A stretch of DNA of 64,000 bases from assembly GCF_003967515.1 (NCBI RefSeq), contig NZ_BIFQ01000001.1, positions 4,278,001 to 4,342,000 on the forward strand, written 5' to 3'. The notes under the pieces were generated by a model. It was not told the DNA's origin and did no database searches. It saw only the letters and a list, made by a program, of their open reading frames with translations. Shown piece after piece: positions 1-64,000 of the stretch. The stretch comes from Dictyobacter aurantiacus. GTDB lineage: Bacteria > Chloroflexota > Ktedonobacteria > Ktedonobacterales > Ktedonobacteraceae. The position numbers were made by a program, and so were the translations under genes. Every line of letters begins with the position of its first letter. The first letter of the stretch is position 1.

Positions 1-748
1 AGGTAGCGACGGTATGCTCGATCAAAATAGAATCGACGCCCATCACGTAGGGGCGATATTCCGCGATATCAAAGAACTGAGCAATTAATTCACGCCAGGG
101 CGTCACACGTCCCCATGTAAGGTCGCTGAGCGCGCAATGTGGCGACTTCTGTAGAATAGCAGAAGCGTCCTGAATCTGCTCTTCCGGCTGTAAAAAATGG
201 CTCGAATCGATAAGGACCCGATTACTGATATTGATCAAGCGATGAAAGATTTCATGGTCTTTGGGTAGATCATTTAACCACCATAAATACACGGGGAGAT
301 CAGGTTTTAATGTAGATTGTACAATATTATCTACATACTTGATGGCTGCGCCACTCACTGAGACGGTAATCTGTTCAAAGTGATGGCGCATGATATCTGA
401 AATGATGGGGAAGGAACGCAGTGTGATCCAGGTCGCGACCTCGCTGGGAGCATCACTGCGCGTATCAAGGATTAAAAGGGTAACCCGTGCGATATGTGTA
501 CTGGATAAATCACGTAAAATGGCGCTAGCCCGGCGTGCTGACTCAATGTCCTGCACGCAGATGACAAAGTTCAGCACACTGGTGCGTACATTCATATTCT
601 GACTGATTCGCATGTTGTCGGACGCCAGGTGCCAGAGGGTCGACAATTCGCCTTCGACTTGTTCCTGGTTGACCTTTTTACCTGCCCAGGACAGCTGTTT
701 TCCGGGGGTTGCGGAGTTATCCATTGCCATTCCTACACCCTTCATCAT
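1..748 (-). CDS. opcA: OpcA, glucose-6-phosphate dehydrogenase assembly protein (3' part cut by window edge)
   Basis: The minus strand is open from an ATG at 748 to the left edge, giving about 249 residues of a protein without its C-terminus. The translation contains stretches such as LWHLASDNMRIS, VLNFVICVQD and LPVYLWWLNDLP, the layout of OpcA, known in cyanobacteria and actinobacteria as the allosteric activator of G6PD. It begins 66 bp after the zwf stop on the same strand, so both are probably co-transcribed. A GAGG precedes ATG 748 by about five bases; further in-frame ATGs follow at 745, 730 and 724, so the exact start is open. Function is inferred from family and position; OpcA partners exist only beside zwf, which fits. 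Confidence 0.85.
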   Translation of the reverse strand, partial: MMKGVGMAMDNSATPGKQLSWAGKKVNQEQVEGELSTLWHLASDNMRISQNMNVRTSVLNFVICVQDIESARRASAILRDLSSTHIARVTLLILDTRSDAPSEVATWITLRSFPIISDIMRHHFEQITVSVSGAAIKYVDNIVQSTLKPDLPVYLWWLNDLPKDHEIFHRLINISNRVLIDSSHFLQPEEQIQDASAILQKSPHCALSDLTWGRVTPWRELIAQFFDIAEYRPYVMGVDSILIEHTVAT

Positions 749-814
749 TGAACCTCATTGTTCTAAAAGACGACATTGTGCTATCTCTGTTCTTTGCTTG
801 CTCGTTTCTCGCTC

Positions 815-2365
815 TTATGGACGGCGCCAGCGGCGACCATCACGCCAGATGAATTCGTCAGCGGCCTGCGGACCCCACGAACCGGATTCATAAGTATGAA
901 CCGTGTCGCGTGGTGCGTTCTGCCATTCATCTAAAATGTTCTGCACAAACGACCAGGCGGCCTCTACTTCGTCGCGACGCGTGAAGAGCGTTGAGTCGCC
1001 ATGCATCGAGTCGAGCAAGAGGCGCTCATAAGCCTCTGGCTGTTCACGGACGAAGGATGAACCATAGAAAAAGTCCATATTGACCGATCGAATCTGCATA
1101 TCTGTGCCCGGAACTTTGGCGCCAAATTTGAGCGAAATGCCCTCATCTGGTTGGATGCGCAGCGTAAGGACGTTGGGTTCCACCTGTCCTTGCGTGTCAT
1201 GATCCTTGAACAGCATGAGTGGCGGCTGCTTGAACTGGATAGCGATTTCACTCACACGCTTCGGCAAATGTTTGCCGGTGCGTAAGTAAAATGGTACCCC
1301 CGCCCAACGCCAGTTGTCAATAAACGTCTTTAGCGCAACATAGGTCTCGGTTGTCGATGTGGGCGAGACTCCCTGTTCCTGCAGGTACCCTGGCACCTGT
1401 TTGCCACCGACCCAGCCCGGACCATACTGGGCGCGAATCGTGTTATTCTGTACGTCACGTCCCACTAATGGCTGCAGGGCGTGCAATACCTTTACCTTTT
1501 CATCGCGTACAGAATTGCCGTCGAAGGCGATCGGTGGTTCCATCGCGACCAGGGTCAGCAGCTGCAGCATGTGGTTCTGGATCATATCGCGAATGGCACC
1601 CGATTCCTCGTAGTAGCCCGCGCGCCCTTCCAGACCCAGATTCTCGGCCACCGTAATTTGAACATGATCAACATAGCGACGGTTCCAGACCGGCTCGAAG
1701 ATGCCGTTAGCCAGGCGGAAGACCAGGATGTTCTGTACGGTCTCTTTACCCAGATAGTGGTCGATACGATAGATCTGCTCTTCTTTAAAGACCCTACCGA
1801 TCTGGCGGTTCAGTTCGCGGGCCGTGGCCAGATCGTGTCCAAATGGCTTTTCAACAATGATACGCGTCCAACCCTTACGGTTGCGGTTCAGACCTGCCGC
1901 GCCCAGATTTTGAATGATCTCAGGATACTGGCTGGGTGGTGTGGACAGGTAGAAGATGCGGTTCCCGCTTGTGCCGCGCTCCTGATCGAGCTTGTTCAAG
2001 AGCTGATTAAGTTTTGTGTAACCCTCGGGATCATGAAAGTTTGATTGCAGGTAATGAATGCCGGACGCAAAGCTATCCCACACCTGGGGGTTGACCGGCT
2101 TCTGGCGAGAATACTGATTAATAGACTCGAGGGCCTGCTGGCGGAATGTTTCGTCTGTATAAGGCCGTCGTGCGAACGCAACGACTGAGAAGCCCGCTGG
2201 TAATGGATGCTCTAGCGCCAGATTATAGAGGGCGGGAAGCAGTTTTCGGTGTGTCAGATCGCCTGTTGCACCGAAGATGACCATAACACAGGGTTCAAGG
2301 CTCTCTTTAATGCGTAATCCTTCACGAAAAGGATTAGGCGCCTCGACGACGCTACGCTGAGGCAT
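815..2365 (-). CDS. zwf: Glucose-6-phosphate 1-dehydrogenase
   Basis: This 516-residue protein catalyses the NADP-dependent first step of the oxidative pentose-phosphate pathway in the cytoplasm. The N-terminal Rossmann motif FGATGDLTHRKLLP is at residues 31-44, the EKPFG motif at 172-176 and the substrate/active-site motif RIDHYLGKE at 200-208. Length matches the family (about 490-520). The ATG at 2365 has an AGGAG about eight bases upstream. It lies downstream of tal and tkt on the same strand and directly upstream of opcA, so the oxidative and non-oxidative branches form one block; however a 590-bp gap with a hairpin separates it from tal, so it may have its own promoter. Confidence 0.97.
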   Translation of the reverse strand: MPQRSVVEAPNPFREGLRIKESLEPCVMVIFGATGDLTHRKLLPALYNLALEHPLPAGFSVVAFARRPYTDETFRQQALESINQYSRQKPVNPQVWDSFASGIHYLQSNFHDPEGYTKLNQLLNKLDQERGTSGNRIFYLSTPPSQYPEIIQNLGAAGLNRNRKGWTRIIVEKPFGHDLATARELNRQIGRVFKEEQIYRIDHYLGKETVQNILVFRLANGIFEPVWNRRYVDHVQITVAENLGLEGRAGYYEESGAIRDMIQNHMLQLLTLVAMEPPIAFDGNSVRDEKVKVLHALQPLVGRDVQNNTIRAQYGPGWVGGKQVPGYLQEQGVSPTSTTETYVALKTFIDNWRWAGVPFYLRTGKHLPKRVSEIAIQFKQPPLMLFKDHDTQGQVEPNVLTLRIQPDEGISLKFGAKVPGTDMQIRSVNMDFFYGSSFVREQPEAYERLLLDSMHGDSTLFTRRDEVEAAWSFVQNILDEWQNAPRDTVHTYESGSWGPQAADEFIWRDGRRWRRP

Positions 2366-2955
2366 GTGAAATCTCCTAATGACTTTTAGTTTCTTACAAC
2401 TAATGACATGTTTTTAAAGGTGTGATAACTATTGTTTATTTGTGAGGGTGAGGCTACCTATCACGGGTCACAAAGCCTCTACCATCGGTTTGCATGATAC
2501 CATATTCACGTTAGAGCCGCGTTATTCTTACACATGATAGGACCGTCAGGTTAACGGGAGAATCAGTCTTCTCCCTACATAAACGGTACCTGGCTCAGAT
2601 ATACGAGTATGTTCTACATAGTATGCACTCTGATCACAAATGTAAGCGGGGCTAACCGGGTTACCGGCCTGTTTGTTGGCCGCCATCCTTACTTTATCAT
2701 GCGATTACCCCTGCAGTCTTGTCAACGTCAACGATACGTTGGATCGACGTAATAAAAACTGTATTTATACGACTCGATACCTATATCCTACCACCATCCA
2801 TTGACGTTTGTTTGCGGGGGACAGGTCTGACTGATTATTCTGTTGCTATATGGAACGCTCAGGAATATCTCCATCCCGCTACGTTTTCCGCGTAATCGGG
2901 ATGGAGATATGATGGCGTTGTGTAAATGTTACAACAACTATCGAAACGAATCGGG
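2366..2955. other. 590-bp intergenic region between tal and zwf
   Basis: No credible gene is seen on either strand. The tal-proximal end carries the hairpin at 2865-2910. On the minus strand a TTGACA-like hexamer (2720-2725) could be the -35 of a zwf promoter, but the nearest TGATAA is about 20 bp away, so this is weak. The zwf Shine-Dalgarno lies at the other end. Confidence 0.5.
2865..2910 (-). terminator. Hairpin downstream of tal
   Basis: A 14-bp perfect stem (2865-2878 with 2897-2910) with an 18-base loop lies 46 bp after the tal stop codon. No strong U tract follows, so it may be a processing or stabilising hairpin rather than a classical intrinsic terminator. Confidence 0.6.
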
Positions 2956-4101
2956 CTAGTCGGCCATCTGGGATTCTTTGATGGTATTTTTCTTGCTATC
3001 GATCCCTTTGAACAGCTGATGGAAGGAATCGGCGAACTTCTGTACGCCCTCGTCCTGCAGCTGTTGAGTGACCTGTGCGTAGTGGACACCCTTTTTCTCC
3101 AGAGTGTCCAGTACAGCCCTGGCTCCGGGAATATCGTCCTCAATGCTGTGGCGCACCTGGCCATGGTCGCGGAAGTTCTCGATGGTTTCCAGCGGCATGG
3201 TGTCGACCGTGTCGGGTCCAACCAGCTCCTCCGCGTACAGCACGTCGCGGTAGGCGGGATTCTTGGTGCTGGTGCTGGCCCACAGCGGACGCTGCACATG
3301 GGCACCGGCCTGCTTGAGGGACTCGAAGCGCGGTGCATTGAAGATGCGCTTGAAATCCTGGTACACGACACGCGCATTGGCGATCGCGGCTTTTCCTTCC
3401 AGCGACTTCAACTCTTCTTTCTCGGCGCTATCGCTGCTCGCCTTGATCTTGTCTTCGAGCATCTTGTCAACCAGGGTATCTACGCGGCTGACGAAGAAGC
3501 TGGCCACCGAGGCAATCTTGCTGATGTCTTCGTTGCGGCTCTTGCGATCCTCAAGGGCGCGAATATAGGCGTCGGCGACGTCGCGATAGGACTCCAGTGA
3601 GAAGATCAGGGTGACGTTGACGTTGATGCCACTGCGCAGCGTCTCGTAGATGGCCGGGATACCCGCCGGGGTGGCTGGAATCTTGATCATCAGATTCGGG
3701 CGCTCCACCATGCCCCAGAAGCGTTTGGCCTCGGCGATGGTGCCCTCGGTATCGTTAGCCAGCTCAGGAGAGACCTCCAGGCTCACATAGCCATCCAATC
3801 CATTGGTACGATCGTAGATCGGGCGCAGCAGATCGGCTACGGTGCGAATATCCTTGATTACAACGGCCTCGTAGATCTCATTGGTGCTCTTGCCCTCTTT
3901 GATCAACTGACTGATCTGATCATCATAGGCATGACCCGAGCTGATGGATTTCTCAAAGATGGTCGGGTTGGCGGTTACGCCGACGACGCCATCTTCGGCC
4001 AGCATCTTCTGAAACTGTCCTGAAGCCAGCTGAGCGCGATCGATATTGTCATACCAGACACTCTGACCCTGCGATTGCAATTGTGTTAAAGGATTTGCCA
4101 T
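2956..4101 (-). CDS. tal: Transaldolase
   Basis: The 381-residue protein transfers a dihydroxyacetone unit between sugar phosphates in the non-oxidative pentose-phosphate pathway. The N-terminal motif GVTANPTIFEKSI (residues 41-53) is typical of bacterial transaldolases, and the Schiff-base lysine is K140 in NLMIKIPATPAG. The length fits the longer (about 370-380 residue) subfamily common in actinobacteria, cyanobacteria and Chloroflexi. It follows tkt by 39 bp on the same strand, indicating an operon. An AAGGAAGG sequence precedes ATG 4101. Confidence 0.96.
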   Translation of the reverse strand: MANPLTQLQSQGQSVWYDNIDRAQLASGQFQKMLAEDGVVGVTANPTIFEKSISSGHAYDDQISQLIKEGKSTNEIYEAVVIKDIRTVADLLRPIYDRTNGLDGYVSLEVSPELANDTEGTIAEAKRFWGMVERPNLMIKIPATPAGIPAIYETLRSGINVNVTLIFSLESYRDVADAYIRALEDRKSRNEDISKIASVASFFVSRVDTLVDKMLEDKIKASSDSAEKEELKSLEGKAAIANARVVYQDFKRIFNAPRFESLKQAGAHVQRPLWASTSTKNPAYRDVLYAEELVGPDTVDTMPLETIENFRDHGQVRHSIEDDIPGARAVLDTLEKKGVHYAQVTQQLQDEGVQKFADSFHQLFKGIDSKKNTIKESQMAD

Positions 4102-4140
4102 GGTATTGTACCTTCCTTTTTCTTATTGAACGTTTCTTCT

Positions 4141-6168
4141 TTATTTTTTTAATAGAGCTTTTGCTCTCGCGACGACATTCTCTACCGAGAAGCCAAATTC
4201 CTTAAAGAGGATTTTGGCCGGAGCGGAAGCCCCGAAGTGGTCCAGTGCAATGATGTCACCATCCAGACCAACATAGCGCTCCCAGCCTTGCGTGCGGCCA
4301 GCTTCAATTGCGATACGGGTGCGAACGTTTCCTGGTAGGACCGCTGCCTTGTATTCTGCGCTCTGCTCTTCAAACAGTTCCCAGCTGGGCATACTTATTA
4401 CACGAACAGCAACGCTTTCCTGACGCAATTGCTCGGCGGCGTCAAGCGCCAGAGAAACCTCGGAACCACTGGCCATCAGAATAAGATCTGGTGTTCCTTC
4501 GCTATCCACTAGCACGTATGCTCCCCTGTCAAGGTTACTTGCGGCCGGATATTTGCTGCGGTCGAGGGTTGGCAGATTCTGACGTGTCAATGCCAGGGCG
4601 ACCGGGCCGTGATGGGTAATGGCGACGCGCCATGCTTCGGCTGTCTCATTGGCATCGCCGGGACGGATCACGGTAACGCCCGGGATCGAGCGCAGGGCGG
4701 CCAGCTGTTCGACAGGCTCGTGGGTAGGACCATCCTCACCAACGCCGATGCTATCATGGGTAAAGACATAAATGGTCTTGAGACCCATCAGAGAGGCCAG
4801 GCGGATCGGCGGGCGCATGTAGTCCGAGAAGATCAAGAAGGTCGCGCCGAAGGGGATCAGGCCACCATGGAGGGCCATACCGTTGAGGATGCTGCCCATG
4901 GCGTGCTCGCGAATGCCAAAGTGCATGTTGCGCCCGGACTCGCTGGCGCTGAAATCTCCCAGGCCCTTCATGTTGGTGTTGTTCGAAGGTGCCAGGTCGG
5001 CGGAACCACCGATCAGGTTTGGCAGATTGGGGGCGATAGCGTTGAGGGTTTTACCACCGGCGACGCGAGTCGCGACCGCCTCACCAGCCGGGAAATTGGG
5101 AAGATCTTTATCCCAGCCCTCGGCCAGTTTCCCATTCAACTCACTCTCCCACTCGGCGGCCAACTCGGGGAACGCGGCGCGGTAGGCGTCATATTCTTTC
5201 TGCCATGCCTGCTCGTACTCCGCGCCGCGTTCAACGGCCTGGCGGAAGTAGTTCAGGGACTCCTCGGGAACGAAGAAGGGCTCTTCCGATGGCCAGCCCA
5301 GGTTGCGCTTGGTCAGTACGACTTCCTCGGCGCCCAGTGGAGAGCCGTGAGCATCGTGGCTGCCCTGCTTGTGGGGACTGCCATAGCCGATTTTGGATTT
5401 GACCACGATCAGCGAGGGGCGGTCGCTCTCAGCTTTGGCGGTTTCGATGGACTGGTTGAGGGCCTGCAGATCGTTGATGTCCGCGACATGCTGAACGTGC
5501 CAGCCGTAACTCTCAAAGCGAGCACCAACATTCTCGGTGAACGCGATGCTGGTATTTCCTTCGATGGTGATGTTGTTGTCGTCATAGAAGAAGATCAGTC
5601 TGCCCAGTTTGAGGGTTCCGGCCAGCGAAGCGGCCTCGGAGGAGATGCCTTCCTGCATGTCGCCATCACCGGCGATGCCGTAAATGTAGTGATCGATGAC
5701 TTCATGACCAGGACGATTGAAGCGGCTGGCCTGGAAGCGCTGCGCGATAGCCATACCAACGGCGTTACCGATACCCTGACCCAGCGGGCCCGTGGTGGTC
5801 TCGATGCCAGCGGTGTGACCATACTCGGGATGGCCGGGGGTCTTACTGCCCCACTGACGGAAATTCTTTAACTCGTCCAGTGAAAGATCGTAGCCGGTCA
5901 GGTACAGCAGGCTGTACTGCAGCATTGATGCATGTCCAGCTGATAGTACGAAGCGGTCGCGGTTCACCCAGTGTGGATTCTTCGGGTTGTGGCGCATGTG
6001 GCGTGTATAAAGTAAATATGCTAAAGGGGCCAGCGCCATCGGGGTGCCGGGGTGCCCGGAATTTGCTTTCTGTACGCCGTCCATGGCTAGTGTGCGAATG
6101 GTGTTGATGCAGAGCTGTTCTAATGCTTGATTGCCTTCTTCTATAGATGTCGATTGTTGGGTTGTCAT
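4141..6168 (-). CDS. tkt: Transketolase
   Basis: The 675-residue thiamine diphosphate enzyme moves two-carbon ketol units between sugar phosphates. Seen in order are the N-terminal [15 protein letters not shown] motif, the thiamine-diphosphate motif [15 protein letters not shown] with DDNNITIEG, and the pyrimidine-domain GIREHAMGS and [10 protein letters not shown] segments. Full length for the family. GGAGGATAA ends directly at ATG 6168. It heads the tkt-tal pair. A long open frame on the opposite strand (4609-5871) is only codon-bias shadow. Confidence 0.97.
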
Positions 6169-6288
6169 TTATCCTCCCAAATTGGTTTGTATTATTGTAC
6201 ACAGTACACTAACCATCTCTATGATACCACATTTTGATGGGTAGATGTTGGGATTGTGCGTGGAAAATATGCCGGGGTACGCAAAAAG

Positions 6289-9069
6289 CTAGGAATCCCG
6301 CCTGGCTTTTTGCTGCAATTCGTAAAGTTTGCTGATCGCCTCGATCGGCGTCAGTTCGTCGATGGCCAGTCCCTTGATCTCTTCAACCAGGGGATGGGTC
6401 TCTGGTTCCAGCAATGTCATCTGCCAGGCTACCGGCATCGTCATATCGCGCATAGCTTTGCGCCGATGTCTGGCATCTCCTTTACGCTCTAATTCCTCCA
6501 GAATCTCCTCGGCCCGATGGATGACCGGTCGAGGAATGCCGGCGAGCTGAGCCACGTGGATGCCGTAGCTTCTATCGGCCCCGCCGGGTACGATTTTACG
6601 TAAAAAGATGACCTGCCCGGCCTCCTCGGTGACGGCGACGTTCAGGCATTTGATGCGTGGCAAGAGCTGGGCGACCTCGACCAGTTCGTGGTAGTGGGTG
6701 GCGAAGAGGGTACGAGCCCCGCTACGCCGGTTGTTATGCAAATATTCGACCACGGCGCGCGCGATGGCCAGTCCGTCATAGGTACTGGTCCCGCGCCCGA
6801 TCTCATCCAGGATGATCAGGCTGCGTGGTGTGGCGTGGTGCAGAATGTTAGCGGTCTCCACCATTTCAACCATGAAGGTACTCTGACCCGTCGCCAGGTC
6901 GTCCTGCGCCCCGATGCGCGTGAAGATGCGATCGACGATCCCGATCGTGGCCGCCTCTGCCGGAACATAGCTGCCGATCTGGGCCATCAGCACGATCAGC
7001 GCCACCTGGCGCAGATAGGTTGATTTACCGGCCATGTTGGGACCCGTGATGATGCCGATCTGGGCTTCGTGGTTGGAGAGGTTGGCATCATTGGGAATAA
7101 ACGGCGTGTCCGCCTGGGCCTGCTCCACCACCGGATGCCGGCCGGCGACGATATGGATGGTGTCCTCTTCATTTAATACCGGTCGGCAATAGTTTTGCCG
7201 GGCCGCTACTTCAGCCAGGCTCTGATAGACGTCGATCTCGGCCAGCGCATGGGCGGTATCCAGGATGCGCTCGGCCGCGTGGTTGGCGATATCCGTGCGC
7301 AGCTGCACGAAGAACTCGTTCTCCATCTTATTGACGCGTTCCTGCGAGTTCAGGATCAGGGTTTCGTACTCTTTGAGGTCCGGGGTAATGTAGCGCTCAG
7401 AATTGGTAAGTGTCTGTCTGCGAATATATTCTTGCGGGACACGGCTGAGGTTGGAGGTGGTGACCTCGATGAAGTAGCCGGTTGCTTTGTTGAAGCCAAC
7501 CTTCAGATTGGTGATGCCGGTCCTCTTGCGTTCGCGCTGCTCCAGGTCCGAGATCCACTTGCGACCATTCTGAGATGCGTCACGCAGCTGGTCGAGCTCG
7601 GCACTAAAGCCGTGCCGCATGATGCCGCCTTCAGTGATGCTCAGCGGGGGCTCTTCGACGATGGCGCGCTCGATGAGCTCAATGATGTCGGCGTTGTCCG
7701 CCAGGTGTTCGATGATGCGGTTCAGCGCGGGCTTGCTGGCGCTCTCTTCTTGCGTGAGGCAGTTGCGCACCTCTGAGGCGGCGCGCAGACCGGCGGCCAG
7801 CGCCACCAGGTCACGGGGAGAGGCGATGCGCTGCTTGACGCGGTTGATCAGGCGTTCAATATCGCCAGCTTTCTTGAGCCCCTCGGTCAGCCTGGCCTGC
7901 AACAGGGTATCGCCCAGTAGCTCGCTGATGGCCTCCTGTCGTTTGCTGAGGATGGTGATGTCCAGCAGTGGCTGGCCGATCCAGCGCCGCAGCAGGCGTC
8001 CACCCATCGGGGTACGTGTGCGATCGAGCACCCAGAGCAATGAACCTTTGACCGAGCCGCCGCGCCCGGTTTCGAAGAGCTCCAGATTGCGTCTCGTGTA
8101 GGGGTCGAGGGTCATAAAGCCATCGGTGAAGTAGGTCTCCAACCCGTTGAGCTGCTGCAGGAGTCCCTTCTGGGTCTCCTGTACATAGGCCAGGACCGCG
8201 CCGGCGGCCCGGATCGCCAGCGGCAGGTGCGCGCAGCCGAAGCCTTCCAGAGAGGCCACGTCAAACTGGCGCAGCAGGCGATGGCGGGCATCATCTTCGC
8301 TGAAATAGCGGGTATCGTAGGGTGTTACGTGCCCGGCTACGCCGTTCAGCAATTTTGCCAGCGGGGCCACATCGTCCTCTTCATCATCCTCGATATCGGG
8401 AATGTTCGCATTAGGATTGCCATTGCTGCCCACTTTGGTTACCTGCTTTTCGTTCATGACGGCGGCCAGCCAGCGGCGCTTGCGTTGTCCCAGACGATTA
8501 AAATTGGCCTCGACCAGCACCTCCGCCGGACCCACGCGGGCGATCTCCTGCTGGGCCGCCAGGTCCGGCTCGCTGGAGCTGAACTGCGTGACGGCGAACT
8601 CGCCTGTGGTAATATCGACGTAGGCGATGCCGACCGCATCGCGTCCCACGATGACGGATGCCAGGAAGTTATTGCGCTTGGCGGCCAGCATAGCCGGATC
8701 GATTACAGTGCCGGGCGTAACGATGCGCACCACCTCGCGGTCCACCAACCCTTTGGACAGAGCAGGGTCACTCGTCTGTTCGCATATAGCCACGCGATAC
8801 CCTTTACCTACCAGCCGGGCGATATAGCCATCGGCGGCGTGATGGGGGATGCCCGCCATGGGTGAGCGCTCGCCGCGCCCGAAATCACGGCGCGTCAGGG
8901 CGATCTCAAGTTCGCGTGCCACGATCTCCGCGTCGTCGTCGAACATCTCATAAAAGTCGCCCATGCGAAAGAACAGGATCGCGTCAGGATTCTGCTGCTT
9001 GATATTCAGATATTGTGTGCGTACCGGACTGTGTACCGGGTTGGCCTTCTCATAATCTTCAAATAACAC
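6289..9069 (-). CDS. mutS: DNA mismatch repair ATPase MutS
   Basis: MutS binds mismatches and recruits the repair machinery. The mismatch-reading Phe-x-Glu is F39/E41 in MGDFYEMF. The C-terminal ABC-type ATPase has Walker A GPNMAGKSTYLRQ and Walker B SLIILDEIGRGTSTYDG. At 926 residues it is about 70 longer than the E. coli protein; part of this is an acidic, Asn/Asp-rich linker near residues 205-235 (IPDIEDDEEDD) in the connector region. The start ATG 9069 has AGGAGG close upstream. No mutL lies in the window. A 120-bp gap separates its end from tkt. Confidence 0.97.
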   Translation of the reverse strand: MLFEDYEKANPVHSPVRTQYLNIKQQNPDAILFFRMGDFYEMFDDDAEIVARELEIALTRRDFGRGERSPMAGIPHHAADGYIARLVGKGYRVAICEQTSDPALSKGLVDREVVRIVTPGTVIDPAMLAAKRNNFLASVIVGRDAVGIAYVDITTGEFAVTQFSSSEPDLAAQQEIARVGPAEVLVEANFNRLGQRKRRWLAAVMNEKQVTKVGSNGNPNANIPDIEDDEEDDVAPLAKLLNGVAGHVTPYDTRYFSEDDARHRLLRQFDVASLEGFGCAHLPLAIRAAGAVLAYVQETQKGLLQQLNGLETYFTDGFMTLDPYTRRNLELFETGRGGSVKGSLLWVLDRTRTPMGGRLLRRWIGQPLLDITILSKRQEAISELLGDTLLQARLTEGLKKAGDIERLINRVKQRIASPRDLVALAAGLRAASEVRNCLTQEESASKPALNRIIEHLADNADIIELIERAIVEEPPLSITEGGIMRHGFSAELDQLRDASQNGRKWISDLEQRERKRTGITNLKVGFNKATGYFIEVTTSNLSRVPQEYIRRQTLTNSERYITPDLKEYETLILNSQERVNKMENEFFVQLRTDIANHAAERILDTAHALAEIDVYQSLAEVAARQNYCRPVLNEEDTIHIVAGRHPVVEQAQADTPFIPNDANLSNHEAQIGIITGPNMAGKSTYLRQVALIVLMAQIGSYVPAEAATIGIVDRIFTRIGAQDDLATGQSTFMVEMVETANILHHATPRSLIILDEIGRGTSTYDGLAIARAVVEYLHNNRRSGARTLFATHYHELVEVAQLLPRIKCLNVAVTEEAGQVIFLRKIVPGGADRSYGIHVAQLAGIPRPVIHRAEEILEELERKGDARHRRKAMRDMTMPVAWQMTLLEPETHPLVEEIKGLAIDELTPIEAISKLYELQQKARRDS

Positions 9070-9102
9070 GTGTATCCTCCTAATGCTTCACCCAAGTATA
9101 TG

Positions 9103-9142
9103 CTCATTGCCGCACGCCGTCAATTTGCCCGACGGCAATGAG
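9103..9142. other. Imperfect hairpin upstream of mutS
   Basis: Ten-bp arms (9103-9112 and 9133-9142) enclose a 20-base loop that contains an alternative 6-bp stem. It lies in the divergent region between mutS and the LapA-like gene, so a role as a terminator is unlikely; it could shape the mutS leader. Confidence 0.35.
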
Positions 9143-9307
9143 AAAGATTTGTAATGGGGTTGTGCACTATATTTTCTGTATATTCTGTAACAGATGATCC
9201 GTATTATCAGTAAGTCCAGCAATTGAATCTGTGTAGATGAAAGTGCTGCTGGATGGCTGTATCATTTTTGTATTTGTATTGACGGCACCATTATAAAGGA
9301 GGTCGTG

Positions 9308-9703
9308 ATGTTCTACCTCATACTGTTACTATTCTTATTGGTATGTGGGGGACTGGCAGTACTGACTATCTTGAATTTTACAACCCAGGTGCATATCGTG
9401 CTGTTTTCGTGGCAGTCACCTGACCTTCCCATTGGCATGTGGATCTTGCTGGCTTTCTTTCTGGGCGCGCTGCTGCTCTACCTGGTTTCTCTGGTATCAG
9501 CGTGGTCGGATAGGCGCAAGATTAAAAAGCTGCAACGGAATGTCGCTGAACTTCAGGAGCAACTGCTGGCCGCCAGGCGGCCTGTATCCATGCCGGGAGT
9601 CCACCCAACTGCCAGTACCCCGGATGTTGTGCCGGGCCAGGCTATGCCAATGCCCACCAGCATTACTCCTCAGGATCGTCTACCGTCTCAGGAATCGATC
9701 TAG
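9308..9703 (+). CDS. LapA-domain (DUF1049-like) small membrane protein
   Basis: About 131 residues with two hydrophobic segments (roughly residues 2-22 and 41-62) followed by a basic/coiled segment (SDRRKIKKLQRNVAELQEQL) and a Pro-rich tail. This is the LapA/DUF1049 layout: two membrane passes with a cytoplasmic helix. The specific job is unknown here. AGGAGG at 9297-9302 fits ATG 9308 better than the GTG three bases earlier. Its last 24 bp overlap tail-to-tail with the convergent gene ending at 9680. Confidence 0.75.
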   Translation: MFYLILLLFLLVCGGLAVLTILNFTTQVHIVLFSWQSPDLPIGMWILLAFFLGALLLYLVSLVSAWSDRRKIKKLQRNVAELQEQLLAARRPVSMPGVHPTASTPDVVPGQAMPMPTSITPQDRLPSQESI

Positions 9704-11029
9704 GGAGCGTTTGAGTAAGCCTCGCGATCTGCCGTCTGCGGTGGCGTGAGGCTTTCTGCTGTCTTCCGCTGTTTGCTCTGGCACTGGCTGATGATCGTGC
9801 CGCGTTTCCGCCGCTGTGGCTGGTTGTGCCAATGATTGTCCGTTCTGAGCCTCTGGATAGACATAGGGCCACTGTCCTTGCTGGACCACCTCTTCTGCTG
9901 AGATGGGCTGCTCTACCGCGATAGGTTGCTGCTCCGTCATCTCCACCTGTTCTGCCGCTTCCTCGTCTGGGAGAGACTTCTCCTCTTCTTCGAACTGCCC
10001 CTGTGGCTCCTTCTCTGGAAATGTTCCTTCCTCTGTTTCTACCTGCTTTTGCAGCTCTTCATCTGATAGCTGCTCCTCCGGCAGGTTTGTTGCTGAAATG
10101 GGAGCTTCCACTGTCTGTTCCTGCGCCTCGGACTCTGTCTGTATCTCTTCGGTTGCTGCCCGTTCCTGATCTGGCCCGGATGGTGGAGTGGGCGTGTTCT
10201 CCACTTCACCTGGCGTAAACTGGTCATTTTCTACCGCGTCAGTTGCCGTTTCGTTCCGCGGGGACTCATGGGTATCTGCGGGAACATCATTCTGTTGGAG
10301 ACCACCGGAGTCAGATGCGGCGGCTTCTTCATCCTGATTCGCTTCGCCAGCCAGGCCGGGATGGAGCGGCATAAATGCTTCAGATTGTGCCAGCACCTCG
10401 TCTGGACTGATCACCGGCAGTGGTTGGGTGATTCTGGCCTGCGGTCGAGCCGGGCTTTTCTCCTCGCCCTCCTCGCTCATCAACTTTTGCAGGAGTTGCG
10501 CCTCGGTGACGTCCGCGCTGTCGCTGGCGGCTCGCGTGGTCTTCTGAGACTGTGGGGTTGCCGGTTGCTCGACATCAAAATATGTGCTCAGGCTGGCATC
10601 GTTCATGGACCACATCCATTCGTACGCGCCTTCCAGGGCATGTTCGCACCACTGGGCATAGTTGCCTTGAATGACATTGAGGGCCTCACAGCGCGCCAGG
10701 AGTTGCATAGTGTTGTCGAGCCATTCCTCACCGCGATCGAGCATGCGGTCGAGCAGGTCAACATCATCAACCCCGTGAAAGCGCAACTGGGCGATGGCCG
10801 AAAGCGCGATGGCCGATGGCTCTATTAGCTGCATGCGAGCGGCGTTTTGTGCCTGTTTTTCGTGTAACACCTGGATCTGTTGCTGGATCTGCGTGACCCG
10901 CTGACGATGGCGCCAGAGCTGATAGGCTTGATAGAAATCATCGACTTCCGCGGCTGTGAGTTGCGAAAAGAGCTTGTCTATCTCCGCCTGTTGAATATGT
11001 GCGCCATGCTGACTCTCGTCCTCTTTCAT
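9680..11029 (-). CDS. Unknown acidic protein, coupled to the gene upstream
   Basis: A 449-residue protein I do not recognise. Residues 1-150 look folded and mainly helical, with an EVDDFYQAYQLWRHRQ helix and a Gln-rich coiled coil. From about 190 to 400 the sequence is low-complexity and strongly Glu/Gln/Pro-rich, with repeats like EEEGxxPxEE. The end is abruptly basic (RSRGLLKRSLDRFLRR), which could bind membrane or nucleic acid. No signal peptide or membrane segment. The start ATG overlaps the previous gene's stop (ATGA at 11026-11029), so the two are translationally coupled and probably work together. Confidence 0.7.
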   Translation of the reverse strand: MKEDESQHGAHIQQAEIDKLFSQLTAAEVDDFYQAYQLWRHRQRVTQIQQQIQVLHEKQAQNAARMQLIEPSAIALSAIAQLRFHGVDDVDLLDRMLDRGEEWLDNTMQLLARCEALNVIQGNYAQWCEHALEGAYEWMWSMNDASLSTYFDVEQPATPQSQKTTRAASDSADVTEAQLLQKLMSEEGEEKSPARPQARITQPLPVISPDEVLAQSEAFMPLHPGLAGEANQDEEAAASDSGGLQQNDVPADTHESPRNETATDAVENDQFTPGEVENTPTPPSGPDQERAATEEIQTESEAQEQTVEAPISATNLPEEQLSDEELQKQVETEEGTFPEKEPQGQFEEEEKSLPDEEAAEQVEMTEQQPIAVEQPISAEEVVQQGQWPYVYPEAQNGQSLAQPATAAETRHDHQPVPEQTAEDSRKPHATADGRSRGLLKRSLDRFLRR

Positions 11030-11622
11030 TCGCCCTGCCCCTCCTGTTTCGATGCGGAATCTCTGGTGCGCTCCCCCCAGCGCTCAAACCAGCGCTCGAC
11101 AAGCTGATTGGTACGGGTGCTTTGTTGATCGACGGGACTGGTGCCCGGGGCGCCGGTTGGGATCTCCTTATGCGCGTGGGCATTGCGTAGCCACCATGGA
11201 ACCTTCAGCTGTGGATCCGTCTGGCTATTGGCATCCATGAAGGCGCTGCTACTGGTGGGTGTTAGACTGCTTTCAGAGCCAGTGGGGGCTGGTAATGGAC
11301 GTGGGAGGGTCACGTTGTCGTCCACCTGCTGCGCATCCCGGTTATCCAACTGGGGCAACTGGTTCCAGGCGAAAAGAACTGGTGAGGAGCCCCGTTGACC
11401 CCGGGTGGCAGCCTCAGCCGCGACTCCCTGACTATGCACCTGCTGCGCCTGTTGCAGTCCGATCAGTGCCTGGATAATGATGTTGTCTGCATAGCGTGTA
11501 TCCCGTTCCAGGTGCTCTATCTCCGTCTGGACCTGCGCAAGTTCTTGCTCAGATGCCTGGATCTGAGCGGTGAGCTGTTGATCAATCTCACGATAGAATA
11601 GCCATTCCCTGTATTGACCCAT
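11026..11622 (-). CDS. Unknown coiled-coil protein, first gene of a coupled pair
   Basis: A 198-residue protein without a recognised family. Residues about 10-75 are a predicted coiled coil (QQLTAQIQASEQELAQVQTE and following), then a Ser/Thr/Pro-rich linker, then a short Trp-rich motif (KVPWWLRNA) and a C-terminal amphipathic stretch (NQLVERWFERWGER). It is cytosolic by sequence. The stop overlaps the start of the 449-residue partner by four bases. A membrane-associated or polar complex is possible but not shown. Confidence 0.65.
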   Translation of the reverse strand: MGQYREWLFYREIDQQLTAQIQASEQELAQVQTEIEHLERDTRYADNIIIQALIGLQQAQQVHSQGVAAEAATRGQRGSSPVLFAWNQLPQLDNRDAQQVDDNVTLPRPLPAPTGSESSLTPTSSSAFMDANSQTDPQLKVPWWLRNAHAHKEIPTGAPGTSPVDQQSTRTNQLVERWFERWGERTRDSASKQEGQGE

Positions 11623-11751
11623 TCCATTGTTCCTCTGCGGATGCTACAAAGACTATATCATGGGCAGTATAGCATGCGCTCAAAGTGTAGACAAGCAATG
11701 GCCGCTGTGTAGCGGCGCTGTTTCGCAGGTTGGCGTGTCGGCTCGCAACGA

Positions 11752-13476
11752 TTATGTATGCCTGATGGGTTGTAACACGACCAGCTCAGGAACAACACGG
11801 TATACCTGGTATGACCAGTGCCCATCCTTCCACTTCTTTTCGACGGCCTGTATCGCCACCGCATCGTTCTGATTTATTAAATATGCCGCATAAGGATCAC
11901 TCTGCACCGCTTTTAAGTAAGGAGCATATTTGTTATTGCTGTAATCGAATACCTGGCGTTTGGGATACTCATAGTGGGCAGATGCACAGTTGACGCTTGC
12001 CCCCATCTCAAAATTGATCCGATAGCAGATCCAGTAATCAGCGTAGAGGCGATGAATGTGGTGTGATTGCAGACCCTGAATGAGTGTGTGTTCAGTGCGC
12101 ATAGCCGCCTGCGCCGCCGGTACCTGTAACAGGGTACGATAGCTTCCATATACAGAGATACATAGAACTAAAGCCAGTGAACTGAGGCAGAGTACCGCCC
12201 CTATTTTCCCAGGCAGCCGTACAGGGCGCGTGGCTATTGTACGAGTGTAGTAACTTGCTCCCGACCAGAGGGGCCAGATCAGTGCTGGCATGCCTACCCA
12301 GACACCTATTAAATAGCGCGCATTCATGCCCGGACCATTAAGCACTGAACTGCTACGCAGGTACGGCAAGATATTTGCTACGACGCCCAGAATAAGGATG
12401 AGCCGGGCGCTATTGATTATCAGCATGCGCCGCTCTTCCGAGGATAATGTATGTACGCGCAGTGGAAGAAAACGCCTCGCCAGCGTCCAGCAGGCCATGG
12501 TAGTGGCAGTAATCATAAGGATGAGGTAGCCCGCAGACCAGATGCTATTTGTGGCCGTACAATAGCTATGCCAGTAGTTGCCAAATCCCCAATATTGCAA
12601 AAATGAGAACTCGGCTTTATAACACGTTGGACTCCCTGAGATCGTCGGCAGGCTAATAGTGAAGGTATTCTGGATCTGTACCTTTAGCGTATGCAGCGTA
12701 AGCGGCACGTGTCCCAGTTGGCTCAGGATTACCGAGAGGGTATCGTGGTGGAGTGGAGCATGGAGGTTGTAGACGATGAGTGGAAGGCCGCCCACTAGCA
12801 GACCAGCGATCACGGCGACAAAAGCGGCTTTAAAGATGAGCTCACGCCAGCAGAAGAAGAGCAGCAAACCCGAGCAGGCGATCCAGGGTAGAATAAGGGA
12901 GTCGCTCCAGATTCCCAGGGCTATCGCGGCGCCCCAGAGAAAGAAGAGCCCGTACCTTCTAATTCGCCACTGTTCTGTATCGATGTTTGTCAATGCTAGT
13001 CTCAAAGCGAGGGCCAGAGAGAGGGTCGCAAAGAATACCGTTTCTGGATAGCCTCCAATCGCGATTAACTGCCGCGACAGCATAGCGGCTGAACCAAAGC
13101 TAAAGATGGCGACTATAAAGAGTGCGAAGTGCCGGGTATAGAGCTGGCAGATCAGTATATACATACTCAGCAAGAAAAGCGTGAAAAGCGTCACCATACC
13201 CAGGCGCAAGGTAAATACTGAACGGCCGAACAAGGTAAAGAAGACCGCGCCGAGATACGCTTGCAGCACTCCCATATAATCCTGGTCATAATAGATAACT
13301 GGATGTTTTCCTTGCTGGATGTGCATGCCTATCAAGCCCATTGTCCCTTCGTCACTGTTGGGCAATGGCCAGTGCTGGTATGCAAGGAATACCCGCAAGC
13401 CAACAGCAAGACAAAATAAAGAGAGTAGCAAAAAATTTTGCCAGCCCAGCTTGATTTTTTTTATTTTCATGTACAT
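11752..13476 (-). CDS. Multi-pass membrane glycosyltransferase (GT39/PMT-like)
   Basis: The 574-residue protein has a short basic N-terminus and at least ten hydrophobic segments spread to about residue 440, then a soluble C-terminal part. After the first membrane segment, the PNSDEGTMGLIGMHIQQG motif and later YYDQDYMGVLQAYLGA resemble the acidic catalytic loop of dolichyl- or polyprenyl-phosphate-sugar glycosyltransferases of the PMT/ArnT/RgtA kind. It would transfer sugars from a lipid carrier on the outer face of the membrane. ATG 13476 overlaps a TATAAT-like hexamer; the second ATG at 13470 is an alternative start. Confidence 0.7.
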   Translation of the reverse strand: MYMKIKKIKLGWQNFLLLSLFCLAVGLRVFLAYQHWPLPNSDEGTMGLIGMHIQQGKHPVIYYDQDYMGVLQAYLGAVFFTLFGRSVFTLRLGMVTLFTLFLLSMYILICQLYTRHFALFIVAIFSFGSAAMLSRQLIAIGGYPETVFFATLSLALALRLALTNIDTEQWRIRRYGLFFLWGAAIALGIWSDSLILPWIACSGLLLFFCWRELIFKAAFVAVIAGLLVGGLPLIVYNLHAPLHHDTLSVILSQLGHVPLTLHTLKVQIQNTFTISLPTISGSPTCYKAEFSFLQYWGFGNYWHSYCTATNSIWSAGYLILMITATTMACWTLARRFLPLRVHTLSSEERRMLIINSARLILILGVVANILPYLRSSSVLNGPGMNARYLIGVWVGMPALIWPLWSGASYYTRTIATRPVRLPGKIGAVLCLSSLALVLCISVYGSYRTLLQVPAAQAAMRTEHTLIQGLQSHHIHRLYADYWICYRINFEMGASVNCASAHYEYPKRQVFDYSNNKYAPYLKAVQSDPYAAYLINQNDAVAIQAVEKKWKDGHWSYQVYRVVPELVVLQPIRHT

Positions 13477-13669
13477 TATAGCCGCCCAGTAGAATGGGTG
13501 CGGGCTATCCCTCCCTCTGGATTCTCATAGCTAAATTTATTAAATACGCCAGTAATCAGTTAGATGGGAAGTCTTCTTAGGAAGAAGAAGTAAGCTCTTC
13601 TAATTATAATTTATTATGTTAAGCTGGACATGTTATTGGGTACTTGATAGCCAAAATGACTTGCCAGGA

Positions 13670-13731
13670 CCCTATGACACATAAGCGGCCCCCGCCTCGA
13701 TCGAGGCGGGGGCCGCTTACGTGTCATAGGG
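13670..13731 (-). terminator. 31-bp palindromic hairpin after ftsW
   Basis: Arms 13670-13700 and 13701-13731 abut with essentially no loop and one mismatch (a G-U pair in the minus-strand RNA, an A-C mismatch in the plus-strand RNA). It begins one base after the ftsW stop, and the wobble favours function in the ftsW transcript. No U tract follows. Some loop must open at the centre. Confidence 0.7.
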
Positions 13732-13732
13732 T

Positions 13733-15151
13733 TTAGTATGGTCCGTCACGTTCTACTGCGGTATTGTGGGAGATGCGCAATAGGATACCGACGATGATGA
13801 AGTTGGCCAGGATGGCGTTACCACCATTGCTCAGGTAGGGCAGCGGGATACCGGTCAGCGGCAGCAGCTTGAGGTCACCGGCGGTAATGATCAGGGTTTG
13901 CAGGGCGAAGATCGAAGTCAGACCAGTGGCCAGCAGCTTGCTGAAGGTATCGCTCGCCTCGGCCGCGATGCGGAAGCCTCGGTGTACGATCAGCAGGTAA
14001 ATGCCGATGATCGCGAAGAGGCCAACCAGGCCGAATTCCTCTGCATAAGCGGTAAAGGCCATATCCGAATCGATAACAGGCGTTCTTACAGGATAACCTA
14101 GCCCTAATCCTGAGCCAAGAATGCCACCGCTGGAGACATTGATGAGCCCCTGATAAACCTGCAGGCCTTGATCAGTTGCGAATGCATCTTCCTTTGGTGT
14201 CAGATGGGTCCAGTCGGCCGGATTAAATGCGACGGTCGCGAAACGGTTCTGCACATAGGGTAGGAGGGCATAGCCGATTGAAGCCAGGAGCACGAAGGCC
14301 AGCAAGCTGACCAGAACGTATGATTTCTTGCCTGTGGCCACATAGGTCATGCACAGGAACAGACTGTAGACCAGCATGGCCAGGCCCAGCTCACGCACGA
14401 CGAGAAAGCTGAGCAGTCCAATGCCTAGCATAAAGAGCATTGGTCCCAACTGTCTGAGTGGCGGTAAGCGCAGCGGTCCCACTCTATAAGAACCTTCCGC
14501 CAGAATATCGCGGTTATCGTTGAGGTAGCCCGCAAAGAAGATTGCCACACCGATCTTCAAGAATTCGGATGGTTGTAGCTTCAACGGCCCAAAACCGAGT
14601 ACGTCGCGACTGGGGGCACCGCTTTTGAAGGTGAGAATACCCTGGATGACACTGGGCAGGAGCACGGCGAAGCAGAAGAGGAGCCATGTATATTTATAGC
14701 GTGACAGCCAGGTGATGTTGCGCAAGATAAACATGGTACCCAGACAAATTGCCAGTCCCAGCAAGACCCATAATAGCTGCTTCGAGCCTAGATCAGGAAT
14801 TGGCCCGACTCTAGGCGGGATATCAGGCCCCAACCGGGTCATCATGACTACGCCCAGCCCACTCAGGAGGGCTACCAGAGGGAGCAGGACCTGGTCAGCT
14901 TTGCGAAAGAAGACATTCAGGATGATATGCGCGACCAGCACGGCGGCGATAAAGCCCAGAATGGGGATCAGGCCATCCAGAATAGGAAAGTTGCGCAGGT
15001 TATTGACCGTGGTGGTGTCATTGCTGGACCTGATGATGAGCAATTGCGACATCAAAAGCAGCAGGATCAACCCCGGAAGGACCAGTAGTCCCAGCTCTTT
15101 CCAGCGGTAGCGTCGGAGCACTCCTGATGTTTGTTGAGCCATTTGTGCCAT
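13733..15151 (-). CDS. ftsW: FtsW/RodA/SpoVE-family peptidoglycan glycosyltransferase
   Basis: A 472-residue SEDS protein with about ten membrane segments that polymerises lipid II. Family signatures are visible: GIPLPYLSNGGNAILANF near the C-terminus, SGGILGSGLGLGYP with VIDSDMAFTAYAEEFG before it, and a conserved PSEFLKIGVAIFFAGYL segment in the middle. FtsW and RodA cannot be separated with certainty; the link to fhaA/fhaB upstream resembles the actinobacterial fhaA-fhaB-pstP-rodA-pbpA-pknB cluster, where the SEDS protein is RodA-like. No penicillin-binding protein or Ser/Thr kinase follows; the gene is last in its operon. Confidence 0.9.
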   Translation of the reverse strand: MAQMAQQTSGVLRRYRWKELGLLVLPGLILLLLMSQLLIIRSSNDTTTVNNLRNFPILDGLIPILGFIAAVLVAHIILNVFFRKADQVLLPLVALLSGLGVVMMTRLGPDIPPRVGPIPDLGSKQLLWVLLGLAICLGTMFILRNITWLSRYKYTWLLFCFAVLLPSVIQGILTFKSGAPSRDVLGFGPLKLQPSEFLKIGVAIFFAGYLNDNRDILAEGSYRVGPLRLPPLRQLGPMLFMLGIGLLSFLVVRELGLAMLVYSLFLCMTYVATGKKSYVLVSLLAFVLLASIGYALLPYVQNRFATVAFNPADWTHLTPKEDAFATDQGLQVYQGLINVSSGGILGSGLGLGYPVRTPVIDSDMAFTAYAEEFGLVGLFAIIGIYLLIVHRGFRIAAEASDTFSKLLATGLTSIFALQTLIITAGDLKLLPLTGIPLPYLSNGGNAILANFIIVGILLRISHNTAVERDGPY

Positions 15152-15255
15152 GTATAAAAAAACCTCTCAATAACTAGAAGCAGGAGTCAGTGCTTAATAA
15201 AGAAGTCGTGTTCATAAGGGAAGGCAACCAGAGCGGTTGCCTGTATTTACATCAA

Positions 15256-15705
15256 TTATTGCGTGAGCTTGAACTGGATATAGCCGACGCGCACGATATC
15301 GCCGGGGCGCGCGGGCACAGCTTCGCGAGCCGGCTGGTTGTTTACATACGTGCCGTTAACGCTGCCCGCGTCCTGGATATACCAAACGCCATTGCGGAAC
15401 CACAGCCGCGAATGCTCCGATGAGATAAAGTTATCAGAAATTTGAATCGTATTGGTGGGACCACGCCCGATGGTGGTATTCTGATCCAGATCAAAACGCA
15501 TCCCCGGCTGTACGACCGTACTGGGACCGCTATCTACCACGATCAGGTGGCCAAAGACGGCCTGCCGTCCACCGTCGGGGACATCTCCCATGGCGGCTGT
15601 TTTGCGCAGATCGCGGGTAATCGCGATCACCACCTGCATCAAGAAGAGATAGAGCAGGACGATAAACAGGAGACGCAATATGAGTAAGAATACTGGTAGT
15701 TGCAT
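15256..15705 (-). CDS. Membrane-anchored FHA-domain protein (FhaB-like)
   Basis: 149 residues: an N-terminal membrane helix (residues about 4-27, LILRLLFIVLLYLFLMQVV), a linker, then one forkhead-associated domain (about 65-149) with IGRGPTN, SSEHSRLWF and GSVNGTYVN, the phosphothreonine-binding loop residues. This is the layout of FhaB/FipA, which links Ser/Thr kinase signalling to cell-wall synthesis in actinobacteria. It lies 12 bp after fhaA and about 100 bp before the SEDS gene. The phosphoprotein partner is not in the window. Confidence 0.85.
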   Translation of the reverse strand: MQLPVFLLILRLLFIVLLYLFLMQVVIAITRDLRKTAAMGDVPDGGRQAVFGHLIVVDSGPSTVVQPGMRFDLDQNTTIGRGPTNTIQISDNFISSEHSRLWFRNGVWYIQDAGSVNGTYVNNQPAREAVPARPGDIVRVGYIQFKLTQ

Positions 15706-15717
15706 AGGGCGAAGATC

Positions 15718-16629
15718 TCACCTTCTCTCGAAGTAAAAATCATAGCTGCCTATGGTGAACTGGTCACCATTGCGCAGAATGTGTTGGCGCATGTGTGGCG
15801 TATTATTAATTGTAATTCCATTTGTACTGCCAAGATCAAAGATGGCAAATTGCCCATCTGGCTGATATTTAATCTGTGCATGATAGCGAGAGACGCGCTT
15901 GTCCTCAACGATGATATCATTGCTGAGCTGACGGCCGATATTGACCAGTGGCTTTTCGATGCGATAGGTCTGCTGACCTGCCTGCGGCAAACGGATCGTG
16001 AGCCAGGCCTGCGGCATCGGCGGCGCCTGGGGAGGGGTAGGTGGAATAGTGGGGGCAATTCCTCCTGAGTTGCCTTGATAGGCATAGCCCTGATGCCCGG
16101 CTCCCGACCCTCTACTTTGTACACCGTGGTTGGCCCCACTGCCCACCCCATCGATGCCGGGCAGTGCCTGTCCTGGTGCTAACTGGGCGCGTATCTGTGC
16201 TAACTGTTCAGGGCTGAGCGCCTGGGTTGCTCCCAGGCCATTCGCCTGGTCGGCCTGTTCCGTGTCGATGCGTATCATACCCGGACGCAAGGAAGTATCA
16301 GAGTGTAGACGGATGATCGGCACCGTCTTCAAGGTATAGTGTCTGCGTCTGGCGAACTCCACCAGATGATTCTGCCAGTCACGGGTGAGCGCGTTTTGCC
16401 CCGGTGCTATCTGCTGATGATCTTTCATGCTCAGATAGACATCATATACATTCGGCGACAGGCGCCGTCCCTCCCCTTGCAGCATCGTATTGTCGTCCAT
16501 CGCACGCTCTAATTTGCGTGTGATCTCGATCGGCTCCATCTTGGATGGGAAGAGCCGATTGAAGGGAGTCTCAATGACCCGCTGCATAAATGCTTCTAAT
16601 TTTGCTAATGGGTTCTGGCGAGCGTTCAA
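15718..16629 (-). CDS. FhaA-like protein (DUF3662 plus FHA)
   Basis: 303 residues. Residues 1-120 match the DUF3662 domain (FNRLFPSKMEPIEITRKLER, RLSPNVYDVYLS). A Gly/Pro/Gln-rich linker follows, and the last 80 residues form an FHA domain with NIGRQLSNDI, SRYHA and GSTNGITINN. In actinobacteria the equivalent FhaA controls polar peptidoglycan synthesis downstream of PknB. The ATG overlaps the ribF stop (16626-16629), so it is translationally coupled to ribF, an unusual neighbour. Confidence 0.88.
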   Translation of the reverse strand: MNARQNPLAKLEAFMQRVIETPFNRLFPSKMEPIEITRKLERAMDDNTMLQGEGRRLSPNVYDVYLSMKDHQQIAPGQNALTRDWQNHLVEFARRRHYTLKTVPIIRLHSDTSLRPGMIRIDTEQADQANGLGATQALSPEQLAQIRAQLAPGQALPGIDGVGSGANHGVQSRGSGAGHQGYAYQGNSGGIAPTIPPTPPQAPPMPQAWLTIRLPQAGQQTYRIEKPLVNIGRQLSNDIIVEDKRVSRYHAQIKYQPDGQFAIFDLGSTNGITINNTPHMRQHILRNGDQFTIGSYDFYFERR

Positions 16630-17588
16630 TGGCTCACCCTCCTGCTTGCTAAAATCTGCCGTGTTTGTTGCACATCCATAGAAATCTGGTTTTTCAAAGC
16701 ATCAATTCCTGAAAAGCGTTGTTCTCCGCGTAGGCGTTCAATGAATTCGACGCGCAGATACTTATCGTAGAGATCCATTGTTACATCTAGCAGATGTACT
16801 TCTACAAGGCGTTCTTTTCCATTAAACGTAGGACGAATACCAATATTTATCACACCATTATAGACGGTAGAAGCTTCTACTGAGTCACCGCTGGCGTTGT
16901 CGTAAATTGTAACTCCTACTGCATATACGCCGTTGGGGGGAAGAAGTTTGTGTTTTTCTGGACGAATATTGGCAGTCGGGAAGCCCAGTAGCCTGCCGCG
17001 CTCGTCTCCATGTACGACTATACCCCCAAGTACTAATGGGTGGCCCAGCAATGCGTTCGCCTCGGCGATGTGCCCTTCACTGACTAAATTCCTGATGCGG
17101 GTACTGCTGATGCGTGCCTGGCTATCTGTCTCCAGGCTTAATGCACGTACTTCTATGTCGTGCTCGCGACCATACTGTTCAAGGAACTCGACATTGCCCA
17201 TACGGTTATGCCCCAGGCTAAAGTCCGCTCCAACGATCAGTCCTCGTATAGTAAAACGGCGGCACAGGTTGTCCATGAAATCCTGGGCCGTGAGCGCCGC
17301 TACCTCGGGCGTAAAGTGCACGATGATCGAGTCTGCCACCTTGCCATATTCACGGGCAAGGGAGAGTTTTTCTTCCAGGGTCGTGAGATATAGAATATTC
17401 ATGTTTGGGCGCACCACCATCAGCGTATGGGGTGCGAAGGTGACCATAACTGGCGTGCACTGCAGCTTCTCCGCCATGGCGCACAGCTCGTGTAAGAGTC
17501 GCTGATGTCCAAGGTGGATGCCATCAAAATTGCCAATCGTGATCGCGATTGGTGTGTTTTCTGATAGGGTTGTCTGGTATTCAGTCAT
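16626..17588 (-). CDS. ribF: Bifunctional riboflavin kinase / FAD synthetase
   Basis: The 320-residue protein makes FMN and FAD from riboflavin. The N-terminal nucleotidyltransferase domain has IGNFDGIHLGHQRLL (about residues 18-32) and SSTRIRNLVSEG. The C-terminal riboflavin kinase domain has GFPTANI and later EVHLLD and LRVEFIERLRGE. Length is normal. A 499-bp gap with a hairpin and repeats separates it from truB, although truB-ribF adjacency is common in bacteria. FAD produced here serves the etf and acyl-CoA dehydrogenase genes found elsewhere in the window. Confidence 0.96.
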   Translation of the reverse strand: MTEYQTTLSENTPIAITIGNFDGIHLGHQRLLHELCAMAEKLQCTPVMVTFAPHTLMVVRPNMNILYLTTLEEKLSLAREYGKVADSIIVHFTPEVAALTAQDFMDNLCRRFTIRGLIVGADFSLGHNRMGNVEFLEQYGREHDIEVRALSLETDSQARISSTRIRNLVSEGHIAEANALLGHPLVLGGIVVHGDERGRLLGFPTANIRPEKHKLLPPNGVYAVGVTIYDNASGDSVEASTVYNGVINIGIRPTFNGKERLVEVHLLDVTMDLYDKYLRVEFIERLRGEQRFSGIDALKNQISMDVQQTRQILASRRVSH

Positions 17589-17705
17589 TTTTGTAGAGGC
17601 CCTCTTCTATTCTTGCCTTGCTTTGCCCTGGAGGTACCTGTTCCTTGTTATTCTCTCGTTTATAGTACCACAGCCGATGCCTACCCGCAATAAAAGTAGG
17701 ATAAT

Positions 17706-17760
17706 GCAGGACTGTGCCATTTGGGGCCGCAGCAAGCGGCCCCAAATGGCACAGTCCTGC
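17706..17760. repeat. 25-bp perfect palindrome with AGCAA loop
   Basis: Arms 17706-17730 and 17736-17760 pair perfectly around a 5-base loop. It lies between truB and ribF, downstream of truB and about 120 bp upstream of the ribF start. No U tract; it is one of many unrelated perfect intergenic palindromes in this window. Confidence 0.85.
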
Positions 17761-17780
17761 TTCTTTGTTGGGACTTGCCG

Positions 17781-17985
17781 CCTGCGGCGGCAAGGGGAGG
17801 GAGAAAGAGTGCTGGGGGACACCCCCAGACCCCCGGCAGGGAGGACCCTGCACCCCATATGCGCCTGCCTACGGCGGCAAGGGGAGAGAGAAAGAGTGCT
17901 GGGGATACCCCCAGACCCCCGGCAGGGAGGACCCTGCACCCCATATGCGCCTGCCTGTGGCGGGGAAGGGAGAGAGAGAGAAAGC
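17781..17985. repeat. GC-rich 86-87-bp tandem repeat, two full units plus a partial third
   Basis: The unit (for example CGGCAAGGGGAG at 17787 and again at 17874) recurs with an 86-87-bp period. Each unit carries a GGGGG...CCCCC stretch and the segment ACCCTGCACCCCATATGCGC at 17845 and 17931. Units are nearly identical. A related single copy in inverted orientation is at 32704-32800. Open frames through it (17607-18242 and others) are repeat artefacts. Confidence 0.8.
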
Positions 17986-18087
17986 CAAAGGGGGAGATGA
18001 ATCGTGGATGCCAGGCTTGCCCTGGCTTGGAGACTGCGACCCGGTGCCCAGGCGACCATGCTCCAATAAACATGCGGATGTTCTTTG

Positions 18088-18987
18088 TTATAGGAGGACT
18101 TTTTTGGGTTTCCATTGGTGGGTTGTGGGGTCCCAGGTGGCGATGGCGAGGAACTGGTTGGTGTGGGTGTAGACGCGCGCGAGACTGGCCTGTTCGGCGT
18201 CGATGGCGTTGGGATAGCTGAAGGCGTTGCCATGGGTGACACGCTGCGTCTGGGCTTCGTCCAGGTGCAGGGCGGGATAGTTCTGGAGGGCGAAGTCGGC
18301 GGGGAAGAGATATTGCTGCAGGTTTCCCCGTTCCTGGGCCTCAGCGAGCTGTTCTAGCGTGATGCTGTCGGCCAGTACGAAGGGGCCACTGCGGGTGCGT
18401 ACCAGGCCGGTCAGGTAGGCGCCACAGCCCAGGTACTCGCCCAGGTCATAGGCCAGGGAGCGTATATAGGTACCCTTGCTGCATTCGACCGCCAGCGTGA
18501 GGTGTGGGTTGTCCCAGGATAGGATGGTGAGGGACTGAATTTCGACCGTGCGCGGCTCCAGTGTGATCTCTTCCCCGGCTCGCGCCAGTTTGTAGGCTGG
18601 CTGCCCCTGGATCTTGATGGCGGAATAGCGCGGCGGCAACTGTTGTTGAACACCCAGAAAATGGGGGAGCGCGGCCTCGATCTGTTCGCGTGTGAGCTGA
18701 GAGGTATCGCCCGTACGCAGCACGACGCCTTCGGCATCATAGGTATCGGTGACGGTGCCGAAGGTGATGATGGCCTGGTACGCCTTGCCGCTTTCGCTCA
18801 GGTATTCCGCGACCCGGGTGCCCTGACCGACGCAGATCGGGAGAACGCCGCTGGCCTCAGGATCCAGCGTGCCGGTATGCCCGACACGCTTTTGCTTGAG
18901 TAGTCTGCGCACCTTTGCCACCACGTCATGTGACGTCATATGCAGGGCTTTATGGATGTTCAGAATTCCGTCCACTACGCCTATCAC
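18088..18987 (-). CDS. truB: tRNA pseudouridine(55) synthase TruB
   Basis: The 299-residue enzyme makes pseudouridine 55 in the T-loop of tRNAs. The catalytic aspartate is D42 in HTGTLDPEASGVLP, preceded by the family N-terminus DGILNIHKALHMTSHDVV and followed by the KTYQ-like KAYQAIITFG and the RYSAIKIQGQPAYKLAR segments. The start is taken as GTG 18987; a second GTG five codons later is possible and the ribosome site is weak. It follows nrnA by 11 bp in the nusA-infB operon. Confidence 0.95.
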   Translation of the reverse strand: MIGVVDGILNIHKALHMTSHDVVAKVRRLLKQKRVGHTGTLDPEASGVLPICVGQGTRVAEYLSESGKAYQAIITFGTVTDTYDAEGVVLRTGDTSQLTREQIEAALPHFLGVQQQLPPRYSAIKIQGQPAYKLARAGEEITLEPRTVEIQSLTILSWDNPHLTLAVECSKGTYIRSLAYDLGEYLGCGAYLTGLVRTRSGPFVLADSITLEQLAEAQERGNLQQYLFPADFALQNYPALHLDEAQTQRVTHGNAFSYPNAIDAEQASLARVYTHTNQFLAIATWDPTTHQWKPKKVLL

Positions 18988-18998
18988 TCCGCTTTCTG

Positions 18999-20057
18999 TT
19001 ACTGGTTGAGAATTTTGTGTGGTAGTTGATCCGTCTCGCGCATCTCGCGCTCGATCTCGGCGATCACCAGGGGAATGGCTTCCTGGATGGGGAGCGCGAT
19101 GGTCGCCCCCGCCGCCCGGGGATGTCCGCCGCCGCCCAGACGCATACAGACCGCCGCTACGTTGTATGGTTCATTGCTGCGCAGGCTGACGCGGGTAACA
19201 GTTGGATCGCCATAGTTTTTGAAAAAGGCGGCCACCTCTACACCCTCGATATCGCGCAGCATGCCGGAGGCGTTGGTATCCATATCATCTGTCGCCCCCG
19301 TCGCCGCCAGTGTCTCATTTGTGGCGAAGGACCAGATCACGCGCCCGTCGGCGGAGGTCTGGATATTATTGATGGCGGCAGCTGTAAAGCGCATCTGGGC
19401 CAGTGGATGGGTGCGGAAAATAGGTTTCACGATCGGCTCCGGACTGGCCCCTGCCGCGAGCAGGACGGCGCCCACCATCATAGTACGGGGGCTGGTGCTG
19501 GGATACTGGAATGAGCCCGTATCGGTGATCAGGCCGGTGAGCAGGCAGACGGCCGCATCCTTTGTCAGCGGCAGGCCGGTCTGTTGCTGGAAGAGCACAA
19601 TCAGTTCGGTGGTTGAGGCTGCGCCCGGCTCAATAATGTTGACCTGCCCACAGCCAATGCTGCTGATATGGTGGTCGATATTGAGGATCGTCGCCTGGTC
19701 CAGGAAGGCTTTGTGCCGCTCGTAGAGCGCGCCATAGCGGCTCAGCTCACCGGCATCCAGCGCAATCACCAGGTCGAATTGTTCATCACCCAGGCTGTTC
19801 TGCAGATCCTCAACACCCGGTAAAAACTTGAATGAGTGTGGTGCCGGATCGGCACAGGCGGGCACGCAGATCTTACCCTGCTGGCGCAAGATGTGGGCGA
19901 AACCAAGAATGGCTCCCAGGCAGTCCCCATCGGGATGCTCATGAGCGAGCAAGGCGATGCGCTGTGCCCGCTCGATTAAGCGCATGGCCTGTTCCACCTG
20001 AGTTGGCGAGAGTTGTCTGGCCAGCGCTGATGTATCTAGAGAAAAGGATTCGTTCAT
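18999..20057 (-). CDS. nrnA: DHH-family NrnA-like oligoribonuclease / pAp phosphatase
   Basis: The 352-residue protein has the metal motifs of DHH phosphoesterases: HEHPDGD at 39-45, DAGE at 101-104, DHH at 128-130, and the C-terminal DHHA1 motif GGGGHPRAAGA. NrnA degrades nanoRNAs of 2-4 nucleotides and dephosphorylates 3'-phosphoadenosine 5'-phosphate. It sits between rbfA and truB, the usual place in many bacteria. Its ATG overlaps the rbfA stop by four bases, so it is translationally coupled. Confidence 0.93.
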   Translation of the reverse strand: MNESFSLDTSALARQLSPTQVEQAMRLIERAQRIALLAHEHPDGDCLGAILGFAHILRQQGKICVPACADPAPHSFKFLPGVEDLQNSLGDEQFDLVIALDAGELSRYGALYERHKAFLDQATILNIDHHISSIGCGQVNIIEPGAASTTELIVLFQQQTGLPLTKDAAVCLLTGLITDTGSFQYPSTSPRTMMVGAVLLAAGASPEPIVKPIFRTHPLAQMRFTAAAINNIQTSADGRVIWSFATNETLAATGATDDMDTNASGMLRDIEGVEVAAFFKNYGDPTVTRVSLRSNEPYNVAAVCMRLGGGGHPRAAGATIALPIQEAIPLVIAEIEREMRETDQLPHKILNQ

Positions 20058-20467
20058 TCACCCTCTTTTACGTCGATTGGTGCGCCTACGTTGGTCTGCT
20101 CTGCATTTGCCTTCGCACGATCCTCTTGCTCAACCTGGTTGATCAGGTTCAGGATGCGTGCGCCCTCTTCGATCGAGGTGTCCAGTTTGAAGGATAGCTC
20201 GGGCATGTAGCGCAGTGTCAGGCGTGATGCCAGCTCATGACGTAAGAAACCACTGGCGTTCTTCAAACCCTGCATGGTCGCCTTCTGCTCTTCGGGCGTT
20301 CCCATCACGCTAACGAATACTTTGGCGTGACGCAGATCGCCACTGACCTCAACGTGTGTAATGCTGGCGAAACCCACCCTGGGATCTTTGAGGCGGGTGC
20401 GAATCAGCTCGCTGAGGTCCGCCGTCATCAGCTCTCCCAATTTTTCCTGCCTATGTGTATTCGGCAT
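20054..20467 (-). CDS. rbfA: 30S ribosome-binding factor A
   Basis: A 137-residue KH-type protein that assists 16S rRNA 5' maturation of 30S subunits. The motifs RQEKLGELMTADLSELI, KDPRVGFASITHVEVSGDLRHAKVFVS and the LRYMPELSFKLDTSIEEG end are typical. The ATG at 20467 with GGGAGAG just upstream is preferred over the longer frame from 20500. It lies 75 bp after infB and overlaps nrnA by four bases. Confidence 0.95.
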   Translation of the reverse strand: MPNTHRQEKLGELMTADLSELIRTRLKDPRVGFASITHVEVSGDLRHAKVFVSVMGTPEEQKATMQGLKNASGFLRHELASRLTLRYMPELSFKLDTSIEEGARILNLINQVEQEDRAKANAEQTNVGAPIDVKEGE

Positions 20468-20542
20468 ACTCTCTCCCTTTAACAGCATTGAAGTGGCCAC
20501 CTATCCCTTTATGAGACGGGTGACCACTTCAAATTGCGTTAT

Positions 20543-23047
20543 TTATGCTCCTGGTGTCACACGTTCCTGTGAGAATGCCTCGATTATATCACCAACTTCA
20601 TAGCCGTTGAAATCTTCGAGGAGGATACCACATTCGTATCCAGTAAGCACTTCACGTACATCATCTTTACCACGGCGTAGCGAGGCCACTTTTCCTTCAA
20701 AGACCTTCTCGTCTTTACGCATCAGGCGGACCTGTGAGCCACGGGTGATGCGGCCATCCGTGACGCGGCAGCCCGCGATGAGGGTCTTACCGGCCTTAAA
20801 GGTCTGCAGGATTTCGGCATGTCCATCGACCACTTCGCGGTAGGTTGGCTCAAGCATACCGACCAGGGCGGCCTGGATGTCCTCAATCAGCTTATAGATG
20901 ATGTTGTAGTAGCGAATATCGACGCCTTCACGCTGGGCCTCGCGGGCGGCTGCGCCGTCTGCCTTCACGTTAAAGCCGATGATAATCGCGCCTGAAGCGG
21001 CGGCCAGGTGGACGTCGGTCTCACTGATATTACCAATACCTTCGCGGATCAGGCGTACCTTCAGGTTCTCTTCGCTCAGCTTCGACAGGGCACCTTTGAT
21101 GGCTTCCAGTGAGCCCTGTACATCGCTCTTGATGACCACGTTGAGCTCTTTGACCGTGCCTTCCTGCATCTGCATGTAGAGCGTATCCAGGCTGACCTGG
21201 CCCAGAGGCATCGCCTCGTTCTCGCGCTTCTCCGCTTCGCTCTCGGCCTGCTGTTTGGCCGTGCGCTCGTCGGGCATGACCTCCAGGCGATCACCTGCAT
21301 TTGGCACCTCTGGTAGACCCAGGATGCTGACCGGTGTGCTGGGGGTGGCCTTCTGGATGCGTTTGCCGCGATCATTGAACATGGCGCGCACCTTACCGGA
21401 GATCGAGCCGACCACGATGTTGTCGCCCATCTTCAGGGTACCTTGCTGGACCAGCACGGTGGCGATGGCGCCACTGTTCTTCTCCAGGCGGGCCTCAATG
21501 ATGACACCAGTAGCCAGGCGATTCGGGTTGGCCTTGATGTCCTGTACCTCTGCCACCAGCAAGATGTAGTCGAGGAGCTCATCGATGCCTTCGCCGCGCC
21601 GCGCGGATATCGGCACACAGACGACGTCACCACCATATTCCTCGATGACCACACCGATCTCGGCCAGCTGCTGCTTGACGCGATCCGGATTGGCGTTGGC
21701 TTTATCTATTTTGTTGAGGGCGATAATGATCGGCACCTTCGCCGCTCGCGCATGGTCGATGGCTTCGCGGGTCTGTGGCATCACGCCGTCGTCAGCGGCC
21801 ACCACGATGATGGCGATATGCGTGACCTGGGCGCCGCGTGCACGCATGGCCGTAAAGGCTTCGTGACCCGGAGTATCCAGGAAGGTGATCTTCTTGCCGT
21901 TGACCTCAACCTGGTACGCGCCGATATGCTGGGTGATACCCCCCGCCTCACCAGCGGCCACCTTGGTCTTTCTGATCGTGTCCAGCAGAGACGTCTTACC
22001 ATGGTCAACGTGACCCATGATCGTGACCACGGGCGGAATAGTGACCATGTTCTCATCGTCGCGCGTGGCCATCATGGCTTCGTTAGCCGAGAGTGGACGC
22101 TCACTGCGAACCGCGGGACTTTCGGTCGCCGCCGCCGGGCTGGGCTCAAATCCCAGGTCGGTTGCGACCAGGGCCGCCTTGTCATAATCAACCACCTGGT
22201 TGATGCTGGCAAAGATGGCATGCTTGTTAATGAGGTCACGAATGATCTCGATCGGTGAGACACTCAGCATATCGGCCAGGTCTTTGACCACGATCTGCGG
22301 TGGCAGAGAGATGGGCCCGGTTGGTTTCTCCTTGACGGGTGCTGGTGGGCGACGCTCCTGCGTACGCTGGGCCGTCGGACGCCCGCTGTTGGGGCGACGA
22401 TTGTTATTATTGCCGCCAGGACGGTTGTTGGAGCGGGGTGGGCCTCCCTGTGTGCGTTGTGGGGCCGCATTATCACGGCTGCGCTCTCGCTCGCGATCCC
22501 TGTCGCGGTCTCTATCTCTGTCCCGCTCACGCTCTGGTGGACGTGGCGCGACGGCCGCGTTATTCATCGGGGGACGCGGACCACCGGCGTTGCCCCCACG
22601 ATACGGCGGGCGATTGCCTGGACCGGCTGGACGCGCTGGGCCGTATCCGGCCGGACGTGCTGGCCCGGGACCGGCGGGTCGAGGACCATTGCCTGGACCA
22701 CCATACTGCGGGCGTGTTCCCGGTGCTTGCGAGTTTGAATTGCGATTGTAGCCACCGGGACGCGACTGTCCCCCCTGGCCGCCAGCGTTGTTGGGGCGAT
22801 GGCCCTGGTTATGTGATGATGGGCGCGGCGACTGCTGATGTTGCTGGTCGGCTCCATCGTGTTGCTGTGTTGTTGTGGCATTGGGATTTGGCGTAGTACG
22901 ACGCCGAGGCGCGGGCCTGGTCTCCTGGTCCTGGCTGCCTGTTGCCTGGTTTTCTGGTTTGGGGCGAGCGGCGGGCCTTGGCTTCTGGCCTGTCGGTTTG
23001 GTCTGTGCCTGCTCTGTGCCCTCTGGAAGTTCTGATATATCTCTCAT
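20543..23047 (-). CDS. infB: Translation initiation factor IF-2
   Basis: An 834-residue GTPase that places initiator tRNA on the 30S subunit. Residues 1-245 are disordered and rich in Pro, Gly, Arg, Asn and Gln, with an Arg-Asp repeat around 173-190. The IF2 N-terminal domain starts near 248 ([14 protein letters not shown]). GTPase motifs are G1 GHVDHGKT (345-352), G3 DTPGHEAF and G4 NKID. C-terminal domains follow. A GGGAG lies nine bases before ATG 23047. A terminator-like hairpin (23116-23168) sits in its leader. Confidence 0.97.
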
Positions 23048-23501
23048 GAAGAAGACTCCCTTTCTTAATCAGATGTTGCGCCATAAGTGGCGGCGGAATC
23101 TCTCTTCACAGCCATAAAAAAGGTCTGTCCCCTGTTCCTGAATAAAAAGGAAAAAAGGCGACAGATCCTCGTTGGTGCAGTGCCAGGCGAATAAGCAGTC
23201 TGCGCTCTCTGACGTAGAGGCAGCTATGGTTTATATAATCATAGCTAATTGCTCCGCAAACATTCGCTTACAGCTGCCCTGTATACGAGGGGCTGTGTCT
23301 CTTTCAAGAGTAGAGAAAAAACGAAACATTGTTCAATCCTCATCTAACCCGTAGATCAGATGCCAGTATTGAAAACTCTATCCCCCCAACGGGGATAGTG
23401 ACAATAATACATACCAGTTCTCAGTATAGCGTACTGAATAGATCATTGCAATATCATGCCGCTTGCTTAAAAGCTGAGTTTACTGAATCTGCTGCGCAAA
23501 T
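23048..23501. other. 454-bp gap between ylxR and infB
   Basis: In many bacteria an L7Ae-like gene fills this position; no such frame is seen here. The gap holds the hairpin/T-tract at 23116-23168 close to infB. The remaining sequence is AT-richer than its surroundings, and I see no other element. Confidence 0.55.
23116..23168 (-). terminator. Terminator or attenuator in the infB leader
   Basis: On the minus strand, 23157-23168 pairs with 23122-23132 (about 10 bp with one bulge and one mismatch) and is followed at once by six U (23116-23121). It ends about 70 bases before infB. It could end the nusA-ylxR transcript or attenuate infB. The loop is large (24 bases), which lowers confidence. Confidence 0.55.
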
Positions 23502-23873
23502 TTATGAATTTGTCTCAACTGTCTTCTTGCGGCTGGCTGGTACTTTTGTAGCTTTTGCCTCAGATGGTCTAGGATCATCTGGTGGCAGGGTCGCCATGTA
23601 ATCTTCCAGGGCGGCCCTGTCCTCGGCTGAGATCGCGGTCTCGAAGACCTGTTCGAGGCGGTGTTCTTTGAATGCTTTCTGCCAGCAGGAAAGCCTGGCG
23701 CAGAGGTAGGCTCCACGCCCTGACTTTTTGCCGGTGGCATCGATGAGCACCTGGCCTTCGGGAGTACGAACGACGCGCAATAGTTCGCGCTTCGGCTTGT
23801 TTTCTCGGCAGGCGATACACGTACGCAATGGCAGATGTTTCTGACGCTGAGGCTGTTTTTTTGCTGCTTTCAC
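23502..23873 (-). CDS. ylxR: YlxR/RnpM family RNA-binding protein
   Basis: 123 residues of the DUF448 family. The signature RTCIACRENKPKRELLRVVR lies near residue 17, followed by DATGKKSGRGAYLC and a CxxCW-like end (ARLSCWQKAF). YlxR (RnpM in Bacillus) binds RNase P RNA and tunes its activity. The C-terminal 35 residues are a charged extension. It starts 18 bp after nusA, its normal neighbour. Confidence 0.93.
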   Translation of the reverse strand: MKAAKKQPQRQKHLPLRTCIACRENKPKRELLRVVRTPEGQVLIDATGKKSGRGAYLCARLSCWQKAFKEHRLEQVFETAISAEDRAALEDYMATLPPDDPRPSEAKATKVPASRKKTVETNS

Positions 23874-23891
23874 GCTACGCTTCCTCCTCCC

Positions 23892-25121
23892 TTAATCTCG
23901 GCCGTACTCATTATATCCTGAATGGCTATGGCGACCACCGCGATCACGTCCTCCACGCCGCGAGTTGCTGTCTCGCTCGTGACGGCCCCCGGAGCGTTCC
24001 GAACGTTCACGGCGGCCGTAAGAACCGCCGGATGACGTTTCCGCCATCTCGCTGACGGGCTGCTCTTCGAATACCTCACCTTCAGCTGGCTTGGTGACGT
24101 CCACACGCCAGCCGGTCAGCTTGGCGGCCAGGCGGGCGTTTTGCCCATCTTTACCGATAGCCAGTGAAAGTTGTTTTTCCGCTACAGTAACCAATGCTGT
24201 ATGATCCTCTTCGCGTAGCTCAACCTTCAGTGGTTTGACCGGGCTTAAAGAATTGGCGACAAAGGTGGCTGGATCAGGGCTCCACTGGATAATATCAATT
24301 TTCTCGTCGTTGAGTTCGCGTACAATATTATTGATGCGCGAACCACGCACGCCGACGCAGGATCCGATAGGATCGAGCCCTTCCTGGCGCGCGACCACGG
24401 CCACCTTTGAGCGGCTACCAGGTTCGCGGGCGATGGCTTTGATCTCTACGGTTCCTTCGTAGATCTCTGGCACTTCAGACTCAAACAGGCGTCTGACGAG
24501 ATCGCGATGGGTGCGCGAGACCAGAATCTGTAACATGCGGCCCTGCACGCGGCGCACATCATAGACCAGCACGCGCAGGCGCTGACCTACTTTATTGCGC
24601 TCGGTTACCACTTCTTCACTGGGCGGCATAAAGCCCTCGACTTTATCGACCTGGTCCAGATCAAAGTCCAATAGCCAGCCACGGACAGGATCTTTACGGG
24701 TCAGGGTGCCCAGGCGAATTTCACCTACCCAGTTCTTAATCTGGTCGTAGAGGTGTTCATGTTCCGCTTCACGGATACGCTGTAAAATGACCTGCTTGGC
24801 CGTTTGTGTCGGGATGCGTGCGAAGATAAAGGATGAGTCAACATCCACAAATTGCCCGAGGGCCGCGTTCGGTATGAGACGCTGTGCCTCTGCCAGAGAG
24901 ATTTCTTCGTTGGGGTCTTTAACCTGGGTCACCACTTTTTTTGATGCCCATACATGTACTTCCCCGTTTTTATCCACTTCGATACGGACGTTCTCGCCGC
25001 CCCCGAAGCTTTTACGGTAAGCTGCTAATAGGGCGGTGGCTACGGTTTCCATTACCACTTCGCGGGGTAGTCCCTTTTCGGCAATTAGTTGTGCGATAGC
25101 CGCCTGAAATTCGCTCCTCAT
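23892..25121 (-). CDS. nusA: Transcription termination/antitermination protein NusA
   Basis: 409 residues: N-terminal RNA-polymerase-binding domain (1-125), S1 domain (about 130-200, VGEIRLGTLTRKDP), then two KH domains with DPIGSCVGVRGSRINNIVREL and LAIGKDGQNARLAAKLTGW. A Ser/Arg/Gly-rich basic tail (about 360-409, RRERSERSGGRHERDSN) is an extra. NusA modulates pausing, termination and antitermination. rimP, normally directly upstream, is absent. A hairpin at 25201-25227 is in its leader. Confidence 0.96.
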   Translation of the reverse strand: MRSEFQAAIAQLIAEKGLPREVVMETVATALLAAYRKSFGGGENVRIEVDKNGEVHVWASKKVVTQVKDPNEEISLAEAQRLIPNAALGQFVDVDSSFIFARIPTQTAKQVILQRIREAEHEHLYDQIKNWVGEIRLGTLTRKDPVRGWLLDFDLDQVDKVEGFMPPSEEVVTERNKVGQRLRVLVYDVRRVQGRMLQILVSRTHRDLVRRLFESEVPEIYEGTVEIKAIAREPGSRSKVAVVARQEGLDPIGSCVGVRGSRINNIVRELNDEKIDIIQWSPDPATFVANSLSPVKPLKVELREEDHTALVTVAEKQLSLAIGKDGQNARLAAKLTGWRVDVTKPAEGEVFEEQPVSEMAETSSGGSYGRRERSERSGGRHERDSNSRRGGRDRGGRHSHSGYNEYGRD

Positions 25122-25200
25122 ATGCCATGCTCCTCCCGCTGGCGCCCGGTAATAACTACATCATTTTTTCGAGTGCAAAGAAAAAAAGTCTCTGGCAAAC

Positions 25201-25227
25201 AGAAAAGTGGGGCCTGCCCACTTTTCT
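25201..25227 (-). terminator. Hairpin in the nusA leader
   Basis: An 11-bp perfect stem (25201-25211 with 25217-25227, loop of five bases) lies about 80 bases before the nusA ATG. In the minus-strand RNA the 3' arm ends CACUUUUCUGUUUG, so it has a partial U tract. It could attenuate nusA, which autoregulates in some bacteria. Confidence 0.5.
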
Positions 25228-25445
25228 TTAAATGCTTACTCAATTCTGTTGCTATTATATCACGGAATTTGCTGTATGTAAATGAGATTACAAGCTCGCA
25301 ACATCCCTGGAGATAAGCGTGAATGACTATTATAGCATTTTTTTGGCACTTGTTGCCTGGCGGACGGAAGCAGTAGATTGTTCTGCTCAGGCCCTATGCT
25401 TTTTGCCTGCCTGGGAATGTGCTTTACCTTCCTGGTGTTAGCGAA

Positions 25446-25510
25446 CGTGTGCGGCCGCGGACGCCTGTGCGGGGGCGCTCATGTTTGCCAACACCACGAA
25501 GGTAGGACAC
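25446..25510. repeat. Partial copy of the mosaic repeat's right module
   Basis: The segment GTGCGGCCGCGGACGC (25448 onward) with GTGCGGGGGCGC and a weakly conserved CCACGAAGGTAGGACAC end matches the right-hand module at 29276-29345 and 36917-36990. It has no palindromic core here. Confidence 0.6.
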
Positions 25511-25554
25511 CCTCTATTTAAATGTACGAGATAAATAATCCCTGGAGGGATGGC

Positions 25555-26079
25555 TCAGGATGTTGTGCGCAGACCGGTCCAGTAGAGGGCTGGTTTCAAT
25601 ACATCGTTGATGTGCTCTACGCTGTGCTGATAGGTCTTGGTTACCACCCAGCGTAGTGTGACCTCTCCCCATACGGTGGCTCGCCTGTCTTCCCATATGC
25701 CCGGATCGATCTCCTGGAGCAGCGCTATCTGTATTGTGCGCTGGGCTTGAAAATGATTGAGCGCTGCCTGGATATCGGGCTGCTGTAACCAGGCTTTCTC
25801 TTCGTCCTGCATCAGGGTCTCAAATGCGGTATAGCGTTCGATTAAATCATCGTCCTGCCTGGCATATATGGCGCGATCGACCAACCATAGCCGCATATTG
25901 GGAAGTACCACCTTCTCTTCTTGAAAGCGCAGGTGGAAGATCGTGCGGGCCACCGACCAGCTCTCGGGCCGATGGGGAGGGACGCTATTGAGTTTCTCGA
26001 TGGCTATCTGCCGGGTTGCCCAGATGAAGTCGTTGCAGCTACTCTGTAATAGCCGGGTAAAATGCTGTACATAATCCAT
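25555..26079 (-). CDS. DinB-like four-helix-bundle protein
   Basis: 174 residues of the DinB/YfiT-like superfamily, mostly helical. The N-terminal helix (FTRLLQSSCNDFIWATRQ), the RPESWSVARTIFHLRFQEEKV segment split by metal-ligand type His, and the late motif TKTYQHSVEHINDVL fit the pattern of thiol- or metal-dependent transferases of this superfamily. Substrate is unknown. It stands alone, convergent to nothing close, and diverges from the acyl-CoA dehydrogenase gene. Confidence 0.75.
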   Translation of the reverse strand: MDYVQHFTRLLQSSCNDFIWATRQIAIEKLNSVPPHRPESWSVARTIFHLRFQEEKVVLPNMRLWLVDRAIYARQDDDLIERYTAFETLMQDEEKAWLQQPDIQAALNHFQAQRTIQIALLQEIDPGIWEDRRATVWGEVTLRWVVTKTYQHSVEHINDVLKPALYWTGLRTTS

Positions 26080-26266
26080 AACATCTTTTTCCTATAGTTT
26101 ATTCCGCCGTGTTGTCCAGTCGATGCCGTGCTGTATAAGGGCAACAACATATCGATATGATAAAACATTTGCATAAGGTTATCCTGAGCGTATATGCTAT
26201 ACTTCTATATAGATATATGAGCCCCTGACGAGGGGCCAGCATTGAGCGTAATTAAAGGAGTCTGGT

Positions 26267-27415
26267 ATGGCTGTGTCTCATGTCATTGAAGACGAACGGG
26301 CACTTATTGATGCAATTCGCGAAATTGCTCAGGAGCGTGTCGCTCCCCGTGCCGCGGAAATAGATCATAGCGGCGAATTCCCCTGGGATATGAAAGAGCT
26401 GCTGGCTCAACAGGATATCCTGGCGATGCCTTTTCCTACGGAATACGGTGGTATCGGGGCCAGTGAACTGGCGATTGTGATGGCGATTGAGGAGCTTTCT
26501 CGCTGCTGTGCCACAACGGGACTGCTGCTGGCTGTGCAGCAGCTTGGTAGCCTTCCCATTCTGCTCTTTGGCAATGAGCAGCAGAAGCAGAAGTATTTCC
26601 CCCGCCTGGCCTCAGGCGAGTGGCTGGCGGCCTTTGGTCTGACCGAGGCCGGTTCCGGTTCGGACGCGGCCGCTATGACGACGACCGCGGTTCGTAAGGG
26701 CGATACCTATATTTTGAATGGCTCCAAGCGCTTTATTACCAACGGTGGACTGGCCCAGGTGAACTCGGTCTTCGCCCAGACCGATCCTTCCAAAGGTACA
26801 CGCGGTATCAGCGCCTTTATCGTCGAGAAGGATTTCCCCGGCTTCTCGGTGGGACGCATCGAAGACAAGATGGGCATCAAGGGGTCCCAGACCGCGGAAC
26901 TGATCTTCGATAACTGCGAGGTGCCGGCCGAAAACCTGCTGGGTCGCGAGGGTGATGGTTTTAAACTGGCTATGATGACGCTGGATCGCACCCGTCCAGG
27001 CATCGGGGCGCAGGCCGTGGGTATCGCCCAGGGCGCTCTCGATCTTGCGGTCTCCTACTCGAAGCAGCGCGTGCAGTTCGGCAAGCCGATCGCCGAAAAT
27101 CAGGGTATCCAGTTTATGCTGGCCGATATGGCGACCAGCGTTGAGGCGGCCCGCCTGATGGTCTATAACGCGGCGGAGATGATTGATCGCGGCGACAAGA
27201 ACTTCAGCAAGTATTCGGCCATGGCCAAGATGTTCGCTTCCGACGCCGCCATGACGGTCACTAACGATGCCATTCAGGTGCTTGGCGGCTACGGGTACAT
27301 GAAGGAATATCCCGCGGAGCGCATGATGCGTGACGCCAAGATCACGCAGATCTATGAGGGCACGAACCAGATCCAGCGCCTGGTTATCGCGCGCTCCCTC
27401 TTAATGGAGCAATAA
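26267..27415 (+). CDS. Acyl-CoA dehydrogenase
   Basis: A 382-residue flavoenzyme that oxidises acyl-CoA to enoyl-CoA and passes electrons to ETF. Motifs include FGLTEAGSGSDAAAMTT, the FAD-binding RFITNGGLAQVNSVFAQT region, LDRTRPGIGAQAVGIAQGAL and the catalytic-base motif IYEGTNQIQR (E364). Short/branched-chain specificity is likely from length and residue position. AAAGGAG sits eight bases upstream of ATG 26267. The etfBA-etfD genes at 30462-34595 are the expected electron acceptors. Confidence 0.95.
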   Translation: MAVSHVIEDERALIDAIREIAQERVAPRAAEIDHSGEFPWDMKELLAQQDILAMPFPTEYGGIGASELAIVMAIEELSRCCATTGLLLAVQQLGSLPILLFGNEQQKQKYFPRLASGEWLAAFGLTEAGSGSDAAAMTTTAVRKGDTYILNGSKRFITNGGLAQVNSVFAQTDPSKGTRGISAFIVEKDFPGFSVGRIEDKMGIKGSQTAELIFDNCEVPAENLLGREGDGFKLAMMTLDRTRPGIGAQAVGIAQGALDLAVSYSKQRVQFGKPIAENQGIQFMLADMATSVEAARLMVYNAAEMIDRGDKNFSKYSAMAKMFASDAAMTVTNDAIQVLGGYGYMKEYPAERMMRDAKITQIYEGTNQIQRLVIARSLLMEQ

Positions 27416-27422
27416 ATAGCGC

Positions 27423-27539
27423 GCCGCAGGCGCCTGTATTGGGCGCCTGCGGCACCCAAATAGTTAATTGTAGAGGTGTGCAGCAGTGGTGGCAGGCGCA
27501 TTCGCGCCTGCCACCACTGCTGCACACCTCTACAATTAA
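27423..27539. repeat. Two consecutive perfect palindromes between convergent genes
   Basis: First hairpin: 12-bp arms 27423-27434 and 27442-27453. Second: 36-bp arms 27464-27499 and 27504-27539 with loop ATTC, no mismatch. They lie between the acyl-CoA dehydrogenase stop (27415) and the stop of the convergent CNNM gene (27576), so a bidirectional terminator is likely, although no U tract follows. Confidence 0.85.
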
Positions 27540-27575
27540 TAAATATGAAGCCAGGGAGCCTGAGTAGTCTCCCGC

Positions 27576-28886
27576 TTAAACATGGTTGATCAGTACCTTG
27601 TCTATGCGCCTTCCGTCCATATCGATAACCTGAAACGTAAAGTCATCAATGGTCACGCTATCGCCAACCTTCGGGATGCGTCCCATATGGGTCAGCAGGA
27701 GGCCGGCCAGGGTATGGTAGTTGTAATGCTCCTCTTCATCTTTCTCCTGCATGCCAATCTTCTTGCGCACCACCTCATGGTCGGTCATGGCATCCACCAG
27801 CCAGCTCCCGTCTTCACGCTGAAGCATAGCGCTATCCTCGGGCTGGTCATATTCATCATGAATCTCGCCTACCAGCTCTTCTAGCACATCCTCCAGGGTC
27901 ACCAGACCGGTAATCTGGCTATACTCATCAATGACCAGAGCAATGTGGATACCTTTGCCGCGAAACGTTTTCAGCAGGTCGTCTACATGCTGAAACTCAG
28001 AGATAAAAAAGGCAGGACGAGCGAGGGTGCGGATATTCACCTCATCGTCCTGCTTGTTGTCCGCGCGTGAGCGCAGCAGGTCTTTGGCATAGAGGACGCC
28101 GACTACGTTATCCAGCGACTCCTCATAGAGCGGCAGGCGTGTATAGCCCGAGCTCATAAATTTCTCGATGACCTCGTGGAAGGGGGTATGGACCTCAATG
28201 GCCACGATCTCTGTGCGCGGCATCATCACGCTGCTCACGGTACGGTCAGTAAAGCGGAAGACGCGATTGATAAATTCTTCCTCTTCTGATTCGACCGTCC
28301 CACTGACGGTGCCTTCGCGGGCCAGGTAGACGATATCCTCTTCCGTCACGATCTCTTTGGTGCTTTTATATTGTCCCAGCACGCGCAGAATCAGGTTGAC
28401 CGAGAATGTAAGCAAGGCGACAATGGGAGCTGCGATTTTAGATAGGCGATCCATAAAAGGTGATACGGCCACAGCTAGTTTTTCGGCCGACTGCAAAGCC
28501 AGGCGTTTGGGGGCCAGTTCTCCTATCACCAACGAAAAATAGGTAATGAATAAAACAACAATGAATAGTGCCAGCGAGCTTGCGTAAGGTTGGAGGGCAG
28601 GAAAGGTGGCGATCCATTGCGAGAGCGGTTCACTGATGCTGGCGCCGCCGAACACCGAGGCCAGGGTACTGATCAAGGTCATACCGATCTGCACCGTCGC
28701 CAGGAAGCGATCTGGATTTTCTGACAGTTGCAGCGCCTGTTTGGCGCTCTTTTTTCCAGAGTCAGCCTGCTGCTGTAGGCGACTGCGTCGCGCTGAGACG
28801 ATTGCGATTTCGGAGGCCGCGAAAAAGCTGTTGGCCAGTATAAGGGCAAAAATAATGATTACCTCAAAGCTGGGAATACCGCTCAT
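27576..28886 (-). CDS. CNNM/CorC-type membrane protein with CBS pair
   Basis: 436 residues. The N-terminal DUF21 domain (about residues 5-180) has four hydrophobic segments, starting with IIIFALILANSFFAASEIAIVS-like sequence. Two CBS domains follow (SSVMMPRTEIVAIEVHTP; ITGLVTLEDVLEELVGEI), and a C-terminal CorC_HlyC domain ends with FQVIDMDGRRIDKVLI. The family takes part in Mg2+ (and Co2+) export or tolerance; 'hemolysin' annotations are historic. It is a single gene, convergent to the acyl-CoA dehydrogenase gene. Confidence 0.92.
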   Translation of the reverse strand: MSGIPSFEVIIIFALILANSFFAASEIAIVSARRSRLQQQADSGKKSAKQALQLSENPDRFLATVQIGMTLISTLASVFGGASISEPLSQWIATFPALQPYASSLALFIVVLFITYFSLVIGELAPKRLALQSAEKLAVAVSPFMDRLSKIAAPIVALLTFSVNLILRVLGQYKSTKEIVTEEDIVYLAREGTVSGTVESEEEEFINRVFRFTDRTVSSVMMPRTEIVAIEVHTPFHEVIEKFMSSGYTRLPLYEESLDNVVGVLYAKDLLRSRADNKQDDEVNIRTLARPAFFISEFQHVDDLLKTFRGKGIHIALVIDEYSQITGLVTLEDVLEELVGEIHDEYDQPEDSAMLQREDGSWLVDAMTDHEVVRKKIGMQEKDEEEHYNYHTLAGLLLTHMGRIPKVGDSVTIDDFTFQVIDMDGRRIDKVLINHV

Positions 28887-29086
28887 CTTTTCTTTACCTT
28901 TAACTTCTATTTTTTGGTATCTCTATCATTATCACAAAAATATGCACCCAGTGTACATCGAAAACAAAACTTGTAAAGTATGGGATAGTTATAATACGAC
29001 TCAGCGGTTGATAGGGTGTCTTACTTTCGTCTTATAGGGGTATGTACGCGCCTCCGTACAGGCGTCCGCCTGTGCGGCCGCACTGA

Positions 29087-29144
29087 TTTAATGAGTTGGT
29101 GCATCCGGTGCGCATCCGCGCACCGGATGCACCAACTCATTAAA
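29087..29144. repeat. 27-bp perfect palindrome, mosaic repeat core, copy 1
   Basis: Arms 29087-29113 and 29118-29144 pair perfectly around loop ATCC. The inner 21 bp (GAGTTGGTGC...GGTGCGC) are identical to the copy at 29215-29272, but the outer six base pairs differ while staying complementary. Confidence 0.9.
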
Positions 29145-29156
29145 CTCGTGTCTGAC

Positions 29157-29345
29157 TCTCACCATCATCGCCTGCGACCTGCATCGGTTTTCGCACCTCT
29201 GGTGTTCAGGAGTCTTTTGTGAGTTGGTGCATCCGGTGCGCATCCGCGCACCGGATGCACCAACTCACAAAAACAATGCGGCCGCGTAGCGGGCGCGCGT
29301 GCGGGGGCGCGCAAGTGTCCTCAACATGACGGAAGTCAAACATAT
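29157..29345. repeat. Mosaic palindrome element, full copy A
   Basis: Three parts: a left module (29157-29210, with ATCGCCTGCG and TTTTCGCACCT), a 27-bp perfect palindrome (29215-29241 and 29246-29272, loop ATCC), and a right module (29276-29345, GCGGCCGCGTAGCGGGCGCG then TGACGGAAGTCA). The same order occurs at 36801-36990 and partly at 40285-40830. Confidence 0.75.
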
Positions 29346-29455
29346 TCTAATGACTTCTGTACGCCGCGTGCGCGAAAACACATGCGGGCCGCAGGCGATG
29401 ATCATGAGGGTTCGGATGGGAAATGTGTTATGTTATAGAGATATCCATATGCTAC

Positions 29456-29484
29456 TTGACAATATTGATCAGTAACTATACTAT
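29456..29484 (+). promoter_or_regulatory. Candidate sigma-A promoter for the methyltransferase gene
   Basis: A perfect TTGACA (29456-29461) is followed after 17 bp by TACTAT (29479-29484); TATACT overlaps it at 15 bp. The start codon is about 35 bp downstream, with GGGAGAGG before it. Confidence 0.55.
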
Positions 29485-29525
29485 GCAAAAACGGTTGAAT
29501 AAATAAAAAGAGAGGGAGAGGTGCT

Positions 29526-30401
29526 ATGCCCTGGTTTAAGAAAAAAGCGAGTAACGAGGGTGATTCATCATTTAATACAGATGTATTGAAGAATAGACTT
29601 CAGGATGATCAGAACATATACATGCTCCCAAAGGATTTTCGGGAAGTAAACCGTTTGGACTTCCAGCATTATTTACTGCGGCAAGCTATGTCTGGCAATT
29701 ATCTTGCCCCTCTTGAACAGCCATCTACGATTCTTGATGTGGGATGTGGAACAGGTCGTTGGATGCTTGAGATGGCACAGCAGTTTCCACAGGCACAGGT
29801 TACCGGCGTGGATATTTCACCTCTGTCCGGCTCGACTATCGTTTTCCCCCCCAATTGTCACTTTCAACAGTGCGATATTACCAGAGGATTGCCATTTCTT
29901 CCTCGCTCATTCGACTATGTCCATCAGCGTTTTCTGGTCTTTGCTCTTCCGCTTCACCTGTGGCCGGCCGTTATACGGGATCTCAAGCGCGTAACCCGGC
30001 CGGGCCAATGGATTGAATTGACGGATGCCGATCTTAGCCATAACAATCCGGGACCTGAAACCAGCAGAATACTTAGCTGGATCGACCAGGCGGGCAAAAA
30101 GCGGGGATTGGATATCGCCATTGGAAGCAAGCTGGGGGAGCTCATGGAGATGGAGGGGGTGGCGAATGTGAAGGTACAAAAACTTGTGATTCCGATGGGC
30201 GACTGGGGTGGCCGTATCGGCAAATTCTTGATGAAAGACTTCTATGGAGCGGCGATGACGATTAAACCGCTTGTTCTTGCCTCTACCGGGGTAGCCTCTG
30301 AGGAGTATGATCGCACGTTGAACGCCTGGACTCGCGAGTGCGACGAATACCATACCAGCTGTGACTTCTACGTCGCCTATGGCCAGAGCCAATGGCTATA
30401 G
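29526..30401 (+). CDS. Class I SAM-dependent methyltransferase
   Basis: 291 residues with the Rossmann motif I ILDVGCGTGRWMLEMA near residue 68 and acidic motif VTGVDISP near 96, then CDITRGLPFLPRSFDYVHQR (motif IV region). The N-terminus (PWFKKKASNEGDSSF) is basic and short. The family resembles UbiE/Erg6-like small-molecule methyltransferases, but the substrate cannot be read. RBS GGGAGAGG at 29513-29520. It is a single gene converging on etfD, with a bidirectional hairpin between. Confidence 0.85.
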   Translation: MPWFKKKASNEGDSSFNTDVLKNRLQDDQNIYMLPKDFREVNRLDFQHYLLRQAMSGNYLAPLEQPSTILDVGCGTGRWMLEMAQQFPQAQVTGVDISPLSGSTIVFPPNCHFQQCDITRGLPFLPRSFDYVHQRFLVFALPLHLWPAVIRDLKRVTRPGQWIELTDADLSHNNPGPETSRILSWIDQAGKKRGLDIAIGSKLGELMEMEGVANVKVQKLVIPMGDWGGRIGKFLMKDFYGAAMTIKPLVLASTGVASEEYDRTLNAWTRECDEYHTSCDFYVAYGQSQWL

Positions 30402-30403
30402 AT

Positions 30404-30444
30404 GAAGAGCAGGCCAGCTATCCCTTGTAGCTGGCCTGCTCTTC
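30404..30444. terminator. Bidirectional hairpin terminator
   Basis: A 17-bp perfect stem (30404-30420 with 30428-30444) with a 7-base loop lies between the convergent stops of the methyltransferase (30401) and etfD (30462). It lacks a long U tract on either side. Confidence 0.75.
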
Positions 30445-30461
30445 GTTCGTTCTTACCTCTG

Positions 30462-32618
30462 CTATTTTGTCTCGATCGCGCGAGCAATAATTTCAGAGAT
30501 ATCTTCGACCTTCATTTTTTCTTCGGCTTCAACCCCTTTGACGCCATCCTCAAACATGGTGATGCAGAAAGGACAGCCGGCGGCCAGTACCTCGGCATTG
30601 GTCTCCAGGGCCTCGTTGACACGCGTCTGGTTGACGCGCTTGCCGACCTTCTCTTCCATCCAGACGCGACCGCCACCTCCGCCGCAGCAGAAGCTCTTGT
30701 TGCGGTTGCGTCCCATCTCGGTGATTCCGTTGCTGTTCAGGACGGTCAGGACGCGCCTTGGCTCGTCGTAGGTGTCGTTGTAGCGACCAACGTAGCAGGG
30801 ATCGTGATAGGTCAGCTTGCGCTTATCGAAGCCTTTCAGCAGCTTCAGCTTCTGGTTCTCCATCAGCGAGTCGATGAAGACCGTGTGGTGGACGACCTCG
30901 TAGTTGCCACCCAGCTGCGGATACTCATTCTTGATGGTGTTGAAGCAGTGCGGACAGGCGGTGATGATCGTGCGGTGCTTGTTGTTGAGCGCGTTGGCGG
31001 TCGCTACCGCTGTCGCTGCCTCGTGCTGCTCTTTCTCTGTATCGCCATCGTTATCGCTGACCGGTCTGGTATTAAAGCCATAGCCATTGAGGGTCTCAAT
31101 GTTCTGCATGGCCTGCATCTGCCAGAGATACTCATTGCCGATGCGGCGGGCGGGATCACCGGTGCAGGTCTCTTCGGGTCCCAGGATGGCGAAGTCGACG
31201 TTGGCGGCTTTGAGAACTTTGGCTACCGAGGTCGCTACCTGCTGGTTGCGGCGATCAAATGATCCCATGCAGCCGACCCAGTAGAGCACCTCCGCGTCAG
31301 GATTCTCGGCCAGCAGGGGAATCTCCAGGCTGGCGGCCCACTCGGCGCGCTTGTCGTTGCTGATCTCCCACGGGTTGCCGTTGCGCTCGATGTTGTTGAA
31401 CAGCGAGGTGACCTCCTGCGGGAACTCGCTCTCCTCCATTACCAGTGAGCGGCGCATATCGACGATCTTCGGCACATGCTCGATCGAGACCGGGCAGATC
31501 TCCATGCAAGCCATGCAGGTGGTGCAGGACCACAGGGCCTCCTGCGAGATGATGCCTCCCACCATCGGCTCGTGATGGGCCTCTTTCTCTTCCGGCGTTT
31601 TGTCAGCTTTGATGCCTGCCACGCCCAGCTTATTGTAGATCGAGTTCTCGCCCAGGATCTCGCCGCTGCGTACGAACAGCGCCTCTTTGACGCCCAGGAT
31701 GATCTCTTTGGGATAGAGTGGTTTGCCGGTATTTAAGGCCGGGCAGACCGTGTTACAGCGTCCGCACTCGGTACAGGCATAGCCGTCGAGGAGCTGCTTC
31801 CAGGTGAATTGCTCGACTTTGGAGACGCCGTAGTCCTCGCGGTCCTCCAGATTTTCGATCAGCGGCAACTCTCCTTTGGGCTTGTAGCTGCGGAAGAACA
31901 CATTGAACGGGGTTGCCATCAGGTGCAGGTGCTTGGAGCGTGGCAGATAGACCAGGAATCCCAGCACTGTCAGGATGTGCAGCCACCAGAAGGTACGATA
32001 GGCCGCAATGTCTGCGCCCTTGCCAAGGGGAGTAAACAGGGGCGCGAAGAAGGCGCCGATGGGGGTCCAGGCCGCGCCATTGCTGGCGGCATACTCGAAG
32101 GCTTCCACCAGCGCCAGGGTCACGATAACCAGAAGGATCAGGCCGAGAATAATAAAGCCGTCCCAGGGACCGTGCAGCGAGCTATTGAGCTGTCTGGGGC
32201 GCACAATGCCACGGCGAATCGCGAAGACGATCAGCGCGAACAGGACCAGCACGACAAATACATCCAGGACAATAGCAAAGACGCGGTTATCGCCCAGGAA
32301 GGGGATGGAGCCATTGAATGCACCCAGGATCAGATTTAACAGGCCAAACTGTATTAAGATAAAACCCCAGAACGTAAAGAAGTGCGCTATACCAGGGATG
32401 GGATCGCGCAGTACACCACTTTGTCCCAGCACGACTTTAAAGAAGGCGCCGACCCGATCACCCATATGATCGGTCCGATCTTCGGGACGAGCCTTCTGTA
32501 GCAGGGTAATCAACCTGCCTACCCGTACTCCGAAGAGGGCGAGGGCCGCCACAAAAAGGATGACAAAGAGTATGGTACCGAGCCATCCCCCGGTTGGCGA
32601 AATTGCAGGGGGAGTCAT
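30462..32618 (-). CDS. etfD: Membrane Fe-S oxidoreductase, EtfD-type ETF:quinone oxidoreductase
   Basis: 718 residues. The N-terminal part (about 1-250) has five to six membrane helices like the haem b subunit of nitrate/heterodisulfide reductases. Two 4Fe-4S motifs follow (CTECGRCNTVCP and CTTCMACMEICP), then two CCG-type cysteine-rich domains (VGCMGSFDRRNQ to ETCTGDPARR, and HDPCYVGRYN to FCCGGGGGRVW). This is the plan of the ETF:menaquinone oxidoreductase called EtfD in mycobacteria (Rv0338c) and EMO in other bacteria. It follows etfB and etfA on the same strand. It would pass electrons from ETF to menaquinone. A repeat copy lies between it and etfA. Confidence 0.88.
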   Translation of the reverse strand: MTPPAISPTGGWLGTILFVILFVAALALFGVRVGRLITLLQKARPEDRTDHMGDRVGAFFKVVLGQSGVLRDPIPGIAHFFTFWGFILIQFGLLNLILGAFNGSIPFLGDNRVFAIVLDVFVVLVLFALIVFAIRRGIVRPRQLNSSLHGPWDGFIILGLILLVIVTLALVEAFEYAASNGAAWTPIGAFFAPLFTPLGKGADIAAYRTFWWLHILTVLGFLVYLPRSKHLHLMATPFNVFFRSYKPKGELPLIENLEDREDYGVSKVEQFTWKQLLDGYACTECGRCNTVCPALNTGKPLYPKEIILGVKEALFVRSGEILGENSIYNKLGVAGIKADKTPEEKEAHHEPMVGGIISQEALWSCTTCMACMEICPVSIEHVPKIVDMRRSLVMEESEFPQEVTSLFNNIERNGNPWEISNDKRAEWAASLEIPLLAENPDAEVLYWVGCMGSFDRRNQQVATSVAKVLKAANVDFAILGPEETCTGDPARRIGNEYLWQMQAMQNIETLNGYGFNTRPVSDNDGDTEKEQHEAATAVATANALNNKHRTIITACPHCFNTIKNEYPQLGGNYEVVHHTVFIDSLMENQKLKLLKGFDKRKLTYHDPCYVGRYNDTYDEPRRVLTVLNSNGITEMGRNRNKSFCCGGGGGRVWMEEKVGKRVNQTRVNEALETNAEVLAAGCPFCITMFEDGVKGVEAEEKMKVEDISEIIARAIETK

Positions 32619-32703
32619 ATATGAACCTCCGTTGATGAGGGCGAACCATGTGCCCTGTTTGGGGATGTGTATCTATGATCTTTAACGAAAAAGCAGGTTA
32701 TAA

Positions 32704-32800
32704 GGCGGGAAGGTGCAGGAGGGGCGGCGAGCCCCTCCTGCCGGGGTTTGGGGTGTCCCCAAACAACTCTTCCTCCCCCTTCCCCGCCGAAGGCGGGGAT
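32704..32800. repeat. GC-rich repeat, inverted single copy
   Basis: In reverse complement this segment matches the 86-87-bp units at 17781-17985: the parts GGGTTTGGGGTGTCCCC and CTCTTCCTCCCCCTTCCCCGCC correspond. It also contains a local inverted repeat (AGGAGGGGC / GCCCCTCCT). It sits between etfA and etfD. Confidence 0.7.
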
Positions 32801-32833
32801 AATAAGCGCATCCACGATATTCAGCCTGATTGC

Positions 32834-33799
32834 TCAGGCTTTTCTGTTTTTGATCTCGTTGGTGAGCTGAGGCAGGATGGTGATGGCGTCACCGATTACG
32901 CCCAGGTCAGCGACCGAAAAGATGGGTGCATGCTCATCTTTATTGATCGCCACAATATACTTTGATCCCTTCATGCCTGCCAGGTGCTGGATGGCTCCAC
33001 TGATGCCAGCCGCGATATAGAGTGTTGGCTTCACGGTCTTACCGGTCTGACCGACCTGGTAGCTATATGGTAGCCAGCCTGCATCGACAATGGCACGGGT
33101 CGCGCCCGGTGCTCCATTGAGCACTTCGGCCAGTTCCTCTACATAATGGAAGTTTTCCGCTTTGCCCAGACCACGGCCACCACTGACGACCACAGTCGCG
33201 TCTTCGAGGGCCGGTCCCTCGCTCTTGACCTCAACGGTCTCCAGCACCTTGATGGTCTGTGCCTGCGCGCTGACGGTTGCGTTGATGGTTTCAATCTCAG
33301 CGCTACGTCCACTATACTGTTCGACTGAAAATGCCTTTGGCCGTGTCAGGACGATGCCAGGGCGCTGCTGCGTCAGCGTGGCGGTCACAACGGTCTCACC
33401 GCCCCAGGGAACGGTCACCTTCACTCCGTCATCCCCAAGCGTGAGATCGGTAGCATCGGTGAGCAGGCCCATATTGCTGCGGATACTCAGGCGCGCGGCG
33501 ATGTCGCGCAGATCATAGGTTGTCGGGAGTAGAATCAACATTGGTTGATGCTGTTGAATGAGCTGGCTGAGCGTCTCGACCGCGGGCAGGGTTAGATAAT
33601 TATCGTAGACGGCGTCAGCGTGCACATATACTTTTTCCGCGCCATATTCGCCCAGTGTAGGAGCGACCTCGGCGGCGGCGCTACCCAGCACCACAGCCTC
33701 CGCACGACCAAGTTTGGCGGCTTTTCCCAGTACTTCCAGTGACGACCGGACCGGAGCGCCGCCCTCCAGCTCTACCAGAACCCAAATAGTATTTGCCAT
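32834..33799 (-). CDS. etfA: Electron transfer flavoprotein, alpha subunit
   Basis: 321 residues; binds FAD and, with EtfB, carries electrons from acyl-CoA dehydrogenases. The C-terminal FAD domain is clear: [56 protein letters not shown] and [20 protein letters not shown]. It starts 10 bp after etfB. AGGAGGTAG precedes ATG 33799. Confidence 0.96.
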
Positions 33800-33809
33800 C
33801 TTCTACCTC

Positions 33810-34595
33810 CTAGAGTAACTGGTAACGCTGCAGAAATTCCGCAATCTGCTGAGCTGCGTTGCCATCGTCTTTGATGATTTGACCGGCGGCGCGCGCCTCG
33901 GCGCTCCCCACGGTCAGCACTTGCTCACGTGCTCCGGCCTCACCAACCTGCGAGGCGTCAATGCCAAGATCGGCCAGGCTCATCTGGGTGTAGGGTTTCT
34001 TTTTCGCTCCCATAATACCCTTCATGGTCGGATAGATAGCCTCGAAGGAGCCGCTGGCAATGGTAACCACCGCGGGTAAGGAGCTTTCGACTGTCTGATA
34101 GCCTTTGGGGATAACGCGTTTGATCACAGCCTTCTGCCCTTCGATATTGACTTCACGCGCGAAGGTCAGCTGTGGAATGCCCAGGAACTCGGCGATAGCG
34201 CCGGGCACCATGCCGGTATAGCCGTCGGTGCTTTCCGTGGAGCAGAAGACAAGGTCCGCGCCCTCTTTTTTCAGAACGGATGCCAGTACGCGGGCGGTTC
34301 CCACCGCGTCCGAACCGGCCAGAGCGGGATCGGTCACCAGGATGGCGCGATCAGCTCCCATCGCCAGTGCTCTGCGCATGGCCTCCTGGGCGCTGGCCGG
34401 ACCCATGCTCACCGCGACCAGTTCGCTATTGCCAACCTTGTCGCGCAGTTTGATCGCCGCGGAAATAGTGCTTTCATCGCCAGGATCTAAGACAAGAGAA
34501 ACACCAGTACGTACAAGACGTTTGGTAGTGGGGTCAAGTTTAGGGACAGTAGTATTTGGATCAGGTACCTGTTTTATACAAACAAACATCTTCAT
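33810..34595 (-). CDS. etfB: Electron transfer flavoprotein, beta subunit
   Basis: 261 residues. The N-terminus MKMFVCIKQVPDPN and the segments LDPGDESTISAAIKLRDK, VSMGPASAQEAMRRALAMGADRAILV and CSTESTDGYTGMVPGAIAEFLGIPQLT match EtfB. First gene of etfB-etfA-etfD. The upstream gap to the divergent aldo/keto reductase contains the palindrome at 34767-34834 and presumably the promoter. Confidence 0.96.
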   Translation of the reverse strand: MKMFVCIKQVPDPNTTVPKLDPTTKRLVRTGVSLVLDPGDESTISAAIKLRDKVGNSELVAVSMGPASAQEAMRRALAMGADRAILVTDPALAGSDAVGTARVLASVLKKEGADLVFCSTESTDGYTGMVPGAIAEFLGIPQLTFAREVNIEGQKAVIKRVIPKGYQTVESSLPAVVTIASGSFEAIYPTMKGIMGAKKKPYTQMSLADLGIDASQVGEAGAREQVLTVGSAEARAAGQIIKDDGNAAQQIAEFLQRYQLL

Positions 34596-34943
34596 TGTAT
34601 ATCGCCTCGTCTTCTAGTGTGGTGGACGTAGGATATAAGAGAAACTACGTTGTTTCCCAAGCTCTCTTATTGTACCTGTCAAAAAAATAGAGTGTCAATA
34701 TAACTGGCTAACAGATCCATACTGTTATTTTCCCTCCTTCCCTCCCCCTGCTAGTGAAAAAGTGATGATTTATCAGGGATAGGCAAGGCCATGGGTGCAT
34801 GCGCACCCATGGCCTTGCCTATCCCTGATAAATCGCTATAACCCATCCCTAGAATAGAAGACGTTTGCTGCCGTGATGCGCGATGGGATAAGATAAGGTG
34901 ATTGCGGAAAGTTGAAAACAAGTAGTTTGTTGATGGAGGACAT
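34596..34943. other. 348-bp divergent region between etfB and the aldo/keto reductase gene
   Basis: No gene. It should hold promoters for both directions; no convincing -35/-10 pair was read. The main element is the 32-bp palindrome at 34767-34834. Confidence 0.5.
34767..34834. repeat. 32-bp perfect palindrome in a divergent promoter region
   Basis: Arms 34767-34798 and 34803-34834 pair perfectly around loop ATGC. Because both neighbours are transcribed away from it, it is not a normal terminator. Confidence 0.88.
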
Positions 34944-35900
34944 ATGCAGACGAGACATTTCGGCAATACCGATATGGAGATTACGACGCTGGGCCTGGGC
35001 ACCTTTGCCCTGGGTGGTGAGGGCTGGCCGGCCGCCTGGGGACCACAGGACGATGATGCATCCGTTGCCACTATCCATCGTGCCCTTGAACGGGGAATGA
35101 ACTGGATCGATACCGCCGCCGTCTATGGCTTTGGTCACGCTGAAGAGATCGTGGCGCGCGCCCTGAAGGGCCGTAGCGAGCGCCCATTTATTTTCACCAA
35201 GTGCTCGCGCCGTCCGACGCCTGATGGCAAGATTGTGGGCACCCTGAAGGCCGCTTCGATTCGCGAGGAGGTTGAGGATAGCCTGCGCCGCCTGCAGGTC
35301 GACGTCATCGATCTCTATCAGATCCACTGGCCCAATCCCGATGAGGACATCGAGGAGGGTTGGACCACCATGGCCGAGCTCAAGGCCGAGGGCAAGGTGC
35401 GCCATATCGGCGTCTCCAATTTTAACGTCAATCAACTGGAGCGCGCCTATAAGATCGCCCCGGTCAGCTCTCTGCAGCCGCCCTATTCGCTGCTGCGACG
35501 CGATATCGAGAAAGACGTGCTGGACTTCTGTCTGCAGCACAATATCGGTGTGATCGTCTATTCACCGATGGCATCGGGTCTGCTGACTGGTAAGTGGGAT
35601 GCGCAGCGCGTCCAGAATCTGCCCGATACCGACTGGCGCAAGCGCAGCGCGGACTACCAGGGACCGCGCCTTGAGCGCAACCTTGAACTGGCGCGGCTCT
35701 TGCAGACGATTGGTCAGGCCCACGGTCGCTCGGCCGGTGAGGTGGCGATCGCCTGGACCCTGCGCCATCCCGCCGTGACCGCCGCCATCGTAGGTGGTCG
35801 CCATCCCGGCCAGGTCGATGAGATCATTGGAGCCGGCGACTTCCGCCTCAGCGAGCAGGAGATCGCCCAGATTGAGGACTTTGTCCAGACCCATCCTTAA
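34944..35900 (+). CDS. Aldo/keto reductase
   Basis: 318 residues, an NADP(H)-dependent TIM-barrel oxidoreductase. The catalytic residues are visible: D56 and Y61 in NWIDTAAVYGFGHAE, K86 in FIFTKCSR, and a His in LYQIHWPNPDED. HIGVSNFN and the late GGRHPGQVDEIIGA motif are typical of the YajO/PhdYeN-like group with unknown natural substrate. GGAGGACAT lies directly before ATG 34944. Single gene with its own terminator. Confidence 0.93.
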   Translation: MQTRHFGNTDMEITTLGLGTFALGGEGWPAAWGPQDDDASVATIHRALERGMNWIDTAAVYGFGHAEEIVARALKGRSERPFIFTKCSRRPTPDGKIVGTLKAASIREEVEDSLRRLQVDVIDLYQIHWPNPDEDIEEGWTTMAELKAEGKVRHIGVSNFNVNQLERAYKIAPVSSLQPPYSLLRRDIEKDVLDFCLQHNIGVIVYSPMASGLLTGKWDAQRVQNLPDTDWRKRSADYQGPRLERNLELARLLQTIGQAHGRSAGEVAIAWTLRHPAVTAAIVGGRHPGQVDEIIGAGDFRLSEQEIAQIEDFVQTHP

Positions 35901-35925
35901 ATTGAAAAAAAATTGGGAAAAACGT

Positions 35926-35963
35926 GGCCGTGGAGCATTGACGTATGGCTCCACGGCCTTTTT
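35926..35963 (+). terminator. Intrinsic terminator after the aldo/keto reductase gene
   Basis: An 11-bp perfect stem (35926-35936 with 35948-35958) followed by TTTTT. An A-run on the other side lets it also serve the convergent gene ending at 35985. Confidence 0.9.
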
Positions 35964-35984
35964 CTGTACAAATGTCTGTGGGGG

Positions 35985-36683
35985 CTATTTGTTGGCGCGG
36001 GGGCTTTTACGCGCCAGGAAACTGCCCACTACCATCACAAAGCCCGCGATGAAGAGGGGACCACTGATACTGACGCTGTGCGTGGCAAATAGCAGCAGCA
36101 GGCTGAGGATCTCAATCAGGATGCCACCGACCAGCAGGATCGTGACCGCCAGCGAGGAGCTTTCAAACGTTCCTCGTACCTGCTCCCGTGTATAGACCGC
36201 TTTGCCTGGCTCCTGCATGACCTGCGTCTGTGCTGTTGTTGATGCTGGCTGTTGCACCCCTGCCTTGCTATCTTGAGCCGTTAAGTCTGGCCGGGCTGTC
36301 GTATCGTTTGCCAGTCGCAGGGTTTCGTAGAGGAATTCACTTTTCTGCTGTGCCGTTCGGATGTAGACGTCGCGTTTCCCATCGCTCACCAGGATCTCCC
36401 GGAAGACGGGCTCGTAATTTTTTTTGCGCCACGTGACCGTGCGCAGGTCGGCCAGGTTTAGCGCGTCGAAGAAGACGCGTTCGCGTGGGAAGCTGCGATA
36501 GTAGTAGCCGATCACGCGTTGATTGGTCACAATGATATCACATGCCGTGCTATGATTACTCTGGCCACCATCCCAGATCGCGGGTAGGGCCAGGATTGGA
36601 TCTTCTTCCGGCTGCATCCGGGCCTGTAGCCCCTTCAGGCGCTGAAAAATTTTAGTTGCTGCGGTCGTATTTGTATTCGGCAT
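35985..36683 (-). CDS. PH-like domain protein with two C-terminal membrane helices
   Basis: 232 residues. Residues about 20-120 (DIIVTNQRVIGYYYRSFPRE, then EILVSDGKRDVYIRT) look like a bacterial PH (YdbT/bPH-like) domain. A Gln/Thr-rich linker follows, then two hydrophobic helices near 178-200 and 205-222, and a basic end (ARKSPRANK). Probably a cytoplasmic domain tethered to the membrane; no specific function known. Confidence 0.65.
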   Translation of the reverse strand: MPNTNTTAATKIFQRLKGLQARMQPEEDPILALPAIWDGGQSNHSTACDIIVTNQRVIGYYYRSFPRERVFFDALNLADLRTVTWRKKNYEPVFREILVSDGKRDVYIRTAQQKSEFLYETLRLANDTTARPDLTAQDSKAGVQQPASTTAQTQVMQEPGKAVYTREQVRGTFESSSLAVTILLVGGILIEILSLLLLFATHSVSISGPLFIAGFVMVVGSFLARKSPRANK

Positions 36684-37029
36684 GCCTTCGTGAAAACCTT
36701 TCTCTCGTTCTGTACAAGATTATAGCATGCACAGGCCTGAATGTAATCAGAAATCTCGTCTTGAAGCGCTAGTACCAATCGTTGTTAGAACGTATCTGTC
36801 TCTCATGATCATCGCCTGCGGCACGCTGGAGCTTTCGCACCTGCGGTGCTCACAAATCTATGGTGTGTTGGTGCAGCGGGGGCGCGAAAGCGCCCCCGCT
36901 GCACCAACACACAAAAACAGTGCGGCCGCGTAGCGGACGCGCGTGTGGGGGCTATCACGAGCCACCAGGGCGATGGAAGTCAGATGCATTCTTATCTTGC
37001 AAGTACTTTATGTAAAAGGAGCTTATCGT
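36684..37029. other. 346-bp intergenic region
   Basis: No gene before the acetyltransferase ATG at 37030. It is mostly filled by the mosaic palindrome element B (36801-36990). Confidence 0.6.
36801..36990. repeat. Mosaic palindrome element, full copy B
   Basis: Left module 36801-36851 (ATCATCGCCTGCG, CTTTCGCACCTGCGGTGCTC), palindrome 36864-36885 / 36890-36911 (22-bp perfect arms, loop GAAA), right module 36917-36990 (GTGCGGCCGCGTAGCGGACG, then GATGGAAGTCA). Compared with copy A the inner arms differ (CAGCGGGGGCGC versus CATCCGGTGCGC), and both sides changed together. Confidence 0.78.
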
Positions 37030-37551
37030 ATGGTAACGATTCGACCGGCCACGTTACAGGATGTTGAAGGACTGACACATGTCCAGGTGGATACCTGGCG
37101 TACCACCTATCGTGGCTTAATACCCGATGATTATCTGGCTGGCTTAACTTATGAACCGCGTCAGCTCTGGTGGACCCAGGTGATAGGTCGGGCTGGCGCG
37201 CGCAACTTCGTGTTTGTTGCTGTAGATGAAGCGGGCCAGGTAGTGGGATTTATTAGTGGGGGACCCGAAAGGTCCAACCACGCCGTCTATAAGAGTGAAC
37301 TCTATGCCATTTATATTCTTGCCAACCAGCATGGACAGGGTATCGGCCGAGAACTGGTGCGCGTGCTGGCTCGCAGCCTTATCCAGGCAGGTTTTTCCAG
37401 CATGCTGGTATGGGTACTGGACGGCAATCCCGCGCAGCACTTTTACCAGCGCCTGGGTGGTCAATATGTTGCCTCCAAGCCAGAGCAGATAGGAGGGGCC
37501 GATCTGGAAGAAATAGCGTATGGCTGGTCTGATCTCCACGTCCTGCTCTAA
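37030..37551 (+). CDS. GNAT-family N-acetyltransferase
   Basis: 173 residues from ATG 37030, which has AAAAGGAG 9 bases upstream; the longer frame from 36943 reads through repeat DNA. The N-terminus VTIRPATLQDVEGLTHVQVDTWR and the acetyl-CoA motif QHGQGIGRELVRVLAR with the late VLDGNPAQHFYQRLGG are typical GNAT features. Substrate unknown. Confidence 0.88.
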   Translation: MVTIRPATLQDVEGLTHVQVDTWRTTYRGLIPDDYLAGLTYEPRQLWWTQVIGRAGARNFVFVAVDEAGQVVGFISGGPERSNHAVYKSELYAIYILANQHGQGIGRELVRVLARSLIQAGFSSMLVWVLDGNPAQHFYQRLGGQYVASKPEQIGGADLEEIAYGWSDLHVLL

Positions 37552-37766
37552 TCCAGGGCGAAAGCGAAATGCGGGAAGCGAGGGAAATACTATCTATAGA
37601 ACATATTGGCATCATGAGCAGCAAAAAACATGTTTTTCGTATGGTTTTTATTGCTGAATTTGTTCTTATGAAACGAAGTTCCTAGAATATCAGTGTCTTA
37701 CATTGGTAATGGACATGAGAAGTTGTCCTATTAGGAACAGTGTGTGTGATATTAAGGAAAACCTCT

Positions 37767-39128
37767 ATGATGCCTGACTTACTTGCGGCCCGTGCCCAGA
37801 TGGGGACTTCGCTGGCCTTTCATATCATTTTTTCGGTGCTGGGTGTTGGTGTGCCTTTGTTACTCTGTATCTCAGAGGGCCTGGCCCTGCGTACAAAGAA
37901 TCCTGTCTGGATGATGTTGACGCGGCGCTGGGCCAGGGCGGCAGCGATCCTGTTCGCCATTGGAGCCGTTTCCGGCACCATCCTTTCGTTTGAACTTGGC
38001 CTTCTCTGGCCCACGTATACCCGCTTCGCTGGCGCCGTGGTTGGCCTGCCCTTCTTGCTGGAGGGCTTCGCCTTCTTTACGGAAGCGATCTTTCTAGGTC
38101 TCTATCTCTATGGCTGGGACCGCCTTTCGGCCCGGGCGCACTGGCTCTGCTCATTCCCGATCTGGATCAGCGGTATGGCCTCGGCCTGGTTTATCGTTAG
38201 CGCCAATTCCTGGATGAATACGCCCGCAGGCTTTGTGATCAAAAATGGCAAGGTGGTTGATATCAATCCTCTGCAGGCCATTTTTAATCCCAGCACCCCG
38301 TTTGAAACGGTGCATATGATCCTGGCCAGCTATGTGGCGACCGGTTTCGGAGTGGCCGCTGTATACGCCGTTGCCTATCTACGTGGCAAGCGCGAGGAAT
38401 ATTACCGCAAAGGTCTGATGCTGGCTATGCTGCTGGCACTGGTGGCGACCCCGCTGCAGATCGTCAGTGGAGATTTCAATGCGCGCTTCCTATCGGTCTA
38501 TCAGCCGACCAAGTTCGCGGCTATGGAGGGTATCTTCAGGACGCAGAGCGGTGCCCCCATCTCGATTGGCGGCCTGGCTGATCCCAATACCGGTCAGGTG
38601 AAATACGCGTTAGAGATTCCCAAAGGATTGAGCATCCTGGCCGACTATAATCCCAATGCTACCATCAAGGGACTCGATCAGTACCCACGCGAAGATTGGC
38701 CGAACTCGACGATCGTACATACCTCGTTTGATGGCATGGTGGGGAGCGGCTTCTTCGCGCTGCTGGTAGCTGTCGTGTTCTGGGCCCTGTTCCTGTTAAA
38801 GAAGCGTCTGCCGACGTATAAATGGCTGCTGTGGGGAGTTTTCCTGGCGGGGCCGCTCTCGTTTCTGGCGGTTGAGCTAGGCTGGATGGTTACGGAAATC
38901 GGGCGCCAACCGTGGACCATCTATGGGTATCTGCGTACGAAGGATGCCGTGACGACAGCCCCTCTCTTGAATGTCAGCTTTTTGATTTTCTCGCTCATTT
39001 ATGTCCTGCTGGCCGTGGCTTTGATCTGGCTGCTCTTAAAGGTGGCCCGCCGTCCGTTGCCGCAGGTAACCCTCTCGGAACAGGGCTACGATGTGAAGGA
39101 GCCGGAGATAGAAAAGGTTGGTGTTTAG
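37767..39128 (+). CDS. cydA: Cytochrome bd-type quinol oxidase, subunit I
   Basis: 453 residues from ATG 37767 (AAGGAA seven bases upstream; a further ATG follows at 37770). About nine membrane helices. The haem b595 ligand is H19 in TSLAFHIIFSVLG; SGTILSFELGLLWPTYTRF and TEIGRQPWTIYG are conserved landmarks. The Q-loop is short, as in the cyanide-insensitive (CioA) type. It reduces oxygen using menaquinol. It touches cydB with no gap. Confidence 0.95.
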   Translation: MMPDLLAARAQMGTSLAFHIIFSVLGVGVPLLLCISEGLALRTKNPVWMMLTRRWARAAAILFAIGAVSGTILSFELGLLWPTYTRFAGAVVGLPFLLEGFAFFTEAIFLGLYLYGWDRLSARAHWLCSFPIWISGMASAWFIVSANSWMNTPAGFVIKNGKVVDINPLQAIFNPSTPFETVHMILASYVATGFGVAAVYAVAYLRGKREEYYRKGLMLAMLLALVATPLQIVSGDFNARFLSVYQPTKFAAMEGIFRTQSGAPISIGGLADPNTGQVKYALEIPKGLSILADYNPNATIKGLDQYPREDWPNSTIVHTSFDGMVGSGFFALLVAVVFWALFLLKKRLPTYKWLLWGVFLAGPLSFLAVELGWMVTEIGRQPWTIYGYLRTKDAVTTAPLLNVSFLIFSLIYVLLAVALIWLLLKVARRPLPQVTLSEQGYDVKEPEIEKVGV

Positions 39129-40211
39129 ATGGATGTAGCTTTAATCGCACTGGTCGTGCTCTGGTGGGCCTTGATCGTCTATGCCGCGCTGGGTGGAGCG
39201 GACTTCGGCGCCGGCGTCTGGGACCTGTTTGCTGTGGGCAAGATGGCCAGAAAACAGCATGGCCTGATCAATCACGCGCTGGGACCCGTCTGGGAGGCCA
39301 ACCACGTCTGGCTGATCTTTCTGATTGTGGGACTGTTTAACGTGTTCCCGAGTGCGTTCTATGCCCTTTCAATCGCTCTGTTTTTCCCGTTTACCATTGT
39401 GCTGATCGGCATCGTGTTGCGTGGCGCGGCCTTCGTGTATCGCTATTATGCTCTGGATGAGACCGGTTTCTTCGCGCGCTCCTGGAGCCGCGTATTCAGC
39501 GTGACCAGCGTGATTACGCCTTTCTTCCTTGGTGTGGCGGCCGCCGGTGTGGCCAGCGGCCGGTTGATCGCTCCCGATGGTGTGCCGCGTGCCACTTACC
39601 TGGCAGGTATGCTCACGCCGTTTGCCTTTGTCATCGGAGCGATGGCCGTGGCGCTTTGCGCGAGCGTGGCGGCGGTCTACCTGGTGGTTGAGGCGCGCGA
39701 TACCGAGCACGACGAGGCGCTGACCGAGTCTTATCGCACCAAGGCGTTGATCACGGGCGCGATAACGGCGGTGCTGGGTGCGCTCGGCCTGCTGCTGTCG
39801 ATCTCAGAGGCGCCAGTTATCTGGCAGGGCATGCTGGCGCGAGCTATCCCCGTTGTCATCGCAACCATGCTTATTGGTCTGGGGACCGCCGTAGCACTCT
39901 ATCGCCGCTACTACCGTATCGCTCGTGTCTTGATTATCGCGGAGACGGCATTCCTGTTGGGCTCCTGGGGTCTCTCGCAGTATCCCTATATCATTCCGAC
40001 GCGCTACACCATCGCCAACTCGGCCAATGATCCCACGGTGATCACTACCCTTATCATTGGCATCGTCTGCGGTCTCGTGATCCTGCTGCCATCGCTCTAC
40101 TACCTCTTCTCGGTCTTTAAACTGCCCTATCCCATCCCCGGCCTGCGCCGCCCTGAACAGGCAAGACAAACACAGGCGCGCAAAAATAACGAAATGATCG
40201 TCAATAAGTAG
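39129..40211 (+). CDS. cydB: Cytochrome bd-type quinol oxidase, subunit II
   Basis: 360 residues, about eight to nine membrane helices. The start WWALIVYAALGGADFGAGVWDL and PVWEANHVWLIFLIVGLFNVFP are classic CydB motifs. The ATG follows the cydA stop directly, so expression is coupled. No cydX, cydC or cydD is seen nearby. A 34-bp palindrome begins at its stop codon. Confidence 0.95.
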   Translation: MDVALIALVVLWWALIVYAALGGADFGAGVWDLFAVGKMARKQHGLINHALGPVWEANHVWLIFLIVGLFNVFPSAFYALSIALFFPFTIVLIGIVLRGAAFVYRYYALDETGFFARSWSRVFSVTSVITPFFLGVAAAGVASGRLIAPDGVPRATYLAGMLTPFAFVIGAMAVALCASVAAVYLVVEARDTEHDEALTESYRTKALITGAITAVLGALGLLLSISEAPVIWQGMLARAIPVVIATMLIGLGTAVALYRRYYRIARVLIIAETAFLLGSWGLSQYPYIIPTRYTIANSANDPTVITTLIIGIVCGLVILLPSLYYLFSVFKLPYPIPGLRRPEQARQTQARKNNEMIVNK

Positions 40212-40285
40212 CGAAGCATCAGATACAAGAAAAGGGAACTCAACATTATTAGTTGAGTTCCCTTTTCTTGTATCTGATGCTTCGC
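40211..40285 (+). terminator. 34-bp perfect hairpin after cydB
   Basis: Arms 40211-40244 and 40252-40285 with loop ATTATTA pair perfectly; the first base is the last base of the cydB stop codon. No U tract follows. Confidence 0.8.
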
Positions 40286-40390
40286 CTATGGCCTACATGA
40301 GTTTTCGCACCTGCGGTGCTCAGATACCTGTGGTGAGTTGGTGCGGCAGGGGCGCATCCGCGCCCCTGCCGCACCAACTCACCACATCAA
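40285..40390. repeat. Mosaic palindrome element, copy C (left module and core)
   Basis: Left module 40285-40322 with TTTTCGCACCTGCGGTGCTC; palindrome 40329-40355 / 40360-40386 (27-bp perfect arms, loop ATCC). Instead of a right module, the tandem array begins. Confidence 0.75.
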
Positions 40391-40400
40391 TGCAGTGCCC

Positions 40401-40785
40401 TATGGCGTGCATGAGTCAATTATGGGTGGGTGGATCGGGTGCGTGTCCGCGTCCCAGCACCCCAGCACACTACATCACCCGGTAATACGGTGTGCCCTAT
40501 GGCGTGCATGAGTCAATTATGAGTGGGTGGATCGGGTGCGTGTCCGCGCCCCAGCACCCCAGCACACTACATCACCCGTAATGCGGTGTGCCCTGGCGGC
40601 GTGCATGAGTCAATTATGAGTGGGTGGATCGGGTGCGTGTCCGCGCCCCAGCGCCCCAGCACACCACATCACCCGTAATGCGGTGTGCCCTATGGCGTGC
40701 ATGAGTCAATTATGAGTGGGTGGATCGGGGCGCATCCGCGCCCCGATCCACCCACTCATAAAAAACAGCGCGTCCGCGCAGCGGA
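40401..40785. repeat. Tandem array of four 96-97-bp units
   Basis: TATGGCGTGCATGAGTCAAT recurs at 40401, 40498, about 40595 and 40691. Units 1-3 end with CAGCACAC(T/C)ACATCACCCG and carry an imperfect copy of the palindrome; in unit 4 it is perfect (40711-40733 / 40738-40760, 23-bp arms, loop ATCC). The last unit runs into GCGGACGCGCGTGCGGG. Confidence 0.88.
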
Positions 40786-40830
40786 CGCGCGTGCGGGTAT
40801 AGCTCCCGTACCCCCATGGTGACGAGAACT

Positions 40831-40877
40831 ATACCCACTAGCTACATTCCTTGTGAAAGGATGTAGCTAGTGGGTAT
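40831..40877 (-). terminator. Hairpin over the 3' end of the small membrane protein gene
   Basis: A 17-bp perfect stem (40831-40847 with 40861-40877), extended by TCCTT/AAGG across a bulge. The stop codon of the gene at 40867-41094 lies inside one arm. Confidence 0.65.
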
Positions 40878-41094
40878 GAGGTCGCAGAATTTTATGGAAG
40901 ACGCCGAAGAGCAAAAAGGTGGGAGGCCACTGACCTACAAAGATGCTCCAATCGCGTTTGTTAGACAGGAACAGAATGGCGGAAGCGATGATGGAACCCA
41001 GGGCTGCCCAGTACCATACCTCTTCCGGGACCTCGTCAGTAATGCGAAAGTACTGTTCCTGTACATTCTGAGTCGCATCTTTTGTATCGTTCAT
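40867..41094 (-). CDS. Small membrane protein of unknown function
   Basis: 75 residues: hydrophilic acidic N-terminus (DATQNVQEQYFRITDEVPEE), one clear hydrophobic segment (about residues 27-44, YWAALGSIIASAILFL), NKRDW, then a second weaker one (about 52-66, GQWPPTFLLFGVFHKIL) and RPHTH. AAAGGG lies upstream of ATG 41094 at a workable distance. No family recognised. It lies tail-to-tail with the repeat array. Confidence 0.6.
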   Translation of the reverse strand: MNDTKDATQNVQEQYFRITDEVPEEVWYWAALGSIIASAILFLSNKRDWSIFVGQWPPTFLLFGVFHKILRPHTH

Positions 41095-41398
41095 GAAAAC
41101 TACCCTTTCTAAGCATTCAATACGTATCTAGATCATCACAATGATGTATCCTGATATTAGACGATTGCCTTCTAGAATGCGGGTAACAAAATTTTACTAT
41201 ATTTATGATATGCTGTGTTATCATGTATAAATACATGATCATTATCGCGTGATAAACTGTACAGTTATAATGTGTATATGATTAAGCATGAATCCTGTAT
41301 ATAAAGAAACTCTACAGTTATTATTTAATTGCTATCTTTATGTTGAAAGACACATAAAGATAGCTTGCTCTTACAATCTCGCGATCAATGCGCATCTC
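41095..41398. other. 304-bp AT-rich intergenic region
   Basis: No gene. It is clearly AT-richer than its surroundings and should hold the promoter of the small membrane protein. A 13-bp perfect hairpin (41331-41343 with 41352-41364) near the far end lies just after the PRC-barrel gene's stop and may be its terminator. Confidence 0.55.
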
Positions 41399-41917
41399 TT
41401 ATTTCATTAACTCTGTGGCTACCGCGTCTGGAACAACCAGTACATCCTGTCCATAGCGGATAATTTGCTGCGCGGTAAAGGTCGGATATTGATTGCTAAT
41501 CCTCTGCCGCAGCCCACCGCTGAGCTCATAACCAGTCACCTGGATTGCCTGTGGCAGAGCAACGTTGAAGAGCACGTTCCCCAGGGTTCCTACCACGGTG
41601 CCGCCCTCGCTCAGTACACGGTAGCTCAGAATGTCTTTTCCCTTAAACGCCGAACTCAAGGCTGGATTATCCTGCTCCTTGATCAAGGCATCTTCCTTTG
41701 TCAGCGTCAGGGCATCCTGACCAATGCCCTGGATCGACGATAACAACAGGGCGTGATGGCTGAATAAGCCATTTTTGATCACAAAACCTATGACATTACT
41801 GCTCTGTGGATCGAGATAAAAGTCTTCGACCATCCCCACTTTTTTACCCAGGTCGATCGTCACCGCGGTTAGCCCTCTAATCTCTGACCATTTCCGTGTT
41901 CCTGATATGTTTTGCAT
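41399..41917 (-). CDS. PRC-barrel domain protein
   Basis: 172 residues with two PRC-barrel-like repeats: TRKWSEIRGLTAVTIDLGKK with VEDFYLDPQSSNVIGFVI, and GKDILSYRVLSEGGTVVGTL with GNVLFNVALPQAIQVTGYEL. PRC barrels act in RNA processing (RimM) or as photosynthetic reaction-centre H-subunit modules; stand-alone double-PRC proteins are common in Chloroflexi and actinobacteria with unknown function. Cytosolic. Divergent from menA. Confidence 0.8.
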   Translation of the reverse strand: MQNISGTRKWSEIRGLTAVTIDLGKKVGMVEDFYLDPQSSNVIGFVIKNGLFSHHALLLSSIQGIGQDALTLTKEDALIKEQDNPALSSAFKGKDILSYRVLSEGGTVVGTLGNVLFNVALPQAIQVTGYELSGGLRQRISNQYPTFTAQQIIRYGQDVLVVPDAVATELMK

Positions 41918-42045
41918 AGTAATCTATCAACCCTCTCTAGTGATCGCGTGCTCCTCCTGATGGTGAAGCAGCCGCTATCTACAATGTAAAGTATCTGTTT
42001 GTTAAACGGAACAACCCCACTCTTCCGCTAACAAGGTTAACATCA

Positions 42046-42084
42046 GTTTTTTATGTGCACGCGGATAGCGTGCACATAAAAAAC
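42046..42084. repeat. 17-bp perfect palindrome in a divergent region
   Basis: Arms 42046-42062 and 42068-42084, loop GGATA. It ends in A/T runs on both sides, so it could act as a terminator-like structure in either leader, but both neighbours are transcribed away from it. Confidence 0.75.
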
Positions 42085-42090
42085 TTCCCT

Positions 42091-42119
42091 TTGACATTTC
42101 ACCGCAACCGTCTTACCAT
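42091..42119 (+). promoter_or_regulatory. Candidate promoter for menA
   Basis: TTGACA (42091-42096), 17-bp spacer, TACCAT (42114-42119). The -10 is weak; TATACT at 42126 is too far from this -35. Confidence 0.4.
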
Positions 42120-42158
42120 TTTTGGTATACTTATGAAGTTATCTTATAACCCTATATT

Positions 42159-43103
42159 ATGAGAGAAGAAACCATGAGAGACGCTCAAACTATCTCGCGG
42201 CGGACCACGCAGTCCGTTGCCTGGAAAACCTGGATTAAAACCAGTCGCCCCTTTACACTGACCGCGACGTTAAGTCCGGTGCTGGTAGGGACGGCTCTGG
42301 CCGCCTATGAAGGAACCTTTCATCTTGGGACCTTTCTGGCCACGTTTTTTTCCTGCCTGTTTTTGCAGATAGGCACTAATTACTTTAATGAATACTTTGA
42401 TTACCGCTATGGACTGGACCATGCCGGTTCGCTGGGCGCGATGACCGTGATCTTCAAGCAAGAGATGACGGCGGGTCAGGTTCTTGGTGGTGGCATCTTC
42501 TGCTTCGTGATAGCGGCCCTGCTGGGTGTGCTCCTCATGTTTATCGTTGGGCCCGAAATCATCCTCTTTGGACTGGCTGGCATCTTGATCGCCTATTTTT
42601 ATAGCGCGAAACCATTCAAGTTTTCCAGCCGTGGCCTGGGAGATGTGATGGTCTTTCTGGCCATGGGCGTATTGATGACCTGGGGTTCTTATTATGTCCA
42701 GATCCACCACTGGTCGTGGAGCGCCCTGGCGGCCAGCGTGCCGGTTGGTCTGCTGGCGGTCTCTATCCTGAACATGAACAATGTGCGCGACTATCAGGAT
42801 GATCTGGCCGTCAATAAAAAAACGCTCCCCGTCCGCTTCGGACTGACCTTTGGCCGGCGCTTCCACGCCGTCTTGCTGTTTGGTAGCTATGTGTTGACCA
42901 CCATCTTTGTCATCGCCCACCTGCTCCCCTGGGCCAGCCTGCTGGTCTGGTTGACCTTTCCCCTGGCCTATCTCAACGTGCGCGCGGTGCTCGGCGCGAC
43001 CGAAAGCAAGGCCTTTATCGTCGGCATCAAAAAAACCTCCATGCTGCACATGGTCTTCGGACTGGTCCTCGCCCTCTCCCTCCTGCTTGCCATCCTGCTG
43101 TAA
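42159..43103 (+). CDS. menA: 1,4-dihydroxy-2-naphthoate polyprenyltransferase (MenA-like, UbiA family)
   Basis: 314 residues with about eight to nine membrane helices. The two prenyl-diphosphate motifs are NYFNEYFDYRYGLD and LNMNNVRDYQDD; KTSRPFTLTATLSPVLVGTA is the family N-terminus. MenA attaches the isoprenoid tail in menaquinone synthesis, supplying the quinone used by EtfD and CydAB. ATG 42174 has GAGAAGAAA upstream and may be the true start instead of 42159. No other men genes are present. Confidence 0.9.
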   Translation: MREETMRDAQTISRRTTQSVAWKTWIKTSRPFTLTATLSPVLVGTALAAYEGTFHLGTFLATFFSCLFLQIGTNYFNEYFDYRYGLDHAGSLGAMTVIFKQEMTAGQVLGGGIFCFVIAALLGVLLMFIVGPEIILFGLAGILIAYFYSAKPFKFSSRGLGDVMVFLAMGVLMTWGSYYVQIHHWSWSALAASVPVGLLAVSILNMNNVRDYQDDLAVNKKTLPVRFGLTFGRRFHAVLLFGSYVLTTIFVIAHLLPWASLLVWLTFPLAYLNVRAVLGATESKAFIVGIKKTSMLHMVFGLVLALSLLLAILL

Positions 43104-43136
43104 TGTTTCTGATGGTTGTGATTTTGTGTTGTTTTG

Positions 43137-43210
43137 TTTGTAGGAACTGGTGCAATGTCACGGGTGGCTGCGAATGCAGCCACCCGTGACATTGCACCAG
43201 TTCCTACAAA
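43137..43210 (+). terminator. 35-bp perfect hairpin after menA
   Basis: Arms 43137-43171 and 43176-43210, loop GAAT, no mismatch, 34 bp after the menA stop. No U tract. Confidence 0.8.
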
Positions 43211-43334
43211 ACCCTTATGCTGGCAAAGAGGGCGGAAGCAGGCAGATTAGATGGTGTACAATAGGGTGAGAACGTTTGCTGTTTTAGTCTTTTATAGTTA
43301 TGTGTAGTATTGATGATGAATAGGGGATGATACT

Positions 43335-44792
43335 GTGAAGTCTGAGTTATTAGCACACTACGTTGCCGGTGAATGGTTGAAATCCAATGACGATCAATGG
43401 AGCGATGACCTCAATCCTTCTGATACTACCCAGGTGCTGGCCCGTGTTCCGCAGGGGCCGTCGGGCGTGGTTGAGCGCGCGACTGAGGCGGCCCATGGTG
43501 CCTTCGCTGGCTGGCGAGCTTTGTCCGGACCCGCGCGCTCTGAAATCCTGTATCGCGCCGCCAATGCGCTGGCCGAGCGTCGTCAGGAGATTGGGACCCT
43601 GGTGGCGCAGGAGGTTGGCAAACCACTGGGCGAGGCGCTGGGTGAAGCGGATCGAGGTGTCGCGATCCTGCGCTACTTCGCTTCAGAGTCTGTGCATCCC
43701 AATGGACAGGTGATCCCGGCCCAGCTGGCTGGTAGCCTGCAGTTTACGCTGCGTCAGCCGCTTGGTCCGGTGGCGGTGATCTCACCCTGGAACTTCCCCG
43801 TGGCCATCCCGCTGTGGAAGATCGCGCCTGCCCTGGCCTACGGCAATACCGTCGTGTGGAAGCCCGCCGAGGTCGCCTCACTGACCGCGGTACGCCTGGC
43901 CGAGGTGTTCGTCAGCGCTGGCCTGCCGTCTGGTGTATTAAACCTGGTACTGGGCAAAGGCTCCTCCCTGGGCAATACCCTGATCTCGCAGGAGGCTATT
44001 CGCGGCATCACCTTTACGGGTTCTGATAGCGTCGGTATGGGAATCGCCGAGGTGGCGGCCCGCCGCAACGTCAAATATCAGCTGGAGATGGGTGGGAAGA
44101 ACGCTGCCATCGTACTCGGTGATGCCGACATGAAGCAGGCTGCCAAACTGGTCGCGGCCGGTGCTATGCGTTTTGCTGGACAGAAGTGTACGGCTACCAG
44201 CCGCGTCATCGTGACCAACGATATCGCTGACAGCTTCGTGGATCTCCTCAAGCAAGAGATTCAGGCGCTGCCGCTGCAGCCCGCCACCGAGTCCAGCAGC
44301 GCGGTCGGTCCGCTGATTACTCAGGATTCGCTGGAGAAAGTGGCCTCCTATGCCCAGAAGAGTACGCAGAGTGGACGTGTCGTGCTGGGTGGCAATTACG
44401 CCAGAAATGGTGCATTGAAGAACGGCTACTTCTTTGAGCCCACGCTGGTCGTCGATGTGCCGCCGGACGCGCCCGTGGCCCAGGAAGAGGTGTTTGGTCC
44501 GTTGCTGGTAGTTGAACTGGCCCATAGCATAGACGAAGCCATCGCCATCGCCAACAACACCAGATATGGTCTGAGCGTCTCGCTGTTCACCCACGACATC
44601 AACGCCTCGCTGGAATACATCAACGCCATCGAATGCGGCATGGTCCGTGTCAATGGAGATACCACCGGCGTTGATCCCCACGCCCCTTTTGGTGGCATGC
44701 ACAACTCCAGCTCGCATTCTCGCGAACAGGGAACCGCCGCCATCGACTTCTTCACCGAAATTAAGACTATCCAGATTAATCGCGCTGGCTAG
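43335..44792 (+). CDS. Aldehyde dehydrogenase family protein
   Basis: 485 residues, NAD(P)-dependent. Catalytic landmarks are N153 in SPWNFPVAIPLWK, E251 in QLEMGGKNA and C285 in FAGQKCTATSR, with FTGSDSVG for cofactor binding and QEEVFGPLLVV near the C-terminus. It is closest in layout to the 2,5-dioxovalerate/alpha-ketoglutarate semialdehyde dehydrogenase group (YcbD/GucD); substrate not certain. Start is GTG 43335 with AGGGGATG upstream. Single gene. Confidence 0.92.
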   Translation: MKSELLAHYVAGEWLKSNDDQWSDDLNPSDTTQVLARVPQGPSGVVERATEAAHGAFAGWRALSGPARSEILYRAANALAERRQEIGTLVAQEVGKPLGEALGEADRGVAILRYFASESVHPNGQVIPAQLAGSLQFTLRQPLGPVAVISPWNFPVAIPLWKIAPALAYGNTVVWKPAEVASLTAVRLAEVFVSAGLPSGVLNLVLGKGSSLGNTLISQEAIRGITFTGSDSVGMGIAEVAARRNVKYQLEMGGKNAAIVLGDADMKQAAKLVAAGAMRFAGQKCTATSRVIVTNDIADSFVDLLKQEIQALPLQPATESSSAVGPLITQDSLEKVASYAQKSTQSGRVVLGGNYARNGALKNGYFFEPTLVVDVPPDAPVAQEEVFGPLLVVELAHSIDEAIAIANNTRYGLSVSLFTHDINASLEYINAIECGMVRVNGDTTGVDPHAPFGGMHNSSSHSREQGTAAIDFFTEIKTIQINRAG

Positions 44793-44842
44793 TTGTTCTT
44801 TCCTGTTCATGGTGCGCCATATATGCGCATGATGCACTTCAC

Positions 44843-44928
44843 ACACTAAAGCTTCGCAGGAATACCTGCGAAGCTTTAGTGTCTTATAGTAAGCTACTCA
44901 AGATTAACCCGCTTTTGGCGGGTTAATC
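44843..44928. terminator. Two hairpins between convergent genes
   Basis: First: 18-bp perfect arms 44843-44860 and 44865-44882, loop AATA. Second: 11-bp arms 44902-44912 and 44918-44928, loop TTTTG. They lie between the aldehyde dehydrogenase stop (44792) and the stop of the convergent acetyltransferase (44985). Confidence 0.75.
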
Positions 44929-44984
44929 GGCGTGGATAGGTGGTTAGTGATTCTGGTTAGTTGTCCAGGCTAGCAAGGGAACAT

Positions 44985-45548
44985 TTATCCGTCCAGGTTG
45001 TTGGTATTGATGAGCGCAAACATTCTTTCGTCAACGAACTGGTTGTTGGCATATTGACGATCGCGGAGGCGTCCCTCTTCCTGAAAGCCGAGCTTTTCGA
45101 GCAGGCGTGCAGAGGCGAGATTGGGATACGCAACTTGAGCTTCAATGCGATGCAAGTGGATGTGTTCGAAGCCGAACTGAATAATCGCGGTCAGGGCCTC
45201 TGTCATGATCCCTTTATTCCAGTAGTGTTTTGAGAGGATATAGCTCAGAGCTGCAAGTTGATTGTCGGCATCCAATGAATAGCCACAGTTGCCGATGACC
45301 CTGTTCTCACCCTTCAATGTGATGCCCCAGCGTAGTGCTTCATGTTGAGTAAAACGCCTTCGATGACGTTCAATACTCTTTTCTACTTGTTCGAGCCGCG
45401 CCATCGGCGCTGGATCGTAGTAGCGCATAGTCTCTTCATCGGACAGAAAGAGGAAGGCATCCTGCGCATCCGTTGCTGCGAGTTGCCGTAAGATCAGGCG
45501 TTCTGTTTCTAAAGTCGGAAAGGTGTGCAGGTGAATATTTAAGCCCAT
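44985..45548 (-). CDS. RimJ/RimL-type GNAT N-acetyltransferase
   Basis: 187 residues from ATG 45548, preceded by AGAGGAGA; the longer frame starting at 45734 reads through a palindrome and the opposite leader. The start FPTLETERLILRQLAATDA, the middle WGITLKGENRVIGNCGYSLD and ILSKHYWNKGIMTEALTAII with the late VAYPNLASARLLEKLGFQ are hallmarks of the RimJ/RimL group, which acetylates ribosomal protein N-termini or small molecules. Confidence 0.9.
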   Translation of the reverse strand: MGLNIHLHTFPTLETERLILRQLAATDAQDAFLFLSDEETMRYYDPAPMARLEQVEKSIERHRRRFTQHEALRWGITLKGENRVIGNCGYSLDADNQLAALSYILSKHYWNKGIMTEALTAIIQFGFEHIHLHRIEAQVAYPNLASARLLEKLGFQEEGRLRDRQYANNQFVDERMFALINTNNLDG

Positions 45549-45580
45549 GATGATTATACTCTCCTCTAGTGTATTTTCGA

Positions 45581-45652
45581 TAGAATATGCCAAGCATAAC
45601 AGAAATGCAGATTGACAACAATCTGCATTTCTGTTATGCTTGGCATATTCTA
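45581..45652. repeat. 33-bp perfect palindrome in a divergent region
   Basis: Arms 45581-45613 and 45620-45652, loop GACAAC. It separates the acetyltransferase start from the RIO-kinase leader, both transcribed away from it. Confidence 0.88.
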
Positions 45653-45708
45653 TAGTTATAGCCTGCCGCAGGCCCAAAGAGCCTCGCAGAGAGAAAGGAG
45701 CGTGCCAC

Positions 45709-45786
45709 ATGAAGAATGCCACTTTCTTTTTCATGCATCACGACTCCAGGCTGGCCATAACTATGCGCGTGCGCGGCAAACAATAA
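45709..45786 (+). CDS. Candidate leader peptide (25 aa) upstream of the RIO kinase gene
   Basis: AGAAAGGAG (45692-45700) stands eight bases before ATG 45709. The frame reads MKNATFFFMHH, DSRLAIT, then MRVRGKQ and a TAA at 45784-45786. FFFMHH at the start is reminiscent of amino-acid leader peptides, and Met-Arg-Val-Arg near the end of the Arg-x-Arg stalling motif seen in macrolide-sensing leaders such as ErmDL. Two intrinsic terminators follow within 115 bp. Translation is not proven. A role in attenuation is inferred from position. Confidence 0.5.
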   Translation: MKNATFFFMHHDSRLAITMRVRGKQ

Positions 45787-45816
45787 TCCTGCCGCCCCCT
45801 CCCACACATACTTCTG

Positions 45817-45843
45817 GCCATCTCTTGCGAGGATGGCTTTTTT
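45817..45843 (+). terminator. Intrinsic terminator 1 in the RIO-kinase leader
   Basis: GCCATC (45817-45822) pairs with GATGGC (45832-45837), extended by TC/GA across one bulged base, and is followed by six T. TGGCCA at 45752-45757, inside the leader frame, could pair with the same hexamer at 45815-45820 and prevent this hairpin. Confidence 0.75.
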
Positions 45844-45859
45844 CATGTCAATTCATGTC

Positions 45860-45899
45860 AAAAGAGAGCTGTCAGCGTGATGCTGGCGGCTCTCTTTTT
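45860..45899 (+). terminator. Intrinsic terminator 2 in the RIO-kinase leader
   Basis: AAAAGAGAGC (45860-45869) pairs with GCTCTCTTTT (45889-45898), with an inner CAGC/GCTG stem, and ends in a T run. Two terminators in series before one gene suggest strict control. Confidence 0.75.
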
Positions 45900-45943
45900 G
45901 ATGCTTATCTTGTATTGGCTCATCACAGAGAGAGAGGTGCCCA

Positions 45944-46075
45944 ATGGGAACAGTTGCGATTTTTCATGTAGACAAAATTTTAACCGCTGATCTTCAATTT
46001 TATAAAAGGAGTCTCCGTTGTCTAAGAGAAAAATGGTACGCGCAATCGAGGAACAGGAAGAATTGGAAGCGTTGA
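45944..46075 (+). CDS. Possible second short frame overlapping the RIO kinase start
   Basis: GAGAGAGAGG precedes ATG 45944 by six bases. The 43-codon frame ends at 46075 and overlaps the kinase's first 58 bases in another frame, so translation through it would cross the kinase ribosome site. It may couple or compete with kinase translation, or it may be chance. Confidence 0.25.
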   Translation: MGTVAIFHVDKILTADLQFYKRSLRCLREKWYAQSRNRKNWKR

Positions 46076-46824
46076 TGGCGCTTGACGAGCAGGAATTGGA
46101 TCCCTTGCAGTCTACATTGGACAGTTTTTTTGCTGACGGCTGGATTACTGAGATCTTACACGAGGTGAAGAGCGGCAAAGAGGCCACCGTCTATTGCTGC
46201 CGCGCCCATCCATCCCGGGGCGTGCCATACCTGGCGGCCAAAGTCTATCGCTCACGCGACAGGCGCGGCTTTAAAAACGATGCTGTCTACCAGGAGGGAC
46301 GAGTGATCACCGATCGGCGGGCGAGCCGGGCCGTCAAAAATAAGTCGGCGGCTGGTCGCGATATGCAGTTTAGTATGTGGGTGAGCCACGAGTTCGATAC
46401 GCTGACACGCCTGTATGCCGCTGGCGCGGCGGTGCCGCAGCCACTGGCCCGCACCAGCCATGCACTGCTGATGGAATACCTGGGAGGGGAGGAGAGGGCG
46501 GCCTACGCTTTGCAAGGCGTTACCCTGGAGCCGGACGAGGTCTATCCCGTCTTCGAGTTGCTGATGGATAATATCCAGCTCTTGCTGGCCAACGACGTTA
46601 TCCACGGCGATCTGTCGGGCTACAACATCATGTATTGGCAGGGCAAAGTCACCATTATTGATTTTCCGCAGGCCGTTGATCCGCGCTTCAACTCTCACGC
46701 CCTTTCCCTGCTGACTCGCGACATCGACAATATATGTAAATACATGGCCCGCTACGGTTTGAAGCGCGATTCCGCACAGCTCGCCAATCGGCTCTGGCAG
46801 CGCTTCCGAAACGCCAGACTGTAA
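46018..46824 (+). CDS. RIO-family protein kinase
   Basis: 268 residues with an atypical kinase fold. After an acidic N-terminus come the P-loop region LHEVKSGKEATVYCC, the ATP lysine K75 in YLAAKVYRS, the catalytic HGDLSGYNIM (D198, N203) and the metal aspartate D215 in IIDFPQAVD. This is the RIO1-type active site. Archaeal and eukaryotic RIO kinases act in small-subunit ribosome maturation; bacterial roles are unclear. Start is TTG 46018 with AAGGAG six bases before; ATG 46033 is an alternative. The elaborate leader suggests regulated expression. Confidence 0.88.
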   Translation: MSKRKMVRAIEEQEELEALMALDEQELDPLQSTLDSFFADGWITEILHEVKSGKEATVYCCRAHPSRGVPYLAAKVYRSRDRRGFKNDAVYQEGRVITDRRASRAVKNKSAAGRDMQFSMWVSHEFDTLTRLYAAGAAVPQPLARTSHALLMEYLGGEERAAYALQGVTLEPDEVYPVFELLMDNIQLLLANDVIHGDLSGYNIMYWQGKVTIIDFPQAVDPRFNSHALSLLTRDIDNICKYMARYGLKRDSAQLANRLWQRFRNARL

Positions 46825-46847
46825 ATCGTTCTCTCCTCAACATTGAG

Positions 46848-46900
46848 GCCAGAGGGGTGGATGTGGTCGTGATCACGTCCACTCTTCTGGCTTGCTTTTT
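46848..46900 (+). terminator. Terminator after the RIO kinase gene
   Basis: A long stem (46848-46865 with 46874-46891, a few G-U pairs) is followed by CTTGCTTTTT. Confidence 0.8.
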
Positions 46901-46912
46901 CCCCACCACACT

Positions 46913-46943
46913 TTGCTACATGCGGCCTTCATGGGCATATAAT
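46913..46943 (+). promoter_or_regulatory. Candidate promoter for the zinc-type dehydrogenase gene
   Basis: A perfect TATAAT (46938-46943) with TTGCTA (46913-46918) 19 bp upstream, about 70 bp before the start codon. Confidence 0.45.
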
Positions 46944-47011
46944 AGTGGAAAAATGTTTATATGTACTTGACGCTAGTGCTACAGGCGTGATGGAAAGGTT
47001 ATCTAGAGCTT

Positions 47012-48049
47012 ATGAAGGCGGTAATGATTACGGAACCCGGTGAGGCGCATGTGACTGAGCTGGATCGGCCAGCGCCCGGACCCGGCGAGGTGCTGGTGCG
47101 CTCACGGGTGGTTGGTCTCTCTGAGAGCGACGTGGAGCTTTTCCAGGGTAAGCGAGCACGGGGTTACTTCCACTATCCCATCGTCCCCGGTCATGAACTG
47201 GCGGGTGAGGTGGTAGCTGTGGGTGAGGGGGTCACCAATGTCGCGCCGGGCGCTAAGGTGGCGGTTGAGAGCATCTACGCCTGCGGTATCTGCCGCAACT
47301 GCCGTGAGGGCAAGACTAACCTGTGCGAGTCCGGCTATCGTGAGCTTGGCTTTACGCGTCCGGGTGGACTGGGAGAATACCTGGTGGTATCCTCCCGTCA
47401 GCTACACGTGCTGCCTGATGACATTTCGCTGGAGGAGGCCGCCCTGCTCGGTTCAGTCGCTGTGGTTGCGCACGCCTTCTTATGCACCCGGCCACGCCCC
47501 GGTGACGTGGTGGTTATCGTGGGTGATGGACCCACCAGCCTGCTGGCGGTTCAACTGGCGCGGCTGTATAGTCCGGCGGTCATCGCTGTGCTGGGTTTTC
47601 GCGCCGAGCGGCTGCAGCTTGCGGAACGCTATGGCGCGACCCATACCATCAACATGAGCCAGGAAGATACGCAGTCCCTGATCCAGTCTCTATCCGCTGG
47701 ACGTGGGGCGGACCTGGTGTTCGAGGGAACGGGACATGTACAGGCGGTTGAAGAGGCGCTCTCCATCGTCAAGCGCGGCGGCACGGTACTGCTGACCGGC
47801 TTGGAGGCCTCGATCGCCCCCCTGAGCTTTACCACCGATCTCTTCGTTTTAAACCAGATCAGCGTCTATGGCGTCTTCGGCGCCAGCACGGCCGCCTGGA
47901 GCTATGCTGTTCAGCTCTTCCTCAATGGCTCGCTGCGCCTGGCTGATCTGATAACCCATCGTTTCTCGTTGGATGAATTTGAGGATGCGCTGGACGCCCT
48001 TATCTTGCGCCATAGCCGGGCGATAAAAGTTATAATTACGCATGAGTAG
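47012..48049 (+). CDS. Zinc-type medium-chain alcohol dehydrogenase family protein
   Basis: 345 residues of the MDR superfamily. The structural zinc site is intact (C91, C94, C97, C105 in YACGICRNCREGKTNLC), the GHE motif is H61/E62, and the NAD-binding VVIVGDGPTSLLAVQLARL is present. The usual catalytic zinc cysteine in G-x-C-x-S-D is serine (S37 in GLSESD), so normal alcohol chemistry may be altered. Substrate unknown. It is followed 37 bp later by the U32 gene, probably in the same transcript. Confidence 0.88.
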   Translation: MKAVMITEPGEAHVTELDRPAPGPGEVLVRSRVVGLSESDVELFQGKRARGYFHYPIVPGHELAGEVVAVGEGVTNVAPGAKVAVESIYACGICRNCREGKTNLCESGYRELGFTRPGGLGEYLVVSSRQLHVLPDDISLEEAALLGSVAVVAHAFLCTRPRPGDVVVIVGDGPTSLLAVQLARLYSPAVIAVLGFRAERLQLAERYGATHTINMSQEDTQSLIQSLSAGRGADLVFEGTGHVQAVEEALSIVKRGGTVLLTGLEASIAPLSFTTDLFVLNQISVYGVFGASTAAWSYAVQLFLNGSLRLADLITHRFSLDEFEDALDALILRHSRAIKVIITHE

Positions 48050-48086
48050 AGTAGATATAACTTCGTCAATGTGAAAGGATCAGAAA

Positions 48087-49022
48087 TTGATGGAAGAGAC
48101 GCGCCGTTTCCTGACCAGCCTGGGGCTGCCCGCTGGCGATGTCTATGACCTGCCGACCAGTACGAAGCGTTTCCCGGATGGCGCCCAGTATCGGCTTGAG
48201 ATTCCCAGTACCGAGAGCGGTCCCGCCCTGGCCGCGATTATCGAGGAGGCCGAGCGCTACGAGCTGACCATTCATCGCATCTCTCAAGGGAGCGGTGTCA
48301 TGCTGATGACCGACGCGGAGATATTGGAGATGGCGCGCCTGGCTATCTCACAACGGATGGAGATCAGCCTCTTTGCTCGCCCCAATGCTGCCTGGGATAC
48401 CGGTGCTATGGCCGTCGCCAGCGGCGGGAAGACTGTCGCGCCCCGCCTGCGCGGTCAGGAGCAACTGGTGCACTGTCTGGAGGATGTGCGCCGGGCTGCC
48501 GCACTGGGCATACGCAGCGTGCTGCTGGCCGACGACGGCGCGCTCTGGGTGGCCAATGAGATGCGTCAGCAGGGACTGCTGCCCTCTGATATGCAGTTTA
48601 AGATCAGCGTGATGATGGCCTCGGCCAATCCCGCCTCCATTCGCCTGCTCGAAAAGCTGGGGGCCGATACATTCAATATCCCCACCGACCTGAGTCTGCC
48701 GCAGATCGCCGCCATCCGGCAGGCCGTGGACATTCCGCTGGATATCTATGTCGAGGCGCCCGATGACCTGGGCGGCTTTGTGCGCCTGTATGAGATCCCC
48801 GAGCTGATCAGGATCGCGGCCCCGGTCTACATTAAATTTGGCCTGCGCAACGCGCCCAATATCTATCCTGCCGGTACCCACCTGGAAGCGACCGCGCTGG
48901 CCCTTACGCGTGAGCGCGTGCGCCGAGCCCGATTGGGAGTGGATATCATCAAGCGCTATTATCCCGATGCCGTGATGTCCCAGCCCGGCGCCAGCGGATT
49001 GGCCATCCCGCACAATCTTTAA
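48087..49022 (+). CDS. Peptidase U32-family protein
   Basis: 311 residues, TIM-barrel-like. Motifs such as LGIRSVLLADDGALWVANEM, SVMMASANPASIRLLEKLGADTFNIP and DIPLDIYVEAPDDLGGFVRLYEIPEL (in parts) follow the pattern of U32 proteins, many of which are Fe-S-dependent modification factors rather than proteases. Cysteines for a cluster are scarce (only C129 is plain), so the activity is uncertain. TTG 48087 with AAAGGA seven bases upstream is preferred; ATG 48090 is the alternative. Its 3' end overlaps the convergent gene by four bases. Confidence 0.75.
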   Translation: MMEETRRFLTSLGLPAGDVYDLPTSTKRFPDGAQYRLEIPSTESGPALAAIIEEAERYELTIHRISQGSGVMLMTDAEILEMARLAISQRMEISLFARPNAAWDTGAMAVASGGKTVAPRLRGQEQLVHCLEDVRRAAALGIRSVLLADDGALWVANEMRQQGLLPSDMQFKISVMMASANPASIRLLEKLGADTFNIPTDLSLPQIAAIRQAVDIPLDIYVEAPDDLGGFVRLYEIPELIRIAAPVYIKFGLRNAPNIYPAGTHLEATALALTRERVRRARLGVDIIKRYYPDAVMSQPGASGLAIPHNL

Positions 49023-49375
49023 ATTCTGGCCGGTCGTTCAACCAGGATGGCGGATTGGTTTGCCGATCTATTATGGAACGCCAGGATGGTCTGTTGTTCT
49101 TGTGAGGTGCAGCCGATGAGCAGCTTTATCTCGCTGTCCCGTTTGGTCAGATCAACCGTAATCAGAATGGCGTTGATCCGCCTTTCTGGCTGGCTGCCCA
49201 GCCAGGCATCGATCCCATCACCATCACCCGAGGTCGTGCCGCTGAGATACCCGTAGTCTAAGGGATAAATAACGTCTGGATAGCGTGGGTGGGCCGTGCC
49301 TCGGGGACGATCGATGTTGATCGTGCTGCTCCCAACCAGGGTGGTTAGTAGCTGCCAGAATGCTTCATCGTACAT
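49019..49375 (-). CDS. Inorganic pyrophosphatase-like protein, short form
   Basis: 118 residues. The NIDRPRGTAHPRYPDVIYPL and DYGYLSGTTSGDGDGIDAWLG segments match the N-terminal core of family I inorganic pyrophosphatases (the E/D-rich substrate site), but the protein is well short of the usual 170-180 residues and lacks the third acidic cluster in its normal context. Short relatives of unknown activity are known. It starts six bp after HPr on the same strand. Confidence 0.75.
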   Translation of the reverse strand: MYDEAFWQLLTTLVGSSTINIDRPRGTAHPRYPDVIYPLDYGYLSGTTSGDGDGIDAWLGSQPERRINAILITVDLTKRDSEIKLLIGCTSQEQQTILAFHNRSANQSAILVERPARI

Positions 49376-49381
49376 GTTCTG

Positions 49382-49648
49382 TTATTGTTCGACAAAATTG
49401 TTCTGGATCAATTCCGCCAGTGCCGCGATGGCTTTCTGCTCGTCATCGCCCTCGGCAGTAATCTCAATTTCGGCATCCTTTCCGGCACCGACGCTGAGCA
49501 CACGCACCAGGCTCTTGGCATCCACCTTTTTTCCATTGCAGGCAACGCTGATCTTACTGTTAAATTGCCTGGCTAGCTTGACAAACTGGGCGGCCGGCCG
49601 CGCGTGGAGTCCTACCTCGCTCTGGATGCGTACGGTGTTTTGCTGCAT
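49382..49648 (-). CDS. ptsH: HPr phosphocarrier protein
   Basis: 88 residues. H15 in GLHARPAAQFVKLA is the PTS phosphorylation site, and S46 in DAKSLVRVLSVG is the regulatory serine, both at canonical positions. HPr carries phosphate from enzyme I to sugar permeases or acts in regulation. No enzyme I, EII or HPr kinase is in the window. It lies between the class II aldolase and the pyrophosphatase-like gene. Confidence 0.93.
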   Translation of the reverse strand: MQQNTVRIQSEVGLHARPAAQFVKLARQFNSKISVACNGKKVDAKSLVRVLSVGAGKDAEIEITAEGDDEQKAIAALAELIQNNFVEQ

Positions 49649-49722
49649 AACTACTATCCTCTATCTGGCCCTTGCAGGAACGATATTGTTGTATTAGTGT
49701 ATACCAATGGCTTAGTTTTTTG

Positions 49723-50385
49723 TCAATGGGTACCAATGGCGGTCTGACCGTAGCCCTCTTTCCAATGAGCATGCAGCCTGGCTACCTCTTCTGGTGGTAG
49801 TGGGACCGGTGTGCCTAGCTGTCTGGCCAGACTGTAAACGCGAGCGGTATCTTCCAGGGCGTGGGCGATCGAGAAGGTCAGTGCCAGGTTGATGCCCACC
49901 ACCATCGCTCCATGGTTGCCCCAGATGACGGCCGACCTGTCTCCCAGCGTCTGCCCCACCAGTTCCGCGAAGGCCTGCGTCCCCGATTCCTGATAGGGTA
50001 CGATCGGCACCTCGCCACCCAGGCAGGCGGCTGATTCCTGCAGGATCATCGGGAGTGGTTGATAGACAACGCCAAAGGCCGAGGTATAGAGCGCATGCGT
50101 ATGCATGACGCAATTGATGTCCCGCCGTAGACGTAAAATATGGGTATGGAGCGGCGTCTCGACCGATGGTTTCCACTTCCCCTCTATGATATTACCTTTC
50201 TCATCAACCACAGCAATATCTTCGGCGGTGAGCGTCTGGTAATCTGCCCCGCTGGGAGTGATGCATATCAGCCCGCTCTCCCTGTCACGTGCGCTGAGAT
50301 TGCCCTGGGTCGCCCGTACCAGCTGGCTCTCGTACATCTTCCTGGCATAATGAGCTACTTGCGTGCGCAAATCGTTTAACAGCAT
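49723..50385 (-). CDS. Class II aldolase/adducin family protein
   Basis: 220 residues. ATQGNLSARDRESGLICITPSG, VETPLHTHILRLRRDINCVMHTHALYTSAF (in parts) and WGNHGAMVVG are the fold and zinc motifs (HTH with a later His) shared by L-fuculose-1-phosphate aldolase and L-ribulose-5-phosphate 4-epimerase. The exact sugar is not readable. AGGAGG lies before ATG 50385. It opens the aldolase-HPr-pyrophosphatase group. Confidence 0.85.
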   Translation of the reverse strand: MLLNDLRTQVAHYARKMYESQLVRATQGNLSARDRESGLICITPSGADYQTLTAEDIAVVDEKGNIIEGKWKPSVETPLHTHILRLRRDINCVMHTHALYTSAFGVVYQPLPMILQESAACLGGEVPIVPYQESGTQAFAELVGQTLGDRSAVIWGNHGAMVVGINLALTFSIAHALEDTARVYSLARQLGTPVPLPPEEVARLHAHWKEGYGQTAIGTH

Positions 50386-50457
50386 CTACTAAAACCTCCT
50401 TCATTGGAAGTTTACCACGTTTCTTGACATAATAGTCCATCTTATACGGCCCCGAGA

Positions 50458-53364
50458 CTACTTCCTTTCCTGCGCGCGCTTCCGTTTAGCCTCTACCAGG
50501 CGTGAAGAGGTTGAGACGTTGGCCGATGCTGATTGTCCGGGTTGTGCCGCTGGAGTTTGCGGCTTGCTCACCGGGGGAGCCGCGTCGGACGAGGTTTTCA
50601 CCGGTGTTTGTGGCCTCGGCGGTGGTGGCATGGTTGCCTGCCCGGTCTGGGATGTGACTGGTGGTGCGGCCTGGCTACGCTGCCTTTCGCGTTTGGCCCG
50701 GATCGAGCTCAAGGAGGCTACGCTGGGCTTCTTATCGGCTGGCGTGGCCGTGGGCGTGGCTGTCGCCAGATGCGCGCTGGTTCTTGTTATGGCGCGTCCC
50801 CTGAGCCACTGATAGCCTTCAATGATAAAGTCAAAGTTGGCCAGGCGCCGGGCGGCGATATCGACCGGCAGGAGCAGGGCGGCCAGGACCAGGAGCCAGA
50901 ACGCCAGCGGCACCGAGGCCGATGTCGGTATCAGGCTCTGGGTAAAGGCCGACTCTGTATCGCTGGGATTCAGAAGGGTGCCACCACCGGCCTGGGCCAG
51001 CAGCTGCAGGAAGCGGGCATCGGTGCCCTGATTATGGTACTCGGGCGAATAGGGGACCACCATGCCGGTGGTGGCGGTCAGGCGGCTCTCCTTCTTATTG
51101 GCTCCCTGCCAGGTTACCTGCAGCAGATATCCTCCTACCTGTTCGGCCGGAAAACTGCCTTCCCAGCGCTCGGGCGCGGTCGGCTGCAGATTGATATTTT
51201 GCTGTGAGAGATCGGGTCCAATGATGTGCACCTGGACCTGCTGTTGGCCGCCCTCGGCGGTCGTGCCCGGTGGCAGGTCGACCGTCAACTGACCCTGTCC
51301 ATTGTTGACCTTGCCATTGATGGTCATGCCCCCATCATTGGCGGCCGGTAGAGTCCAGGTGACGACATTGGCCCACCACTTCGGGGCATCGCTCCAGCTG
51401 AGCCAGTTCTTGGTCCACAGCCCCAGGGCGTCGCTGGTCCAGGCCGCCACGCGTCCCAGGCCATATTGCCAGACCGCCAGCACCGGATCATCCAGATGGC
51501 TGACCAGCACCATCTGGGCGGCCGGCTTGGGGGTGGTGGCCACGTAGCCATTGAGGGTTGGCAGGACGGTGATCCCGGTCAGGATTGGATGATTGCCGAC
51601 CACTGCTGGATTGAAGCTTTCGTTGATCAGTGAACGGCGCGCGGCCCGCTGTGTCTCTTTCAGCAGTATCTGGGGGATAATGTTAGGATTGTCGGCGCGG
51701 TAGAAGCGTCCCTTGCCCCACTGGGCGATATTCTGCATGGTGGCCAGGTCTTCATTGCTCAGGGCGTTGGTCTCAACCGTCGAGACGGTGATGTTCTCGT
51801 TGGCCAGCCTGGTCACCTGGGGCGCGTAGTTATCGTAGGCGTCCCCATCGCCCAGCAGGATGATATGCTTGATTTTGGCATCCGTATGCAGCAGCTCCTG
51901 TTCGGCGTTGGCGAAATCGGGATTGTAGCTGGGAGGATCGACCGGATTGATATTGTCGATGGCCTTATCGATCGATTTTTTATCGGTGACGTGCTGCATC
52001 TTGATGCTCAGGGTGCCATATCCCCCCGAGATTCCCACCTGGTCGCGCGGCGTGAGTAGTCCCACTACCCCTTTGGCGGCCTCTTTCGAAATATTGATCT
52101 GTACCTGCTCTTCCAGGCTCTCGACGATCAGGACGACCGCGATGGAAGGGGTCTCTTTATGTTGCGGGATATCCATGCTGACCGGCAACACCTGCTCCAG
52201 TGGTGTATCTGTGTAGCCTCCCACGCCATAGCTGTTCTGACCGCCGCTGACCACCAGTCCATGCCCCAGGTCGCGTACAAAGGACTGCAGGATCTGCATG
52301 CGTGTATTGCCAAGCGCGATGGCGGGCACATCGGCCAGGATGACGCTGCTGTAGGGTACCAGGCCATCCAGCGTGGTTGGGATGTCGCCAGGAGTGGCCA
52401 CCGAAACGTCGATATGGGTCGCCTGCAGGGCCGCCACGATGTTATGCCCGCTCCCCGGCTGCCCCTCGACGACGAGTATCTTCGGCGGTCCTTGCACATT
52501 GACAAAGGCGGCTGCCTCATCGTTCTGGGTAATTGAGTCCCTGGGCGCCTCTAGCGTAATGCGGAAGGTATGGAAGCCGACCGTTGGCGACTGCATGTCG
52601 ATGCTCAGATCCTGCTCGCCCACTGAAAGGGGAACTTTCTGCTGCGAGATGATCGTTGAGTCCAGGTAGATGCGGGCCGTCGCCTGCTGGGCGACGCTAC
52701 TATAGATTCTGGCGTGCAGCTTGAAGTGCTCGCCGGTATGGAGGTTGGTGGGCGCGTCAAAGCTATCGACTCGGACGTCGTCGCTATTGACGGTCGGAAG
52801 GGCGACGATGTCGAGCCGGATACCCTGCTGCTGTAAGAGCTGGGCCTCCTGCTGCGCATCCTCTAGATTTTGCTGGCCATCGCTGAGCAGGACGATGTGG
52901 CGCTGGCTATTGGATGGGAGGATGGCCGCCGCCAGGCGCAGGCCAGCTGCCAGGTCGGTATAGTTGGTGTCCGGTGTCGATTCAAAATGTGAGAAGTCGA
53001 TGGTCGCCGATTGGATCGACTGCTCTACCAGGGCATTGCGCCCGACGGCCACGATGCCAACCTGGTCATCGGCGCGTTTATGCCTGACGGCCGATCCGAT
53101 CCACTGCTCAATAAAAGTGCGCTGCGGACCCGTGCTGGCCGAGATGTCGCCGACGAAGACCGTGGCCTGGCGAGAGACTGGCATCGCCCACGCGGTTCCG
53201 GCCAGGGCCAGGATGACACAGACGAACAGCAGCAAACGCGCCGCCAGGATCAGCGCGCGTTGCTGCCTGGGATACGGAAGCGACATGCGTTTCCAGGTCA
53301 GATAGACCAGGATAGCGATGGGTATGAAGAGTAAGAGTAGCAGTGGCTGCTCAAATGTTAACAC
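50458..53364 (-). CDS. Large membrane protein with VWA and glutamine-amidotransferase-like domains
   Basis: 968 residues. Two N-terminal membrane helices (about 8-24 and 38-60) precede a VWA domain with MIDAS DISAS. A central region (about 300-400: KILVVEGQPGSG, VILADVPAIAL, GLVVSGGQNSYGVGGY) has the fold pattern of class I amidotransferase-like domains, and a second VWA-like segment (SIAVVLIVESLEE, HIILLGDGDAYDN) follows. A late helix (near 830-850) anchors the C-terminus; the cytoplasmic tail is Lys/Arg/Pro-rich. Large parts would face outside. It is the last gene of the MoxR-VWA operon and overlaps the previous gene by 14 bp. Confidence 0.82.
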   Translation of the reverse strand: MLTFEQPLLLLLFIPIAILVYLTWKRMSLPYPRQQRALILAARLLLFVCVILALAGTAWAMPVSRQATVFVGDISASTGPQRTFIEQWIGSAVRHKRADDQVGIVAVGRNALVEQSIQSATIDFSHFESTPDTNYTDLAAGLRLAAAILPSNSQRHIVLLSDGQQNLEDAQQEAQLLQQQGIRLDIVALPTVNSDDVRVDSFDAPTNLHTGEHFKLHARIYSSVAQQATARIYLDSTIISQQKVPLSVGEQDLSIDMQSPTVGFHTFRITLEAPRDSITQNDEAAAFVNVQGPPKILVVEGQPGSGHNIVAALQATHIDVSVATPGDIPTTLDGLVPYSSVILADVPAIALGNTRMQILQSFVRDLGHGLVVSGGQNSYGVGGYTDTPLEQVLPVSMDIPQHKETPSIAVVLIVESLEEQVQINISKEAAKGVVGLLTPRDQVGISGGYGTLSIKMQHVTDKKSIDKAIDNINPVDPPSYNPDFANAEQELLHTDAKIKHIILLGDGDAYDNYAPQVTRLANENITVSTVETNALSNEDLATMQNIAQWGKGRFYRADNPNIIPQILLKETQRAARRSLINESFNPAVVGNHPILTGITVLPTLNGYVATTPKPAAQMVLVSHLDDPVLAVWQYGLGRVAAWTSDALGLWTKNWLSWSDAPKWWANVVTWTLPAANDGGMTINGKVNNGQGQLTVDLPPGTTAEGGQQQVQVHIIGPDLSQQNINLQPTAPERWEGSFPAEQVGGYLLQVTWQGANKKESRLTATTGMVVPYSPEYHNQGTDARFLQLLAQAGGGTLLNPSDTESAFTQSLIPTSASVPLAFWLLVLAALLLPVDIAARRLANFDFIIEGYQWLRGRAITRTSAHLATATPTATPADKKPSVASLSSIRAKRERQRSQAAPPVTSQTGQATMPPPPRPQTPVKTSSDAAPPVSKPQTPAAQPGQSASANVSTSSRLVEAKRKRAQERK

Positions 53365-55414
53365 GGCGCTCCCCTTTCGTTGGTCTGGTCAGCCTTGCAC
53401 GCAGGCGCTTTCTGAATTTCTTGCTCTGACGCCGGGTACGGTTCCAGCTGGCCTGTACCTGTTCCTGCATCGAGTTCAGCCATGGATAGCGCGTGCTACG
53501 CTGATTGGTCTTGCCGCGCATGGTCGTGCGTGGCGTCCCGCTCGTGGACTGGCTGCTCTGTTGCGGCTGATAGTTGCGGCTGAAGAGCCACCATTCGGCG
53601 CAGAGTATCAATAAGAGCAGCGCGGCGATCCATGGCCAGATCTCTCTGAGCTGGCGCGAGATGGTGTTTTTATTGCCGGACACATTGGTGCTATGGGCGA
53701 CTGGGATAGCTTTGGCCGGGGCCAGCTGCGATTGATTGGGATTGAACAGGTTGACGGTAAAGAGCCCGTTGAGCACATGGCCATGGACACGCTGGCTGAC
53801 CTGGTAGATGCCGACGGAGTTGGTGCGCGCGTAGGGCGTCACCGGGAAGGGCGGTCCTACCGTGACGGCCTGCTGATCCGGTCCGGTGACCGTCACCTGG
53901 TCCGCGCCCGGCCACGTTTGTACATTTACGGCTGTGCCCGGAGCCACCTGTCCATTCCCGGCTACCGGCGAGGGCAGGAACCAGTTGACCATGTTATAGA
54001 TCAGGATCGGGAAGGAGGGCTGTAGTGGCAGATCGGTGTCGTGCAGATCGAAGCCGAAGACCGCGATGCGGCGGTTGTTGTTTTCACCCGCCAGTAGCAA
54101 TGGCGTCTCGGGTGTGTTGATGATGGACTGGGCCCACAGCGCTGGCTTGAGCTGGTGGCTGGCGCGCATGGTGTGGATGCTGCTCAGATCAACATTGCTG
54201 AGCAGATTCTGTGGGTCATTGCCGGTGCTGATATGGGTGACTGCTTCGATGGGACCCGATGAGCCAAATGAATAGCTGTGTGTAGGTGGATTCACGTAGA
54301 GGAGGTTGCCCGCTGGTTCTTTGGTTGGTGTGTAGCCATCAAAGATCGTCAGGTCATATGTGCCTATGTTAGCCGTGTATTTGGACGGGTCGATGGTATA
54401 GAGCGTGACGTTGGATTGCAGCCGTAGTGCGGTCTGCAGGTACATGTTGCCTTTGGAGACCAGCAGCACGCGGCCGCGAATGGAGCTTCCCACCAGGGAC
54501 CAGGCTTCGTGATCGGTGCTCATCGCATCCTGCGAGAGCAGGCGCGCGTGTAGCAGATTTGTGCGTGCCGGTAGGGGTCCCCACTCGATGGCTCCGCTGC
54601 CCCCCGCGTTCAGGGTCACCGTTTTGACGCCAAAGAGCTTTCCGTCGGCGTAGAGCTCGACCGGGATCGAGCGCTTATCATGGCTATAATTGTTGACCTG
54701 GGCGAAGGCGGTCAGGTTTCCCTGCAAGGAGCGTGAGGAGAGGGCCAGCAGGGCCACGTTAGGTGCATCGCCGCCGATCGACATGTAGCGGACCGGAAAT
54801 GATGAGTCCAGCGTCTGATCGCTGTTCATGACGTGACCATCACCGACGACCATGATCTGTGCGTTCTCCTGTCCCGCCGCCAGCGAACTGGCCAGCGAGA
54901 TGGCCTGCTGCAGATCGGCATCCTGATTGGTGACGCGTGCGTGTTGCAGGGCATTCGTCAACTGCGTCTTATCCTGCGAGTTGGCGATCAGCACCTGCGG
55001 GGTGCGCGCCATCGAGATCAGAGAGAGGTGGTCGTTGGGCCCCAGGGCATCGATGAAGCTGCTGATGGTATCTTTGGCCTTTTCGAAGCGGCTGGGGGCC
55101 ACGTCGGTGGCCTGCATACTGGCGGATGACTGCAAGATCACTATGGTGTTGCCGCTGACGGGGCTGCTCATAAAGATAGCCGGGCGCACCAGGACCAGCA
55201 CGATGATGATCGCCGCCAGCAGCTGCAGCAGCAGTAGTGGTGTAATGCGCAGGCGCTGCCATGGACGACTTGCCTGCAGATCTTGCATCGCCTGCTGCCA
55301 TAACAGTGTGCTGCCAACGATCCTTTCCTGGCGTTTGGGGCGCATAAAATAGAGCAGCAGGATCACTGGTATGATGGCGCTGAAGGCAAGGGCAGCAGGA
55401 ACAAGTATGCTCAT
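53351..55414 (-). CDS. BatA-like VWA membrane protein with degenerate MIDAS
   Basis: 687 residues. The N-terminus (VPAALAFSAIIPVILLLYFMRPKRQ) is the BatA aerotolerance-type segment, with a second helix near 58-78. The VWA domain follows, but the first MIDAS aspartate is Gln (VILQSSASMQ), so metal binding may be lost. Later comes a beta-rich external region and a C-terminal helix (near 595-613, WPWIAALLLLILCAEWWLF) with a very basic cytoplasmic end. Start is 19 bp after the DUF58 gene. Likely partner of MoxR and DUF58. Confidence 0.85.
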   Translation of the reverse strand: MSILVPAALAFSAIIPVILLLYFMRPKRQERIVGSTLLWQQAMQDLQASRPWQRLRITPLLLLQLLAAIIIVLVLVRPAIFMSSPVSGNTIVILQSSASMQATDVAPSRFEKAKDTISSFIDALGPNDHLSLISMARTPQVLIANSQDKTQLTNALQHARVTNQDADLQQAISLASSLAAGQENAQIMVVGDGHVMNSDQTLDSSFPVRYMSIGGDAPNVALLALSSRSLQGNLTAFAQVNNYSHDKRSIPVELYADGKLFGVKTVTLNAGGSGAIEWGPLPARTNLLHARLLSQDAMSTDHEAWSLVGSSIRGRVLLVSKGNMYLQTALRLQSNVTLYTIDPSKYTANIGTYDLTIFDGYTPTKEPAGNLLYVNPPTHSYSFGSSGPIEAVTHISTGNDPQNLLSNVDLSSIHTMRASHQLKPALWAQSIINTPETPLLLAGENNNRRIAVFGFDLHDTDLPLQPSFPILIYNMVNWFLPSPVAGNGQVAPGTAVNVQTWPGADQVTVTGPDQQAVTVGPPFPVTPYARTNSVGIYQVSQRVHGHVLNGLFTVNLFNPNQSQLAPAKAIPVAHSTNVSGNKNTISRQLREIWPWIAALLLLILCAEWWLFSRNYQPQQSSQSTSGTPRTTMRGKTNQRSTRYPWLNSMQEQVQASWNRTRRQSKKFRKRLRARLTRPTKGERRVNI

Positions 55415-55432
55415 GACGCTATCTTTCTGTGA

Positions 55433-56329
55433 TTATCGAACCAGTTCTACCTGTCGCAACAGGCGCTGCACAACATCTACGATATCGGTATCGCTGGCGA
55501 TCAACGTATAGGTGCCCATATAAGTATGGGCGAAGGCCGCCAGTTCTTCTGTAAAACGGGCCAGGCGGTCGCGATACGCCTGTAGGATATGCGAGGAGGC
55601 GCTGACCTCGACGCTCTGGGTCCCCTCGCTATCGCGCAGCCGCCAGTCCCCCTGTATCTGCGGGTCCATCTCGTCGGGCGAGAGGATCTGCAACAGGGCC
55701 ACCTCTTGCCGCAGCTGGCGCACCGCGCGCACCCCGGTCTGATAGCCCTGCGGCGTGAGAAAATCCGAGATCACAATGGTCAGGCCGGGAGCCGTGACTA
55801 CGCGGCCAATATCATAGAGCGCGCGATTGAGATCGGTCGTTCCTGAGCGCGGCAGCTTCTGCAGAAATTCGCCTACGCTCCAGATGGCGTTTTTGCCGCC
55901 ACTGACGCGTCGATACGCTACCAGGCGGTCAGTCAGGGCGCCCAGGATCACGCTATCCTCGCATTTGAGGGCGATATAGGCCAGCGCGGCCGCGACCGCT
56001 ACGCCCAGCCCCGCTTTCTCCGGAGTACCATGATACATCGAATCTGAGCAATCGAGCAGGATGGTGACGGTAATGTTCTCCTCGGCCTCAAAGACGCGCA
56101 GGAAGAGCCGTTCCAGGCGCGCGAAGGCCCGCCAGTCGATGCGGCGGAAGTCATCGCCGGGTGAATAACGCCGGTAGTCGGCGAACTCCATTGATGATCC
56201 GGCCAGCGGCGAGCGTCGGCGTCCCTGCCGTCCCGTTGCCATCGGACGGCGTGTGAGTAGCGAAATATTATCCAGGCGCTGGAGCACGCTGGCGTCCAGT
56301 GGAAAACGCGCTTTCTCGGTATCAGCCAT
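55433..56329 (-). CDS. DUF58 (VWA-like) protein
   Basis: 298 residues, soluble. The core motif EFADYRRYSPGDDFRRIDWR and the VWA segment VTILLDCSDSMYHGTPEKAG are hallmarks. DUF58 proteins are the standard partner of MoxR ATPases, probably assembling or loading substrates. It starts 14 bp after moxR and is followed by the BatA-like gene. Confidence 0.95.
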   Translation of the reverse strand: MADTEKARFPLDASVLQRLDNISLLTRRPMATGRQGRRRSPLAGSSMEFADYRRYSPGDDFRRIDWRAFARLERLFLRVFEAEENITVTILLDCSDSMYHGTPEKAGLGVAVAAALAYIALKCEDSVILGALTDRLVAYRRVSGGKNAIWSVGEFLQKLPRSGTTDLNRALYDIGRVVTAPGLTIVISDFLTPQGYQTGVRAVRQLRQEVALLQILSPDEMDPQIQGDWRLRDSEGTQSVEVSASSHILQAYRDRLARFTEELAAFAHTYMGTYTLIASDTDIVDVVQRLLRQVELVR

Positions 56330-56343
56330 GTGCGGTCTTTCTT

Positions 56344-57450
56344 TTAGCTGTCTGCATCTAGCTCGCTGATAATAGTCTCGATTAACTGTTCTGTGGTAAT
56401 ATTATCGGCCAGGCCATCGAAGTTGAGCACGATACGATGGCGCAGAGCCGGGTAGGCCACCGCTTTGATGTCCTCCAGAGAGACGTTGTAGCGACCTTCC
56501 AATAGCGCGCGCACCTTGCTTGTCATGATCAATGCCTGCAGGCCGCGCGGACTGCCACCGTAGCGCACATACTGGCGTACCTTTTCTGGCGCGCCCTCCT
56601 GATCGGGATGGGTGGCCAGCAGCATGCGCACCGCGTATTCCTTGACGTGCGTGGCGATGGGGACCGCGCGGGCGACCGCGATCATACGTGACAGCTCTTC
56701 GCCCGATGTCACCTCCTGGGCGCGCAGGGTCTCTGTTCCGACCGTGGTATCGATGATGCGCATCAGGTCCTCTGCCTTAGGAAAATTGACCATGATCTTC
56801 AGCATAAAGCGGTCGAGCTGCGCCTCTGGCAGCGTGTAGGTCCCCTCCATCTCCAGCGGATTCTGCGTGGCCAGCACGAAGAATGGTTGGGGCAGGGGAC
56901 GCGTGCGGTCACCTACGCTGACGGTCCGTTCCTGCATCCCTTCCAGCAGGGCCGACTGGGTCTTTGGCGTGGCGCGGTTGATCTCGTCGGCCAGCACGAT
57001 GTTGGCGAAGATGGGACCCGGCTGGAAGGAGAAGGCGCGTCTGCCACCGGCTGAGCCATCCCCCTGTTCCGAGACGATGTTGGTGCCCACGATATCGGCG
57101 GGCATCAGGTCTGGCGTGAACTGGATACGGGCGAATTTGAGCGAGAGGGCATCGGACAGCGTGCGCACCAGTAGGGTCTTGCCGAGTCCGGGCACGCCCT
57201 CAAGCAAGACGTGTCCCCCCGCCAGCATGGCCAGTAGCAGCTCGCGAATAACGTGTTCTTGCCCCACCACGATGCGGCAGAGCTCCTGCTCCAGTTTATG
57301 GGTTACCGCGATGAATTGCTCGATATTCTCTTCGTTGGGTTCAGCGGAAGAGATTTTGGACTCTCGTGCCGCGACCTCAAAGGTCTGCGGCTCGGGCCGA
57401 AATTGCGTATCATCGTATGGATTGAACGTGCTATCACTTGCGTTTGCCAT
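56344..57450 (-). CDS. MoxR-family AAA+ ATPase
   Basis: 368 residues. Walker A GVPGLGKT (K91), Walker B VLADEINRATP, sensor and arginine segments (VLATQNPLEMEGTYTLPEAQ, RGLQALIMTSKVRALLEGRY) are all present. MoxR ATPases act as chaperones with DUF58/VWA partners. Only 4 bp separate it from the preceding membrane-protein gene. Normal length for the family plus a 40-residue N-terminal extension. Confidence 0.95.
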   Translation of the reverse strand: MANASDSTFNPYDDTQFRPEPQTFEVAARESKISSAEPNEENIEQFIAVTHKLEQELCRIVVGQEHVIRELLLAMLAGGHVLLEGVPGLGKTLLVRTLSDALSLKFARIQFTPDLMPADIVGTNIVSEQGDGSAGGRRAFSFQPGPIFANIVLADEINRATPKTQSALLEGMQERTVSVGDRTRPLPQPFFVLATQNPLEMEGTYTLPEAQLDRFMLKIMVNFPKAEDLMRIIDTTVGTETLRAQEVTSGEELSRMIAVARAVPIATHVKEYAVRMLLATHPDQEGAPEKVRQYVRYGGSPRGLQALIMTSKVRALLEGRYNVSLEDIKAVAYPALRHRIVLNFDGLADNITTEQLIETIISELDADS

Positions 57451-57454
57451 AGTG

Positions 57455-59134
57455 TTACTGCTGCCCTTCTAATGTGTTGAAGTAATCATGGACCAGGTCC
57501 TTCTGGTTAGGCGCGACATTGCTGTTGTCGATGGCATCGTGAGCTTTCTGGTTGTACTGTTCAATGACCTTTGAGTAGGGAACATCCGAACCAGGCTGAA
57601 CGACGCCTGTATTATTATCAGTGCTCTGTGTACTTGAGCCCTGGCCGTTCTGGCCCTGCACATACACAGGCTCATCCTTGTGCGCGCCAGAGCCATTGCT
57701 ATTGCCGCCACCGGTTCCTCCCTGTCCCTGGCCCTGTTGACCCTGGCCTTGACCTCCCTGCCCCTGCTGCCCCTGGCCCTGACCTTGTTGGCCCTGCTGC
57801 CCCTGGCCCTGACCTTGCTGTCCTTGTCCTTGCTGGTTTTGCCCCTGTTGACCCTGACCCTGCCCCTGCTGGTTTTGCCCCTGCTGGTTCTGGCCCTGTT
57901 GACCTTGTTGATTCTGCCCCTGATCCTGACCCTGCTGGGCCTGCCCATTTGTATTGTCCGTGGCTGATGCCAGATTGTTGGCGGCGTTCTGCAGACCCTG
58001 CGAGGCCTTGTTGATCGCATTCTCCCCCGCCTGGTCGGAGCTGGTCTGGTTGCTGGCTGATTCCACGGCTTTGGCGGCATCTGAGATCTCGCTGCTGCTG
58101 CCGTCGGCCATCGATTTCGCCATCTGATGCAAAGCCGAGCTTAAAGTGGGATCTTTGTTCGCCTGGTTAGCGGCTTTCTCCAGATCCTGGGCCATCTGCT
58201 TGCGCTGCTCAGGTGATGCCTTGCTGGCCTGGTTGGCGAGATTCTGCAAGGCCTGGGCCAGGCTCTTGCTGTCGTTGGAGTTTAACGCCTGTCCGGTGGC
58301 GCGTGTATTGGCATTGGAGCTATTGTTGAGCGCGTCGGCGGCTGAGGAGCGGGCCTGTGTTCTGTTATTGGACTGTGGGTTGCGCAGCTGATCCAGTCTG
58401 GCCTGCGCCTCTGAAAGCGCCTGCTGGGCGTCGTTGGGATTTTTGGCCTGCTGCAACTTGCTTTCCAGGTCGCGCAGGGTCTGGTCGATCTTCTGTTTCT
58501 CGTCCTTAGAGATGCCTGGTTGCTGGGCGGTGATCTGCCGGAGCTTTTCGATACCGGTCACCTGTTTGGCGATCTGTGCCTGCAAAGCGGCCTGTTGTTT
58601 GAGGACGGCCGTCATGGGATTGGGGACCAGTATCAGCGTGGTTAATAAGAGTAAGAGCACGACCAGAGTGATGGTGGTGGCCCTGCTCAGGCGCAGCGCG
58701 ATACTTCTGGCCGGCGTATAGGCGCGCAGTTGTTTAAGGGCATCGCGCCGCTGCAGTCCGGCCAGAACCGATGTCTGATCACGCAACTCCCACGCGGTTC
58801 CTACACGGTCATGCAGGGACAGGCGCTCATCTACCATGTGGGCCGTACCGGTATTGGTGGGGCGGAACCAGAGTGCCAGGGCGATGCCCAGCACTGGCAT
58901 GGCGATGCCGATTCCCAGCGCCCAATAGGGAGCCGACGCCCAGGGGAGCAGGCGAGAGACCAACAGGACCAGGCCTGCCATAAATAAACCGGTCAGCAGA
59001 CCGCGCACGCCCCAGAAGAGAATCCTTTGGGTCCAGATGCGCCTACGCCAGGGCCGCAGCGCGGCGCCTAGGTTCGCCTGCGTCGGCGTTTCCTCGCCGT
59101 TCGCCCGGGTATGTGACGGTATAAAGGTTGCCAT
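57455..59134 (-). CDS. Membrane protein with long coiled coil and Gln/Gly tract
   Basis: 559 residues. Membrane helices lie near 38-62, 68-90 and 150-172. Residues about 180-370 form long charged coiled coils (Gln/Lys/Asn/Ala-rich), and about 395-490 is an almost pure Gln/Gly tract (QGQ, QQG repeats) followed by NSNGSG and a normal end. The plan resembles DUF4175-type proteins found beside MoxR-VWA genes, but I cannot assign the family with certainty. It is separated from the upstream ABC permease by the IscB element. Confidence 0.75.
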   Translation of the reverse strand: MATFIPSHTRANGEETPTQANLGAALRPWRRRIWTQRILFWGVRGLLTGLFMAGLVLLVSRLLPWASAPYWALGIGIAMPVLGIALALWFRPTNTGTAHMVDERLSLHDRVGTAWELRDQTSVLAGLQRRDALKQLRAYTPARSIALRLSRATTITLVVLLLLLTTLILVPNPMTAVLKQQAALQAQIAKQVTGIEKLRQITAQQPGISKDEKQKIDQTLRDLESKLQQAKNPNDAQQALSEAQARLDQLRNPQSNNRTQARSSAADALNNSSNANTRATGQALNSNDSKSLAQALQNLANQASKASPEQRKQMAQDLEKAANQANKDPTLSSALHQMAKSMADGSSSEISDAAKAVESASNQTSSDQAGENAINKASQGLQNAANNLASATDNTNGQAQQGQDQGQNQQGQQGQNQQGQNQQGQGQGQQGQNQQGQGQQGQGQGQQGQQGQGQGQQGQGGQGQGQQGQGQGGTGGGNSNGSGAHKDEPVYVQGQNGQGSSTQSTDNNTGVVQPGSDVPYSKVIEQYNQKAHDAIDNSNVAPNQKDLVHDYFNTLEGQQ

Positions 59135-59205
59135 ACTACATCCTTTCCCTTACCTCATCAGATGGACGGATGCCTGTTTTCATAAACGCTGCGGCGTGGA
59201 GACCC

Positions 59206-59222
59206 GTCTGCCTTCAGGCGAC
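59206..59222. other. Subterminal hairpin at the right end of the IscB element
   Basis: GTC-T-GCC-TTCA-GGC-GAC folds into a small imperfect hairpin that includes the iscB stop codon (59214-59216). IS200/IS605-type elements carry such subterminal stem-loops for single-strand transposition. The exact cleavage point is not determined. Confidence 0.45.
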
Positions 59223-60527
59223 AGGAGGAAACGCCGCACCCCCTTTCGTGTAACTATAGCCATCGCTTCGATGAATCATATGGCAATAGTGATAGCTAAT
59301 ACCTTGAATAGTTCCTCGCGTGGTTACAATATTGAAATATCCCGAACTCCGTACCGCAACTCGCCCGACATAGGTTCCTCTCTTTTTACCTTTCGTGATA
59401 ATGGCCTTGACGATATCACCCGTCTGAAACCCTTTGACCCTCTTTGCTCCTTTTGCGGAAGTGCGCGGAAAACCATGTTTGTCTGGCAAACACATGTGCC
59501 TATTTCCACGTCCTGTTGCAGTGATCAGAAGAGGTACCACGCCTATTGTGATCAGATGATCAGGTGTCGACGTGCCTACGTTCGCTGCGTCTAACCAGTG
59601 CGTCTTCGGAAGCCCTCTACGTGTCCGATTGCATTTGGTTAATCCACCGCTCCCTACTTCTACAGGCAACCCCGTTGCTTTTAAGCGTTCAAAGAGCGCC
59701 CATCTTGACGCATTGACCGCTGCCGCATCCTTGAGCGGTTTCTTTGCCTGGGCTTCGATACGCTTTAAGACCTCTGGTTTCTTTTTGAGGAAGTCTTGTA
59801 TGTCTTTGGTGCCCTTGGCCTTATTACACGTGTCGCAAGCGAGCGTGAGATTGCTTATCCTATGGGTGCCACCATGAGCGCGGGGATGAATATGCTCTAT
59901 CTGTAACGGAATATCCCTAGCACCACAATACGCGCATTGATGGTTCCACTTGTTGAGCAAGTATTGTCTGACTTCATACCCTGCTAATGTCCCTTGTTGA
60001 TACTCCACGCCTTTGACTTCAGGGTTCTCCATCAATTGCATGTCAAATCGTACTAATTCTTGACTGATCGCCTCAATGGGCGCAGAGCGAGAAAGGCGAC
60101 GAACCCAGGTCAATACGTTGGCAATGCGGCTTTCTAGGGAAGGTGGAAGCCAACCCTGTTTGCGTTTTCTATTCTGCCAGCGTGCTTTTCGATACCGGGT
60201 TTTGCGTTGTCGACGCGAACGCCGGACCGCACGCCTTGCATCAAGAGCTCCTTTGATGGCATGCCCACGATGGAAAAGTTCCGCTGCAAAAACAATCTCA
60301 CCTGATACATCATTGACGATCGCAATGCCAGTGGTTTTACTGCCAGGATCAAGCTTGATCCTGAGCGGTTGTACTTGCGGCTGTTCTATGGCCTTGTTAA
60401 GAATAATCGTAAATGGGTAACGTCGATACACTGATGCTTTGCCTTGCTTGAGCAAGAAACGTGCATACCCCGGATGCACCGGATCTCGTGGTTTGCCAGA
60501 ATGATCTACTATGAAAACATTGCTCAC
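59214..60527 (-). CDS. iscB: IscB RNA-guided HNH/RuvC nuclease
   Basis: 437 residues. The PLMP-type N-terminus (PVHPGYARFLLKQGKASVYR) is followed by RuvC-I with D60 (RIKLDPGSKTTGIAI), the arginine-rich bridge helix (about 98-123), RuvC-II E157 (SQELVRFD), an inserted HNH domain (CAYCGARD, EHIHPRAHGG with H212, N226, CDTC) and RuvC-III with H310/D313 (KTHWLDAANVG). All expected catalytic residues are present. IscB is the ancestor group of Cas9 and cuts double-stranded DNA guided by an omega-RNA. Start is GTG 60527 with AGGAGG five bases upstream. Stop lies in a hairpin. Confidence 0.96.
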   Translation of the reverse strand: MSNVFIVDHSGKPRDPVHPGYARFLLKQGKASVYRRYPFTIILNKAIEQPQVQPLRIKLDPGSKTTGIAIVNDVSGEIVFAAELFHRGHAIKGALDARRAVRRSRRQRKTRYRKARWQNRKRKQGWLPPSLESRIANVLTWVRRLSRSAPIEAISQELVRFDMQLMENPEVKGVEYQQGTLAGYEVRQYLLNKWNHQCAYCGARDIPLQIEHIHPRAHGGTHRISNLTLACDTCNKAKGTKDIQDFLKKKPEVLKRIEAQAKKPLKDAAAVNASRWALFERLKATGLPVEVGSGGLTKCNRTRRGLPKTHWLDAANVGTSTPDHLITIGVVPLLITATGRGNRHMCLPDKHGFPRTSAKGAKRVKGFQTGDIVKAIITKGKKRGTYVGRVAVRSSGYFNIVTTRGTIQGISYHYCHMIHRSDGYSYTKGGAAFPPVA

Positions 60528-60540
60528 ATGAGCCTCCTAT

Positions 60541-60790
60541 TGCTAGGGTGAGGTTGGCCTCGTCAATGTTACTGGAAGGTTTATCGCTGTAAGCACGTCC
60601 TTAACCCTTTACAGATGTTTAACTTACAGCCGTAGAGAGCAGAGCTGGCCTCGCACTCTGCCATACCTAATTTCTTCCATAACGTAGGCTCTATTTCAAG
60701 CCTGAGACTGGTCAGGTTCGGCTTGTCGAAACAAGCCCATCTCCTTTGAGGGGATTGGGTTCCTGACCTATAGATACCTGTATTCTATCT
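60541..60790 (-). ncRNA. Candidate omega-RNA of IscB
   Basis: Minus-strand RNA upstream of iscB. From its 5' end: a guide-like segment (about 60769-60790), then a 7-bp closing stem (60762-60768 with 60710-60716). Inside that stem is a 7-bp hairpin GGCUUGU-UUCG-ACAAGCC (60720-60737) and a small G/C stem (60741-60753). Next is AGGCU/AGCCU (60699-60703 with 60686-60690), then a further structured part to near the ribosome site. The 5' guide, multistem scaffold and position directly before iscB match published IscB omega-RNAs. Ends are estimated. Confidence 0.72.
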
Positions 60791-60792
60791 CA

Positions 60793-61668
60793 TCACGCTG
60801 TCGCCGACGCTTTTGGTTCGCTTCCTGGGGTCTCAATGTTGTTTTTGCGCAGCCGCAACTGTAAACGCTGCCAGGCCTGCGGTTTCACCAACCAGAGACT
60901 CAGGCCAATCAAAATGAGGGCGGCGATAACACTGTAAATACTGTACACCTGCCAGGCGACAAGATTGAACGGGCCAATGCTAATGGTATTGTTAGTATTC
61001 ACCGAGCCATAGTTGTACGTGCTGAACATCGCCACCACCGGATGCCATAGCAGATAGGCTGGCATCCTGCTTGTCCTGACCGGGACGATAATGGCGAAGA
61101 GGACCGGCATGCCCAACCAGAGCAAGAGCAGGACATAGGAGAGCGCGGTCGAGATCGCGGGCCGCGCCACCAGGGTTGAGCAGAAGAGTCCCAGGCTAGC
61201 GGTCAGCACCGCCGTCAGTACAAATATCAGGAGCGCGGCCAGCGCCTGTGTCGGTGAGACGCCCCCGAAGAAAAAGACCAGGCTGAAGATGGGGATGGAG
61301 GCCGCGATCAATATCAGCGCGTTGAGCAGGCCTGCCAGTAGCTTGCCCGTAACGAGCGAGGTCGAGGACAGGCGCGAGCATAGCAAGAGATCGAAGGTCT
61401 GGCGCTCTTTTTCGCCGTTGACGGCCGTCGACGTAAAGGCGGGCGTAATAAAGATAATCAGCAAGAGCTGCACCGTCAGCAGGATGCTGTAGAGCCCCAG
61501 CCCGATGCTGGCCCAGTTGTTGCCATAGACCGCGTTATTGCTGCTGACACTGATGTAGAACCAGCCCAGCAGACCGAGCAGTAAGATATATGAGACGACC
61601 AGCCAGATCGTGCGTTCGCGCCTCATGCGCAGGCGCATCTCTTTGATCAATAGGGCCATGAAGGTCAT
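60793..61668 (-). CDS. ABC-2 type transporter permease
   Basis: 291 residues with six membrane helices, beginning with basic residues (KEMRLRMRRERTIW). The stretch ITPAFTSTAVNGEKERQTFD followed by LLLCSRLSSTSLVTGKLLAG is the typical ABC-2 permease signature. It overlaps the ATPase gene by four bases (61665-61668). Its substrate is unknown. The IscB element begins right after its stop codon. Confidence 0.92.
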   Translation of the reverse strand: MTFMALLIKEMRLRMRRERTIWLVVSYILLLGLLGWFYISVSSNNAVYGNNWASIGLGLYSILLTVQLLLIIFITPAFTSTAVNGEKERQTFDLLLCSRLSSTSLVTGKLLAGLLNALILIAASIPIFSLVFFFGGVSPTQALAALLIFVLTAVLTASLGLFCSTLVARPAISTALSYVLLLLWLGMPVLFAIIVPVRTSRMPAYLLWHPVVAMFSTYNYGSVNTNNTISIGPFNLVAWQVYSIYSVIAALILIGLSLWLVKPQAWQRLQLRLRKNNIETPGSEPKASATA

Positions 61669-62657
61669 GCCTGGTTGCCCCTTTCTGTAATGTTCATAAA
61701 GACCTCTTCGAGTCGTCCACCACCTGAACGAGGAGCAAAAGAGACAACCGGATACCCCTGGGTAATGAGCGCGGCCAGAATATGGTGCAGCGTCTCATCA
61801 TCACCGCTAAATTCTGCTTGAATCAATCTGTCTTCGTTGGTTGTGATGTTGTGAATATCGGCGACGTTTTCCAGGTGCGCGACAACGTCGCCGATCCGCA
61901 TGTTGTCGAGCAGCCGAATCTCTACCTGGCGCGCGCCACCCAGCTGATGGGTGACCCGCTCCACGTCTCCAGCTATGACCAGCTGCCCGTTCTGGATGAT
62001 GGCGATATCGGTGCACATTTCCGCCAGCTCGAGGAGGATGTGGGAGCTGATCAGAATCGTCTTGCCCATCCCCTGGAGCGTGCGTACCAGTTCGCGCAGC
62101 TCGACGCGAGCCCGTGGATCCAGTCCAGAGGCTGGTTCGTCTAGCAGCAAGATATCTGGATCGTGGACGAGGGCCCGTGCCAGGCACAGCCGCTGCTTCA
62201 TACCGCGTGAGAGCGTCTCAACCATGGCCTCGCGTTTTGACGAGAGCTCGACCAGCTCTAACAGGTCCGTCACGATGCCCGCGCGCTTCTGTCGTGGAAT
62301 GCCGTGAATGCCAGCATAAAACTCCAGGTATTCCGCGGAAGTCAGATCGGGATAGACGCCGAAAAAGTCCGGCATATAGCCAACCTTGCGTTGGATAATC
62401 GAGGGGGTGCGCGTCACTTCCTGCTCCTCGATCCAGACCTGTCCCGAGCTTGGAGTGAGCAGGGCCGCCAGAATGCGTAGCAGGGTGGTTTTGCCAGCCC
62501 CGTTAGGACCGATGAGCCCATAGATGGTGCCACGCGGTATCTCCAGGTTGATGTCGCGTAAAGCATGGGTATTGTGATACCGTTTCGAGACATTTTGAAT
62601 TTTGATGATCGATTCCGTTGTCGGTGCCTTTGTGGATGGTGCCACCATGTTCTGCAT
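61665..62657 (-). CDS. ABC transporter ATP-binding protein
   Basis: 330 residues. Walker A GPNGAGKTT, Q-loop, signature LSRGMKQRL (variant of LSGGQ), Walker B ILLLDEPASGLDP, and the D-loop are intact; a C-terminal extension of about 90 residues is like that in drug- or polymer-export ATPases. It pairs with the permease. Start is 12 bp after the preceding gene, which is the unknown exported protein. Confidence 0.95.
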   Translation of the reverse strand: MQNMVAPSTKAPTTESIIKIQNVSKRYHNTHALRDINLEIPRGTIYGLIGPNGAGKTTLLRILAALLTPSSGQVWIEEQEVTRTPSIIQRKVGYMPDFFGVYPDLTSAEYLEFYAGIHGIPRQKRAGIVTDLLELVELSSKREAMVETLSRGMKQRLCLARALVHDPDILLLDEPASGLDPRARVELRELVRTLQGMGKTILISSHILLELAEMCTDIAIIQNGQLVIAGDVERVTHQLGGARQVEIRLLDNMRIGDVVAHLENVADIHNITTNEDRLIQAEFSGDDETLHHILAALITQGYPVVSFAPRSGGGRLEEVFMNITERGNQA

Positions 62658-62669
62658 AGCTATCCCTCT

Positions 62670-64000
62670 CTACTGCGCGACCGTCCCCTGCAGGGTTAAG
62701 GTTGGTTTATCAAAGACCGCAGTGGTATCACGGCTACTTAGATGCAGCAATATACGTCCCCCCGTGCCGATATAGGATTGCGCGGATTTAACCGTACAGG
62801 TAAATTCACTGAAGGATACGCTGTCCCAGTTGCCCGTCTGCCAGTTATAGAGATATGCCTGCAGATGGTTGATATTTGTTGTTGCACCAACCGTCTGGCC
62901 GGTATTTCTTGTTGGCGAGAGCGACGATGTGAATGCCAGTGAGCTATTCTCCAATTTGGATATATTGGGCACGGTATACTCCAGTGTCATATTGCTCGAC
63001 ACCATGGTATACGTCCCCCATGACACTTCCTGGATGCTGCCAGGGGCGTTCTGTTGAATATGGACGATCTGACTGTTAATGATCCCGGATGGGATCTGTA
63101 CGGTTCCGATGAACCTGACATCCAGGGGCGCCTGCACCATAGTCTCCTGTGAACCACCGGGTGTCTGACCATTGACCGTGATATCTCCATTAATAGAGGA
63201 CGCATCCTGGGGCCAGCCGATAATGGTCGCGGTTGCCCCTGCCAGGGCCAGTGGATCGCGATCGCTGCTACTGGTGCCGTTGATGAGTTGCTTGCTAGTC
63301 ACCCCACCGGCATTACCAGCCATCGGGAAGGCTTGGTGGTAGCAGGTGGTGTTGTCGCAGAAGCCCCCGCTGAGCGCCTCCAACAAGAGCGCGTGACGGT
63401 GTGGGGGGTCCGTGGCCTGGTTGTTGTTGGTGTTGTACGCGGAATAATAGCCCCCATTGGGGTTAGTGACCATCCCGCGACTGCTGGCGATCTGATCCGC
63501 GATCGTCGTGCCATTACTTGCGTTCTGGGCGTTGGAGGCGTTGTTGCCCAGGTTGAGCTGGACCTGCGTGGTGCTGTTCGGCTTGATGTCGCCCAGCGAC
63601 ACATAGCCGTTGCCCATCACCACGAACGCATCGGTCAGGGTATACGGGAGCGTGCTGATAACTGTGCCACTCAGGATATTTTGCCGCAGCTGAAGCTGCG
63701 AGGTGATGCCGCCGCTGGTATGCATATCGTGCTGGGCGATCAGGGTACGCGTAGTCCAGATATCGACGCCTTGCAGATTAACATTGGTGCCGTCGCCGCC
63801 CATGGTATAGATCGACTGCTGATTGCTCGTGGTTCCGCGATAGGCTGGATCTACATATCCATTTTGATCCGCTGGCTGTACCAGGCTTACCCCTGGCATG
63901 TGAACCTGGAAGTCTCCCTGGCTGGGAACGAAAACACCCAGGAAGGTGGTGGCATGTCCGCTGGAGCCGCTTTTATCAGGCGCGTTCAGCTGAATGAGCG
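62670..64000 (-). CDS. Unknown exported-type protein, N-terminus beyond the window
   Basis: Minus-strand frame open from the right edge to 62670, about 443 residues of the C-terminal part. It is rich in Ser, Thr, Asn, Gln and Gly with beta-strand character, no Lys-rich stretches, and a single CDNTTC pair, as in secreted or surface domains. No membrane segment is seen in the visible part. An internal ATG at 63899 is not the start because the frame is open upstream of it. It is first or upstream in the ABC-MoxR-VWA operon, and may be its cargo or an assembly factor. Confidence 0.7.
   Translation of the reverse strand, partial: LIQLNAPDKSGSSGHATTFLGVFVPSQGDFQVHMPGVSLVQPADQNGYVDPAYRGTTSNQQSIYTMGGDGTNVNLQGVDIWTTRTLIAQHDMHTSGGITSQLQLRQNILSGTVISTLPYTLTDAFVVMGNGYVSLGDIKPNSTTQVQLNLGNNASNAQNASNGTTIADQIASSRGMVTNPNGGYYSAYNTNNNQATDPPHRHALLLEALSGGFCDNTTCYHQAFPMAGNAGGVTSKQLINGTSSSDRDPLALAGATATIIGWPQDASSINGDITVNGQTPGGSQETMVQAPLDVRFIGTVQIPSGIINSQIVHIQQNAPGSIQEVSWGTYTMVSSNMTLEYTVPNISKLENSSLAFTSSLSPTRNTGQTVGATTNINHLQAYLYNWQTGNWDSVSFSEFTCTVKSAQSYIGTGGRILLHLSSRDTTAVFDKPTLTLQGTVAQ

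What the first reader, a model, noticed from the sequence alone, without database searches (positions are those of the whole stretch)
59206..60790. Complete IscB RNA-guided nuclease locus with a foldable omega-RNA
Seen: a 437-residue IscB with all RuvC and HNH catalytic residues and an adjacent upstream RNA region with nested stems. Known: IscB proteins use an omega-RNA encoded directly upstream, with the guide at its 5' end, and Ktedonobacteria carry many copies. Inferred: this locus is active or recently active; tnpA is absent.
Basis: partly seen in the sequence, partly recalled or inferred. Interest (0 to 1): 0.8.

Follow-up and report, generated by a model that had tools for sequence, protein, structure and literature searches.

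The report
IscB transposon inside a host operon
This is a real, intact IscB element (a transposon-borne, RNA-guided DNA cutter of a well-known family) lodged in a bacterial operon; the element itself is ordinary, but comparing about a hundred relatives shows such elements sit, unusually often, right before the start codon of a host gene and facing the same way, which suggests the host gene's own promoter makes the guide RNA.

Summary
A 437-aa IscB (59214-60527, minus) matches NCBIfam guided_IscB at 455 bits, and the region upstream is a full-length HEARO/omega-RNA (Rfam RF02033, 136.5 bits, 60548-60767). Empty orthologous sites in three congeners, and sister copies, put the element at 59184-60767, exactly 5' of ATGA (59183-59180), with no target duplication. 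The guide is host DNA at about 60768-60787. iscB is intact and under purifying selection (dN/dS about 0.12). The genome holds about ten IscB and 13 omega-RNA loci; one pair is identical over 1,584 bp in different flanks, so the family moved recently. No copy carries tnpA; ends resemble those of a TnpA-TnpB element in the same genome. This is a new member of a known kind. What may be new came from the survey: in 25 of 60 Ktedonobacteraceae insertions the right-hand RTG is the start codon of a host gene (14% for nearby RTGR sites, p=5e-7), and in 8 of 18 RefSeq-annotated plasmid loci (13% expected, p=0.001). Downstream genes run the same way in 39 of 45, against 31 of 50 for TnpB elements. The host promoter therefore probably transcribes guide and omega-RNA. 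The window copy fits by orientation, 49 nt before a start codon.

The parts
59184..60767 (-). Whole IscB element (1,584 bp): left end GTCA at 60767-60764, right end ...GCGTTT at 59184
   Evidence: Left end = HEARO model position 1 and GTCA invariant in the aligned copies; right end from the RTGA junction shared by sister copies and from empty sites in congeners
60768..60787 (-). Guide: host DNA just 5' of the omega-RNA (16-20 nt, ...AATACAGGTATCTATAG)
   Evidence: Position by the known IscB layout; flank sequence differs at every copy. The only <=3-mismatch match of guide+ATGA in the own genome is this flank itself, where the TAM position reads GTCA
60548..60767 (-). omega-RNA (HEARO, RF02033), full length 1-211
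   Evidence: cmscan 136.5 bits, E=3e-28; compensatory pairs
60533..60538 (-). AGGAGG ribosome-binding site of iscB, between the omega-RNA 3' end and the GTG start
   Evidence: read from the sequence
59214..60527 (-). iscB, 437 aa, RuvC + HNH nuclease
   Evidence: NF040563 455 bits; PF14239 and PF01844; dN/dS 0.136/1.17 against the nearest copy
59203..59225 (-). Right-end hairpin CCTGTCGCC TGAA GGCAGACGGG
   Evidence: same place and shape as CCCCATGC..TGAA..GCAGGGG in sister copies; read by eye, not folded
59180..59183 (-). ATGA: target-adjacent motif; also present at the empty site in two congeners
   Evidence: L110 and L111 spacers; RTGA at the right end of sister copies
60793..61668 (-). Upstream host gene, ABC-2 permease, same direction, stop 25 nt before the element
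57455..59134 (-). Downstream host gene (559 aa, no Pfam hit at 1e-3), same direction, start 49 nt after the element; its own leader and GGGAAAGGATG are intact

Best explanation
A non-autonomous IS200/IS605-type IscB (OMEGA) element inserted between two co-directional genes of a host operon. IscB binds the omega-RNA whose 5' end is the host sequence left of the element. Loss of the element would rejoin guide-matching DNA to ATGA, making a site that IscB can cut; repair from a copy that still carries the element restores it. The occupied site is spared because the base run after the guide is GTCA, not RTGA. The element moves when a TnpA supplied in trans acts on its ends. Because the guide lies in host DNA, guide and omega-RNA must be transcribed from outside, here by read-through of the host operon. 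Shown: intact iscB and omega-RNA, element ends, ATGA at the empty site, co-direction, purifying selection, recent mobility of sister copies. Inferred: cleavage, homing, trans mobilisation and transcription.
For: Family and RNA models; invariant catalytic residues and dN/dS 0.12; empty sites in three congeners with ATGA kept in two; identical copies in different flanks, each followed by ATGA; guide with correct TAM absent from the own genome; ends resembling those of the TnpA-TnpB element at C2:872294, LE TCAT|ATCGAGCGTAAAACCCC(TTGCTTTAGCTAT)GGGG and RE AAGCCCC(CGGCTTTAGCCGT)GGGGAGTCGTCAC, against IscB reverse complement AAGCCCC(TAGCTTTAGCTAT)GGGGTTCCTGAC; no TnpA in any IscB element; sense orientation in host transcription units
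Against: No expression, cleavage or transposition data. No near-identical twin of this very copy exists. The resemblance of the ends was judged by eye and such hairpins are common in IS605 elements. No sigma-70-like site was found in 59000-61000, which neither supports nor excludes read-through.
Confidence: 0.85

Rival explanations
1. Dead relic: the element can no longer be expressed or cut, and persists by drift.
For: No twin copy; nearest copy 77% identical; many other copies in the family are broken by introns, IS elements or truncation.
Against: Uninterrupted ORF, all motifs, full-length omega-RNA, both ends, dN/dS about 0.12.
Confidence: 0.1
2. Domesticated: the host keeps the IscB locus for another use (defence or regulation) at a fixed site.
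For: Intact, selected protein sequence inside an operon.
Against: Absent from the orthologous operon in three congeners; the guide matches nothing else in the genome; multicopy family with changing flanks.
Confidence: 0.03
3. For the start-codon pattern: it reflects where TnpA can insert (single-stranded DNA near starts, or orientation relative to replication), not selection for guide transcription.
For: IS200/IS605 elements are known to prefer lagging-strand single-stranded DNA (own knowledge); TnpB elements also show a weak 62% co-direction.
Against: IscB elements exceed TnpB elements of the same genus downstream (39:6 against 31:19, Fisher p=0.01) and not upstream; the non-RTG ATAAA clade, where the TAM cannot be a start codon, also runs with the downstream gene.
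Confidence: 0.35

Closest known systems
IscB / OMEGA nucleases (NCBIfam NF040563; KraIscB-1 of Ktedonobacter racemifer, OgeuIscB structures 7xht, 7utn)
   Same: Domain order, catalytic motifs, omega-RNA directly upstream, guide 5', TAM 3' of the target
   Different: TAM inferred from insertion sites is RTGA here, RTGG in the main K. racemifer clade and ATAAA in a third clade of the same family
HEARO RNA (RF02033)
   Same: Full-length model match
   Different: Nothing of note
IS200/IS605 elements (TnpA-TnpB)
   Same: Subterminal hairpins, insertion next to a tetranucleotide (TCAT/ATGA) without duplication
   Different: No tnpA; nuclease gene runs opposite to the TnpA strand, so the guide is transcribed into the element from outside instead of out of it

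Membership tests
IscB | Curated family model above cut-off | tested here: met
   455 bits against 175
IscB | RuvC-I/II/III and HNH catalytic residues | tested here: met
   D60, E157, H212, H310, D313 present; D60 and H212 invariant in 48 relatives; alignment to solved IscBs
IscB | omega-RNA directly upstream | tested here: met
   HEARO 136.5 bits, 60548-60767
IscB | Guide = flanking DNA; rejoined empty site carries guide target plus TAM | tested here: met
   Empty-site comparison, ATGA kept in two congeners
IscB | RNA-guided double-strand cleavage | not testable with these tools
   needs biochemistry
Autonomous IS200/IS605 element | Carries a Y1 TnpA | tested here: not met
   No TnpA in the element or in the other IscB elements read; eight Y1 loci elsewhere in the genome
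IS200/IS605-type ends | Subterminal hairpins and insertion at a short motif without duplication | tested here: met
   hairpins judged by eye

The most novel reading that the evidence does not exclude
IscB elements are promoter traps: in several bacterial phyla they preferentially come to rest, or survive, just 5' of a host start codon and in sense, so that the host gene's promoter and leader transcribe the guide and omega-RNA; the RTGR target-adjacent motif is in effect a start-codon motif, and some lineages carry a Shine-Dalgarno-like GGAG(G) in the right end that could give the gene back a ribosome-binding site.
Probability: 0.55. Interest if true: 0.7.

Novelty: new member of a known kind. 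Interest (0 to 1): 0.45.

Why it matters
The locus adds a clean IscB insertion with a dated empty site. The survey it prompted bears on a real gap: the IscB guide lies outside the element, so how it is transcribed depends on the host. If start-codon and leader insertion is general, it explains guide expression, predicts which copies are active, and makes guide and TAM evolution testable from genome data alone.

Tried and rejected
Covariance search found no other RNA family in the window. Sigma-70 and terminator scan at 59000-61000 gave no promoter-like site and only chance-level terminators. Guide search in 29 family genomes gave one 3-mismatch site shared by three Ktedonobacter genomes, within chance expectation for 22 bases, so no second target is claimed. 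The Y1 TnpA at C1:4048948 was first considered as the helper because its end resembles the IscB right end, but its reading frame stops before the usual catalytic-tyrosine helix; the intact pair at C2:872294 and C2:2366883 is the better candidate. A first omega-RNA alignment was made with wrong strands for some loci and replaced. The original papers (Weinberg 2009, Kapitonov 2015, Altae-Tran 2021, Meers 2023) are not held, so priority for the start-codon pattern could not be checked; the papers that could be searched did not mention it.

Full report
What is there. On the minus strand of the window lies an open reading frame of 437 codons (59214-60527, GTG start) that matches guided_IscB at 455 bits, RRXRR and HNH, and solved IscB structures by sequence. 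D60, E157, H212, H310 and D313 occupy the RuvC and HNH positions; D60, H212 and the zinc-ribbon cysteines do not vary among 48 relatives. Directly upstream, 60548-60767 is a complete HEARO RNA, 136.5 bits. Seventeen related RNAs keep the structure through double-sided changes at 38 of 55 pairs.

Ends and empty site. Aligning the spacers leaves 59184-60767 as the insert, with ATGA (59183-59180) immediately after it and the same ATGA in the empty sites of G004 and G002. The HEARO model starts at 60767, and all aligned copies begin GTCA. Sister copies in the genome end at an equivalent hairpin followed by ATGA or GTGA. There is no target duplication. The guide is therefore host DNA from 60768 leftwards. 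In the own genome guide plus ATGA is not found within three mismatches except at the element's own left flank, where the motif reads GTCA, so the occupied site should be spared.

Activity. The genome has 13 HEARO matches, nine above the gathering score, about ten IscB loci and eight Y1 transposase loci. Two IscB copies (C1:4962965 and C2:1682956) are identical through 1,584 bases in unrelated flanks, each with its own guide and ATGA, and a third, truncated copy shares their left end: this family moved recently. The window copy has no such twin (nearest 77%), but iscB is under purifying selection, dN 0.136 and dS 1.17 against that copy. No TnpA lies in any IscB element read. The intact TnpA-TnpB element at C2:872294, also at C2:2366883, starts at TCAT, the complement of ATGA, and has hairpins very like the IscB ends; mobilisation in trans is the likely route but is not shown.

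The pattern found while following this up. The guide lies outside the element, so something in host DNA must transcribe it. I collected 108 omega-RNA loci from Ktedonobacteraceae and could read the right junction in 60 that end at RTGA or RTGG. In 25 of the 60 the RTG opens a frame of at least 60 codons that is closed upstream in the rejoined empty site, that is, it behaves as a start codon; translations include HIT-like, nitroreductase-like, glutamine-synthetase-like and kinase-like starts (named by eye). The same test on other RTGR sites within 500 nt on the same strand gives 150 of 1059 (Fisher p=5e-7; with a 100-codon requirement 21 of 60 against 93 of 1059), and on non-genic RTGR sites 18%. 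No insertion lies antisense inside a called gene, and no two sites share flanks. A third clade with TAM ATAAA, where the motif cannot be a start codon, also faces the downstream gene in 9 of 10 cases, counting one insertion four bases inside a called frame.

Independent data and control. In 18 plasmid IscB loci from cyanobacteria, Deinococcus, Proteobacteria, Bacillota and Streptomyces, annotated by NCBI, the upstream gene is co-directional in 16 and the downstream gene in 15. In eight the annotated start codon is exactly the RTGR after the element, against a 13% share of starts among non-coding RTGR sites in the same loci (p=0.001). As a control, TnpB elements of the same genus, whose guide is transcribed from inside, have a co-directional downstream gene in 31 of 50, against 39 of 45 for IscB counted the same way (p=0.01), while upstream neighbours do not differ.

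Reading. The simplest account is that IscB elements persist where a host promoter reads into them, and that a start-codon-like TAM places them between a gene's leader and its start. The counts are shown; the cause is inferred. Target choice by TnpA and replication-strand bias remain open (see rivals). Limits: gene calls in Ktedonobacteraceae are from a simple codon-bias caller; junctions were curated by eye; many copies share ancestry although their sites differ; 48 of 108 loci were not used because the junction was unreadable or of another type; the plasmid loci were picked by hand from a list of 40. The window copy is not itself at a start codon: it sits 49 nt before one, in sense, in an operon spacer.

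Verdict. Observation confirmed, interpretation supported, element a new member of a known kind. The start-codon and orientation pattern is the part worth a specialist's look; whether it has been described could not be checked because the founding papers are not held.

Noticed in passing
L025 (own genome C2:49.3-53.3 kb): A HEARO/IscB copy whose HNH region is interrupted by about 2.5 kb holding a reverse-transcriptase-like gene and a group II intron domain (RF00029). L236 (D. vulcani) also holds group II intron parts near its omega-RNA.
   Followed up: partly
L212, L242, L249, L250: In four loci iscB is broken at the same or nearly the same position by related sequence starting CTGCGATTCGTTTG; no Rfam hit at gathering score covers it. 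Possibly an intron or IS with a preferred site in iscB.
   Followed up: no
L152, L176, L181, L183, L186: Sequence with Tn5-like ends (CTGTCTCTTATACACA / CTGACACTTAYACACA) begins exactly at the right-end hairpin of several IscB elements, as if an IS targets that hairpin.
   Followed up: no
L032 (own genome C1:2006977), L237, L238, L217, L219, L223, L230-L233: Short omega-RNA-only elements of about 360-440 bp with both ends, four identical copies in one genome; they look like non-autonomous derivatives.
   Followed up: partly
L256 (Trichormus plasmid) and L266 (Deinococcus plasmid): In two phyla an IscB element sits between parA and parB, exactly at the parB start codon.
   Followed up: no
Right ends in L256-L261, L266, L157, L211, L215, L222: Right ends of several lineages carry GGAG, GAGG or AAGGA a few bases before the following RTG, which could act as a ribosome-binding site for the downstream gene; other lineages, the window's included, lack it.
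   Followed up: partly
L044, L045 (own genome C2:2571694 and C2:1677050): Two 96%-identical divergent IscB-like genes (277 bits) with weak HEARO matches of 63-65 bits, below the gathering score.
   Followed up: no
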